Of a stretch of DNA of 40,740 bases, positions 1-40,740 are shown piece after piece (position 1 is the stretch's first letter; each line of letters begins with the position of its first letter). The translations under genes and the position numbers were made by a program. The stretch comes from a virus: positions 1 through 40,740 of the IMG/VR virus record IMGVR_UViG_3300022205_000007; one strand, 5' to 3'. The notes under the pieces were generated by a model. That model did not search any database. It was not told where the DNA came from and saw only the letters and a list, made by a program, of their open reading frames with translations.

Positions 1-1087
1 GTGGAGTAGAGGCTGTTCTGTAAATCGTATCGCCATTATCCGTGTAGACATTCATATCCAATTCATAGATATTGCCGTTACGGTAATCGCCGATTATATT
101 TCGATTGTCGTAGAATTCATGACAATTAGCGTGATAGCGTCCAGACGTTCCGTGTTGTGCTTGGTGCCAAAGACCTGTTGAAGCGTCATACCGCCATGTG
201 TCATATTCTGGAAAGGTTATTTCATAGAACTGATGACCCCCTTCACTGAAACAGTAACCGAAGGCTTCCGATATGTTATCGTATGACCTAATCTTTTGCT
301 CAATGGCGTGTGTGGATATCCGTAGCGGTTTATAACCGTCTGCGCGGTAGATGATTAAATCATTTCCCAACCAAAAAAAACTATTATCGTTTTTAGCTGG
401 CGTTTGTGCCGCACCGCATCCTTTTTCTACAAAAGAACCATCCAATCGGGAATAGGGAAAACTGGCTTCATTATGGTTATAAACCCATACTTCTGTTCCA
501 TATTTACCGAATACCCATAATTCGCCATGATCCGCTAACATTGACACGACATTTTCAGGATCAATTAATAACTGATCAAAATACAAGGCATCGTAGTTAT
601 AACCGTCAAACGCATTCGAGGCGAAAAATTGCCGTGTACCGGTTCGTGGAAATAAAAACCGTCGTTCTAAGTAAACCGCTCGATTGGTCGCGTAAAAAGC
701 TGCATTGGTTATTTCTCTAACACCGTTGGTTGTGTCGTACAAATAACCCTTGGAGCCGTTAACAATGCATATCTCTACGCTATTGTGCGCTATATGAACC
801 CGTTTATTGCCGGTTATCGTGCCTAAGAGAGTAGAACCCAATGGAGTGACGCTATACAACTCTTCACCGGATACGACATATAAAATGTCATTCAGCACTT
901 TCATGCCATGGATCGGACCAGAACCCACCGTCTGATATAATGGCGTTCCAGGCGTGTTAACTAATAGAAGTTGGTTTTTAGAATCTTTCGGTTGCGCTTC
1001 TGGGAATAGATTAATTAATTTCTGTGCGTTAACCGGTAAGGTTCTGTCCTGAAAGGCATGTAATCCGAAGGGAACCGGGATTCTCAT
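1..1087 (-). CDS. P22 gp10-like packaged-DNA stabilization / tail accessory protein (runs off the left edge)
   Basis: The frame is open from an ATG at 1087 to base 1 without a stop. The N-terminus (MRIPVPFGLHAF..., then VNAQKLINLFPEAQ) resembles beta-propeller proteins of the P22 gp10 type, which plug the portal after DNA packaging. The start overlaps the stop of the adaptor gene (ATGA at 1084-1087), so translation is probably coupled. If base 1 is joined to base 40740 the frame continues for nine codons (ending PLIQEVSK) and stops at a TAA overlapping the ATG at 40712. That gives about 371 residues, somewhat shorter than P22 gp10. The family call rests on the N-terminal motif and gene order. 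Confidence 0.72.
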   Translation of the reverse strand, partial: MRIPVPFGLHAFQDRTLPVNAQKLINLFPEAQPKDSKNQLLLVNTPGTPLYQTVGSGPIHGMKVLNDILYVVSGEELYSVTPLGSTLLGTITGNKRVHIAHNSVEICIVNGSKGYLYDTTNGVREITNAAFYATNRAVYLERRFLFPRTGTRQFFASNAFDGYNYDALYFDQLLIDPENVVSMLADHGELWVFGKYGTEVWVYNHNEASFPYSRLDGSFVEKGCGAAQTPAKNDNSFFWLGNDLIIYRADGYKPLRISTHAIEQKIRSYDNISEAFGYCFSEGGHQFYEITFPEYDTWRYDASTGLWHQAQHGTSGRYHANCHEFYDNRNIIGDYRNGNIYELDMNVYTDNGDTIYRTASTP

Positions 1088-1785
1088 TGGAAATCCGGTT
1101 GAAATTGTGTCGATACGTTTTCAGTATCAAACCACATGACTTCATAAAGATATTCTTTAGCCTTCGTTTCTAACATACCGATACGTGAAGATCGAATACC
1201 GGACCTCAATGCGATATCAACAGCCAGTGTGTATTCGAGAGCCATATACCATTCGGTAGGGAAATCCACATCATTGGACACACTATCGATATCTTCAAAC
1301 GGTCGATGGTAGATTAAATGTAAGGTATTACCGGCTGCATTGGCATCGGCTGGATTGTAAACGTATAAAACGCCACTGGTTAATTGTGGATCGTAATATA
1401 TTTGAGTCGGAATGCCTTCGGCTGACTTATCACCCAACTTATCGTAATCGGTTCTGGCAATTATTTCGACCTGGGTATCATTGGAACCATCACGGTAAAA
1501 GGCTTCCAGAATCCTTAAAGGTCGTTCGCCTATGCCTGTTCCAGCCGCGCCACACGTGTATGATTGAGTGCTTTGTACTAAAGTAATGCTGTCTCTTTTG
1601 ATCGCCCACAAAGGCATACCGTTCTTTTGAAGGTATTTAATGATCTTATTAAAACTGGCCATCCCTCTGATTGTTTGATCATTGGTTAGCGGTTCGATAG
1701 GATCTTTTACCCGCGCCAATTCAAAGGCCGAAGCAATTATTTGTGTGGCTGTTTGATTAAAATCGACTGATCCAGATGTTGCCAT
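1084..1785 (-). CDS. Head-tail adaptor (P22 gp4-like tail accessory factor)
   Basis: The 233-residue protein begins with a helical region (TATQIIASAFELARV, residues 12-26) typical of phage adaptors that bind the portal. A beta-rich centre follows, then a C-terminal helical segment with WYMALEYTLAVDIAL. It lies between the coat-side genes and the gp10-like gene, where P22 has gene 4. P22 gp4 is shorter (166 residues), so this is a longer variant of the fold. It would join the portal to the rest of the tail. Its stop overlaps the next start by four bases. Confidence 0.7.
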   Translation of the reverse strand: MATSGSVDFNQTATQIIASAFELARVKDPIEPLTNDQTIRGMASFNKIIKYLQKNGMPLWAIKRDSITLVQSTQSYTCGAAGTGIGERPLRILEAFYRDGSNDTQVEIIARTDYDKLGDKSAEGIPTQIYYDPQLTSGVLYVYNPADANAAGNTLHLIYHRPFEDIDSVSNDVDFPTEWYMALEYTLAVDIALRSGIRSSRIGMLETKAKEYLYEVMWFDTENVSTQFQPDFQ

Positions 1786-1786
1786 A

Positions 1787-2152
1787 TCACAATGCTCCGT
1801 ATCCAGTTAATACCCAAGCCGATCCGTCGTAACTTACATCGACAAACGCCGCTGTTGCACTGGCAATGGTTTTTAAACCACCCACATCCAAAGTAAACGC
1901 GCCCAATCCGGTACGAACCACTCGGAATGAATCCCCATCCACTGCGCCGGTTGTGGATAATGTAACTGTCCTATTTACAGTCAAAGTGGTTGCGTATTGT
2001 TGGATAGGAGCAGAACTGCCTACCGTCAAAGTAACGTCCGCATCACCAACATCGGAACCCACAGTATTTCTCGGCTGTAAGCCTGTGAAATTGGCGTCCA
2101 TTTCCGCATGAGTCAAGGCACTGCCTTTTGTTGATCGCGTAGTAATAGTCAC
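1787..2152 (-). CDS. Small beta-rich virion protein, unknown role
   Basis: The 121-residue protein opens with MTITTRSTKGSALTHAEMDANF, a start seen in many small phage structural proteins and fibre N-termini. The rest is Thr/Val/Gly-rich and predicted to be beta-sheet. It sits among head and adaptor genes and overlaps the upstream gene by four bases. A decoration or fibre-base protein is plausible. I cannot assign a function. Confidence 0.6.
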   Translation of the reverse strand: MTITTRSTKGSALTHAEMDANFTGLQPRNTVGSDVGDADVTLTVGSSAPIQQYATTLTVNRTVTLSTTGAVDGDSFRVVRTGLGAFTLDVGGLKTIASATAAFVDVSYDGSAWVLTGYGAL

Positions 2153-2439
2153 GGTAATAGATATCCAAATATTGCGTAAAAAGGTTCTACAGGATTCGTC
2201 AAATCAACTTCGACGTAGGTATCTTGCGCGTAGACATCGGTAGGCTCTGGACGTGTCCAAGCGACACTTTGATCTTCTTTGACCGCTCTTAATCGTTCTT
2301 GAGGGTGACGAGTTTCAAAATCCCATTTACAAACCCAGTCTTGTATCTGGGAGTTCCAACGTAACTCACTGGCTTTGTATTCCGTGCCACAGATAGCACA
2401 AACGGCGTTCCAGTCGCCCTTTTTGTAGTAGGACGACAC
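2149..2439 (-). CDS. Conserved phage protein with one zinc-finger-like motif
   Basis: The 96-residue protein has C14xxC17 and C37 in a DWVCKWDFETRHPQ context. This motif recurs in small proteins of podophage and siphophage structural clusters. It is probably a small metal-binding virion or assembly protein. It overlaps the next gene by four bases. No enzymatic motif is visible. Confidence 0.65.
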   Translation of the reverse strand: MSSYYKKGDWNAVCAICGTEYKASELRWNSQIQDWVCKWDFETRHPQERLRAVKEDQSVAWTRPEPTDVYAQDTYVEVDLTNPVEPFYAIFGYLLP

Positions 2440-2441
2440 AA

Positions 2442-3776
2442 TTATTGCTCCAAGTCACTTAATATTTTTTGCGCAAATAATTCAGCCCTTATTATATTTC
2501 CTTTAGCTGACGGATGTAGATCATCGAGCGCGCCACTTACCTGGCCGTTAAATATGTTGTCTTGCGGATATTCGGCGCCGAAAGCAGCATCGATGTCAAC
2601 CACTACAATGCGACCAGTATCACTTGGGTTATTAGTATCCCACCATGCCGGTAACGCTTTTATAAATGTGTTAACTTCGTTTTTATTATCAACATAAGTT
2701 TGGCTATCATACGTTGAATTTGCTTTTAAAGTTGGAACAGTGCCCACGTATATTTTTCCGGGGATCGACGCAAGAATCGTGGTCATGTGATCTTTTAGAT
2801 CTGTATCAAAATTAGCGTGTACTGATGCATCGTTCGCGTCATTAGTCCCTGCTTGAAATAAAACGCTGTACGGCCTGTCTGCTAGCATCGTTGCACGTCC
2901 AGTTTCAAGCGCATCGCCCGATGAATCATTAACGCTTGATCCACTATTTCCGTGATTTAATGCCTCGCACCCAATACCTCTATTACGCAGATATGCCACG
3001 ACAATATTTTCGAATGTATGATCGTGATATGGTGTTGCCGCCGCTAAAACCCCACCTTGATACCGCTCGCCCACCGACACAAACGAATCACCAAAAAACG
3101 CTAATGGTGTTAATTTTCTGTGCTTCGGTATCATCACGGGGCGCGTCGATATATGAAAATTGCGGATGTAATGATTTAATATCGAGCCATTGCTTCCGCC
3201 GGCATAATCGCCCAGCCACACGAACTTAAACATATCCGCGTATTGAGTGAAGGTGCTTATCTGACTAATTATGCCGTCCACATAGATCGACATTGTATTA
3301 CCGATCCACGATATCGTTACAGTACAAAACCGCGACTTACCTAACGATGTATGTGTGTTCGCTGTTTGCGCGTCCGTCGTTTTCATCTGAGCTATAAATT
3401 GCTCTGATAAATTCATTCTATGTCGCCCCGCATTGGTCGGCGGGTTTCCGTCTCCGTGCGAAATTAAATATTCGTTAGTTGTATGATCATATCCGCCCGC
3501 GCCATCACTTGACGATTGGCTTGATATCCAAACCGATTCAACCTCAATTGAAAATTGGCCACCATTGTCTAGCGCCGAATATCCCAACGCGGATAAATCA
3601 AATCTTATGCCGCCATCTGTACCGACCAAAACACCTAACTCGCTGTCGTATGTCGGTGATCCTATTTCCACGCCGGAAGCTGCCGAAACTATTGCCGCTG
3701 ATTTTAACGAGCACGATTTTATTATCGTTTCATCATCAGATCCGAACGGTATAATTCCTGGTATGTATTGAGTCAT
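2442..3776 (-). CDS. Virion-associated SGNH/GDSL hydrolase with N-terminal lectin-like domain
   Basis: This 444-residue protein has two parts. Residues 1-215 look like a concanavalin/LamG-type beta-sandwich (FSIEVESVWIS..., CTVTISWIGNTMSIYVDG). Residues 225-440 carry the SGNH blocks: GDS with Ser231, a block II glycine around HGNSGS (275-280), GTND at 310-313, and D418xxH421 near the C-terminus. SGNH enzymes are esterases that often deacetylate polysaccharides. Its place between coat and adaptor genes suggests a virion protein that acts on the host surface. The lectin-like half could bind the glycan. The substrate is unknown. Confidence 0.82.
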   Translation of the reverse strand: MTQYIPGIIPFGSDDETIIKSCSLKSAAIVSAASGVEIGSPTYDSELGVLVGTDGGIRFDLSALGYSALDNGGQFSIEVESVWISSQSSSDGAGGYDHTTNEYLISHGDGNPPTNAGRHRMNLSEQFIAQMKTTDAQTANTHTSLGKSRFCTVTISWIGNTMSIYVDGIISQISTFTQYADMFKFVWLGDYAGGSNGSILNHYIRNFHISTRPVMIPKHRKLTPLAFFGDSFVSVGERYQGGVLAAATPYHDHTFENIVVAYLRNRGIGCEALNHGNSGSSVNDSSGDALETGRATMLADRPYSVLFQAGTNDANDASVHANFDTDLKDHMTTILASIPGKIYVGTVPTLKANSTYDSQTYVDNKNEVNTFIKALPAWWDTNNPSDTGRIVVVDIDAAFGAEYPQDNIFNGQVSGALDDLHPSAKGNIIRAELFAQKILSDLEQ

Positions 3777-4256
3777 TTAATACACCGAATGTGCGCCGAC
3801 GGCATCAGCATCGGTTGCACCATCTTGGTTGATTCGGATGTACTTAAATTTTCCTTTGAGTACCCCCGTTTTCCCGGTTGGAATAGTGATCACCTTAATA
3901 CCGCCGCCTGTCGTAACATCATCAGTCAGTTCGACCGCTGCGACATCCCATGTGCTACCATCGTGCGATACCTCAACATCGGCGCTGTTGGTTCCTGATA
4001 CGGTGAATGTATGATAGTTATACATTGACACGTCAGTTGACGTATAAATAACGGCATTATCCGCCGCCCCTGCTGTGCCAGCCCATTCCAGGTACCACGT
4101 AGCGGGCCAGTTGCCATAAGCCCAAACGCTACCGGCTTGCATTTCTACATGGGCAGCACCACTGGTAACTTTAATAGGGGAAGTTTGAACCTTCCCCGAA
4201 TCGTTAGTAAGTACTTCAGTGGAATCTTTTCCATGAATGACTACATTGCTTCCCAT
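3777..4256 (-). CDS. Structural protein of unknown function (beta-rich)
   Basis: The 159-residue protein contains segments such as TFTVSGTNSADVEVSHDGSTW and KFKYIRINQDGAT, in the style of galactose-binding or jelly-roll modules on virions. It lies between the beta-helix protein and the SGNH gene, one base from the latter. I infer a head-decoration or minor virion protein. The family was not recognised. Confidence 0.6.
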   Translation of the reverse strand: MGSNVVIHGKDSTEVLTNDSGKVQTSPIKVTSGAAHVEMQAGSVWAYGNWPATWYLEWAGTAGAADNAVIYTSTDVSMYNYHTFTVSGTNSADVEVSHDGSTWDVAAVELTDDVTTGGGIKVITIPTGKTGVLKGKFKYIRINQDGATDADAVGAHSVY

Positions 4257-4266
4257 ACATCACCTA

Positions 4267-5193
4267 TTAAGTTGCGATAGGATCAAGAATTGCGCTCAGA
4301 TCCTCGGATATGACACCATAATAGTTCTCAGCAATCGCACACGCTGTTGCAGTGATACCGTTAGCCTGTGCGGCTGCACCACCACAAAGATTACGCATAA
4401 CAATACCGGTAGCCGTTGCCGCAAGATTAATACAGGCATCCACTGTGCTGGCCGCATTGTAGATAATATTGTCTACAATAGTGATGTACGTTGCGACACC
4501 CGCGCCACCGATAGCCATGGTTCCCCAATCACCAATTAAAGTGTTATTGCGATAAACATCACCGCTGGGTGTTCCAGGTACATTAATGAAGTGAGTATTA
4601 GCCGCATCGTATGCCAAGGCATAACAATATTCGACAGTCAAACCACTGGACAGCGTGGTTAATGCCGTTTCGATGCAAACCAAAAAGTTCAGATCGACAG
4701 CACTTTGAGTAAACCGACAATTGGAGATTGTACAGTTCTGTGCATTCACATCGATGGCGGTTGCTACATCGGCAAAACCGGCGACGAAGTTAATGTTGTG
4801 AATCAGGATATCAGCGGCATCGACATCGACATCGGCAGTGGCGATGGTATCCAGTGTGACAGTAGGTATGAGTGAACCTGTACCCAAACCAATAACAGCA
4901 ATACCGGCTACATCCAAGGCCAAACCAGCGGCAGCACTGACTGTTTCAGCATGCCCCGGTTTAACCATGATGATATCACCGCGATTAGCCGTACACTGAC
5001 CGACAGCATAATCGATGGTCGCAAAAGGTCGATGAAACGTTCCTACATTACCATCTTGACCCCCAACTGCACCTTTTACCGGCGTAGTACTTGAGCCATC
5101 TACCCAAAATACTTCTCCTGGGTAGGACATAGTAACCGGCATACCTCGAATACTGATCCCATTAGCAAATCCATTAGGATAGACAGACATCAT
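4267..5193 (-). CDS. Right-handed beta-helix virion protein near the coat gene
   Basis: The 308-residue protein shows parallel beta-helix coils (for example LIHNINFVAG, CTISNCRF, LTVEYCYALAY, VYRNNTLIGDW, ITIVDNIIYN). They are preceded by FHRPFATIDYAVGQC, a motif typical of pectate-lyase-like folds. Such proteins occur immediately downstream of the coat gene in many podophages. A capsid-surface or decoration role is inferred. No catalytic acid cluster is obvious. Confidence 0.68.
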   Translation of the reverse strand: MMSVYPNGFANGISIRGMPVTMSYPGEVFWVDGSSTTPVKGAVGGQDGNVGTFHRPFATIDYAVGQCTANRGDIIMVKPGHAETVSAAAGLALDVAGIAVIGLGTGSLIPTVTLDTIATADVDVDAADILIHNINFVAGFADVATAIDVNAQNCTISNCRFTQSAVDLNFLVCIETALTTLSSGLTVEYCYALAYDAANTHFINVPGTPSGDVYRNNTLIGDWGTMAIGGAGVATYITIVDNIIYNAASTVDACINLAATATGIVMRNLCGGAAAQANGITATACAIAENYYGVISEDLSAILDPIAT

Positions 5194-5232
5194 AATAATT
5201 TCTCCTGAACTAGCGTCGGCTTGGCCGAATAC

Positions 5233-6144
5233 TCAAGCTGGCAATGAACCGTACAAAGACCGTGGATCGGCAACCGTGTAGGAATGTCGATACGTTGCTT
5301 TTGCTTTGGCATTACCGGTATCAAAATCATTGTCTTTCTCAAAGCGGATACCTCGGCGAACAAACTTACACAAGCCACCGGTAGGAACATTGGTTCGTAT
5401 AAACCAGTTATTGGTATCTGTGAAATAGTTGTTTGCTTTAATACCACCGGGCAAAAGACCCATGGAGCGAATCGCATTAACAGCGTTATTAGCAGTATCG
5501 TTCTGTAATGATGATTTCAGGATTCGTTCTGCTTCAAATTGCAAGTTAACCGGAACATGCAGAGATTGACCTTGTAGAGCAATCTGCAAACCGCGATCAT
5601 TCTTAGCCAAACCGATTTGAATCAACAAATCTTCCAAAGCGGTTTCGGATAAAGCCGCGCCGGGATTCAGCTCGTTAGAGAATGTTCCACCGGTTGTATT
5701 AGGATGATCGGTTGCTAACAACTCTTTACCATCACCGAAGGTATAAGCGTTATTACCGGCTCGATTGTAGACATTAGCCCCGACAATCTGATCCGTGGTG
5801 AACATGGAAAAGGCCAAGGATGAAACGCGACCCTGTGACACTTCCATATACATATTGTCGTCCAGCTCTTCTTCAGTGACGATATAACCCAAGCCATACA
5901 CTGTATGAATAACACGGGTTACATAGCCTTGTTGGTGAGAGTCATACGTAATGGAACCGCCTTGAGGCTTGACTTGAGCCAAACCAAAGGAAGTCGATTG
6001 CACCAATTCCTCATAGGCTTTTTCCGACGTTTTAACATCGAACAAGTCCGCCGTTTGGTCGTTATGTCGGGCATACTCTAAGCCCCAGAATACGTAAACA
6101 CCTGGCCAAAGCGCCTTCGGATGATTGCCTGATCCAATAACCAT
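5233..6144 (-). CDS. Major capsid protein (HK97 fold)
   Basis: The 303-residue protein begins MVIGSGNHPKALWPGV, a recognisable start of a coat family related to Mu-type major heads. Later segments fit too (GGSITYDSHQQGYVTRVIHTVYGLGYIVTEEE, LLATDHPNTTGG, FIRTNVPTGGLCKFVRRG). It follows scaffold and decoration genes, as expected. No N-terminal prohead sequence is apparent, which agrees with a separate scaffold gene. Confidence 0.88.
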   Translation of the reverse strand: MVIGSGNHPKALWPGVYVFWGLEYARHNDQTADLFDVKTSEKAYEELVQSTSFGLAQVKPQGGSITYDSHQQGYVTRVIHTVYGLGYIVTEEELDDNMYMEVSQGRVSSLAFSMFTTDQIVGANVYNRAGNNAYTFGDGKELLATDHPNTTGGTFSNELNPGAALSETALEDLLIQIGLAKNDRGLQIALQGQSLHVPVNLQFEAERILKSSLQNDTANNAVNAIRSMGLLPGGIKANNYFTDTNNWFIRTNVPTGGLCKFVRRGIRFEKDNDFDTGNAKAKATYRHSYTVADPRSLYGSLPA

Positions 6145-6153
6145 AATAGTCTC

Positions 6154-6786
6154 CTAAATTCCCAATGTGCCGACAGTACCTTGGTTCTGTGTGTGTTGAT
6201 TAATCATGACTTCGACTTTTGCATGTGTCAGAGTCACGTCATTGTCCGGTTTGTTTGCACCGCGCAAAATCAACAATTGATTTGATGCATCGGCGGCAGG
6301 AACATCGGAAGTTGTATCCAGTTCTGCACCTGAAAGCCCCGAAGTCGTTGAACCTGAATGGGTATAGATCAATACGCCATTCAATCCCATACTGGCGGCT
6401 GGGATAGCGCCGTCGGCTTGGATTTCAAACACAATATCGGGATCGTCGCACACTAATGCGACTCGCTCAGTGGATGCAGGATTGTATTGCTTACCCAAAT
6501 CCGAAGGCAGTGGAGCGAAACCAACAATGACACCTGTGATTCGATTAGCATCACCCGCCGTTGCTTTTTCAATCTCTGGCAGAGTGCCGATTTCGAATTC
6601 GCCTACACCTGCGGCTGAAACATGCGCTGCATTAGATCCACCGGCTACCTTAATAACAGGATCACCAACAAATAACGCCGTCGCATAGCTTGAATTAATG
6701 TAGTACGGATTAGCCGCGCCATTGTAAGCCGCGCCGTTTCGATGTCGGATAGGTCGTAGTCCGAAGGGGGAATCTGTGTTAGCCAT
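6154..6786 (-). CDS. Head decoration/cement-type structural protein
   Basis: The 210-residue protein begins MANTDSPFGLRPIRHRNGAAYNG, then ANPYYINSSYATALFVGDPV. This is the hallmark of a widespread phage structural family located just upstream of the coat gene. A Gly/Ala/Thr-rich beta fold follows. The role as a cement or decoration protein comes from genomic position and virion proteomics of relatives, not from motifs here. Confidence 0.78.
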   Translation of the reverse strand: MANTDSPFGLRPIRHRNGAAYNGAANPYYINSSYATALFVGDPVIKVAGGSNAAHVSAAGVGEFEIGTLPEIEKATAGDANRITGVIVGFAPLPSDLGKQYNPASTERVALVCDDPDIVFEIQADGAIPAASMGLNGVLIYTHSGSTTSGLSGAELDTTSDVPAADASNQLLILRGANKPDNDVTLTHAKVEVMINQHTQNQGTVGTLGI

Positions 6787-6787
6787 A

Positions 6788-7198
6788 TTACGCTCCTAAC
6801 GTTTCCATAGTATTTCTGTTACCCTTTAATGAATAACTGGTTTCTGTTGCTTGGGGTTCCATCATTGATTTTTCAGTTTCATTGATTTGCGCTTGTTTAA
6901 TAGCGCAGTTTTCCTGATAGAAATCCTTGCTGATTTGCATCAAAAAAAGCTTTTCCTCAGTGGTTCGCGAAGCGGGACGTGAGATAATGGAGCTTTTATT
7001 GATAAAATTATCTTCTCCAATAGTCAGATCATCAGAATTCGATACAAACGTGTATCCGGCATCTTGCAATTCGCTAAACTGAGACTCTTTAGCCCAATAG
7101 CCGCGCATACCGGGATCAAGACCGTCGACTTTTAATTTCTGTCGAGGCATTCCGGCAGGTATACGTGCTCTTTGCTGTCGTGTTTGTTTTATTCCCAT
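6788..7198 (-). CDS. Conserved head-region protein, unknown role
   Basis: The 136-residue protein starts with a basic segment (KQTRQQRARIPAGMPRQKL). A motif follows (GYWAKESQFSELQDAGYTFVS) that is common to small proteins between scaffold and decoration genes in podophages. The C-terminal half is helical and polar. The start overlaps the scaffold stop by ten bases. It may be an assembly or minor capsid protein. Confidence 0.62.
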   Translation of the reverse strand: MGIKQTRQQRARIPAGMPRQKLKVDGLDPGMRGYWAKESQFSELQDAGYTFVSNSDDLTIGEDNFINKSSIISRPASRTTEEKLFLMQISKDFYQENCAIKQAQINETEKSMMEPQATETSYSLKGNRNTMETLGA

Positions 7199-7917
7199 TC
7201 GTACATCTCCACATATTGGTCGCGTGTCATTGTTTTATTCGCCACAAAACGGTCGCATGCTGCTTTAGCATCGGCAGGCAAATCTGCATATGATTTTTTG
7301 GATGATGATTGTCTACCGGATGAAACGTTACCGGAATCTACTTCAGCGGGATTATCTTTTTTGGGATTCTTGAATTTATCTGAAAAGGAACTTTTTATTC
7401 TTTTTTCGACGGTATTTAATAATCGTTCATAATCTTTATCTGAACCATCGAACCGCCCGGTTGCTTTCAATTGTTGGGCGATAATGTCGGCTTCAATTCC
7501 TAAATCTTCATTGTCTTTATACCACGGATTACGTTGAAGCCATAATTCCAGTATAGGATCATTTGCTTTAATTGCAACTGTTTGTTTATTAATTTGATCA
7601 TCTATTTCTTCAACCCGTTGGTGATCACCGTCGGATATAGCTTCTTTCTTTTGTGCATTTAATTCTGCTAACGCTTTATTAATTGCCTTTTGTTTTTGTT
7701 CATTTTGAAACGCAACTAACTGCGTCATTTGATCATTTAAAGTATCAATTTGCTCTGCTAGGCGATCATTTCGCTCTTTCAATACTTTATTATGTCGCAT
7801 GGATACTTCCAAATATTCTTTCGGTGATTTTTTATTTTCACCGGCATACTCTGGGTTATAACCCTGCTTCATTGCTTCACCTAATAACTCTTCTTCATTC
7901 ATATTTTCTAATTCCAT
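7189..7917 (-). CDS. Scaffolding protein
   Basis: The 242-residue protein is strongly charged and helical. It has a long coiled coil (about residues 38-110, rich in E, K, Q and N) and a polar C-terminal tail (KKDNPAEVDSGNVSSGRQSSSKKSYADLP). It lies between portal and coat genes, where scaffolds are found. It would guide procapsid assembly and bind the coat through its C-terminus. The family was recognised by composition and position. Confidence 0.78.
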   Translation of the reverse strand: MELENMNEEELLGEAMKQGYNPEYAGENKKSPKEYLEVSMRHNKVLKERNDRLAEQIDTLNDQMTQLVAFQNEQKQKAINKALAELNAQKKEAISDGDHQRVEEIDDQINKQTVAIKANDPILELWLQRNPWYKDNEDLGIEADIIAQQLKATGRFDGSDKDYERLLNTVEKRIKSSFSDKFKNPKKDNPAEVDSGNVSSGRQSSSKKSYADLPADAKAACDRFVANKTMTRDQYVEMYEWE

Positions 7918-7926
7918 TGCTATCTC

Positions 7927-8235
7927 CTAAACAATCGCTAAAATATCTGTGTCTGAAATAATCCGATATTCGGTTCCATTCACTTCTTTAATAAATCCGG
8001 CATATTTATCGTAAATGACCGTATCTCCATTTTCGGGAATCGTACCTTTCCAATCGTCAAAGCAATTCCCGCCGACAGCGATTAACTCGCCTTCGATTTG
8101 ACCGTGTTGTAATCGTTCCTTTTCTTTATTCTCTGGAAGGATTAATCCAGCGTTTTTACTGCGCCGCAAGGTTTCATCGGTTTCGGTTATATCTGTCGGT
8201 TTTACTACGCATCTACCCCATACTGGTCGCATCAT
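7927..8235 (-). CDS. groES-like: Phage-encoded GroES-like co-chaperonin
   Basis: The protein aligns with GroES/Cpn10 throughout: a VVKPTDITETDE first strand, a mobile-loop region with hydrophobic LIL (AGLILPENKEKER), GELIAVGG, GDTVIYDKYAG, and the C-terminal signature YRIISDTDILAIV. I start it at the ATG at 8235 (102 residues), because GAGGGATTTT precedes it; the longer frame would need a TTG at 8256. It would cap host GroEL to help fold the coat protein, like T4 gp31. No GroEL is encoded here. It lies between portal and scaffold and overlaps the preceding small gene. Confidence 0.9.
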   Translation of the reverse strand: MMRPVWGRCVVKPTDITETDETLRRSKNAGLILPENKEKERLQHGQIEGELIAVGGNCFDDWKGTIPENGDTVIYDKYAGFIKEVNGTEYRIISDTDILAIV

Positions 8236-8458
8236 AAAATCCCTCGATATCTTCAATGTCTAAGTTAATAATGTCGTCCAAAGTTTTGGCTCGCTCTGAA
8301 TCTCTGTAGAAATCCTCTTCACTGCATCTATTACCCATTACGAATAGATCATTATGGTTTTGTGCCAGCCGCTGACTGAAGTCCTCCAGGTATTTTAGGA
8401 ATTTCTTCGTTTGCGGGTTTGTTTTCCATTCCAGGTAATCCTCTTTGCTCCATTCCAT
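8213..8458 (-). CDS. Small head-region protein overlapping the portal gene
   Basis: The 81-residue protein MEWSKEDYLEWKTNPQTKKF... resembles short acidic/helical phage proteins with a W..W..hPxT start, often found next to portal genes. It overlaps the last 107 bases of the portal gene in another frame and the first bases of the GroES gene. GGGAG lies upstream of its ATG. Function unknown. Confidence 0.62.
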   Translation of the reverse strand: MEWSKEDYLEWKTNPQTKKFLKYLEDFSQRLAQNHNDLFVMGNRCSEEDFYRDSERAKTLDDIINLDIEDIEGFYDATSMG

Positions 8459-10346
8459 CTTTTATCATCTCCCTTTGTTCACGGATTTGTTCCAATAATG
8501 CTCTATAGCCTTCTATTTCATCTCTGTTACCCATGCTTTCAGCTTTAGCAATATTCAATAAAGCGGTTGTTTCTTTAACTGCCATGTCAGAATCCGCTAA
8601 GGCTGTACTAATACGCATTTCGTTCAGTTTTACTATTTGATCAACTTCGAATTGACGTGCGGCCAGCTCTGCCTCTGGATTTGGTGGTGGTTGTAAAGCT
8701 TCCGGCGTCATTGGGAATATTTCCTCGACACCTTCAACATTGAGTAATTGCAAAAATCGTTTTTCCACCAAAGGTACGTTATAACCTTGGACCATCTGGG
8801 ATCGCTGCATAATGACTTCCATGCGCGACAATCTTTGTGTGTCGGATGACATATTCGGATCAGCGGTAGGACTAATATCTGTTGGATCGCCTAAATAATC
8901 TTCTTGTTTTATTGCTTTTTCGTCATCTGAAATAATGTAATATTCCATCGGATCTAAATATTCTTTATTCAGCAAATAACGTTTCTGATACTCTTCTTTT
9001 AATGATCGGTAGACTCGCTGATAAATAGCGGTGATCACTTTCATACCTTCTTCAAGCGCCGCCATGGCTGTTGTAGCAGGCGTATTTTGCCCCGGCGTTT
9101 TACCCACCATCATGTCGGATACCGATGATAAGCGTTCGCCGTATTCAACCAGATAGTTTAATAATGTGAACAATGTGCCGGATGGCTCTTTAAAAGGCAT
9201 CTGGAAGATATTCTTACGCAAATCATCTCCAGTACTATCGATCTTGATAAACTCGCCCATTTTGAATTTAAGAGCGCCACCTTTAAGCCTTGCCCCGCGC
9301 CCTATGAAGCCGCCCTGTCGTATTGATAATGTACCGGCATCTATTAATTGGTTAATCAGCGTATTAACCGATTCATTAATAGGCGTTAATAAACTCCCGA
9401 AACCCATATCATAAAAACCGCCATCGGGCGAAGGGATAAATGTATATTTGGTGAAATAATGCTTAGCGTGTATTTTTAATATTCTACCGTCTGTATCTTG
9501 TTTGATTTTTTCAAATCGATTCACTATCCGAAAGACTCTGCCTTCATCATCAAAGGTCACGGTATACGGCTCTTTATAACCGTCATCGTCTAAGTCAATC
9601 AGGCAATATTGTTCATACAATTCGATAGGCGCGTCGGTATCATCGTTTGGTTCTGTTAGACCTTGGCGATCATCTTGCAATTTATCCAGTTCATTTTTTT
9701 CACGCACACTGCGTTTTAGTTCATGTTCTAAATAAGTACCGGCTCTTTGCTTTTCGATAATTTCATTTTCATACTTAGGGATAACATGAGTGTAACGAGA
9801 ACAGGTTTCCAAGGATTTGGCATAATAATTTACGACTAAATCATTAGCGTTAACATGGACACCTTTAACCATATCGCCGTCGTAATAGCTTTTTATGAAT
9901 GATGACCCCATCATCGGCAATACGATTAATAATTTATCGTGTTCACTTAACCATGCTTTATCCTGCTCCAATACTTGGTAGGACATATGTTCAGATACAC
10001 GTTTCGCCCGGTCGTGTTTCTCCGACGCTGCATCTCTACCAATGACCCGCATTTTTACCGGATTAGGTGACGAGAATAATTGTGGATAAATACGTGATTG
10101 AAATTGAATGCAAGCAATCGACAATAATGGAAATTTAACATTCGCCGCTTTAGCCCATGGCGTGTTTTTTGTTTCAGTGGATTGAATAGCAATACCGATG
10201 GCGGTTGCCATTCGTTTTTCCCACTCCCGACGTGATGTTTTATCTTGCTTATAATCGTCAAGGCATTTTTGACCGATTTGATTAAGCCTGTCTTCAGGAA
10301 GCAATTCAGCAATGTTTGTTGCGTCGTAAAGTGTTTCTATATCCAT
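8352..10346 (-). CDS. Portal protein
   Basis: The 664-residue protein matches the P22-like portal class. The N-terminus has TSRREWEKRMATAIGIA and KNTPWAKAANVKFPLLSIACIQFQSRIYPQLF. The centre has a QYCLIDLDDDGYKEPYTVTFD core and NTLINQLIDAGTLS. The C-terminal part is helical, ending in a long coiled segment (EAELAARQFEVDQIVKLNEMRIS). It forms the dodecameric ring at the DNA-entry vertex. It follows TerL with one small gene between. Confidence 0.9.
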   Translation of the reverse strand: MDIETLYDATNIAELLPEDRLNQIGQKCLDDYKQDKTSRREWEKRMATAIGIAIQSTETKNTPWAKAANVKFPLLSIACIQFQSRIYPQLFSSPNPVKMRVIGRDAASEKHDRAKRVSEHMSYQVLEQDKAWLSEHDKLLIVLPMMGSSFIKSYYDGDMVKGVHVNANDLVVNYYAKSLETCSRYTHVIPKYENEIIEKQRAGTYLEHELKRSVREKNELDKLQDDRQGLTEPNDDTDAPIELYEQYCLIDLDDDGYKEPYTVTFDDEGRVFRIVNRFEKIKQDTDGRILKIHAKHYFTKYTFIPSPDGGFYDMGFGSLLTPINESVNTLINQLIDAGTLSIRQGGFIGRGARLKGGALKFKMGEFIKIDSTGDDLRKNIFQMPFKEPSGTLFTLLNYLVEYGERLSSVSDMMVGKTPGQNTPATTAMAALEEGMKVITAIYQRVYRSLKEEYQKRYLLNKEYLDPMEYYIISDDEKAIKQEDYLGDPTDISPTADPNMSSDTQRLSRMEVIMQRSQMVQGYNVPLVEKRFLQLLNVEGVEEIFPMTPEALQPPPNPEAELAARQFEVDQIVKLNEMRISTALADSDMAVKETTALLNIAKAESMGNRDEIEGYRALLEQIREQREMIKDGMEQRGLPGMENKPANEEIPKIPGGLQSAAGTKP

Positions 10347-10588
10347 TACTGTTTATCCTTAACGAAATGTAATTGCCTTGAAATAAGCCCATCGGGCGAT
10401 ATTCTAAAGCGATACCGTAAATGGTATTTTCCAATATTGATTTGGAAATACTTACCGCGACAATCATCCTTTGAATAATGTGAGCCTTTAAGATTACCCT
10501 TCGTAATAAAGGTATCATTGGGATAAAAATCGCCTTCTGCTTTGTCTTTATTAGTAACCAGTCGTGAAACAAATGCCTTCATCTTCAT
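10346..10588 (-). CDS. Small basic protein between terminase and portal, unknown
   Basis: The ORF overlaps the 3' end of the large-terminase gene in another frame. I choose the ATG at 10588 (80 residues), preceded by GGAGATGGAAGATT; the first in-frame ATG at 10621 lies deeper in terL. The protein (MKMKAFVSRLVTNKDKAEGDFYPNDTF...) is basic and beta-rich and is not recognised. Its stop meets the portal start. Confidence 0.55.
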   Translation of the reverse strand: MKMKAFVSRLVTNKDKAEGDFYPNDTFITKGNLKGSHYSKDDCRGKYFQINIGKYHLRYRFRISPDGLISRQLHFVKDKQ

Positions 10589-12083
10589 AATCTTCCATCT
10601 CCGATTCGTATAATTCGTCATCCCACTCTTCTTCAGTGGGAGCCTCGATCATGTCGTCCAACATCAAACCCAACCAAGCAAACATGTCTACCTGATCCTT
10701 GTAAGTCCATTTCGGGAAATGCAATAACTCTTCTTCAAAATCTGGATACCAGTCAGCTCTTTTATTAAACCGAACTTTTCCGGCTCGCATTCTTGCCCGA
10801 ATACTTTGCGCTCTGGCTAATTTGTCTTTGGTAGGGGATTTCGCATCGATGTTTATAAACGTTTGTTCATCGTTCATGCGTTTATACAGAAATGGACCGA
10901 TACTGCGTTGGATGTTTTCCGACTCTAATCGGAATGTATCTAAGGGAAACCGTTTAGCTATACTGAATATTTCGTCACTGATTTGTAATGAATCCCAGCG
11001 ACCGCGCCGAACGTCTTCTAAATGCAATATGCCGTCTGAATCGATACCACCCACACCTAATGCTGTGTAAGCGGATCGTTTATTCTCAGTGATGGCCAAA
11101 TCACCGGCTGCATAGAAGGTTTTGCGTTTAGCGTAATCTTCTTCAGTCATTTCGATGAAATCTTCCTTTCGGAAGTAGGCTGTCGTGTTATCTATTGGAT
11201 TGTTTAAATACTCCTGTCCGTAGACATCCAACATACCTTGACTGGCGTAATCTGCACGAATGGCTTGAAGACGCTCTTTTGGGAACATTTCCGCCCATAG
11301 CAAATTATCAAAGTGTTCATCGTGCGCCCGGTAGAGAACCGCTTTCCAGGGTAATTCCTTTTTAGAATACGTTTTTAACGGCTCATTAATCGTTTGCGGA
11401 TCTTTATTCGGCGGCATCATTCGCATTAGTAGTGAATCCATGTGCATGACAGTACCGACAACACGGATTTTTCCACCAAACCGGATAATGGGTTTAACCA
11501 CACCGAAAAACCATTTTCTGAACTTTTCACGCTGTAATTCGGATGAACAAATTTCTTCATCTTCCAAATCGTCCGCGATAACCAGTGAAGGTCGTTTGCG
11601 CTCCCATTTCAGACCACGCATTCTTTGCCCCGCACCCTTAACAATGATTCGGAACCTAAAGCCTGTCTTCTTCTCAACAACAATTTCGGTTTCGCGCTCT
11701 TTTACGAAGCGTTTAATGCCCAATTGAGGGTGATTTTGCAGAAATTCGTTCTCTTGCAGCTCAATTTTGATGTCGTTTAAGAAAGAAGCCGCCAACTCTT
11801 CATTGGCGGACAAAATAAGAATGTGTTCATGCTCTTCAAACAAAGCACTGGCGAGAGCATAAGCAAAAGTGACTGCCGTTGATTTAGCCGATCCACGTGG
11901 CGCAGCAATGGCCACTTGCGGGTGCTCAGAGGCGCACAAGGCCCACATTTCATAGTGATGTTCAGGTATGGGTTTTGGATCGTCGTATCGCATAGCGAGA
12001 ACTGATTGGGTAAATCCGCCAATCGTGCGCCATGTGATAGGGGGTTTTTTTTCTGGGGGTTTGTTCTCCTTAACGCTCTTCAT
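10551..12083 (-). CDS. terL: Terminase large subunit (packaging ATPase and nuclease)
   Basis: The 510-residue protein has a Walker A motif APRGSAKST (61-69). A Walker B motif SLVIADD with adjacent acids follows (166-177). The C-terminal RNase H-like nuclease begins FYAAGDLAITENKRSAYT with Asp328. It cuts concatemeric DNA and drives it through the portal. It lies directly upstream of the portal region. Its small subunit is about 4 kb away, beyond the lysis and accessory genes, which is unusual. Confidence 0.93.
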   Translation of the reverse strand: MKSVKENKPPEKKPPITWRTIGGFTQSVLAMRYDDPKPIPEHHYEMWALCASEHPQVAIAAPRGSAKSTAVTFAYALASALFEEHEHILILSANEELAASFLNDIKIELQENEFLQNHPQLGIKRFVKERETEIVVEKKTGFRFRIIVKGAGQRMRGLKWERKRPSLVIADDLEDEEICSSELQREKFRKWFFGVVKPIIRFGGKIRVVGTVMHMDSLLMRMMPPNKDPQTINEPLKTYSKKELPWKAVLYRAHDEHFDNLLWAEMFPKERLQAIRADYASQGMLDVYGQEYLNNPIDNTTAYFRKEDFIEMTEEDYAKRKTFYAAGDLAITENKRSAYTALGVGGIDSDGILHLEDVRRGRWDSLQISDEIFSIAKRFPLDTFRLESENIQRSIGPFLYKRMNDEQTFINIDAKSPTKDKLARAQSIRARMRAGKVRFNKRADWYPDFEEELLHFPKWTYKDQVDMFAWLGLMLDDMIEAPTEEEWDDELYESEMEDYEDEGICFTTGY

Positions 12084-12240
12084 GAAAATCGCAATGGATA
12101 CAATTTTGCATAATTATCTTCACCTTAACTTCAAGTGAAGAAATACGCTTTTCCAATGCCACACGTGCGTTCATGATCGTCAGAAATACAACCAAAAGGT
12201 TGATTGTGACCCCGATAAAAGTCCAAGTCTCGGCGTTCAT
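12070..12240 (-). CDS. Small membrane protein of the lysis cluster
   Basis: I start it at the ATG at 12240, which overlaps the holin stop (TAATG) and follows GAAGAAAT. The 56-residue product has one membrane segment (WTFIGVTINLLVVFLTIM, residues 6-23), a short charged coiled coil and a C-terminal CIHC pair. The topology fits an accessory lysis protein (antiholin or spanin-like). No recognised spanin motif is present. It overlaps terL by 14 bases. Confidence 0.6.
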   Translation of the reverse strand: MNAETWTFIGVTINLLVVFLTIMNARVALEKRISSLEVKVKIIMQNCIHCDFHEER

Positions 12241-12638
12241 TATTTCTTCAGACTCGAAACAATGTGTGGTCCGAAATAGAACATTAATATGCCGCCGCCC
12301 CATGGCACTAATTTCTCAAACATTGAAGACATGTATTCGCTGGCCCCAACATTAAAGAAAAAGACGATAATACCCGCGACAAAACAAATCATCATTGGTC
12401 CGACTACGATAAACGCTAACCATCGTCGGGTTACGGATCGCGTAGAATTTTCATCGTAGGCTGCTTTAATAAAATCCAGATACAACTGCCCTGCTTTTAT
12501 TCGTGCTTCTGCTTTTTCCTCGTCTGTGTAAAAAAGTTTGTCTAATCCGTTATAAATTCCTTCAGCTCCCTTGACCGCCACTTTTCCCAAGTTATCCGCA
12601 CCACCGAATAACGATGTAATCGCTGTCATAAATCCCAT
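12240..12638 (-). CDS. Holin (GTA-holin 3TM-like family)
   Basis: The 132-residue protein has an N-terminal amphipathic region, the conserved ENSTRSVTRRWLAF motif (about residues 64-77) and two clear membrane segments (IVVGPMMICFVAGIIVFFF and GGGILMFYFGPHIV). This is the pattern of the three-TM holin family found in gene-transfer agents and many phages. It would form the lesion that frees the lysozyme. GAGG lies five bases upstream of the ATG. It is two bases from the lysozyme gene. Confidence 0.8.
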   Translation of the reverse strand: MGFMTAITSLFGGADNLGKVAVKGAEGIYNGLDKLFYTDEEKAEARIKAGQLYLDFIKAAYDENSTRSVTRRWLAFIVVGPMMICFVAGIIVFFFNVGASEYMSSMFEKLVPWGGGILMFYFGPHIVSSLKK

Positions 12639-12639
12639 G

Positions 12640-13047
12640 TTAACCTCGCATCATTTCAATCAATAAAGTTGCCCGTCTACCAACTTGAACCGCCCACTTT
12701 GAATCTTTCATTTCGTCGGCGGCTTTACTCCAATCTTTGTTTTCAATGGCTTTAATCATTTTTTTAAATTTAGCCAATCGCGAAAAACCAAGATTAAACA
12801 TCATGTCTACTAATACAGCTTGTTTATTATCTGGAAGGTCATCAAAACTTGGGAACAGTCTGCGGGTATCTTTTATCGCGGCTTCAACATCAATAACAAA
12901 TTGGTGTTCTATAACGTCGGGGTGCAGACCAAGGTCTTCTATATTGTGCCCAATACCGATGGTGAGTTTTCCGGCAGAGCAAGAGTACAGCTTTTCGCTG
13001 TACCCTTCGTGTTTACGAATCAGCTCTTCAATTGTTTCAAGATTCAA
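12640..13047 (-). CDS. Endolysin, T4-type lysozyme (GH24)
   Basis: The 135-residue protein carries the phage lysozyme catalytic pattern E-8-D/C-5-T: E14 in RKHEGY, C23 and T29 in TIGIGHN. It uses the cysteine variant at the Asp20 position of T4 lysozyme. The C-terminal helices (AVLVDMMFNLGFSRL...) match the family. It has no signal peptide, so it depends on the holin. The start is a TTG whose last bases overlap the TGA of the upstream small gene, suggesting coupled translation. Confidence 0.9.
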   Translation of the reverse strand: MNLETIEELIRKHEGYSEKLYSCSAGKLTIGIGHNIEDLGLHPDVIEHQFVIDVEAAIKDTRRLFPSFDDLPDNKQAVLVDMMFNLGFSRLAKFKKMIKAIENKDWSKAADEMKDSKWAVQVGRRATLLIEMMRG

Positions 13048-13148
13048 TTAATTGTCTCGGCAATAATGGCGGTTAACATCAAAATGCCAATAATTGTCAT
13101 TACAACAATGTTGACTTTCTGATAATTACTGTCTATCCATTTTTTCAT
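13044..13148 (-). CDS. 34-residue single-span membrane protein before the lysozyme
   Basis: This short frame starts at an ATG with AGGGG seven bases upstream and encodes a basic N-terminus followed by one membrane span (VNIVVMTIIGILMLTAIIA). It ends in a TGA overlapping the TTG of the lysozyme gene. Size, topology and coupling suggest a lysis accessory such as an antiholin or minimal holin. No family is recognised. Confidence 0.5.
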   Translation of the reverse strand: MKKWIDSNYQKVNIVVMTIIGILMLTAIIAETIN

Positions 13149-13215
13149 TGAATGTCCCCTAAAAAAAGATTAAAGAAATCCGCCCCGTGTCCGATATAGG
13201 AACAGAGGTGAGTTT

Positions 13216-13359
13216 ATGCGACGACGAATATTTGAAATTACGTGTTTTGGATTGGCGTTTTTTATCGCGCCTGAGATATTACTACTGCTTTGGATCGTGG
13301 AAATGGGATTTTGGTACTTTTCCTTGACTGCTAAACCGACTAAAACAATGGGTTTTTAG
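13216..13359 (+). CDS. 47-residue membrane protein on the opposite strand in the lysis region
   Basis: The frame begins MRRRIFEITCFGLAFFIAP and contains a hydrophobic span (ITCFGLAFFIAPEILLLLWIV). GAGGTG lies five bases before the ATG. It fills a 208-base gap in an otherwise minus-strand arm and overlaps the stop of the facing gene by three bases (tail-to-tail, around 13356-13359). It may be a moron or an exclusion-type peptide. Its own promoter is not clear. Confidence 0.42.
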   Translation: MRRRIFEITCFGLAFFIAPEILLLLWIVEMGFWYFSLTAKPTKTMGF

Positions 13360-13523
13360 TATTCACAACGCCCATCTTTCCAGGTGCCGCCGTTTTCTTG
13401 GCATCTAAGTTGTTTTTCGCGGTTTTCAAGAATAGTACCGCCTTGCTTGGCTATACCCCATCCTAAAATGCCCGGTTTAGGCTTGGATGATTTCTTTTTT
13501 GGTGGTGCTTTCGTAGTTGGCAT
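13356..13523 (-). CDS. 55-residue basic protein with C-terminal cysteine motif
   Basis: The frame has a strong AAGGAG seven bases upstream of its ATG. The N-terminus is Lys/Pro-rich (PPKKKSSKPKP) and the C-terminus reads RCQENGGTWKDGRCEY, a CxxxGGTWxxGxC pattern seen in small phage proteins. The function is unknown. It opens the lysis cluster. Confidence 0.6.
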   Translation of the reverse strand: MPTTKAPPKKKSSKPKPGILGWGIAKQGGTILENREKQLRCQENGGTWKDGRCEY

Positions 13524-13658
13524 AGTAGAACTCCTTAAATGAAAATAAATCCGGCTTACTCCTATTTGCCTCTTTGTACTTACCCGCTGATTAAGGATTG
13601 ACCGCGCATTACACTAAAAAAGCATAAAGGGAATGTAATGTTGGCATAGGAGTCTTTT

Positions 13659-13680
13659 CACGTCTGCGCCGGTCGACGTG
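13659..13680. repeat. Inverted repeat in the leader between two minus-strand genes
   Basis: The arms CACGTC and GACGTG are separated by ten GC-rich bases. The element lies in the 169-base gap between 13524 and 13692. It has no downstream T-run on either strand, so a regulator site or RNA processing element is more likely than a terminator. Nothing else is evident in this gap except the AAGGAG of the following gene. Confidence 0.4.
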
Positions 13681-13692
13681 TAACATGGAGCA

Positions 13693-13923
13693 TCAGCGCC
13701 CTTCGATCAAAAATAAATTCTGTAAGTCAGTAGGAAGCGCCGCACCATCACCGTAATAATATTGGATTAACATCGGTAACGCTGGCGCTCTTAGATGTTT
13801 CCTAATCCCTTGAGCCAAACGGCTTGGCCTAAGAAACGTAACACCTAAGTAATAATTCTGTGCTTGCTCATATTTATCCGTGGTGAAATATTTTCCGACC
13901 AGACTTTTGGGTAGTTTTTTCAT
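13693..13923 (-). CDS. Small hypothetical protein
   Basis: The 76-residue basic protein (MKKLPKSLVGKYFTTDKYEQAQNYYLGVTFLRPSR...) overlaps the stop of the upstream winged-helix gene by four bases, so they form one operon. No motif is recognised. A partner role with the DNA-binding neighbour is only a guess. Confidence 0.55.
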   Translation of the reverse strand: MKKLPKSLVGKYFTTDKYEQAQNYYLGVTFLRPSRLAQGIRKHLRAPALPMLIQYYYGDGAALPTDLQNLFLIEGR

Positions 13924-14192
13924 GCTTCTAATTCCGGCTGGTAAAGTTCAGACGCCCCTTTCAATGTCAAAAACCAGACCCGTTTATCACGGAATCCACG
14001 CTCAGTCCCACCGGGAATATCTTTATGCGTGACATAACCTTCTTTCTCAAGCGCTTCAAGCTTAAAATACAGATTACCAATTTGCATTTTTACCCCATGA
14101 AGAGCTAAATATTTAGTTATTGATATTGAATAGGCATCGCCACCTTCAGCGAAAATAGCTTCTAATAATAATTTCTTAATTTTCTGACTCAT
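13920..14192 (-). CDS. PadR-like winged-helix DNA-binding protein
   Basis: The 90-residue protein follows the PadR/winged-helix outline: GGDAYSISITKYLALHG, then MQIGNLYFKLEALEKEGYVTHKD (recognition helix and wing), a GGTERGF stretch and WFLTLKGASEL. It lacks the long C-terminal dimerisation domain of full PadR proteins. A transcription-regulator role within the phage is inferred. Confidence 0.62.
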   Translation of the reverse strand: MSQKIKKLLLEAIFAEGGDAYSISITKYLALHGVKMQIGNLYFKLEALEKEGYVTHKDIPGGTERGFRDKRVWFLTLKGASELYQPELEA

Positions 14193-14203
14193 TTATTCCC
14201 TCA

Positions 14204-14389
14204 TTATCTAAATCCATTACTTACGTATTTTGGTTCCATCGTCTTAAATTTCTGTTCAAACAGTTTTTCACAGGTATGGCAAACCTCGTAAACACAAGGA
14301 CCATTGTGAACGATATTATGGGGTTTTTCTTCGAAGCAATAAATACACCGAAGCATTTCCCGGTTACAAGTGGGACAACGTTTGATCAT
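14204..14389 (-). CDS. Small zinc-ribbon protein
   Basis: The 61-residue protein has paired cysteines C5xxC8, C15xxC18 and C37xxC40 plus C32, enough for one or two zinc sites. It starts two bases after the stop of the upstream membrane-protein gene. Small zinc ribbons of this type often bind nucleic acid or RNA polymerase. The role here is not known. Confidence 0.55.
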   Translation of the reverse strand: MIKRCPTCNREMLRCIYCFEEKPHNIVHNGPCVYEVCHTCEKLFEQKFKTMEPKYVSNGFR

Positions 14390-14391
14390 GA

Positions 14392-14550
14392 CTACTCATT
14401 CCATCTCCGTGGAGATAAAACAGTAATAGCCATTATCCAGATAAAAAACATAACAAAGGAACGAACCCAGTCATCACCATTCAACAGAATGATTTTCAGA
14501 CAGACAAAAGTGACTACCACTGTATATAAAAAATCGATTATCTTTTTCAC
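14392..14550 (-). CDS. 52-residue two-span membrane protein (paralogue A)
   Basis: The frame uses a GTG start with GAAGG three bases upstream. The product has two hydrophobic spans around a short turn: TVVVTFVCLKIIL, then NGDDW, then FVMFFIWIMAITVL, ending PRRW. It is clearly related to the 49-residue product at 15358-15507; both share V.CLK.IL..GDDW and a C-terminal PR(R/K). Function unknown. Confidence 0.55.
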   Translation of the reverse strand: MKKIIDFLYTVVVTFVCLKIILLNGDDWVRSFVMFFIWIMAITVLSPRRWNE

Positions 14551-14593
14551 GACCTTCTCTGTATATAAGCGTATGTACTTATATAGAATGAGT

Positions 14594-15145
14594 CTAATTT
14601 TCAGTTCTCGCGGAAGTTACCGATTGACCACAAGCACCTGAAAAAGCTTTTCTGGTTTCCTGAGCCTCATAAGCATAGCTGTTTCGAGGCTGAACACCGA
14701 TATAAGAGGCTTGTTTAATAGCATCCAACCCAGCGCCCAGAAAAATAACCGTCCACCCGTATTTAGACTCATGCTCTTCAATCAATCTCTTAACTGCCAT
14801 CATCGAATATTCTTTTGAGCAATTTTCTAAACCATCTGTTTGGATAACCAAAATAACCTTCTCTGGTTTTTCTTTAGTAAACCGATTTTTTACATGAGCA
14901 AAGGTTTTACCAATAGCATCATATAATCCGGTCATTCCGCTGGAGCGCCATTTTCTAATATCAGGGGCTGAATTGAGTTTCCCTTCATAATCTACGTGAT
15001 ATTCATTATTAAACCATGCGATGGTTAAATTGGCCTCTCCGATTTCTTTTTGGCCCTTTAAAAATTCATTAAATCCGCTGCATGCCTCTTTGGCCACAAG
15101 TTCCATAGATCCCGATCCGTCTAAAATACAGATTATCTCTTGCAT
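14594..15145 (-). CDS. VWA-domain (von Willebrand factor A) protein
   Basis: The 183-residue protein is a single VWA domain with a complete metal-ion-dependent adhesion site: D9xS11xS13 in ILDGSGSM, T72 in SGMTGLYDAI and D104 in IQTDG. VWA domains mediate Mg-dependent protein contacts, and in bacteria they often pair with MoxR AAA+ ATPases. None is encoded here, so a host partner is possible. GGAAG precedes the ATG. It lies between the two small membrane paralogues. Confidence 0.82.
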   Translation of the reverse strand: MQEIICILDGSGSMELVAKEACSGFNEFLKGQKEIGEANLTIAWFNNEYHVDYEGKLNSAPDIRKWRSSGMTGLYDAIGKTFAHVKNRFTKEKPEKVILVIQTDGLENCSKEYSMMAVKRLIEEHESKYGWTVIFLGAGLDAIKQASYIGVQPRNSYAYEAQETRKAFSGACGQSVTSARTEN

Positions 15146-15164
15146 TATTTTCTTCCTTTATTTT

Positions 15165-15338
15165 TCACTTATTTCTGATGTTTAATTCCAAATTGATAAC
15201 ACGATCACCATAAATACAAAGTTCAAATTCGTCGCCATCTTCTAATACTGTTGTGTTTTTAATATCGCCTTCTGTCAAAAGGATTGCGACTTCGGTATCT
15301 TCTGGACAATTTGCTGTAATATTTACTTTGCCGGTCAT
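15165..15338 (-). CDS. 57-residue acidic protein, unknown
   Basis: The frame has GGAAGAG upstream of its ATG and encodes MTGKVNITANCPEDTEVAIL..., an acidic, beta-rich small protein of a type seen in other phages. It sits between paralogue B and the VWA gene in the same operon. No function can be assigned. Confidence 0.55.
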   Translation of the reverse strand: MTGKVNITANCPEDTEVAILLTEGDIKNTTVLEDGDEFELCIYGDRVINLELNIRNK

Positions 15339-15357
15339 TTTCTCTTCCTTTCCATAA

Positions 15358-15507
15358 TTATTTTCTCGGATAGAAACCGATCACTGCCAATAACCAAACA
15401 AGGGTTAACATTACAACAGAAAACCAATCATCACCCTTTTGCAGTATGAGTTTTAAACAAATAACAGTAATTATAACTATGTAAAAAATATCAAGTTTCT
15501 TATTCAT
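15358..15507 (-). CDS. 49-residue two-span membrane protein (paralogue B)
   Basis: The product MNKKLDIFYIVIITVICLKLIL, then QKGDDWFSVVML and a second span to YPRK, matches paralogue A in length, topology and the CLK.IL..GDDW core. No good Shine-Dalgarno is visible. A 14-base palindrome (AAGTGTAGACACTT) lies just upstream of the ATG and could be an operator. Function unknown. Confidence 0.52.
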   Translation of the reverse strand: MNKKLDIFYIVIITVICLKLILQKGDDWFSVVMLTLVWLLAVIGFYPRK

Positions 15508-15513
15508 GTCGAC

Positions 15514-15527
15514 AAGTGTAGACACTT
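15514..15527. promoter_or_regulatory. Palindrome upstream of paralogue B
   Basis: AAGTGT-AG-ACACTT is a perfect 6+6 palindrome seven bases upstream of the ATG at 15507. A plus-strand extended -10 (TGGTATAAT, hexamer 15534-15539) follows within ten bases. The arrangement suggests an operator controlling divergent transcription. This is inferred from symmetry only. Confidence 0.38.
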
Positions 15528-15533
15528 ATTTGG

Positions 15534-15760
15534 TATAATCAATTTATTTAAAGAGATAAAAATGACTGCCCATCTATCATACTTCCAATAGAAATCTACC
15601 CCATACGGAACTTGATATAACGGCAACTGAGTTACCCCTTTGATATATTCCCGGTAATTTCGAGACTCGGTTTAATTAAATCAATGACTTAGAAAAGAGG
15701 TTCTAACGGATTTTGAATAAAAAAAGCCCAGAATCGTTAAATTCCAGGCTTTTCTTAGGT
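15534..15760 (+). ncRNA. Possible plus-strand short transcript in the 540-base gap
   Basis: The gap 15508-16047 has no convincing gene. On the plus strand it holds an extended -10 at 15531-15539, a nine-codon frame starting at 15561 (MTAHLSYFQ) and, about 200 bases on, a terminator hairpin at 15719-15753. Together they could define a small RNA or leader of about 200 nt. The remainder (15760-16047) holds only a GGGGG/CCCCC hairpin near 15892-15910. Confidence 0.25.
15719..15753 (-). terminator. Rho-independent terminator downstream of terS
   Basis: The arms AAAAGCC and GGCTTTT, with inner GAAT/ATTC pairs, enclose a short loop. Read on the minus strand the hairpin is followed by seven T. It would end transcripts coming from the zinc-ribbon and TerS genes. 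It is weaker but possible on the plus strand (TTTTCTT). Confidence 0.7.
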
Positions 15761-16047
15761 AAGGCCCATTGCAAGGCTCAGTTCTTTATACTCTAAATCC
15801 AAGGAAAAGGCCATATCTCGTTGGTTAAATAGTGAACAGCCTTTTATTTTTGTTGCAGTTTTTGATAGCGGGTGTTGCTGTATTTGGGACAAGGGGGGTT
15901 TTGCCCCCTACCCCTATCGTTCGTGTGCGTATAGAGAAATATCTTGTTAATTAGTAAGTTAGACAGCATACAAAACACACATGGATCACATAAACAGAGC
16001 CATTTTATACGTAACTCATTGTTATATTTGGGGAACGCACTGAATGA

Positions 16048-16539
16048 TTAATCCAGTTTGTCTATAACTACTTCCTTAGCGCTAAGAAACCGCTCAAATT
16101 CGGCCTGTAAGTCACTGATTTTAGCACTACTGGCCGATATGCTAGTGGGCTGGTTGTTAAGTATCTGCCGTTTATCAAAGGCAATGCCCATGATCTTAGC
16201 TGCATCCATAGCTTTAACGTTATCCGTATCTAATTGTTTTTCAATAACTTTTCCAGACTTCTCAACCAATCGTTGAAACAGAGCATTATACTCAGGTTTT
16301 TTTTGTTCTTGCAGTTTATTTAGTAGCGCGTTCCACCACTCCGACTTAGACCATCCATACAGCGTAGGTTGAGGTATACCAGTCATTTGCGACAATCTAT
16401 TAAGATTGCCTACAGTCATATACTGCATAACAGCCGATTGTTTCTCTTCAACGGTATAATATGAGCCAACACAAGGTATAACAACACCTAAATAGTCATA
16501 AGGCAGTTTCTCTTCTAACCCTTTGCCTTGGTCACTCAT
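16048..16539 (-). CDS. terS: Terminase small subunit (probable)
   Basis: The 163-residue protein has an N-terminal helix-turn-helix (NLNRLSQMTGIPQPTLYGWSKSEWW, about 46-70). A helical middle follows, then a coiled C-terminal segment (KISDLQAEFERFL). This architecture fits podophage small terminases that recognise pac DNA. It is the second gene of a minus-strand unit heading toward terL, though 4 kb away. Another HTH regulator cannot be excluded. Confidence 0.62.
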   Translation of the reverse strand: MSDQGKGLEEKLPYDYLGVVIPCVGSYYTVEEKQSAVMQYMTVGNLNRLSQMTGIPQPTLYGWSKSEWWNALLNKLQEQKKPEYNALFQRLVEKSGKVIEKQLDTDNVKAMDAAKIMGIAFDKRQILNNQPTSISASSAKISDLQAEFERFLSAKEVVIDKLD

Positions 16540-16553
16540 AGAATAATAATCCT

Positions 16554-16727
16554 TTACTGGTTATCTGAGACAGTCTGACAGTATTCACAGACACGGTTTA
16601 CAGGTGCGCCGCAATTCCGGCAATTAGTGCGCTGGCCTGTTTGTATGGCCAGACGTTTAATAACTGACTTGGATTGTTGCGCTGATTGGTATGCGCTATA
16701 GGCTGATAATGCTAACGATGTCCACAT
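16554..16727 (-). CDS. 57-residue zinc-ribbon protein upstream of terS
   Basis: AGGGG lies six bases before the ATG. The N-terminus is helical (MWTSLALSAYSAYQSAQQSK) and the C-terminus has a four-cysteine ribbon, CRNCGAPVNRVCEYC. It is the first gene of the minus-strand late arm and faces the plus-strand operon across a shared regulatory region. Function unknown. Confidence 0.6.
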   Translation of the reverse strand: MWTSLALSAYSAYQSAQQSKSVIKRLAIQTGQRTNCRNCGAPVNRVCEYCQTVSDNQ

Positions 16728-16750
16728 AATATACCCCTATATGGTCAAAT

Positions 16751-16766
16751 TGTGACCGATATCACA
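16751..16766. promoter_or_regulatory. CRP-type binding site
   Basis: TGTGA-N6-TCACA is an exact match to both half-sites of the E. coli CRP operator. Its centre lies about 72 bases upstream of the predicted start of the plus-strand promoter at 16796-16824, a position used by class I CRP activation. A partly overlapping GGTCA-N5-TGACC repeat (16743-16757) could serve another regulator. Binding is inferred. Confidence 0.5.
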
Positions 16767-16795
16767 TTAATTAGTAAATTACTGGCAGATTGGTG

Positions 16796-16824
16796 TTGAC
16801 AGGTGGGCGCTCACGTGCATAATT
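16796..16824 (+). promoter_or_regulatory. Sigma70 promoter of the small-gene operon, with internal operator
   Basis: TTGACA at 16796-16801 and ATAATT at 16819-16824 are 17 bases apart; TGC precedes the -10. The spacer contains GTGGGCGCTCAC, a near-palindrome (10 of 12 positions symmetric). The same -35 and spacer start recur at 18241. It should drive the genes at 16867-18154. Confidence 0.7.
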
Positions 16825-16866
16825 AACTCATACGTTTAATTAATCACATACATGGAGCAAGCAACT

Positions 16867-17118
16867 ATGTCACTATTCAGACTTAAAAACGGTGTTGATC
16901 TGTCCAGATACGCTTTACATTGTGGCTATATCCAGGAACGGGACATTGAACCAGGGTTAACCCTTACTTTATGGCACGAAGGGGGGCCGTGTTACCACGT
17001 GCGCTTACATGACCATAATAATCATAATCGGATTTTTTGGCATGTAACCGAATCAATCACCGAAGCACGGAAGGTATACAAGTCTCTAACTTGTAGCATT
17101 AATGGAGCGTGCAAATAA
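16867..17118 (+). CDS. Small hypothetical protein, first gene of the plus-strand operon
   Basis: I start at the ATG at 16867 (83 residues), because GGAG lies nine bases upstream; the earlier ATG at 16852 has none. The product MSLFRLKNGVDLSRYALHCGYIQERD... includes a His-rich patch (VRLHDHNNHNRIFWH). No family is recognised. Its stop overlaps the next start (TAATG). Confidence 0.58.
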   Translation: MSLFRLKNGVDLSRYALHCGYIQERDIEPGLTLTLWHEGGPCYHVRLHDHNNHNRIFWHVTESITEARKVYKSLTCSINGACK

Positions 17119-17315
17119 TGATCAATCGCACCAAACAAAAATGGCAAGTCGGCGAAGTGGTAAAAGTCGGTTTCCTACGCCTTCGGATCATAGAACTTGA
17201 ACCGACCCCCGGTGATGGATTGCCCGATGCTTATATACTTTGCGGCCTTGGCGATAACTACACCCGCCGTTATAGGTTTGTACCGCATAACGGCCTGGAA
17301 CGATTAGACAAATAA
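17118..17315 (+). CDS. Small hypothetical beta-rich protein
   Basis: The 65-residue product from the ATG at 17118 (MINRTKQKWQVGEVVKVGFLRLRIIE...) looks like a small beta-barrel, ending YRFVPHNGLERL. GGAG lies ten bases upstream and the start overlaps the previous stop. Similar barrel-like small proteins are common in phage early operons. Function unknown. Confidence 0.58.
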   Translation: MINRTKQKWQVGEVVKVGFLRLRIIELEPTPGDGLPDAYILCGLGDNYTRRYRFVPHNGLERLDK

Positions 17316-17342
17316 CCCTTTAACTTACTGGAGTATAGAAAA

Positions 17343-17777
17343 ATGAGCGCTTATTTAGTAGATCCAAAACAAATTGGTATAATTGCGGCCTTTACTGAAA
17401 AAGCCGATATCCTTAAATATGCACCTTGCCATGGTTTAAACATATCTACCGGCGTAGAAGCTGCCGAATTTTTAGCCATAGGCAATATTATTTCAATAGA
17501 AACCCGCCACCCTGGAGAAGACGCGGCGAATCAGTTCCTAGACATTGATAACGCCGAATATATAGAACAAGCTAAGAATGAGACAAAACGCGCCCTTATT
17601 AGCTCTCAATTGCGCTCTAGTGGTTACATTGCCAAGCTGGCAGATAATTTAGAGTATCAATCGTGTGAATTTGATGAATATTACGCATCACCTGCTTACA
17701 CCGTTCTTACTGCTTTGCGTAAACATCTGGCTAGATCCTTGCCCGATTATGATTCATCCCCGTGGGGGCTTGATTAA
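17343..17777 (+). CDS. Conserved phage protein of unknown function
   Basis: The 144-residue protein begins MSAYLVDPKQIGIIAAF, a start I recognise from uncharacterised phage proteins. It contains helical stretches (AEYIEQAKNETKRALISSQLRS) and a DEYYASPAYTVLTALRKHL segment. GGAG lies upstream. It is part of the small-gene operon behind the CRP-associated promoter. No function is known. Confidence 0.65.
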   Translation: MSAYLVDPKQIGIIAAFTEKADILKYAPCHGLNISTGVEAAEFLAIGNIISIETRHPGEDAANQFLDIDNAEYIEQAKNETKRALISSQLRSSGYIAKLADNLEYQSCEFDEYYASPAYTVLTALRKHLARSLPDYDSSPWGLD

Positions 17778-17845
17778 TGGTTTCTATCGCCTACCTAACC
17801 GGACTAAGTATTGTATTTTTATTAGCCATTATTAATATGGGGTAA
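17777..17845 (+). CDS. 22-residue hydrophobic peptide
   Basis: A frame of 22 codons starts in a TAATG overlap with the previous gene, with GGGGG eight bases upstream. It encodes MVSIAYLTGLSIVFLLAIINMG, essentially a single membrane span. Its size makes it uncertain, but spacing and signals fit the surrounding operon. Confidence 0.33.
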   Translation: MVSIAYLTGLSIVFLLAIINMG

Positions 17846-17851
17846 AGTATC

Positions 17852-17998
17852 ATGGATAAACAAGCAATGATCGACGAAATACTTTTGGTATGTAAAGCAA
17901 ACAATGTTTATACATCTGGAGAATTGTTCTTTAGTTTGGTTTTTCGTACCGAATCCGAATTAATGACAATCTGCAAAGAACTACACATAAAAGTATAA
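17852..17998 (+). CDS. 48-residue helical protein
   Basis: GGGG lies nine bases before the ATG. The product MDKQAMIDEILLVCKANNVY... has a small helix-turn-helix-like outline (TSGELFFSLVFRTESELMTICKEL), as in mini regulators, though too short to assign. It follows the 22-residue frame by six bases. Confidence 0.48.
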   Translation: MDKQAMIDEILLVCKANNVYTSGELFFSLVFRTESELMTICKELHIKV

Positions 17999-18010
17999 AG
18001 GGATCAGACA

Positions 18011-18154
18011 ATGTACACTTTACAATTAACTTATTTTAACCCAATCAACCCGCGTATGACTGTCCGATTCACTTTTGAAACTTATGATATGTTCTGTAAG
18101 TGTTATTGGGGTGCGGTTTCTAATAATGCCGTGATGCTGATAGAATCCATTTAA
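18011..18154 (+). CDS. 47-residue hypothetical protein, last gene before a terminator
   Basis: AAGGG is placed upstream of the ATG. The product MYTLQLTYFNPINPRMTVRFTF... is aromatic-rich and beta-like. It precedes a strong terminator at 18181-18208, which closes this operon. Not recognised. Confidence 0.5.
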   Translation: MYTLQLTYFNPINPRMTVRFTFETYDMFCKCYWGAVSNNAVMLIESI

Positions 18155-18180
18155 TAACCATTTTCATGTTGTGCCCATTT

Positions 18181-18208
18181 GCCCGCGATTGTTGCGGGCT
18201 TTTTTTTT
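18181..18208 (+). terminator. Rho-independent terminator closing the first small-gene operon
   Basis: The perfect six-base-pair GC stem GCCCGC/GCGGGC with a seven-base loop is followed by nine T. It ends transcripts from the 16796 promoter just before the second promoter at 18241. Confidence 0.92.
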
Positions 18209-18240
18209 GCATTTATTTTGCAAATCGCCTATATAAAAGC

Positions 18241-18269
18241 TTGACAGGTGGGCGCTCACTCTCTATACT
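18241..18269 (+). promoter_or_regulatory. Second promoter sharing the -35/operator sequence
   Basis: TTGACA (18241-18246) and TATACT (18264-18269) are 17 bases apart. Bases 18241-18259 are identical to 16796-16814, including the GTGGGCGCTCAC near-palindrome. It drives the DUF932-type gene. The shared spacer points to a common regulator. Confidence 0.8.
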
Positions 18270-18303
18270 TCAGCCATAGTCAATCAAAAAGAGGAAAAAT
18301 ACA

Positions 18304-19311
18304 ATGTTCAGCGATTTATTAAACCAATCAGTTAAATCAAGTTTTGACGCTAATTCATACAATAGCGTTTATGTTCCGCCCTTAACCTTAACCCATAAAA
18401 TGGGCGGTGTTTATGCCTTGAATGAGCCAAGCAGGGAATTAAGCACAATTCAAACATTAGCCGGTCATGATTTTAGTGTTGATATGGTCCCAGTTCACTT
18501 GGCTAACGGTACTGAAGTTCCAGACAAGCGAATTGCCGTTGATGATAACGGCTCTATGCTTGGTAACGGGATCGTAAGTAATAACTATATGCCTTGCCAG
18601 CCTAGCGAATTGTATTCGTTAGCTGGCCACATGCTTGGTCTGGATGACGAAATGACCATTACCGATGTAGTGACTTCTCGAAATAAAAACATGATAGGCT
18701 TACAATTGAATAAGGGTTCATGGTCCCCAACTGGAGAATTTGGCGACCGATTAGAAAACAATCTATTATTATTGACCACTTTCGACGGCACCAAACCTAC
18801 AAGCATACGAACAATCAATTTTCGTCCTAAATGTTCCAATCAATACGCGGCCACTAAACAGTTAGCTTCAATCCGTCATACGTCGCGATCAGATCAGCGT
18901 ATATTCGAATTGCGTAGACTTTTGACCGTAGTTACTCAACAAATCGAACACACAAATGAGCAAATCCAGGCGCTGGTTTATAAGGCAATGTCTAAAAAAT
19001 CAGCGTCCAAATGGTTTTCTGATTTGCTTTTAAGTGGTAAAGACTTGGCCGATATGGAAGGCCGCGCCAAAACGGTACACGATAACAAATTGAGTGATTT
19101 TGAACGGATCTTGCGCACTGGGGCAGGCTACGAAGCCGGAGAAAACACCGCATATGCCGCATTCAATGCCTTGACTAATTACTGTACCCACGAAAGAGCG
19201 ACACGATCATCTGAAAACACCGATGAAAATGAAGCACGCTGGGATTCAAATCTATTCGGGAGCGCGGCAAGCTTTGCTCAAAGTGGCTTTGATCGATTGG
19301 TTAAAATGTAA
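18304..19311 (+). CDS. DUF932-family phage/plasmid-like protein
   Basis: The 335-residue protein shows the DUF932 (TIGR03299-like) pattern. It has an N-terminal region with IAVDDNGSMLGNGIVSNNYMPCQP, a middle NNLLLLTTFDGTKPTSIRTINFRPKCSNQYAAT, and the C-terminal signature GENTAYAAFNALTNYCTHER... with LFGSAASF. The family is common on phages and plasmids and its biochemical role is not established. GAGG lies upstream. It is a single-gene unit with its own promoter and terminator. Confidence 0.82.
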   Translation: MFSDLLNQSVKSSFDANSYNSVYVPPLTLTHKMGGVYALNEPSRELSTIQTLAGHDFSVDMVPVHLANGTEVPDKRIAVDDNGSMLGNGIVSNNYMPCQPSELYSLAGHMLGLDDEMTITDVVTSRNKNMIGLQLNKGSWSPTGEFGDRLENNLLLLTTFDGTKPTSIRTINFRPKCSNQYAATKQLASIRHTSRSDQRIFELRRLLTVVTQQIEHTNEQIQALVYKAMSKKSASKWFSDLLLSGKDLADMEGRAKTVHDNKLSDFERILRTGAGYEAGENTAYAAFNALTNYCTHERATRSSENTDENEARWDSNLFGSAASFAQSGFDRLVKM

Positions 19312-19313
19312 AT

Positions 19314-19343
19314 AAAAAGGGGGGATTAATTCCCCCCTTTATT
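19314..19343. terminator. Terminator after the DUF932 gene
   Basis: AAAGGGGGGA pairs with TTCCCCCCTTT around a TTAAT-type loop, three bases after the stop codon. The symmetric A and T flanks would let it act on both strands, but only plus-strand transcription is expected here. Confidence 0.82.
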
Positions 19344-19469
19344 AACTTGATACCAATTATAAGTATACCTTTAATATAGGTTTTTCTCGGTACTAAGTCA
19401 AATAATTTAGTGAGCACTCTCGGTTATGATATGCTATTATAATTAATATTAATTAAATGGAATGAATTA

Positions 19470-19733
19470 ATGTTTACAACAAAAATAAATGATAGTAATT
19501 GTCCGGTTTGCGGTTATGAATTAAATAGACTTAGTTCTATTACGCATGAAGAAAAACCGCGACCTGGAGATTGTACAGTGTGTCTTAAATGTACATCATT
19601 TCTGTTGATAACTGACACCTTCGGCCATGCATTAATGTCTGACAAACAAATAGCAGAACTACCTGGAAAAATACGTTACCAACTTTTTCACATAAGGGAA
19701 TTAATTAATGTTTCACGTACCAGAAAAATATAG
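19470..19733 (+). CDS. Small zinc-binding protein
   Basis: The 87-residue protein has C11xxC14 and C35xxCxxC41, a zinc-ribbon pattern often seen in phage early proteins. A TATAAT at 19438-19443 may be part of its promoter, though no good -35 is visible. It overlaps the next gene by 26 bases. Confidence 0.58.
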   Translation: MFTTKINDSNCPVCGYELNRLSSITHEEKPRPGDCTVCLKCTSFLLITDTFGHALMSDKQIAELPGKIRYQLFHIRELINVSRTRKI

Positions 19734-20052
19734 GGTTCAAGGGCATAGCTCTTTCGGTAACAACGGCGCGTTTTTTATTATGGATAAAACACTATTGCAC
19801 CCCTTGAATATAATAGCCAGTGACGGCGAAGGATGGGAACATGTAAGCGTGTCGTTAAAAAACCGCACACCGGTATGGTTTGAAATGTGTTTTGTTAAAG
19901 AATTATTTTGGGATTCTGAAGACACAGTAATTCAATACCATCCACCAAAATCCGAATATGTCAATTGTCATCCGTTTTGTCTCCATTTGTGGCGACCCAT
20001 AGACGGACAAATTATATTACCACCGTCCTACATGGTAGGACCGAAAGAGTAA
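19708..20052 (+). CDS. Conserved phage protein, DUF7694-like
   Basis: The 114-residue protein contains LNIIASDGEGWEHVSVSLKNR, VWFEMCFVKELFW and VIQYHPPKSEYVNCHPFCLHLWRP. This set of motifs is widely conserved in phage genomes (I recall it as DUF7694). The conserved His/Trp/Glu residues suggest a metal-binding or enzymatic site, but no activity is known. AAGGGA precedes the ATG. Confidence 0.68.
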   Translation: MFHVPEKYRVQGHSSFGNNGAFFIMDKTLLHPLNIIASDGEGWEHVSVSLKNRTPVWFEMCFVKELFWDSEDTVIQYHPPKSEYVNCHPFCLHLWRPIDGQIILPPSYMVGPKE

Positions 20053-20053
20053 A

Positions 20054-20083
20054 ACTATGGCTAAAAAAACTATGGCTAAAAAA
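20054..20083 (+). repeat. 15-base tandem duplication containing a start codon
   Basis: ACTATGGCTAAAAAA occurs twice in tandem, so the gene beginning here has two in-frame ATGs (20057 and 20072) giving MAKKT-MAKKV. It is a recent-looking in-frame duplication that preserves the reading frame. Confidence 0.8.
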
Positions 20084-20248
20084 GTACTCACGAAAGAACA
20101 GCGCTACGTGTTAAATATGCGAACCAATGGATTTGTGCGTAAGTCTGTATGGGTCCATAAGGACGACTGGCAAATGTTAATCATTTATTTAAAGTCATTA
20201 AGAAAGATTCGACGAAACAAGGAAATTCGACAAAGCAAAAAGGATTGA
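20057..20248 (+). CDS. Small basic protein with duplicated start
   Basis: The 63-residue protein (MAKKTMAKKVLTKEQRY...) is Lys/Arg-rich with a WVHKDDWQMLIIYLKSLRKIRR helix. That fits nucleic-acid binding, but no family is recognised. The second ATG at 20072 may be an alternative start produced by the tandem duplication. Confidence 0.5.
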   Translation: MAKKTMAKKVLTKEQRYVLNMRTNGFVRKSVWVHKDDWQMLIIYLKSLRKIRRNKEIRQSKKD

Positions 20249-20250
20249 TT

Positions 20251-20688
20251 ATGCATTGTTCATGTGGTGGTGAATATCAAACTATTAAGCAGGATGAATT
20301 AATAACGACCCACAAACAAAAGCAATATAACCTGTTTGATGATAGAGATATAAACATATTGATTTGTAATCAATGCAGGGAATTGCACCCTGTATTAAGT
20401 ACCTATTTAGACCTTAATTTACACCTGCTTTTTTTGGATAAATCAAAATCCATTCTTGACAAGTATTATCCAATTATCCAATTTTTTTGGATAGGAAACA
20501 ATTTTATGCTTGGTTTACTTTTTGCAAGTATTTTTCTTTTCCCTTCGCTGGCTCCAGCATTAAGTTATAGCGTCATGATTGTAGCAGTATTTTTCTTTAT
20601 AGCCATTATTCCATTCACTATAAAAATAATAAGTTACAATATTCTTTTAAAGAATCGACCACATGTTGATATAAAGGTAAAGCAATGA
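20251..20688 (+). CDS. Membrane protein with N-terminal zinc motif
   Basis: I start at the ATG at 20251 (145 residues), since AAGGA lies upstream. The N-terminus has CSCGG and a later ICNQC pair, forming a cysteine zinc site. Residues about 80-130 hold two membrane spans (FMLGLLFASIFLF; SVMIVAVFFFIAIIPFTIKI). A membrane-anchored zinc ribbon is unusual in phages; function unknown. Its stop overlaps the next start. Confidence 0.6.
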   Translation: MHCSCGGEYQTIKQDELITTHKQKQYNLFDDRDINILICNQCRELHPVLSTYLDLNLHLLFLDKSKSILDKYYPIIQFFWIGNNFMLGLLFASIFLFPSLAPALSYSVMIVAVFFFIAIIPFTIKIISYNILLKNRPHVDIKVKQ

Positions 20689-21077
20689 GACCTTTCTATT
20701 TTATCTTAGTTAATAAAAAACCTGTTGTCTCTAATAGAGATCAATGGGCGGATTTATTTGAATTCCATAACAGACGCGTAAGAATAACTTACCTATTAGA
20801 TTGCTATGTCTCCACTGTTTTTTTAGGATTTGATCATAGCTTTAGTGATAACGGTCCGCCATTGCTATTTGAAACAATGGTTTTCGATGATACAGAAGAA
20901 AAATACATGTCTCGCTATTCGACCTGGGATCAAGCCGTATTGGGTCACACTATCACAGTAAAGCATATTCAACATACTTCAACCCGCGAAGTTATAGCCT
21001 ATGTTGGTGCAGTTTTTGGCATTATGCTAATGATTAATTCTCTTCACACTCTTTTTCAATTAACCCTTAAGATTTAA
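20685..21077 (+). CDS. Conserved phage protein with C-terminal membrane span
   Basis: The 130-residue protein has motifs seen across phages: MRPFYFILVNKKPV, NRRVRITYLLDCYVSTVFLGFDHSF, PLLFETMVFDD and YSTWDQAVLGH. Homologues usually end after the GH motif. Here a C-terminal hydrophobic segment (VIAYVGAVFGIMLMI) is added. No function is established. The ATG overlaps the previous stop. Confidence 0.65.
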   Translation: MRPFYFILVNKKPVVSNRDQWADLFEFHNRRVRITYLLDCYVSTVFLGFDHSFSDNGPPLLFETMVFDDTEEKYMSRYSTWDQAVLGHTITVKHIQHTSTREVIAYVGAVFGIMLMINSLHTLFQLTLKI

Positions 21078-21100
21078 CTAACCTGGACGATAACAATATT

Positions 21101-21277
21101 ATGATTAAATGGTTTCTGATTTTATTAATCCCTATCCTTAACTATCTGGATATAATCGACTGGAACATGTGGCTAGTCTTTACACCGTTTTGGATTTATT
21201 TAGTGCATCGATATGTGACTAAATACATTAGATTTGTAAAGGAAGTCAAACGGGTTACGGGTTACTCATTACATTAA
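21101..21277 (+). CDS. 58-residue two-span membrane protein
   Basis: The frame encodes MIKWFLILLIPILNYLDI, a short loop, WLVFTPFWIYLVHRY and a basic tail. Two membrane spans are clear. The ribosome-binding site is weak. It is the last plus-strand gene of this arm and its stop directly abuts the stop of the Q-like gene on the other strand. Confidence 0.55.
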   Translation: MIKWFLILLIPILNYLDIIDWNMWLVFTPFWIYLVHRYVTKYIRFVKEVKRVTGYSLH

Positions 21278-21667
21278 TTATAAATTGTGCTTTGTTACTA
21301 CCGCATAAATACCACGCAGCGCCGATATTGCTTCATTGCGTTTAATTGTGTACGTTTTTACAGAGCAATTCAACACCGACGCGGCGACCGAATTAATTAA
21401 TCTTTCCACGTAGGTTAATTCCAGGCAGATTATATATTCCTTTGGCAAGTATGCCAGCATTAACAAATCCAATTTTTCTGCTATCGAATCCTTATAGATT
21501 GGGGTTACGTTTCTTTGTTTCTCTAAAGGCGTTTCAAATTGAGAAGACACATAGTTTAGATTTGCTTTTTTTGCGGACCGTTGCCAGTTACCCCATTGCC
21601 GTAGCATTTCAATCATTGAATCGCGATCAATCATCGAATGATTTTTTTTCAATACATTACCTAACAT
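21278..21667 (-). CDS. Q-type antitermination / late regulator
   Basis: The 129-residue protein has an N-terminal MIEMLRQWGNWQRSAKK segment and a C-terminal sigma-region-4-like part (YLPKEYIICLELTYVERLINSVAASVLNCSVKTYTIKRNEAISALRGI). This is the outline of the phage antitermination protein Q family. It sits at the distal end of the replication operon, as Q does in lambdoid phages. It would activate the late arm. Its target site is not identified. It overlaps the RuvC-like gene by seven bases. Confidence 0.72.
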   Translation of the reverse strand: MLGNVLKKNHSMIDRDSMIEMLRQWGNWQRSAKKANLNYVSSQFETPLEKQRNVTPIYKDSIAEKLDLLMLAYLPKEYIICLELTYVERLINSVAASVLNCSVKTYTIKRNEAISALRGIYAVVTKHNL

Positions 21668-22125
21668 TGCTCTAGTCCATACTTTGCAATCAATAAAGCT
21701 TCTGCTCTATTGTGATCCTTTACACGGCTTAATGGTGCATTAGGAAATAATTGAATCGCTTTAGCTCTCACAATTTCTTTATCGGATTTTAGTTGGTATT
21801 TCTTTTTCCACGTTTGTGGCGTAATAATCTCAACAGCGAAACCCATCACAGAACACACGGCGCGAATACTTCCGAAGGTATCACCCATGGAAAACATACT
21901 GGCTACACCTTGTCCCGGCATAGACGCAGTGCGCTCCAAAAATATTGGCCCATCATTGTGATGCATTAATAAAATCTCACTTAATCCATTTGGGTTTATC
22001 ATCTTTTTAATTTTTGATGTCCCTTTACCATTAGCCATAATGGGCAAATCATACACCGCATAATCACCGTTATCGTTAACAACAGCGACTGCACCTGTAA
22101 TACCTGGATCTATGCCGATGGCCAT
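21661..22125 (-). CDS. RuvC-like Holliday-junction resolvase
   Basis: From the ATG at 22125 (154 residues, AAAGGG five bases upstream) the protein starts MAIGIDPGITGAVAVV, with the first catalytic Asp at residue 6. It continues with IFLERTASMPGQGVASMFSMGDTFGSIRA (second acid Glu) and ends with KDHNRAEALLIAKYG, the third acidic site. This is the RuvC/RNase H-fold resolvase pattern. It should cut recombination intermediates or branched DNA before packaging. Confidence 0.88.
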   Translation of the reverse strand: MAIGIDPGITGAVAVVNDNGDYAVYDLPIMANGKGTSKIKKMINPNGLSEILLMHHNDGPIFLERTASMPGQGVASMFSMGDTFGSIRAVCSVMGFAVEIITPQTWKKKYQLKSDKEIVRAKAIQLFPNAPLSRVKDHNRAEALLIAKYGLEQC

Positions 22126-22346
22126 TTTGACCCTTTGATTTTTTGTTGGCCCCAATTATAAAATTCTGTTTGTTTCCATAATTCCTGTTTTGTTTTTGTA
22201 ATTACCACATTGTTCATTATAGATATAGCGAATTGACCTTCCATTATGACAATACGGCAATTTCGTATAATCAAGGGCACTGTTACATCGCTAATAGTCA
22301 TCGGTAATTGTGGTTTAATAGCTTGTTCATATTCTTGATGATTCAT
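22110..22346 (-). CDS. Small hypothetical protein in the replication operon
   Basis: The 78-residue protein (MNHQEYEQAIKPQLPMTISDVTVPLIIRNCRIVI...) overlaps the HNH gene by four bases and the RuvC-like start by 16 bases. It is conserved in style (beta-rich centre, Trp-containing C-terminus) but I do not recognise its family. Confidence 0.55.
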   Translation of the reverse strand: MNHQEYEQAIKPQLPMTISDVTVPLIIRNCRIVIMEGQFAISIMNNVVITKTKQELWKQTEFYNWGQQKIKGSKWPSA

Positions 22347-23017
22347 TCTTTATAGCCTCTTGGTAAAAATCGAATTAAGTCATGATCAACACACCATTGA
22401 TATAATACATTCGGCGGAACTTCTCTAAAGCCTGAATAATTACCTAGCTGTTTTAATAATGCTTGCTTGGCCCACTTAACGACATATTCACCGCGTTTCT
22501 TTTCAAACCATTCACGCGGTTTTAAGCTGGTTTCCCCTTCGTTATGCTGTTTAGTATGTTCCGCATGAGTCAAAGGTATGCAAGCATAGGGCGGTTTATA
22601 ACCGGTTCCTGAATCCGTGGAGCGCCTAACGTGCGCGGCCTCGCAACGTCCGTCACCATTAATATATTCGCTGTATTCATTACTGATTGCTGATGGCTGT
22701 AATTGAATCCACTTTCGGAATTGTTCGTCTGTTCCAATAGCCTTAAGTACATCGGGAGCATAAAAGAATCCATTTCGATAAAGTTGTCGCGCTATCATTC
22801 CATAGTCTTCTTCAGTTTCTTTTTGCTCAAGAATATCGCCTTTGGATATCACACAATTTAGTATATGCTGGCTTTTATCGTTTGGTGCATCCAATCCACG
22901 GAAAGCTTCAAGCGGATCGCCTTCACCATCCCATAATCGGATTGTTAAGTATTTACCCCTTGGCCTGGATTCACCCCAACCTAATATTTGTATTTCACCG
23001 TAATATAAAACGTCCAT
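22343..23017 (-). CDS. HNH-superfamily nuclease (Ref/DUF968-like)
   Basis: The 224-residue protein has a C-terminal half with GRCEAAHVRRSTDSGTGYKPPYACIPLTHAEHTKQHNEG. The Cys/His spacing is that of HNH nucleases related to P1 Ref and DUF968 proteins. Ref is a RecA-dependent nuclease, so a recombination role fits its neighbours. The N-terminal 70 residues (ILGWGESRPRGKYLTIRLWDG) form a separate small domain. Confidence 0.72.
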   Translation of the reverse strand: MDVLYYGEIQILGWGESRPRGKYLTIRLWDGEGDPLEAFRGLDAPNDKSQHILNCVISKGDILEQKETEEDYGMIARQLYRNGFFYAPDVLKAIGTDEQFRKWIQLQPSAISNEYSEYINGDGRCEAAHVRRSTDSGTGYKPPYACIPLTHAEHTKQHNEGETSLKPREWFEKKRGEYVVKWAKQALLKQLGNYSGFREVPPNVLYQWCVDHDLIRFLPRGYKE

Positions 23018-23052
23018 TTTTAATCCTAATGTGTCACGTGGAACAATTCATT

Positions 23053-23217
23053 TCATTTAATAATTTCCATTTCTAATACATCGGCGTGAAATTCATCCTT
23101 AAGTTGCTTTAATAACAAAACATCCTTTTTGTTCATTTCCGCTATGATTTCTTTTTTTCGCGCCTTATCGATCATTTGCCAATTAAACTCCAGCGGATTG
23201 TCTTTCCAACAATTCAT
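23053..23217 (-). CDS. 54-residue helical protein
   Basis: The ATG at 23217 overlaps the stop of the upstream gene (ATGA). The product MNCWKDNPLEFNWQMIDKARKKEII... is charged and helical. It lies in the replication operon, and 35 bases separate it from the HNH gene. Not recognised. Confidence 0.5.
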   Translation of the reverse strand: MNCWKDNPLEFNWQMIDKARKKEIIAEMNKKDVLLLKQLKDEFHADVLEMEIIK

Positions 23218-23510
23218 TTTTTTAATAGCAATCGTAATAAATCAGGGTTATCTATAAGCACTGCGAACAAACTTGATTCCAGTGATGTAATAATATTGTG
23301 ATCAAGTTTTAACTCTAACCGATAATTAATTGCTTCGATTATTTCGTGTATCAATACGCATTTGGCATGCTCTTTTGAATTTTTATTAGAACAAAGCCTA
23401 ATAAGGCATTGCGTCGTATGGCATTGACCAATATCAGACATACCTGACCGTTCAGAGTCTTCATAAATTATCTTGTAATCTATTCCCAATATTCTTACTT
23501 TATTAATCAT
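23214..23510 (-). CDS. Zincin-like protein with HExxE motif
   Basis: I start at the ATG at 23510 (98 residues), overlapping the helicase stop; the TTG at 23522 is less likely. The core LIHEIIEAINYRLELKLDHNII resembles small phage metallopeptidase-like proteins, which usually carry HExxH. Here the second histidine is Glu, so catalysis is doubtful. The C-terminal LIDNPDLLRLLLKK matches the same group. Confidence 0.55.
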   Translation of the reverse strand: MINKVRILGIDYKIIYEDSERSGMSDIGQCHTTQCLIRLCSNKNSKEHAKCVLIHEIIEAINYRLELKLDHNIITSLESSLFAVLIDNPDLLRLLLKK

Positions 23511-24388
23511 ACATTCACCCAATGATTCATTGTTTTAGTGGGATGACTGGAATATTGATTACAAGATTTGTGAAAATAAAATCCGAATATTCCCTCCCAC
23601 GCGAAATGTCTTTGTTTCGCTATTTTTAAATAGGCGTCTGGCATACTGGCATCGGCTTGCTTATTATCTTCTTTTGATTTGTTCCGATGCACTATAAAAA
23701 TATTATCGACCAAATCGGTTATTTCTCCCGCGCCACGGATGTCGAATTTATCCGGTATTTTTTTCTCGGTATCGCTTTTGCGGATATGATGTACTAAATG
23801 AACATGCACCAAACAGGATTTAGCTAACCAACAAAGCTTGTCTACAAACGCAGCTTGTTTATCATAAGCTTCGCGATTAATACCGCATTTAATTAACGAA
23901 TCGATAACAACATGTTTTATTTGCTTACTGGCTGCATAACGTATTAACGCCAATATGCGATCACTATCAATACTGTCTGTCTGATCGTATAACCACAAAC
24001 GATTATCGGACCATCTTAAAATTCTTTCTTGGTATTCTTCTGGCGGTTCCGATGTTCCCGCGATTTGTTTAATCATACGTTCCATTGTTGCTTCGGGTAG
24101 CATTTCCATCGATGCAATTAGCCATTTGTTTAGTAAACTCCAGGCGCACACTTGACTCAGCATCATGGATTTACCATGGCCATTAACTCCAGCCCATAAC
24201 GATACTTCACCTGGACGCAAGGCTATGCATTCGTGTGTTTTGGTCCATGGTAACTGATCACCGTAAATACGATCACCTGCCGCAAATCGTTGTCTGACTT
24301 GTTCAATTAAACTGCTTGGTTCGATTAAAAATTGACTCTCCTGCTTTCCCATGAATTCTAATAAATCATCATCTATGACTTTATGCAT
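23507..24388 (-). CDS. DnaB/Twinkle-like replicative helicase
   Basis: The 293-residue protein is a RecA-fold helicase core. It has Walker A GVNGHGKS (67-74), Walker B HVVIDSLIKCG, a VHLVHHIRKSD sensor-like motif and FDIRGAGEITDLVDNIFIVHR. It lacks the N-terminal domain of DnaB, as in T7-type helicases. It should unwind the phage fork. Upstream lie a zinc-finger primase-like protein and a loader-like protein. Confidence 0.85.
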   Translation of the reverse strand: MHKVIDDDLLEFMGKQESQFLIEPSSLIEQVRQRFAAGDRIYGDQLPWTKTHECIALRPGEVSLWAGVNGHGKSMMLSQVCAWSLLNKWLIASMEMLPEATMERMIKQIAGTSEPPEEYQERILRWSDNRLWLYDQTDSIDSDRILALIRYAASKQIKHVVIDSLIKCGINREAYDKQAAFVDKLCWLAKSCLVHVHLVHHIRKSDTEKKIPDKFDIRGAGEITDLVDNIFIVHRNKSKEDNKQADASMPDAYLKIAKQRHFAWEGIFGFYFHKSCNQYSSHPTKTMNHWVNV

Positions 24389-24786
24389 TCACTTTTCCTC
24401 ACTTTCATATAAGCTTGACGTTCTCGTTCCATGTCAGCCGGTGACAATCGTTTACCATTGCGTCTGTCTTCTTCAGCTAAGGCCAAAATGGTTTTTTCTC
24501 TTTCCAGTGGCTCGTTCTTGCGTTCCTGTACGGCCTTCTCCATCGTCGCAAAACTTTTGTAATGCCGCAGGCTCCCTTCTGGGAATAAATCGCTGACAGA
24601 CAAACCCAGAGCGCCTAGCACCTCTAAAACATCGCAACCGGCAAAGCATTTCATCAGGATTCGACCATCGGGCAATTGCATTAAAGACAGTGAGGGATTT
24701 TTATCGTCATGAGCAGGACAACACGCCATAAAACCGTTGCCTTTGTTTTGTACTTTTTGCAATTGGCTTAAAATTAACTCAATCAT
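24373..24786 (-). CDS. CHC2 zinc-finger primase-like protein without TOPRIM
   Basis: The 137-residue protein has the DnaG-type zinc finger C23PAH26...C47FAGC51 followed by LGLSVSDLFPEG. After residue 70 it is only charged and helical. There is no TOPRIM domain in it or nearby, so it may deliver DNA binding to the helicase rather than make primers. It overlaps the helicase start by 16 bases. Confidence 0.82.
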   Translation of the reverse strand: MIELILSQLQKVQNKGNGFMACCPAHDDKNPSLSLMQLPDGRILMKCFAGCDVLEVLGALGLSVSDLFPEGSLRHYKSFATMEKAVQERKNEPLEREKTILALAEEDRRNGKRLSPADMERERQAYMKVRKSECIKS

Positions 24787-25484
24787 TAAATGAACTCGAC
24801 TGGTATTGATTCATTTTCTTTTTCGTCGTTCCAGCGCTCGCCGTTTAGATACGTTGTCGGTAACGGAACATATTGCAAATCAACATTGGTAAATCGATCC
24901 GCTAAATCACTGATTATTTTTTGTCGATCTTTTGTTGATAATCGTTTCCAGATTTGGAAGGCTTTTTTCTTTGCGGATTTTTTTGGATACAGACTCCAAA
25001 ACACACAAAAGTCTAAATCGTCAGATTTGGACATATTATTTATATCTGCTTCTGCTTCTGCTTGGGTGTACTGCGGTCTAATTTGTCCACCATTGTCTAC
25101 AGATTTGTCTACTTCTTTCTTCTTTGCTCGCTCTTTTCGTATCCATTCCCTTTTGTATTCTTTCCGGTGTTCCTGATCACGTAACGCTCTGTATTTCGCA
25201 TGATTTAATAACCGCCAACCGCCGTCGATGATTTCGATTCTGCGCCCTTCATTGTCTGGGGTGCGGCTATATTGATCAGGCGCTAAAAACCGGTTTAAGG
25301 CAATTTCAGTATTCGCTAATGAAACCTGCGCCCTATTCGCCAAACCGGGAATGCTGGCCCACACTCTTCCGTGTTGATCGGCCATAGCCAACATAGTAAT
25401 CCAGACAATTCGTATATCGGATTTTTCGCACCAGATAGTTGATTCGGTGATAGAAGAAAATAGCTTGTTGAAGGTCATACTCAT
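24786..25484 (-). CDS. Phage replication initiator / helicase-loader-type protein
   Basis: The 232-residue protein has an N-terminal winged-helix region (LFSSITESTIWCEKSDIRIVWITMLAMADQHGRVWASIPGLANRAQVS...) as in phage replisome organisers. A charged linker leads to a C-terminal FCVFWSLYPKKSAKKKAFQIWKRL motif shared with DnaT/O-like proteins. It is the first gene of the replication operon and meets the primase gene at 24786. The replication origin was not located. Confidence 0.72.
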   Translation of the reverse strand: MSMTFNKLFSSITESTIWCEKSDIRIVWITMLAMADQHGRVWASIPGLANRAQVSLANTEIALNRFLAPDQYSRTPDNEGRRIEIIDGGWRLLNHAKYRALRDQEHRKEYKREWIRKERAKKKEVDKSVDNGGQIRPQYTQAEAEADINNMSKSDDLDFCVFWSLYPKKSAKKKAFQIWKRLSTKDRQKIISDLADRFTNVDLQYVPLPTTYLNGERWNDEKENESIPVEFI

Positions 25485-25528
25485 TGATCTTGGCTTACCC
25501 TGATTGACTGAGATTTACCGTGTATCAT

Positions 25529-25542
25529 GTTAACGGTTTAAC
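25529..25542. promoter_or_regulatory. Inverted repeat in the divergent replication/recombination control region
   Basis: The gap 25485-25758 separates the divergent replication and recombination operons. It is AT-rich and holds GTTAA-CGGT-TTAAC, a perfect 5+5 repeat. A TATAAT lies at 25556-25561, and a TTGACT (25689-25694) with TAATTT 16 bases on could be the plus-strand promoter. An operator role is inferred. Confidence 0.35.
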
Positions 25543-25758
25543 TTAGTAACTTTGCTATAATTATATTTTGATCTTAGCTATATTTTTTATCAATTCAATA
25601 CCTACGCTGTATATATAGAATAAAATGCACGTCTATTATGAATAATTAAGTAGAATGAAAACGGAAATTATTTTTTATTAGAAATTGTTTGACTTTGATT
25701 ACCATTGAGCTAATTTTATTAGTCCAGGCATCATAATAATAATCAAGGGATCATTGGT

Positions 25759-26523
25759 ATGGGAAAAGAAACATCAAAAGAATTGACTATTCAAGGCTTG
25801 CTACACAACTATAAGGATCAGATAGCCTTGGCGCTACCCAAACACATGAGCGCAGATCGTATGGCCCGTATTGCTCTGACAATTATTCGTAAAAACAAGA
25901 ACCTTGAGAAATGTAACCCCATTAGTTTATTCGGCGCGATTATTCAAGCCAGCCAACTCGGTTTGGAAGTTGGCATTCACGCGCATTTAGTTCCGTTTTA
26001 TAATAAGCATACCAAAACCACTGAAGTTCAAATGATCCCAGATTATAGGGGACTCATGCACTTAGCGCGTAACTCTGGAGCTATTTCTATATTTCAGGCG
26101 TCGGTTGTGCATCAAAATGACCAATTCGATTATCAATTTGGCACTGCATCATTTTTGCACCATAAGCCTGAAAAAAGTCAGCGGGGTGAAATTATAGGAG
26201 CCTATGCCGTCGCCACATTTAAAGATGGCGGATCACAATTTGATTACATGACAAAAGAAGAAATTGATTCGATCAGGGACCGTAGCAAGGCTAAAGATTC
26301 TGGCCCTTGGGTGACTGATTACGTTGCAATGGCACAAAAAACGATCATCAAACGCTTGTGTAAATATCTGCCGGTATCCATTGAGCTACAGAAAGCCGTC
26401 AACCTAGATGATGTCAATGATTTGAATATGTCTCAGTCTAATATGGCCATCATTGACAGTGAACTTTTGGAGCCTGCCAGCGGAAAGCCGGACGTAGTAA
26501 TGCCTGAACCAGTGGGTGAATAA
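25759..26523 (+). CDS. recT: RecT-family single-strand annealing protein
   Basis: The 254-residue protein has the RecT core: IIRKNKNLEKCNPISLFGAIIQASQLGLEVG, AHLVPFYNK, VQMIPDYRGLMHLARNSG, and WVTDYVAMAQKTIIKRLCKYLPVS. RecT coats ssDNA produced by an exonuclease and anneals it during phage recombination. AAGGG lies upstream. It is followed by its likely exonuclease partner in a TAATG overlap. Confidence 0.95.
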   Translation: MGKETSKELTIQGLLHNYKDQIALALPKHMSADRMARIALTIIRKNKNLEKCNPISLFGAIIQASQLGLEVGIHAHLVPFYNKHTKTTEVQMIPDYRGLMHLARNSGAISIFQASVVHQNDQFDYQFGTASFLHHKPEKSQRGEIIGAYAVATFKDGGSQFDYMTKEEIDSIRDRSKAKDSGPWVTDYVAMAQKTIIKRLCKYLPVSIELQKAVNLDDVNDLNMSQSNMAIIDSELLEPASGKPDVVMPEPVGE

Positions 26524-27095
26524 TGGATATTGCATTCGATTCAATCAAACATGAGTACCGCGTATTCGGTGAAGTACAGCCGTCTGTCACTCAGATTTTG
26601 GGCCTAGCGAATTCCTATGAATTTGTCGACAAACAATTACTGGAAAAAGCCTGCCACTTCGGCACAGCGGTACATCGGGCAACAGAATTATACGATCAAA
26701 AACTATTAAATATTGCTACGTTGGATGTTGCCTTAATACCGTATTTGGAAGGATGGAAAAAATTCCTAAATGACACGAAATTCAAGATACTGGATTGCGA
26801 ATTCAAAGTGGCCAGCAAACGCGGTTATGCGGGAACATTAGATCGTATAGGTTACTTAAACGACGAATTAACCGTCTTAGATATTAAAACCGGATCAGTT
26901 ATCCCTAAAACCACGGCATTACAATTGGCGGCATATCGTGGAGCCTATCAGGAAATGACAGGCAAACCCATTGCTAAACGGATCTGCGTTAAATTAAAGC
27001 CAATGGATTACAGTATTACCATATATGACAATGATTATGATTTTCAAATATTTCTCAATTTCTTAACTGTCCACCAGTGGGTGAATGCGAAATGA
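26523..27095 (+). CDS. RecB-family (PD-(D/E)XK) exonuclease, RecT partner
   Basis: The 190-residue protein carries the nuclease signatures: H51 in GTAVHRA, E93, D107 in GTLDRIG, D120-I-K122 in LDIKTG and Q134LAAY138. This matches small RecB/Cas4-like exonucleases of phages. It would resect double-strand ends to give ssDNA for RecT. Its start overlaps the recT stop. Confidence 0.88.
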   Translation: MDIAFDSIKHEYRVFGEVQPSVTQILGLANSYEFVDKQLLEKACHFGTAVHRATELYDQKLLNIATLDVALIPYLEGWKKFLNDTKFKILDCEFKVASKRGYAGTLDRIGYLNDELTVLDIKTGSVIPKTTALQLAAYRGAYQEMTGKPIAKRICVKLKPMDYSITIYDNDYDFQIFLNFLTVHQWVNAK

Positions 27096-27700
27096 ATGAT
27101 TTATCCATTACAAAAAACGTATTGCAGGAAGCGAAAACTTTCACCATCAATAACCAAAGCGATTACCTAAAAATTAGCGAGTTTGTGAAGGTTATTAAAA
27201 AACACAAAAAAAACTTTGATGACAAACGCAAAGAACTCAAAGCGCCTATTATCCTGCAAGCCAAACAGATAGAAGATTTATTTAGAGAACCTATAAATTC
27301 TCTGTCGCAAGCCGAAATTGAATGTAAATCTAAAATTATCCATTATCAACAAACAATCGAGAAAAAATCGGAACAAGAACTGGTAAATCATTTAACAAAG
27401 CATACTGCTAACAATGAATTAATGGGTGAGAATAAGCCTATTAGTGAATATCAAGTCACCAATGTGGTTCCGATACCTAAAGCACAAGGCGTATCTGTCG
27501 CTGATTGCTGGGAAGGCGAAGTCACCGATTTGAATGCTTTACTGGCAGCGATTGTGAACAATTCTGCCCCACTTGATTTGATTGCTATCAATGAAAGCGC
27601 ATTAAAAAATTTAGCGACCAGAACGAAAGGCGTCATGGTTTTTCCGGGCCTTACCTTCACCAACAAGAAAAGAGTTATTGTCAGAGGGACCGACAAATGA
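27092..27700 (+). CDS. Conserved recombination-cassette protein, unknown function
   Basis: From the ATG at 27092 (202 residues) the protein has a long N-terminal helical region (KISEFVKVIKKHKKNFDDKRKELKAP...). It then shows a motif typical of proteins next to phage RecT/exonuclease genes: WEGEVTDLNALLAAIV, NESALKNLATRTKGVMVFPGLTF. The family is frequent, but its activity is not known to me. Stop and start overlaps link it to both neighbours. Confidence 0.6.
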   Translation: MNDLSITKNVLQEAKTFTINNQSDYLKISEFVKVIKKHKKNFDDKRKELKAPIILQAKQIEDLFREPINSLSQAEIECKSKIIHYQQTIEKKSEQELVNHLTKHTANNELMGENKPISEYQVTNVVPIPKAQGVSVADCWEGEVTDLNALLAAIVNNSAPLDLIAINESALKNLATRTKGVMVFPGLTFTNKKRVIVRGTDK

Positions 27701-27921
27701 TGAAAGAACATTTGCTATCAAAATACGGACCAATGATGACTGTACCCGATTTGGCTGAAGTCCTGCATTTAAGTAAAGGAACGATTTACAATAAATTGCA
27801 TACTCAGCGATTCGAAGTGGATATTTTTCGCATCGGTGGAAAAATCATGGCTCAAACAACCGACGTTGCAGATTTTATTGAGAAATCAAAACTGTTAGGC
27901 CGATCCCATGGAATGGATTGA
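27697..27921 (+). CDS. Excisionase/AlpA-like HTH protein
   Basis: The 74-residue protein has an HTH (MMTVPDLAEVLHLSKGTIYNKLH) followed by a wing (FRIGGKIMAQTTDVADFIEKS). It resembles excisionases and AlpA-type regulators. Lying three genes before the integrase, it is one of two xis candidates. GAGGG precedes the ATG. Confidence 0.68.
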   Translation: MMKEHLLSKYGPMMTVPDLAEVLHLSKGTIYNKLHTQRFEVDIFRIGGKIMAQTTDVADFIEKSKLLGRSHGMD

Positions 27922-28225
27922 TTTTTTAAAAACCGAAATAGAAAACGGTCAAAAAGCACCACCCTGGATTAGTCGACCAATTGTGGATTTAACCGTAAAG
28001 AAATATCAACGTGGGACATACGATAATTTGTCCGCATTAGTTAACAATGCTCGCTCGGATATTCATATAGGGATGGTATTAGACAAAGGCATTACCGCAC
28101 CCCAGTATGCAAAACGTTATGGAGTCAGTTACAAAGTCGCTTCAAGGATTTTAAAACGTAATGCTACCGCCAAATATAAAGGCAAAAATGGCGCCTGGGT
28201 TTACCGTGGATGCTATGCTGGATAA
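27908..28225 (+). CDS. Hypothetical protein with C-terminal HTH-like segment
   Basis: The 105-residue protein ends in TAPQYAKRYGVSYKVASRILKRNATAKYKG, a helix-turn-helix-like stretch. The N-terminal half is helical. It overlaps the previous gene by 14 bases. A DNA-binding role is likely; the family was not recognised. Confidence 0.58.
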   Translation: MEWIDFLKTEIENGQKAPPWISRPIVDLTVKKYQRGTYDNLSALVNNARSDIHIGMVLDKGITAPQYAKRYGVSYKVASRILKRNATAKYKGKNGAWVYRGCYAG

Positions 28226-28228
28226 AAA

Positions 28229-28450
28229 ATGGACGAAATACTCTCAAAACGTGACCTAATCTTTATTAGTGGGTTCAAATCTAACAAAAAAATACAGGAT
28301 TGGTTGATTAAAAACCGCATCCCACATATACTTTCAGGTGAGGGCTTACCCTTGGTTAATCGACAGGCATTGGCTCACATAATGGGAGCGCCGACCGATA
28401 ATCCAATCCCCAAAGTCGACTTAAATTTTGACCAAAAGGGGTTTAACTAA
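28229..28450 (+). CDS. DUF4224-like protein upstream of the integrase
   Basis: The 73-residue protein fits the short DUF4224 outline: ILSKRDLIFISGFKSNKKIQDWLIKNRIPH, then LVNRQALAHIMGA. This family is typically encoded directly before phage integrases and may act as a partner or excision factor. Its gene ends 19 bases before the integrase start. Confidence 0.68.
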   Translation: MDEILSKRDLIFISGFKSNKKIQDWLIKNRIPHILSGEGLPLVNRQALAHIMGAPTDNPIPKVDLNFDQKGFN

Positions 28451-28469
28451 GATAATAGAGGTTAAGATA

Positions 28470-29525
28470 ATGAAAGATAATCTGCTTGTCTATAAAGGCA
28501 AAACAAAAACAACATATTACGCTCAAATGTATGTTAATGGTGTTCGAAAAAAGATCAATTTAGGCCACGATTTACCCGCTGCATTGCTCCAATTACGCGC
28601 ATTAGAAGAAACTAATGGCCGACCTCAAGTGAAAACATTGCGGTCTATCTGGGAGCACTATACCAAATCTGATAAGGGCTTATTAGCCCGACCTATCTCG
28701 ACTCAAAAAGACTACGCCCTATGCTGGAGAATGATCGAGGGAGTAATGGGCGATCTGAAATTAGAAAGCATAAACCCCAGTCATATAAAACAATATCTTG
28801 GCCATCGATCAGCGCCGGTTAGGGCGAATCGTGAAAAGGCATTGATCTCTATATTATTTAATCATGCGCGTAATTATTGCAACTATGACGGTCAAAATCC
28901 CACGTTAGGCATTAAAAGCAATCCCGAAACAGGCCGCACGAAATACGTTGAAAAATGGGAATATGAGCAGATTTACACCTGCGCCGATACCACATTAAAA
29001 AATGTTATGGATTTGCTTTTGTACACCGGTCAACGTGTATCCGATGTCTTGGATTTTAAAGTATCCGACATACGTAAAAATGTCGATTTAACACGGATCA
29101 GAATGTCTAATGGTATTCCTACCTCTGATATCACAGGCAAAGACTTTGCCGATTGCCTGGAGTTATGCACCAACAAAACAGCCAAAAAAATATCTATTGT
29201 CATTGAAGGGGAATTAGAAACAACAATTAATCGCATCATGGAGCAACGAAAAAAACAAGTTATTAATTCAATGTATTTGATTTGCAACCATCACGGACAA
29301 CGGTTATCCCGACACGCCTTAACTGATAAATTCAAACGCGCTCGGGCAAAAGCCGGGTTTAAGCCATATGAAATACAATTACGAGATTTACGCAGTAAAA
29401 ATGCCAGTGACGACACACTGGAAGCGGCCAATACTCGTTTGGCTCATACAACAACCACGATGACAGAACGTTATCGTAACAAAGTACGTAGTGTAACCGT
29501 GCGCCCATTGGATAAACTAATTTAA
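28470..29525 (+). CDS. int: Tyrosine-recombinase integrase
   Basis: I start at the ATG at 28470 (351 residues), preceded by AGAGG. Catalytic residues are visible: R189 in LLYTGQRVSDVL, R308 in RDLRSK, H326 in RLAHTTTTMTERY and Tyr335. The usual HxxR is RxxR here (R305), as in other integrases of this type. The N-terminal SAM-like domain lies at about 55-150. It would insert the phage at attB. The attP site was not proven, although tRNA sequence lies 1.3 kb downstream. Confidence 0.9.
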   Translation: MKDNLLVYKGKTKTTYYAQMYVNGVRKKINLGHDLPAALLQLRALEETNGRPQVKTLRSIWEHYTKSDKGLLARPISTQKDYALCWRMIEGVMGDLKLESINPSHIKQYLGHRSAPVRANREKALISILFNHARNYCNYDGQNPTLGIKSNPETGRTKYVEKWEYEQIYTCADTTLKNVMDLLLYTGQRVSDVLDFKVSDIRKNVDLTRIRMSNGIPTSDITGKDFADCLELCTNKTAKKISIVIEGELETTINRIMEQRKKQVINSMYLICNHHGQRLSRHALTDKFKRARAKAGFKPYEIQLRDLRSKNASDDTLEAANTRLAHTTTTMTERYRNKVRSVTVRPLDKLI

Positions 29526-29534
29526 GGATCACTC

Positions 29535-30728
29535 ATGAATTATGATAAAGCATTGGCTGAATTCGTTGAAAAAATGCCGGGATATAATGATTTACCGGAA
29601 TTTAAAACAGCTTTTTCATTAGGCTATACTAAAGGTATGCAGGAAACACTCGCCTTATTGACAGACAAACTGAATAGTGTGGAGAAACCAGATTCTGAAG
29701 CTTTAAATAAACTAATCCCTATTACATTAATGTTAATGATTGAAACAAAACGGATCATCAAAAGCCTTCCTAAATTACCCATTAGCCTTAGTTATATTCG
29801 GGCTGAAGTGGATGAAACCAATAATATCTTATTAATGATAAACAGTGATGTAAAAGAAGACACAAAACATATAATGGGAGATGTTATCGATGCAATGCTG
29901 AATGGTTTGAGCGAGATAGGGAATAGCACAGTCGTGGACGCTAAAAATCTTAAAATCTTAATTAAGAGGACAAATCAAATGAGTAAATTACACCAATTAT
30001 TAGCGGTTGAATCAGATTTAGATAATGCTCAAACCAAAGTATTAGAAGAAACCACCACTATTTTCGCTAAAAAAGGCCAATTATTCGTAGGCGCAATTAA
30101 AAAACTGGAAGTTTTCGACGAAAATGATACCACCGTTTATCCTGAAGAGCGCTTTGAATTAACCACAACTGTCGATGATCGCCTGGACTATCAAAACAAA
30201 TTTATCATTGATTATTTCGACGCCTTGTTACGAAAAGAAACAACTAATCAAGAGGCTAAAGCGGCCATCAATATTGACGGAAAAGATATTACCGGCGAAC
30301 TACCAGCCACATTTTTATTGGCATTGGAAAAGAAGCTAATTAGGGTTCGATCTGTTTACCTATCCATTCCGACATTACAGCAAGGTATTCGCTGGGAGAT
30401 CGATTCTTCTCTTGGGGAAAACATTTTTCGGGCTAAAGATCCTGAAATTAAATTCAAAACCAAAAAGGTATTTAAACACCAAATATTGGTTGACGCTACA
30501 GAACACCATCCAGCGCAAATAGAAAAATGGGAAGAGCAAGAAAATATCGGTCGTTATATTACCGAAAAATGGTCCGGTTTAATTACCAGTTCACGCAAAG
30601 CGGAATTATTAAAACGTGTGGATAAATTAATTATAGCGGTTAAAAAAGCACGGCAAAAAGCCAATGATATTACGGCAAGTAAAGATAAAGTAGGTGAATT
30701 ATTATTTGATTATATACATAAGAATTGA
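29535..30728 (+). CDS. DUF7873-like protein with N-terminal extension and internal start
   Basis: The 397-residue frame has two parts. Residues 149-397 (MSKLHQLLAVESDLDNAQ..., then SYQN-like FELTTTVDD, DGKDITGELPATFLLALEKKL, WSGLITSSRKAELLKRVDKLIIAVKKARQKAN) match a conserved family I recall as DUF7873, which normally starts at that MSKL. A second ATG at 29979 has AAGAGG before it. The first 148 residues are unrelated and helical. A fusion or a nested second product is likely. Function unknown. Confidence 0.68.
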   Translation: MNYDKALAEFVEKMPGYNDLPEFKTAFSLGYTKGMQETLALLTDKLNSVEKPDSEALNKLIPITLMLMIETKRIIKSLPKLPISLSYIRAEVDETNNILLMINSDVKEDTKHIMGDVIDAMLNGLSEIGNSTVVDAKNLKILIKRTNQMSKLHQLLAVESDLDNAQTKVLEETTTIFAKKGQLFVGAIKKLEVFDENDTTVYPEERFELTTTVDDRLDYQNKFIIDYFDALLRKETTNQEAKAAINIDGKDITGELPATFLLALEKKLIRVRSVYLSIPTLQQGIRWEIDSSLGENIFRAKDPEIKFKTKKVFKHQILVDATEHHPAQIEKWEEQENIGRYITEKWSGLITSSRKAELLKRVDKLIIAVKKARQKANDITASKDKVGELLFDYIHKN

Positions 30729-30824
30729 GTTAGCGTTAGCATTAGTCTTAGATTTAGAATCAGTTTAGTTTATTACTCAATAGTCTTAGTAAAAAAGGAA
30801 AAACAATAATTTAACAATGCATTT

Positions 30825-30917
30825 CTTTTGCGTCACGGGTTCGAGTCCCGTTTAGCCCGCCTAAGTGTATTTTCGAGTATATTTAGGGGGCTAATAGCTC
30901 AGTGGTAGAGCGGAAAG
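30825..30917 (+). ncRNA. Circularly permuted tRNA-like RNA (3' half before 5' half)
   Basis: Bases 30825-30858 form a tRNA 3' half: anticodon-stem strand CTTTT, variable GCGTC, T-arm ACGGG-TTCGAGT-CCCGT and acceptor strand TTAGCCC. Bases 30888-30917 form a 5' half: acceptor GGGCTAA, TA, D-arm GCTC-AGTGGTA-GAGC, G, and stem GAAAG. The acceptor strands pair 7 of 7 and the anticodon strands 5 of 5 (one G-U). Between them 30860-30887 folds into a 12-pair stem (three G-U or U-G wobbles) with a UUCG loop. The anticodon loop is open, so no amino acid can be named. CCA is not encoded. Confidence 0.55.
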
Positions 30918-30961
30918 AGTTTTAGCTTAAAAACATTGGGTAGATTAATAATTCCTTTTTT

Positions 30962-31034
30962 AATGTGTTAGCTCAGTTGGTAGAGCTACGGACAGTTAAT
31001 CCGTTAGGCACAGGTTCAAATCCTGTACACAAAC
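30962..31034 (+). tRNA. tRNA-Asn(GTT)-like gene, degenerate
   Basis: The cloverleaf is complete in the D-arm (GCTC/GAGC), anticodon arm (ACGGA-CAGTTAA-TCCGT) and T-arm (ACAGG-TTCAAAT-CCTGT). The anticodon is GTT. Two features are abnormal: position 33 is A rather than U, and the two outer acceptor pairs are A-A mismatches (AATGTGT against ACACAAA). No CCA is encoded. It is either a decaying tRNA or a tRNA mimic. Confidence 0.6.
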
Positions 31035-31038
31035 AATC

Positions 31039-31068
31039 GAGGGCGTCGGCAGGCTAGTCGGCGCTCTC
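31039..31068 (+). ncRNA. GC-rich hairpin after the tRNA-like sequences
   Basis: GAGGGCGTCGGC and GTCGGCGCTCTC pair over 12 positions, with three G-U or U-G wobbles, around a six-base loop (AGGCTA). The wobbles indicate selection as RNA. There is no T-run after it, so it is not a standard terminator. It could be an RNA-processing or stability element. It ends 29 bases before the next gene. Confidence 0.5.
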
Positions 31069-31097
31069 CCCTTAATTAAGATAATGGAGATAATCAA

Positions 31098-31292
31098 ATG
31101 TTTTGTGCCGATTGCAAAAAATCAACCTGTAGGTTTCACCCCGATTTTATAAAAGCAGTTGATTTAAAGACGCTGCTAAACAAAGAAATAGCACTTAACA
31201 ATCATAAATCCCAACTACAAGGCAATCCATTTAATACTACAGTTCCTGAAAAAATCCCCGTTATTGAGAGGGAATATAATGATTATTTATAG
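31098..31292 (+). CDS. Small protein with N-terminal Cys/His motif
   Basis: The 64-residue protein starts MFCADCKKSTCRFHPDF, a CxxC...CxxH pattern that could bind zinc. The rest is polar. GGAG lies eight bases upstream. It overlaps the next gene by 14 bases. Not recognised. Confidence 0.55.
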   Translation: MFCADCKKSTCRFHPDFIKAVDLKTLLNKEIALNNHKSQLQGNPFNTTVPEKIPVIEREYNDYL

Positions 31293-31530
31293 CGATACAG
31301 ACTGGAAATTATTAACCAGCATTGATCAAGTAGCGGAAGGCGAATCTTACTTTGTTTACGATGGAAACGACAAGATTCATTTAGGCGTAATGGAAAGAAT
31401 CGACGATGAATTACATAACGAAACTGCAACAATCGATCTAGACGGTACAACAAATAGTAATTATTGGATTATGCCTTTTGATTTCCCGCCACCACCAATA
31501 GCGTTATCAAGTAAAAGCAAGGATTTTTAA
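31279..31530 (+). CDS. Small acidic hypothetical protein
   Basis: I start at the ATG at 31279 (83 residues), preceded by GAGGGA; a TTG lies earlier at 31264. The product MIIYSDTDWKLLTSIDQVAEGESYFVY... is acidic and ends in a proline run (FPPPPIALSSKSKDF). Phage anti-defence proteins can look like this, but no evidence ties it to one. Confidence 0.55.
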   Translation: MIIYSDTDWKLLTSIDQVAEGESYFVYDGNDKIHLGVMERIDDELHNETATIDLDGTTNSNYWIMPFDFPPPPIALSSKSKDF

Positions 31531-31531
31531 G

Positions 31532-31819
31532 ATGATTAAATCAAATCTGAAAGAAATTATTGGTGTACGAATAAAAATCTATCGGAAGGAAAAAAAGATC
31601 AGTCAGCAAGCATTAGCGGATGCTATAGACGTTGATCGCTGTACAATTACTAATATCGAAAATGGTAAACAAAATTTTAGTATTGATAAACTGATTGCAA
31701 TCGCTTCTTTTTTAGACGTTGAAATGTCTAAATTAACAGACATAAAACAAAATGAATGCGGTAATTGTGGACAGATAATATATAAGGCTTGTGTTAGTGA
31801 TCCAAATGACACGCATTAG
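31532..31819 (+). CDS. XRE-family HTH regulator with C-terminal cysteine motif
   Basis: The 95-residue protein has a canonical HTH_3 domain (IGVRIKIYRKEKKISQQALADAIDVDRCTITNIENGKQNFSIDKLIAIASFLDVEM, about 10-65). It ends with a short CGNCG motif and PNDTH. It may be the phage repressor or Cro-like switch, though it lacks a cleavable C-terminal domain. Its 3' end is part of a 22-base tandem repeat whose motif recurs near 34031. Confidence 0.8.
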   Translation: MIKSNLKEIIGVRIKIYRKEKKISQQALADAIDVDRCTITNIENGKQNFSIDKLIAIASFLDVEMSKLTDIKQNECGNCGQIIYKACVSDPNDTH

Positions 31820-31837
31820 TGATCCAAATGACACGCA
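31794..31837 (+). repeat. Two tandem 22-base repeats at the end of the XRE gene
   Basis: Two perfect 22-base units (31794-31815 and 31816-31837) each contain AGTGATCCAAAT. The first encodes the last residues of the XRE protein, and the junction provides its TAG. A third AGTGATCCAAAT lies at 34031-34042. The spacing of about two helical turns suits a repressor operator. Confidence 0.8.
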
Positions 31838-31853
31838 TTTTTCGGAGTAAATT

Positions 31854-32144
31854 ATGGGCGGACAACCATGGTCACAAAAAGAATTGAATTTAATTGTAAA
31901 ACACTACAACAAAATGCCTGGAATAGAACTCCAGAAAAAATATTTTCCAACAAGAACCATATACTCAATTAGAAAAGCGGCCAGCTTATTAGGGCTGACA
32001 ACTTTATCTGTATGGACTAAAAAAGAACTAAGTTTCGTTAAAAAATATTATGGGACCATTCCTATTAGAGAACTACGTAATAAATATTTATCGAATCGGA
32101 CCTATAACGCAATCAGAACCGCAAGACATAAACGATGTAAATAA
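31854..32144 (+). CDS. Protein with two Myb/SANT-like repeats
   Basis: The 96-residue protein consists of two related units of about 48 residues: WSQKELNLIVKHYNKMPGIELQKKYFPTRTIYSIRKAASLLG and WTKKELSFVKKYYGTIPIRELRNKYLSNRTYNAIRTARHK. The W..KEL...K.YY..P..EL..KY...RT...IR pattern is that of phage Myb-like DNA-binding proteins. GGAG lies six bases before the ATG, directly after the tandem repeat. Confidence 0.7.
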   Translation: MGGQPWSQKELNLIVKHYNKMPGIELQKKYFPTRTIYSIRKAASLLGLTTLSVWTKKELSFVKKYYGTIPIRELRNKYLSNRTYNAIRTARHKRCK

Positions 32145-32154
32145 GGAAAAGATA

Positions 32155-32346
32155 ATGTTAAAAGCTAGACTGGGAAGCACAATGGCCTTCGGTTTAACAA
32201 AAGAAAATATTGCTCGCCTGAAGGACGGCAAACCTATATTTTTTGACTTAAAAGACATAGAAGGTCAAGGGAAAGTATTAATTTACTATACGGATAATGA
32301 AGAAGATTTAAAAAGCGAATTAGAACGAATAACCGGAATAACATAA
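32155..32346 (+). CDS. Small hypothetical protein
   Basis: From the ATG at 32155 (63 residues, AAGGAAA upstream) the product is MLKARLGSTMAFGLTKENIARLKDG..., with a short beta/alpha pattern and acidic end. The longer frame starting at 32050 lies inside the previous gene and is unlikely. The stop overlaps the next ATG. Confidence 0.55.
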   Translation: MLKARLGSTMAFGLTKENIARLKDGKPIFFDLKDIEGQGKVLIYYTDNEEDLKSELERITGIT

Positions 32347-32510
32347 TGTATTGGATTGATACAGGCTGGGCATGTGGGGGTGTAATCGTAAAAAACGATA
32401 TAATCGTACATTGCGCGCCCATATTCAAGCGATTTAAAGGCCAGCCGATTGTTAATTTACTGAATTGGAGTCAAATTAAACAGTGGAAATGTGTACAACC
32501 ACACGATTAA
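32346..32510 (+). CDS. 54-residue conserved small phage protein
   Basis: The frame encodes MYWIDTGWACGGVIVKNDIIVHCAPIFKRF..., similar to tiny phage proteins starting MYWxDTxxACGGI and ending around a W..I..W motif. The family is of unknown function. Its TAA shares the TTAA at 32507-32510 with the stop of the facing gene. Confidence 0.62.
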   Translation: MYWIDTGWACGGVIVKNDIIVHCAPIFKRFKGQPIVNLLNWSQIKQWKCVQPHD

Positions 32511-32740
32511 TGCTTTACTTCTTCAACTGGCTCATTGTTTTCATCGATAACTTCTATTAACTCCTTTAATTTATCTAATACCACACTTTTATCTACATTA
32601 GTAAAAAAACCGCGCTCTGTCTGCCCGAAAATAATTATACCAAAACCCATTTTTGTACCGCATATAGACTTTATTGATTCATCCAAATCAAATATTATTT
32701 CGTCCAATTCATCCCGATTAATGAGTATTTTATTAGCCAT
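32507..32740 (-). CDS. Small acidic protein (family copy 1)
   Basis: The 77-residue acidic protein contains MGFGIIIFGQTERGFFTNVDKSVVLDKLKELI. It matches the neighbouring 82-residue product in the pattern (G/F)FG(I/M)(I/V)...GFF(T/S)N...LD..L.EL, so the two are likely duplicates. It has a GGGAA ribosome-binding site. It could be an anti-host factor; no function is known. Confidence 0.58.
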   Translation of the reverse strand: MANKILINRDELDEIIFDLDESIKSICGTKMGFGIIIFGQTERGFFTNVDKSVVLDKLKELIEVIDENNEPVEEVKH

Positions 32741-32981
32741 TATTTTTCCCTTTCTGGGTTTTCTTTACACCGTCTAAGTGTTTGTTTAATTCTCCTAACA
32801 CATGATCGAGCATTTCCGTGCTGTGTTCCTTTGGAAAATTCGAAAAAAAACCGCTACCTTCAGGCGTTAAAAGTACCATTCCAAAGAACACGGGATCACC
32901 CATTATCTGCCTCAATTTAGTATCAATATCTACCAGCAATAAATGGAGATCACCTTCATTATCTTTTAATGCATTTTTCAT
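32733..32981 (-). CDS. Small acidic protein (family copy 2)
   Basis: The 82-residue product has PVFFGMVLLTPEGSGFFSNFPKEHSTEMLDHVLGELNKHL, parallel to copy 1. Start and stop codons overlap with both neighbours, giving a compact operon. The duplication suggests a dosage-sensitive or fast-evolving function. Confidence 0.58.
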   Translation of the reverse strand: MKNALKDNEGDLHLLLVDIDTKLRQIMGDPVFFGMVLLTPEGSGFFSNFPKEHSTEMLDHVLGELNKHLDGVKKTQKGKNNG

Positions 32982-33208
32982 GATTCTGGCTCAATTGTCT
33001 TTAATTTAGTTTTTCCCGTAAATTCATACAATGTTAATGTAATATCTTTTTCATTGGCCATTTCTTGTGCTGAACGAAGTATTCCCTCCAGATATTTATT
33101 ATTACCAGCTATCAAGGGCGTAACACCTATTGTTGTAATTACCGCACAAATACCCTCTTCTATTTCATCTTTGGATAGTACGGCATATAGTTTATTAATT
33201 TCTATCAT
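32978..33208 (-). CDS. Small protein of the same accessory operon, possibly related
   Basis: The 76-residue product (MIEINKLYAVLSKDEIEEGICAVITTIGVTPLIAGNNKYLEGILRSAQEMAN...) has the same size and a similar strand-then-helix order as the two copies downstream, but only weak residue identity. GGAAT precedes its ATG. Relation to the others is a suggestion. Confidence 0.55.
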   Translation of the reverse strand: MIEINKLYAVLSKDEIEEGICAVITTIGVTPLIAGNNKYLEGILRSAQEMANEKDITLTLYEFTGKTKLKTIEPES

Positions 33209-33687
33209 TTTTTATTCCTTATAATTTTATAGGGCACTCCAGGTTCACAAGGCAATGCGGATAGATCGGAAATAATAAGCGGACCACTATGCAAAAAACG
33301 CACTTTGCAAGCCTTCAAAAAAGCACCTTGATTGCCGTACACATTGATCGCAAAACACGTTCTAGTCCTATTGCGTTTGCCGTCATAGACATCACTGCAC
33401 CAATTAAAGGTAGTTCCGTAATTGCCTCTCTGGAGATGCACCCCAATGCACGGTTTCTTTTCAGAAGTCCTGGAATAGCGATTAGGCGCTCTATCGTAAT
33501 CCAGCCAATACGATAAGCCTTCTTTCCTTAAAACCGCGTCACGGTACGTTAAAGCGGCCTGGAGCGCCTTTTTAATGCCGCCATATTGCCTGAAATTGAA
33601 GTTTTTAGTGATATTTCTACGTTCTATACCTAAACGCAACCTAAAACGCCAAAATGTATCATGCCGACAAATATACTTATTCTTCAT
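33205..33687 (-). CDS. AP2-like DNA-binding domain protein
   Basis: From the ATG at 33687 (160 residues) the protein has YICRHDTFWRFRLRLGIERRNITKNFNFRQYGGIKKALQAALTYRD, matching the AP2-like fold of phage proteins and integrase N-termini. A second similar unit follows (IGVHLQRGNYGTTFNW..., TCFAINVYGNQGAFLKAC). It is basic and probably binds DNA, perhaps as a homing or regulatory protein. The start overlaps the upstream gene by 11 bases. Confidence 0.68.
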   Translation of the reverse strand: MKNKYICRHDTFWRFRLRLGIERRNITKNFNFRQYGGIKKALQAALTYRDAVLRKEGLSYWLDYDRAPNRYSRTSEKKPCIGVHLQRGNYGTTFNWCSDVYDGKRNRTRTCFAINVYGNQGAFLKACKVRFLHSGPLIISDLSALPCEPGVPYKIIRNKK

Positions 33688-33853
33688 CAACAATATTATC
33701 CCGAATCCATGCCGATAAAAATAACGCCCATTTCCAACCATCATCGGGACAATCAATTTTTAATTGTGTCAGTTCGTCATCGCTTAGTTGATCAATTTCT
33801 ATCGCATGCCATTCATCACCCCGTTTAATGCGTACAAATGCTCCTGTGACCAT
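33677..33853 (-). CDS. 58-residue acidic protein
   Basis: A strong GGAGGGAGAT precedes the ATG. The product MVTGAFVRIKRGDEWHAIEIDQLSDDELTQL... has a conserved-looking D-E-L helix and a Trp-rich end (WKWALFLSAWI). It is the first protein gene after tRNA-Leu in this operon. Not recognised. Confidence 0.55.
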   Translation of the reverse strand: MVTGAFVRIKRGDEWHAIEIDQLSDDELTQLKIDCPDDGWKWALFLSAWIRDNIVDEE

Positions 33854-33870
33854 ATCTCCCTCCTAATGAG

Positions 33871-33954
33871 TGCCGGTAGCAAGATTCGAACTTACACGGC
33901 ATATTTGCCATTAGCACCTAAAGCTAACGTGTCTACCTATTCCACCATACCGGC
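33871..33954 (-). tRNA. tRNA-Leu(TAG)
   Basis: The cloverleaf is complete: acceptor GCCGGTA/TACCGGC, the Leu-type D-arm (GGTGGAATAGGTAGACAC), anticodon stem TTAGC/GCTAA with loop TTTAGGT (anticodon TAG), a long variable arm GGC-AAATAT-GCC, T-arm GTAAG-TTCGAAT-CTTGC and discriminator A. CCA is not encoded. It heads the minus-strand accessory operon. It reads CUA-type codons and could offset codon-usage bias. Confidence 0.92.
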
Positions 33955-34173
33955 TTAATAATTGTTAATTTGCGTAACAATATAGTCACTTTATTTAACA
34001 TTTCCAGTTTTATTTTTACCGTGAGCCAAAAGTGATCCAAATACCCAAAATATTTTTTTAATCTGTGTTAAAACAAAGAGTTACAGACTCGACGCTGGAA
34101 CCTAAATCCTTGTATTTATAGATAACAATCAATCACTTACTTTTTTTTTGGGTCATTCATATCTGTATTTGGG

Positions 34174-34215
34174 CCAATAATGAAAGAATATTATATATTG
34201 TTAACTCATTATTGG
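34174..34215. promoter_or_regulatory. Perfect 10-base inverted repeat in the divergent control region
   Basis: The gap 33955-34345 separates tRNA-Leu and the gene at 34346. It is very AT-rich and has no gene. CCAATAATGA and TCATTATTGG lie 22 bases apart (centres 32 bases apart, about three turns) with TATATT between them. AGTGATCCAAAT at 34031 and CCAAATAC/GTATTTGG (34037-34044 and 34165-34172) add further symmetric sites. A repressor-controlled divergent promoter is likely. Confidence 0.48.
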
Positions 34216-34345
34216 TCTAACTTATTATTCTAATTATTAAATTTATTTTCTCATTCTTCTTGATTATTCATAATTTGGATATACTATTGTAATCAATACG
34301 TAATTATATATAACAATGCTGTAAGATTTAGAAAGGGGGGAAGTT

Positions 34346-35032
34346 TTGAGTTATCAACCAAAACCGGGATCAAATATCGATCTGATTTACCATTGCCTTA
34401 GTACAACTTTTAGAGCATATGATGAAATCAAAAAGATTCTTGCCGAAAGATATCCACAAGTACCTGAGAATAGTCTACATACGCATCTCAAATTTTTATG
34501 TACTAAAAAATTAGTGGCAAAAGTCGCTAAATCAGGCGTTTCACATTACAAATTAACATCGACACCCGAACCATTACCCCAAATGGAATTAATAGAACAC
34601 AAGCATTCGGTTTCGCAATGTGTGTTGGATTGTTGTAAAGCGCACGTTGGTAAACGGATTAAAAGCGGGATTATTAAAACCCAATGCGGCAACCATGATG
34701 CTGATAATGCTCCACTGACATTATTAAAACGATTGAAGGACAATGGGTATATTCAATTGATACCCGATACTAGACCGTATGAATATTTAGTATTGCCGGA
34801 GATCAAAACGCTGGACAAAATGGGGGATATTAAAGACAAAAAAACGCCTATTAAAGATACAGTGACAAAAGAAGAAAAATATAATGTGGGCAAAAAGGAA
34901 AAAACCATAGCAGATATGTCGATTGGGGAAATTGTACAAGGGTATATGACTATGGAAGTGGAAAACACACGATTGCGGGAGGCGTTGCAGCGTATCGCTC
35001 ATGAATTAGTACAAATAGGTGAGATTGAATAA
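34346..35032 (+). CDS. Protein with two winged-helix-like domains
   Basis: The start is TTG with GGGGGG just upstream. The 228-residue protein has two similar regions. The first is IDLIYHCLSTTFRAYDEIKKILAE...NSLHTHLKFLCTKKLVAKV (12-62); the second is VSQCVLDCCKAHVGKRIKSGIIKTQCG...TLLKRLKDNGYIQL (90-140). Each ends as a winged helix would. A lysine-rich linker leads to a helical C-terminus. It is the first gene of a short operon ending in an excisionase-like gene, so it may be a regulator. Confidence 0.6.
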   Translation: MSYQPKPGSNIDLIYHCLSTTFRAYDEIKKILAERYPQVPENSLHTHLKFLCTKKLVAKVAKSGVSHYKLTSTPEPLPQMELIEHKHSVSQCVLDCCKAHVGKRIKSGIIKTQCGNHDADNAPLTLLKRLKDNGYIQLIPDTRPYEYLVLPEIKTLDKMGDIKDKKTPIKDTVTKEEKYNVGKKEKTIADMSIGEIVQGYMTMEVENTRLREALQRIAHELVQIGEIE

Positions 35033-35057
35033 TTAACCATAAAGGGAGATAAAAAGA

Positions 35058-35339
35058 ATGGCTCAATATTGCTGCATAGAAGGCTGCGAAAACCTATGTC
35101 AATGCCCCGGTACGGGTACTTGTAAAAACTGCTATCAGAATATCCTATCGTGGTCTAAACGATCAGCCGAAGATATTGAGAATAGATCACGTCGAATAGG
35201 TCTATATTCGAATAGAATGAATGTATTGGCCCCATCGCATAAAACCATCATGACGCCAAAAAAGGTCAAGCTCAAGGGAATGCCTGGACAGATCAAATAC
35301 AAGAAGGTAAAGAAAAAGAAAAATGGCCAATCAAGATGA
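35058..35339 (+). CDS. Zinc-finger-like protein with basic tail
   Basis: The 93-residue protein begins MAQYCCIEGCENLCQCPGTGTCKNCYQNI, with eight cysteines suited to two zinc sites. It then has RSRRIGLYSNRMNVLAP, a motif seen in small phage proteins. The C-terminus is Lys-rich (KYKKVKKKKNG). DNA or RNA binding is probable. GGGAG precedes the ATG. Confidence 0.6.
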   Translation: MAQYCCIEGCENLCQCPGTGTCKNCYQNILSWSKRSAEDIENRSRRIGLYSNRMNVLAPSHKTIMTPKKVKLKGMPGQIKYKKVKKKKNGQSR

Positions 35340-35514
35340 TGTTTTACTTACCACGAAAGAAGCCGCTAGATTGCTGGGGATAAAGGAAAACACCTTAGCA
35401 ATCTGGCGGAACCAACAGCGATATAATATACCCTACATTAAAGTAGGACGAACTATTCGTTACAAACGAAAAGATATTATTGATTTTTTAAGACGCCAAA
35501 CTTTGGGTGTTTAA
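35323..35514 (+). CDS. Excisionase-like HTH_17/MerR-type protein
   Basis: The 63-residue protein is a typical HTH_17: LLTTKEAARLLGIKENTLAIWRNQQRYNIPYIKVGRTIRYKRKDIIDFLRRQ. Such proteins act as excisionases or small regulators. It overlaps the upstream gene by 17 bases and its TAA shares the TTAA at 35511-35514 with the facing gene's stop. It is the better of two xis candidates by domain match. Confidence 0.78.
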   Translation: MANQDDVLLTTKEAARLLGIKENTLAIWRNQQRYNIPYIKVGRTIRYKRKDIIDFLRRQTLGV

Positions 35515-35870
35515 AAATAAAACTTAATGCCTATACTGTAATTATGTTTTGCTGCTAGACCATGAGTAACTAATACAGATAGATTTACATGCCATTTGGT
35601 ATATTCATTTCCATAAATATTAAGCAATGATTGAATGCTCAAAAGTGACAAAAAATAAAGGTCTACTCTTCTTGTAGAAGGATATTCACCTAATATTGGA
35701 TTTGTTTCTTTGTATCCTTTATCATGATTTTTACTCAGCCATCTAGTTTGAGACCAATCAGCCACCATCGAACCAATAGACAAACCCCTTACTATTCTTA
35801 AACTTGTGTTTTCTATCGCCATTGTTTGGCTAGACCAAAACGCAAATAATAACAAACTAAATTTCATCAA
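35511..35870 (-). CDS. Exported or membrane protein downstream of the tailspike
   Basis: The 119-residue protein has a signal-like N-terminus (MMKFSLLLFAFWSSQTMA) and a motif DWSQTRWLSKNHDKGYKETNPILGEYPSTRRVDLYF. This resembles small integral proteins with D..QT and E.NP.LG. A further hydrophobic stretch follows. It ends the late arm and overlaps the tailspike stop. It may alter the host surface or act in lysis. Confidence 0.6.
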   Translation of the reverse strand: MMKFSLLLFAFWSSQTMAIENTSLRIVRGLSIGSMVADWSQTRWLSKNHDKGYKETNPILGEYPSTRRVDLYFLSLLSIQSLLNIYGNEYTKWHVNLSVLVTHGLAAKHNYSIGIKFYF

Positions 35871-38314
35871 TCTAAACTTAGGTCTGAGATTAATGTGCCA
35901 ACAATATCCGCTAATTCTGCTATTACCACTGTATCCGCATCAAACGCCCTATCTGGAGTAACATTAGTGGGAGTATATGTGCCGTATCCATTCGGTATGT
36001 TACCTGAATATACTATAGTTGGCGTTGGAACGGGCCTTGATAAATAAGCTCCTGTCGTTGCGTTCAGAAAATTCCCAGAAACAATCATATTGTCACCAGT
36101 GAATGATAAAAAATACAGCCCATACCCTGTATTGTTTGAATTAACAACATTTCCAGTAATTGAAAACCCTGTCCCTGCACCAGTAACCAGCATTCCATGG
36201 ATACCGTTTTTAATTATATTATTGCTAATAACTGAACCTGAAACTGCTCCCGACATAAAAATACCGGCCTTCTCGGATTCGGCCCCTGCTGCATTACCAA
36301 ACCCATCTATGGTATTTCCAGTAACAGCACAATCGCCTCCATCCCAATGGATTCCGAAATTTGTAAGGGTATGTAATGTATTGTTGGATATTGTGCCTCT
36401 TAATATATCACTCCCTCCGCCTACATCATTCACATAAATCCCTATATCACAATCATGAATAAGGTTTCCTGATATAACATAACTCGTAGTATCTTTTAAA
36501 TAAATACCTCCTAAGGCGTGGCCATAAATAGTGTTACCTGTAATAACAACATTATCATTCACCCAGATGTTACTTCCTGGCACATAGATTCCTGCTGTCA
36601 CAGGTGAGCTATGTATAACATTGCCAGTTATTGATATATTAGTTGCACCAGATATTCCTACTCCATCATCTCCCATTCCAGTAATAATATTACCTTGTAC
36701 AACTATATTATCTGGTTGACTTGTTGCTGAATTATTTCCAATCATTATACAATCGCGCCATCCAGTAGCGTACCCTATAACTCCTGTCCCTGATGTTGTG
36801 TTATTCACAATAGAGACATCTGTTACATTTGCCACTAAATGTATCGCTCTAGTTTGTGAGTCAATTGGAGAATCGGATGCGTTAAAGGTATTCCCCCCAA
36901 TTGCAACTCTTTGCACTATATTTACAGCATCTGCTCCATTTATATTAATAGCGGTCGCTGAACATTTATTGAAATGATTCCCTTTTATTGATATATCCGT
37001 GCATAATTGAGTACCCGTTTCTAGTAATATACCAACTGTCTTTATATTATTGAATATACATTCTGATACACTTACATCATTCACATCCAAGATGCTTATT
37101 GCGCCAACTCCAGAACTAGCAGTAACGGCAGTATCGGACTCAAATTTTATTCCTTTAATACTACATCGTGAATTCCTTACATTGATAGTATTAACACTAT
37201 TAGTGTATTGTTTTAATGTCGCCCCGTAACCTATAATACTTGTTTTCTTATTATCTAACGGCCCAGTTGTTAATGCCGCTGTTACTTTATAAACGCCCGG
37301 TGGTATTACAATTGAGTCACCGTCGGTTTTCACTTGATTTAACGCGGCCTGTATTGCAGTTGTACTGTCTGTGCTGTCGTCTCCTACAGCTCCCCACCAA
37401 AGAGGATTTTTTGGACTATTACCGGAGATTGTTACAGCACCAGATCCCGTAAATAGTTTATAATCTCCAGCATTCAAACTGCCAGTGAAATTGATTGTTG
37501 AGGTTCCAGCAAAAGAATCAGATCCCAAAGCAGTTACAGTCGAACTACAAATAACTGCTGCACCATGAGTAAATAATCCACCTGGTTCAATTAATATTGG
37601 GCCTGAAAAAGTAGAGGCCGCTGTGACGTTTAAATGACCACCTGCTTTAATAACTATCTTTGATGGAATCGTAGAAGCAGACGCAATACTGATTTCTTCA
37701 GTAACAATCCATTCCACACCATTCAATATTGGTAAATGATTTGGCAATATAGAAAGGTAAACTGTGTCCATGGATGCATGCAGTGTAGATACCACTGGGA
37801 TCGTGCTTCCATCGGTAATATCTTGTACGGTTACTTCTGTACTGGCTGTATAAGCGGACGATGCAACTGTAGAATATCGATCAGCGCCACCTGTAGTTTT
37901 AAGTCTAACGCCTTCATGGAATAAGGCTGTTTGATCACCTGCGACTGTAAATGTAGTTGTGCTGGTTCTTGTGGCAGTTAATTTGCCTGTCCAGGGATCT
38001 AGTAATTGATTTGGATATAAATTATCTAATGTCCATAGCGGTGATGTTGGTGGATCGTCTGACCCTGGGGGAGCGGCAACTACTTTATATGCAGTAATAT
38101 TATCCCCATAAATACCTACGTCACTTTCTGGAAAACCGTCTGCCCCGAAAACAATCGGATTAGTATTATCTGTCAGACCGCCGGAATCTGTTTGAGAGGC
38201 TAATTTAGTAGATGTTCCCGCTGCATACGTAAATAAACGCATACCAACATAAGGTGGTCCGTTATTGTCGCTATATTGTGGTTTTGGGTTTCCAAGGATC
38301 GGCGAGTAGCCCAT
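35867..38314 (-). CDS. Tailspike: N-terminal particle-binding domain and parallel beta-helix
   Basis: The 815-residue protein starts with a head-binding-type domain (MGYSPILGNPKPQYSDNNGPPYVGMRLFTYAAG, 1-103). A linker and beta region follow, then the pectate-lyase-3 entry motif LWWGAVGDDSTDSTTAIQAAL (305-325). About 450 residues of beta-helix coils come next (repeats such as ISITGNVIHSSP, VVITGNTIYGHA, YVISGNLIHDC). It should recognise and perhaps cut surface polysaccharide. Catalytic residues cannot be assigned. Receptor specificity probably lies in the C-terminal 100 residues. Confidence 0.88.
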   Translation of the reverse strand: MGYSPILGNPKPQYSDNNGPPYVGMRLFTYAAGTSTKLASQTDSGGLTDNTNPIVFGADGFPESDVGIYGDNITAYKVVAAPPGSDDPPTSPLWTLDNLYPNQLLDPWTGKLTATRTSTTTFTVAGDQTALFHEGVRLKTTGGADRYSTVASSAYTASTEVTVQDITDGSTIPVVSTLHASMDTVYLSILPNHLPILNGVEWIVTEEISIASASTIPSKIVIKAGGHLNVTAASTFSGPILIEPGGLFTHGAAVICSSTVTALGSDSFAGTSTINFTGSLNAGDYKLFTGSGAVTISGNSPKNPLWWGAVGDDSTDSTTAIQAALNQVKTDGDSIVIPPGVYKVTAALTTGPLDNKKTSIIGYGATLKQYTNSVNTINVRNSRCSIKGIKFESDTAVTASSGVGAISILDVNDVSVSECIFNNIKTVGILLETGTQLCTDISIKGNHFNKCSATAININGADAVNIVQRVAIGGNTFNASDSPIDSQTRAIHLVANVTDVSIVNNTTSGTGVIGYATGWRDCIMIGNNSATSQPDNIVVQGNIITGMGDDGVGISGATNISITGNVIHSSPVTAGIYVPGSNIWVNDNVVITGNTIYGHALGGIYLKDTTSYVISGNLIHDCDIGIYVNDVGGGSDILRGTISNNTLHTLTNFGIHWDGGDCAVTGNTIDGFGNAAGAESEKAGIFMSGAVSGSVISNNIIKNGIHGMLVTGAGTGFSITGNVVNSNNTGYGLYFLSFTGDNMIVSGNFLNATTGAYLSRPVPTPTIVYSGNIPNGYGTYTPTNVTPDRAFDADTVVIAELADIVGTLISDLSLD

Positions 38315-38354
38315 TTTTTATTCTCCAAAATAAATTCATAAGTATCATCTTGGA

Positions 38355-40712
38355 TTATCTCGGCACTTCGCTTTCGCTATTATCTACATCATTCATTAAC
38401 TGTAGCATGGCTTTATATTGGTCTTTTATATCTTTCATTTTTCTTACTTTAGTAAGAAAGGGCGTCCAATCTGGATCAAACATTATCTTGGCTAATTTAT
38501 TAGCGGCGGTATTAAATGATGCATCATCACCGGTTTGCGCCAATCGGTGAAACGGATCGCGAAACCAAGTCATCACAGTTTTAAATACGCCGTTTAATTC
38601 TTGAGTGATTATGTTTCGAATACCCGTAGGCGAACCACCTGGACGCCCTTTTGCCGCTCTCGTCAAACCGTCTTCTATAAAAAACGCATTCAAACGCTGT
38701 TCTTGACTCAATGAATCCATAAAAATGGATCTTTTGTTTCCGGTCCCAAATAAAGCGGATTGTATTTTGGCTGGCAAATTTCCAGGAATTAATTCTGTTG
38801 TCTCTAAATCAATATTTTTTAATCGCTTCTGCGCTTCTTGCCTTAAAATGATATTCCACGCATTCGGGCTTTCTGCCTCAATGTATTTTTTAGTCTGGAG
38901 TAGTAATGCTGGATCTGTTTCACCGGCATCAAATATCACCTTAGTCACATTATCCAATTGGCTATCTTTTAATTTCGCCAATTGTCCAATTTTACCTTTT
39001 TGCAATTGCGTAATGTCCGGCGTCAAACTGATAAATTCATCCAGCGCCCTAGCGTATTCTGGCACTTCATTTCGTAATGTTCGAACAACATTCCCGTAGG
39101 TATCCGTTAATTTGGCTTTAATTTCCGGCGTCAAAGCCTTTCCTGACTTAGTTTCATAGCGTTCGATTTCAGACCAAATACTACGTTTGGCATTATGCAA
39201 TCGCTCTATGTTTTTACCATTAACAGGTTTTGCTGCACTTTTAACAATGGCTTTTGTTTTCTTTAATAGCCGTCTGATTTCACCCGCACCGTATTTATCC
39301 AGTTCTTTATCTAAATTAGCAATAACATGATCAACATCAATGGCTTTTTTAATATCATAGGCTTTTTGGAATGCAGGTGATGTTTGATTGGTTCTGGCTA
39401 ACTTAGCATTTTTGATAATATCACCGGCAATGGACCTGATATTTTCATCGGCTGTTGCCGTTAAAGGTGCAATTCGGACAAGGAAATCATCCACCGATGT
39501 TGCAACCGATTCATTCTGTCGAAGTAAGGCATTTCTAGCCTTTCGCGCAGTTGTCGGTAATTCGCCCAAAAATGCTTGTTTGTGTAAGGCATAAGGATCT
39601 AATGATTTCTGTGCGGGATAAAGAACCATTCCTGCTTTCTCGGCAGTCTTTTCGCCTCTGGCAAATTCTTGCGCCGTTAATGAGGGACCACCCACTTGGC
39701 GCGATTCTTTTAATGAATCCCTTGCTGCTTTGGCTGTTTTGGCATAATTAACTACAGGCATGATCAATTCGCCTGCGGCCCCAAATGCACCAGCTAAACC
39801 TACTTCGCCGGGAGTAGCGGCTTCACCACCCATTTCCTCACTGACTTCACCTAAGCCTATAGCAGTTTCAGCGGCGGCGGCAGCACCTATACCTGCTCTT
39901 GCAGCCAATTGCACCCCAGCACCCGCACCCACTGCTCCAGCGCCTCTAGCGGCCATTCCAGCGGCCCCCACGGCTGGCATATACGATGCTACTTGAAACC
40001 CGACTTGCATTATGTCGCGCATCGAAACGCCCGGCATATTCATTACACCGATTTTTCCGCCTTCTTCCCGTGCATCGATAATGATACTGCCTTTATTATC
40101 CTCAATGAATTTTATTTTAGGATAATGCTCTTTGATGACATTCAATTGACCTTGCGGTGACATCGTGGTTAACAAACCCAAGGCTGTTTTAGCTTGACGT
40201 TTGGAAAATTCAAAAGGCATATCAAACTCGGGTAATTCACCCGTAGTCATTTCTTTACCATCAATAGTAAATATGCCTTCTTTTCGCTCACTGCCAGTAA
40301 ACAGATCGCCAAACGAAAAACCCTCTTTGGGAGTCTCTTTTGGCATTTTACCGCCTTTCCCTATTAAATCAGACAACTTCATCGGCTTTTGATCGATACG
40401 TGTTTTACCTAACATATCTGATCGTTCTTGAGCGGCTTTTTCAGCCATCTCTAAAGTCGCAAACGGTGTTAATTTACGTCCGGTCTCTGGATCTACTCCT
40501 TTTGCTTCGACAACTCTTTTAATAGCTTCATCCTGACTTACGACCTTTCCACCGTAAATAGAGGGAATATTCGTCCATTGACCTTGATTGATTTGTGGAT
40601 CATTAACAGTAATAGAGTATTCAGTAGCCGTTCCACCATCCAAAGGTACTTTTGGCCTCTCCTTCTGGCGATCTTGCCCTACTAATTCAGACAAACGGAA
40701 TGACTGAGCCAT
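38355..40712 (-). CDS. Large DNA-ejection / internal virion protein
   Basis: The 785-residue protein starts at an ATG with AGGAGG upstream. Its N-terminal part (EYSITVNDPQINQGQWTNIPSIYGGKVVSQDEAI) is a motif I associate with phage tail and ejection proteins. The centre (about 230-325) is Ala/Gly-rich and hydrophobic, as in proteins that enter the host membrane. The C-terminal 400 residues are charged helices. Position between gp10-like and tailspike genes matches P22 ejection proteins. One large protein here may replace three in P22. Confidence 0.72.
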   Translation of the reverse strand: MAQSFRLSELVGQDRQKERPKVPLDGGTATEYSITVNDPQINQGQWTNIPSIYGGKVVSQDEAIKRVVEAKGVDPETGRKLTPFATLEMAEKAAQERSDMLGKTRIDQKPMKLSDLIGKGGKMPKETPKEGFSFGDLFTGSERKEGIFTIDGKEMTTGELPEFDMPFEFSKRQAKTALGLLTTMSPQGQLNVIKEHYPKIKFIEDNKGSIIIDAREEGGKIGVMNMPGVSMRDIMQVGFQVASYMPAVGAAGMAARGAGAVGAGAGVQLAARAGIGAAAAAETAIGLGEVSEEMGGEAATPGEVGLAGAFGAAGELIMPVVNYAKTAKAARDSLKESRQVGGPSLTAQEFARGEKTAEKAGMVLYPAQKSLDPYALHKQAFLGELPTTARKARNALLRQNESVATSVDDFLVRIAPLTATADENIRSIAGDIIKNAKLARTNQTSPAFQKAYDIKKAIDVDHVIANLDKELDKYGAGEIRRLLKKTKAIVKSAAKPVNGKNIERLHNAKRSIWSEIERYETKSGKALTPEIKAKLTDTYGNVVRTLRNEVPEYARALDEFISLTPDITQLQKGKIGQLAKLKDSQLDNVTKVIFDAGETDPALLLQTKKYIEAESPNAWNIILRQEAQKRLKNIDLETTELIPGNLPAKIQSALFGTGNKRSIFMDSLSQEQRLNAFFIEDGLTRAAKGRPGGSPTGIRNIITQELNGVFKTVMTWFRDPFHRLAQTGDDASFNTAANKLAKIMFDPDWTPFLTKVRKMKDIKDQYKAMLQLMNDVDNSESEVPR

Positions 40713-40740
40713 TATTTACTAACCTCCTGAATCAAAGGTT

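What the first reader, a model, noticed from the sequence alone, without database searches (positions are those of the whole stretch)
30825..30917. Circularly permuted tRNA-like RNA closed by a UUCG-capped hairpin
A tRNA 3' half lies upstream of its matching 5' half. The acceptor strands GGGCTAA and TTAGCCC pair 7 of 7, the anticodon-stem strands GAAAG and CTTTT pair 5 of 5 (one wobble), and the D- and T-arms are canonical. The 28 bases between the halves form a 12-pair stem with three wobble pairs and a UUCG tetraloop, separated from the acceptor stem by a single unpaired G. Wobbles that keep pairing, plus a UUCG loop, point to a selected RNA rather than debris. Permuted tRNA genes are known in algae and archaea; I know of none in phages. 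Two alternatives remain: two decayed tandem tRNAs, or an attP remnant (which would explain only the 3' half). How the open anticodon end is used or joined is unknown. The RNA could be a decoy, a primer or a two-piece tRNA like two-piece tmRNA.
Basis: partly seen in the sequence, partly recalled or inferred. Interest (0 to 1): 0.85.

Follow-up and report, generated by a model that had tools for sequence, protein, structure and literature searches.

The report
Phage Y-RNA-like tRNA mimic
A virus of bacteria carries a small RNA gene whose transcript would fold like a transfer RNA with its two halves swapped; it most resembles a known class of tRNA-imitating RNAs (bacterial Y RNAs, YrlA type) that many other phages also carry, rather than a new kind of transfer-RNA gene.

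Summary
At 30825-30917 a tRNA 3' half precedes its matching 5' half: acceptor 7/7, T- and D-arms intact, and a 12-pair UUCG-capped hairpin as linker, the only 12/12 28-mer of that shape in the window. The free 'anticodon' end is not open. It continues into an interrupted basal stem ending in an 11-bp helix (30790-30800 with 30952-30962), next to a normal tRNA-Asn.

This is the architecture of YrlA, the bacterial Y RNA that mimics tRNA as a circular permutation and normally partners the Ro60-like ring protein Rsr. Rfam's YrlA model matches end to end but at 36.8 bits, below its cut-off of 69. The same architecture occurs in about 30 other phage contigs found here. Some carry rsr next to the RNA, including a relative of this phage (56% terminase identity). 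Others carry a DUF2828 Ro60-like protein.

This phage has no detectable Rsr, and the usual Rsr-binding signature is not recognisable. It works like a YrlA tRNA mimic, but full membership is unproven. A spliced, functional permuted tRNA is unlikely. Debris and attP origins do not explain the anatomy. Permuted tRNA mimics in phages are already known; this is a divergent variant.

The parts
30790..30800 (+). 5' strand of outermost basal helix, TAAAAAAGGAA
   Evidence: pairs 11/11 with 30952-30962
30807..30819 (+). 5' strands of inner basal stem, TAATTTA and CAATG
   Evidence: duplex prediction pairs them with TAGATTA 30941-30947 and CATTG 30934-30938; statistically weak; the global MFE uses an alternative pairing here
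30823..30829 (+). 3' strand of anticodon-stem-like helix (stem II of a Y RNA)
   Evidence: TTCTTTT pairs with 30912-30918
30835..30851 (+). T-arm (5-bp stem, TTCGAGT loop)
   Evidence: Rfam YrlA alignment
30852..30858 (+). acceptor 3' strand TTAGCCC
   Evidence: 7/7 Watson-Crick with 30888-30894
30860..30887 (+). acceptor-extending hairpin, 12 bp, UUCG tetraloop
   Evidence: 12/12 pairs, unique in the window; z -6.6 with the acceptor
30888..30894 (+). acceptor 5' strand GGGCTAA
30897..30911 (+). D-arm GCTCAGTGGTAGAGC
30912..30918 (+). 5' strand of anticodon-stem-like helix
   Evidence: pairs with 30823-30829
30934..30962 (+). 3' strands of the basal stem (CATTG, TAGATTA, TTCCTTTTTTA)
   Evidence: ends where tRNA-Asn begins
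30962..31034 (+). normal tRNA-Asn(GTT) directly downstream; its 5' processing could set the RNA's 3' end (inference)
   Evidence: ARAGORN; RF00005 52.1 bits

Best explanation
The element encodes a small noncoding RNA with a YrlA-like (bacterial Y RNA) tRNA-mimic module. T-arm, acceptor stem and D-arm stack as in tRNA. The acceptor is sealed by a UUCG-capped helix, so it has no CCA end and cannot be aminoacylated. The anticodon arm is replaced by a basal stem made from the RNA's own two ends. Shown here: the anatomy, its excess over chance, and its recurrence in phages, some with a Ro60-like ring protein. Inferred: the transcript works as a tRNA look-alike, either bound by a host Ro60/Rsr-type protein (steering PNPase or damaged-RNA handling, as known Y RNAs do) or alone as bait for tRNA-binding or tRNA-cutting enzymes during infection.
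For: Rfam YrlA aligns over model positions 1-114 at 30810-30929, 36.8 bits. Phage YrlAs close to rsr score 34-39 bits (G030, G031, G036), while contigs without permuted units reach at most 34.7. The architecture recurs: 29 contigs (window included) carry units with 7-pair acceptors outside ARAGORN tRNAs. Their flanks, which were not selected for pairing, pair with each other: 17 of 45 at or above the 95th percentile of mismatched pairings, 2.3 expected. Of 22 such contigs, 9 have a TROVE or DUF2828 protein against 3 of 32 tRNA-bearing contigs without units, p=0.008. Terminase relatives of this phage carry Rsr with Y RNAs: G080 (56%) has a YrlA and further Y-RNA-like units upstream of rsr; G011 (39%) has Y-RNA-like hairpins upstream of rsr. 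Capped acceptors recur: UUCG in L151 and L155, GAAA in L117 and L175, a long extension in L251.
Against: The score is below the family's gathering cut-off (69), and tandem ordinary tRNAs reach 34.7 bits, so the CM score alone does not settle it. No TROVE, no DUF2828 and no match to a phage-Rsr profile in the record; the only vWA protein found is a 183-aa stand-alone domain at 14594-15145. The UUAC[U/A] or ACAGCA signature found upstream of 27 of 44 other units is missing. The basal stem is AT-rich and only modestly significant. Only 1 of 48 further terminase relatives has Rsr. No close homologue of the element itself was found, so its own covariation could not be tested. No expression data.
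Confidence: 0.72

Rival explanations
1. A true circularly permuted tRNA gene: the precursor is joined through the anticodon side, the linker hairpin is cut out by RNase P and 3' processing, and a functional tRNA results, as in some algae and archaea.
For: Both halves have canonical arms and a 7/7 acceptor; G at 30859 followed by CC resembles a discriminator and a partial CCA.
Against: No anticodon loop can be defined at the join; the termini continue into a basal stem. No RNA ligase or RtcB among ORFs over 200 aa. Related units end in capped acceptors (UUCG, GAAA) unsuited to release of a CCA end.
Confidence: 0.07
2. Decayed tandem tRNAs: outer halves of two copies of one tRNA were lost, leaving an inverted order by accident.
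For: A normal tRNA-Asn lies immediately downstream, and phage tRNA arrays often decay (general knowledge).
Against: Perfect acceptor pairing, a 12/12 wobble-tolerant UUCG hairpin unique in the window, closing flanks, and the same arrangement in about 30 other phage contigs.
Confidence: 0.1
3. attP remnant: the 3' half is the phage's tRNA attachment core beside the integrase gene.
For: A tyrosine integrase lies at 28428-29525, with one gene between it and the element.
Against: Explains only the 3' half; not the complementary 5' half, the linker hairpin or the closing stem.
Confidence: 0.05
4. A sub-case that overlaps the best explanation: a tRNA-mimic module of Y-RNA descent that has lost the Ro60 partner and acts alone, as a decoy for anticodon nucleases or other tRNA-binding enzymes.
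For: No Ro60-like gene and no recognisable Ro signature. Several other unit-bearing contigs also lack such a gene, e.g. the 233-kb G034. A competitive-inhibitor role for the YrlA tRNA-like domain against an anticodon nuclease has been proposed (PMC7790460).
Against: The host may supply Rsr; the record may be incomplete; the signature may be too divergent to see.
Confidence: 0.3

Closest known systems
YrlA, bacterial Y RNA (Rfam RF02553; PDB 6CU1)
   Same: Order T-arm, capped acceptor stem, D-arm inside a basal stem of the RNA's own ends; circularly permuted relative to tRNA; known from bacteria and reported for phages.
   Different: Here 36.8 bits (cut-off 69), acceptor extended by a 12-bp UUCG hairpin, no recognisable Rsr-binding signature, no Rsr gene in the record.
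Permuted units with extended acceptor in phage contig L251 (reverse-strand offset 6819) and capped units in L151, L155, L117, L175
   Same: Same module; in L251 a hairpin of comparable length extends the acceptor.
   Different: Different flanks; L151, L155 and L117 lie in contigs encoding Rsr.
Permuted tRNA genes of algae and archaea; two-piece tmRNA
   Same: 3' half upstream of 5' half.
   Different: Those are ligated or processed into functional RNAs with free acceptor ends; no sign of this here.
Permuted units of phage contig L179 (record G034)
   Same: CAATGC..TTTCTT upstream and TTTAGCTT downstream at similar offsets; the three L179 units rank first to third in flank similarity.
   Different: Similarity not significant against shuffled flanks (67 of 500 reach it); no hairpin linker.

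Membership tests
YrlA (bacterial Y RNA) | tRNA-mimic module in circularly permuted order | tested here: met
YrlA (bacterial Y RNA) | Score above the Rfam gathering cut-off | tested here: not met
   36.8 of 69 bits; nearly all phage YrlA-like units found here also miss it
YrlA (bacterial Y RNA) | Basal stem pairing the RNA's 5' and 3' ends | tested here: met
   11-bp helix plus inner pairs; cross-pairing p 0.023, shuffles 9/200; modest support
YrlA (bacterial Y RNA) | Conserved Rsr-binding signature beside the basal stem | tested here: not met
   UUAC[U/A]/ACAGCA signature present in 27 of 44 other units, absent here; an AAUGC motif is present but is weak evidence
YrlA (bacterial Y RNA) | rsr (Ro60/TROVE) gene nearby | tested here: not met
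   none in the record; present in relatives G080 and G011; the record may be a fragment
YrlA (bacterial Y RNA) | Binds Rsr and PNPase; carries dihydrouridine and pseudouridine | not testable with these tools
   needs biochemistry
Permuted tRNA gene | Termini meet so that an anticodon loop can be formed and ligated | tested here: not met
   flanks continue into a basal stem
Permuted tRNA gene | RNA ligase available | tested here: inconclusive
   none recognised in the phage; host unknown
attP in a tRNA gene | 3' half identical to a host tRNA next to the integrase | not testable with these tools
   host not identified (one search gave no useful relative)

The most novel reading that the evidence does not exclude
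A phage-encoded stand-alone permuted tRNA mimic that has parted from Ro60: a sealed, extended acceptor and a private basal stem make it a stable tRNA decoy that protects phage or host tRNAs from anticodon nucleases or blocks tRNA-processing enzymes. It would belong to a wider, largely unannotated set of permuted tRNA mimics in phages with several different protein partners (TROVE, DUF2828, none).
Probability: 0.25. Interest if true: 0.7.

Novelty: new variant of a known kind. Interest (0 to 1): 0.42.

Why it matters
Y RNAs are known as partners of Ro60, a human autoantigen, and of RNA-repair operons, but their purpose in phages is unclear. A small temperate phage that keeps only the tRNA mimic, with a reinforced acceptor and no Ro60 gene, would separate the mimic's role from the ring protein's. 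The survey also suggests that tRNA finders miss a sizeable class of permuted tRNA mimics in phage tRNA arrays.

Tried and rejected
Close homologues of the element were sought by exact DNA pattern in IMG/VR, by the DUF7873 protein, by integrase in viral contigs and genomes (one irrelevant 24% match), and by DNA similarity in phages (only ordinary tRNAs); none was found. Self-cleaving ribozymes flanking the units of L030 were considered because of a repeated GAAGCGG..GAGTTACTTCA motif; an Rfam scan found no ribozyme and pointed to YrlA instead, and the theta-ribozyme paper mentions no permuted tRNA (PMC10879173). Flank kinship with the L179 units was tested and is not significant. The promoter scan found nothing. 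L046/L056/L057 looked permuted but their acceptor pairs only 5 of 7, so they were left out. The acceptor pairing of the surveyed units is partly circular evidence, because the detector selects for it; only flanks, linkers and protein partners are independent. The key Y RNA papers (Chen 2014, Sim and Wolin 2018) are not held, and these and Wang 2018 were used only through citing papers and my own knowledge.

Full report
What is there. At 30825-30917 a tRNA 3' half (T-arm 30835-30851, acceptor strand TTAGCCC 30852-30858) lies upstream of a tRNA 5' half (acceptor GGGCTAA 30888-30894, D-arm 30897-30911). The 28 bases between form a 12-pair hairpin with a TTCG loop, stacked on the acceptor with one unpaired G. 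Thermodynamic z-scores are -4.7 for the core and -6.6 for acceptor plus linker, with no shuffle as stable. The hairpin is the only 28-mer of this window with 12/12 complementarity. ARAGORN finds a separate normal tRNA-Asn at 30962-31034 and a tRNA-Leu at 33870-33954.

The end that was thought open is closed. Folding 30790-30960 pairs the AAAAAAGGAA stretch with TTCCTTTTT; the full helix is TAAAAAAGGAA/TTCCTTTTTTA. A duplex prediction adds TAATTTA/TAGATTA and CAATG/CATTG, next to the UUCUUUU/GGAAAGA helix that takes the place of the anticodon stem. The outer helix scores higher than 97.7% of pairings between mismatched flanks but is AT-rich, and the flank duplex energy is reached by 9 of 200 shuffles. 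The exact inner pairing of the basal stem differs between predictions.

Context. The record is a 40,740-base IMG/VR virus contig, possibly incomplete. It encodes terminase, portal, RecT, exonucleases, a DnaB-like helicase, a tyrosine integrase (28428-29525), HTH regulators and a tail spike, hence probably a temperate tailed phage. A DUF7873 gene (29535-30728) lies between integrase and element.

What it resembles. Rfam's YrlA model (RF02553, bacterial Y RNA) aligns over positions 1-114 at 30810-30929 with 36.8 bits against a cut-off of 69. YrlA is a noncoding RNA with a tRNA-like domain; its basal stem holds the Ro60 orthologue Rsr and it recruits PNPase (review PMC8394870). Its crystal structure superposes on tRNA as a circular permutation (PMC11472068). 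[quoted passage not shown] From my own knowledge, Chen et al. 2014 reported Y RNAs in more than 250 bacterial and phage species.

Survey. Loose DNA patterns and a detector for T-arm, permuted 7-bp acceptor and D-arm outside ordinary tRNAs found units in 29 contigs, window included, with more in L251 and L246 and G080. Acceptor pairing is selected by the detector, but flank pairing is not: own-flank helices reach the 95th percentile of mismatched pairings in 17 of 45 units. An upstream UUAC[U/A] or ACAGCA signature occurs in 27 of 44 other units against about 11 expected from shuffled flanks. The first resembles the Ro-binding region of Y RNAs as I know it.

Protein partners. Among 22 unit-bearing contigs, 6 have TROVE matches over the Pfam cut-off and 3 others have DUF2828; among 32 tRNA-bearing contigs without detected units the numbers are 2 and 1 (three small controls were not searched for DUF2828). 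Fisher p=0.008 for the union and 0.04 for TROVE alone. In G030, G031 and G036 a YrlA match lies a few tens to a few hundred bases upstream of rsr. In this phage's own lineage, G080 (terminase 56% identical) has rsr with a YrlA and further Y-RNA-like units upstream. G011 (39%) has an Rsr-like TROVE+vWA protein with three Y-RNA-like hairpins directly upstream. This is not general: 1 of 48 further relatives has Rsr.

Where the window element departs. No TROVE, DUF2828 or profile match; the vWA protein at 14594-15145 is a lone domain. The Ro signature is absent. The Rfam score does not by itself separate it from tandem tRNAs, which reach 34.7 bits. Its sealed acceptor fits the family: units in L151 and L155 cap the acceptor with UUCG, L117 and L175 with GAAA, and L251 extends it with a hairpin of similar length.

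Mechanism. Most likely a stable RNA that presents the tRNA elbow and acceptor helix while being unable to be charged or to decode. With a host Ro60/Rsr it could act as a Y RNA; without one it could bait tRNA-binding or tRNA-cutting enzymes. The anatomy and its recurrence are shown; transcription, partner and function are inferred. A functional spliced tRNA is disfavoured, since there is no definable anticodon loop and no recognised RNA ligase. Debris and attP fail to explain the matched acceptor, hairpin and flanks.

Verdict. A real, probably functional RNA of a known kind, in a divergent form. Works like a YrlA: likely. Is a YrlA: unproven, since the Rsr signature and the rsr gene were tested and not found.

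Noticed in passing
L029 (reverse strand, offset about 2545-2720) and L246 (+, about 2235-2400): A permuted tRNA mimic seems to sit inside the anticodon loop of another tRNA (outer acceptor GACTTCTA/TAGAAGTC). The inner acceptor differs between the two contigs yet pairs in both (CACCGCT/GGCGGTG 7 of 7; ATCCCCA/CGGGGAT 6 of 7): two tRNA bodies joined at the anticodon stems.
   Followed up: partly
records G022, G028, G035 (e.g. L236:885-2327, L237:867-2282): Phage contigs with permuted units carrying an upstream ACAGCAA motif encode DUF2828/DUF7788 vWA proteins, two of which weakly match a phage Rsr profile, hinting at a second Ro60-like partner class.
   Followed up: partly
L030 8600-10321 (reverse strand): Three tandem permuted tRNA mimics plus one unit of the same flanking motif without a tRNA module (perhaps a YrlB-like short Y RNA), inside a large tRNA array, with no Rsr found in the contig.
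   Followed up: partly
L038, L062, L079, L082 (record G003, 424 kb): A jumbo-phage-sized contig with at least six YrlA-type RNAs, one close to an Rsr-like gene.
   Followed up: partly
L179 2700-3150 (record G034): Three tandem permuted units sharing a CCAAT[G/A]CTTATTTCTT motif, in a 233-kb contig without TROVE or DUF2828; the partner is unknown.
   Followed up: partly
window 14594-15145 (-): A 183-aa stand-alone vWA-like protein with a DGSGSM metal-site motif (PHROG 7371), function unknown.
   Followed up: partly
window 29535-30728 (+): DUF7873 protein between integrase and the RNA element; distant relatives occur in Vibrio, Rhizobium and Gordonia phages.
   Followed up: no
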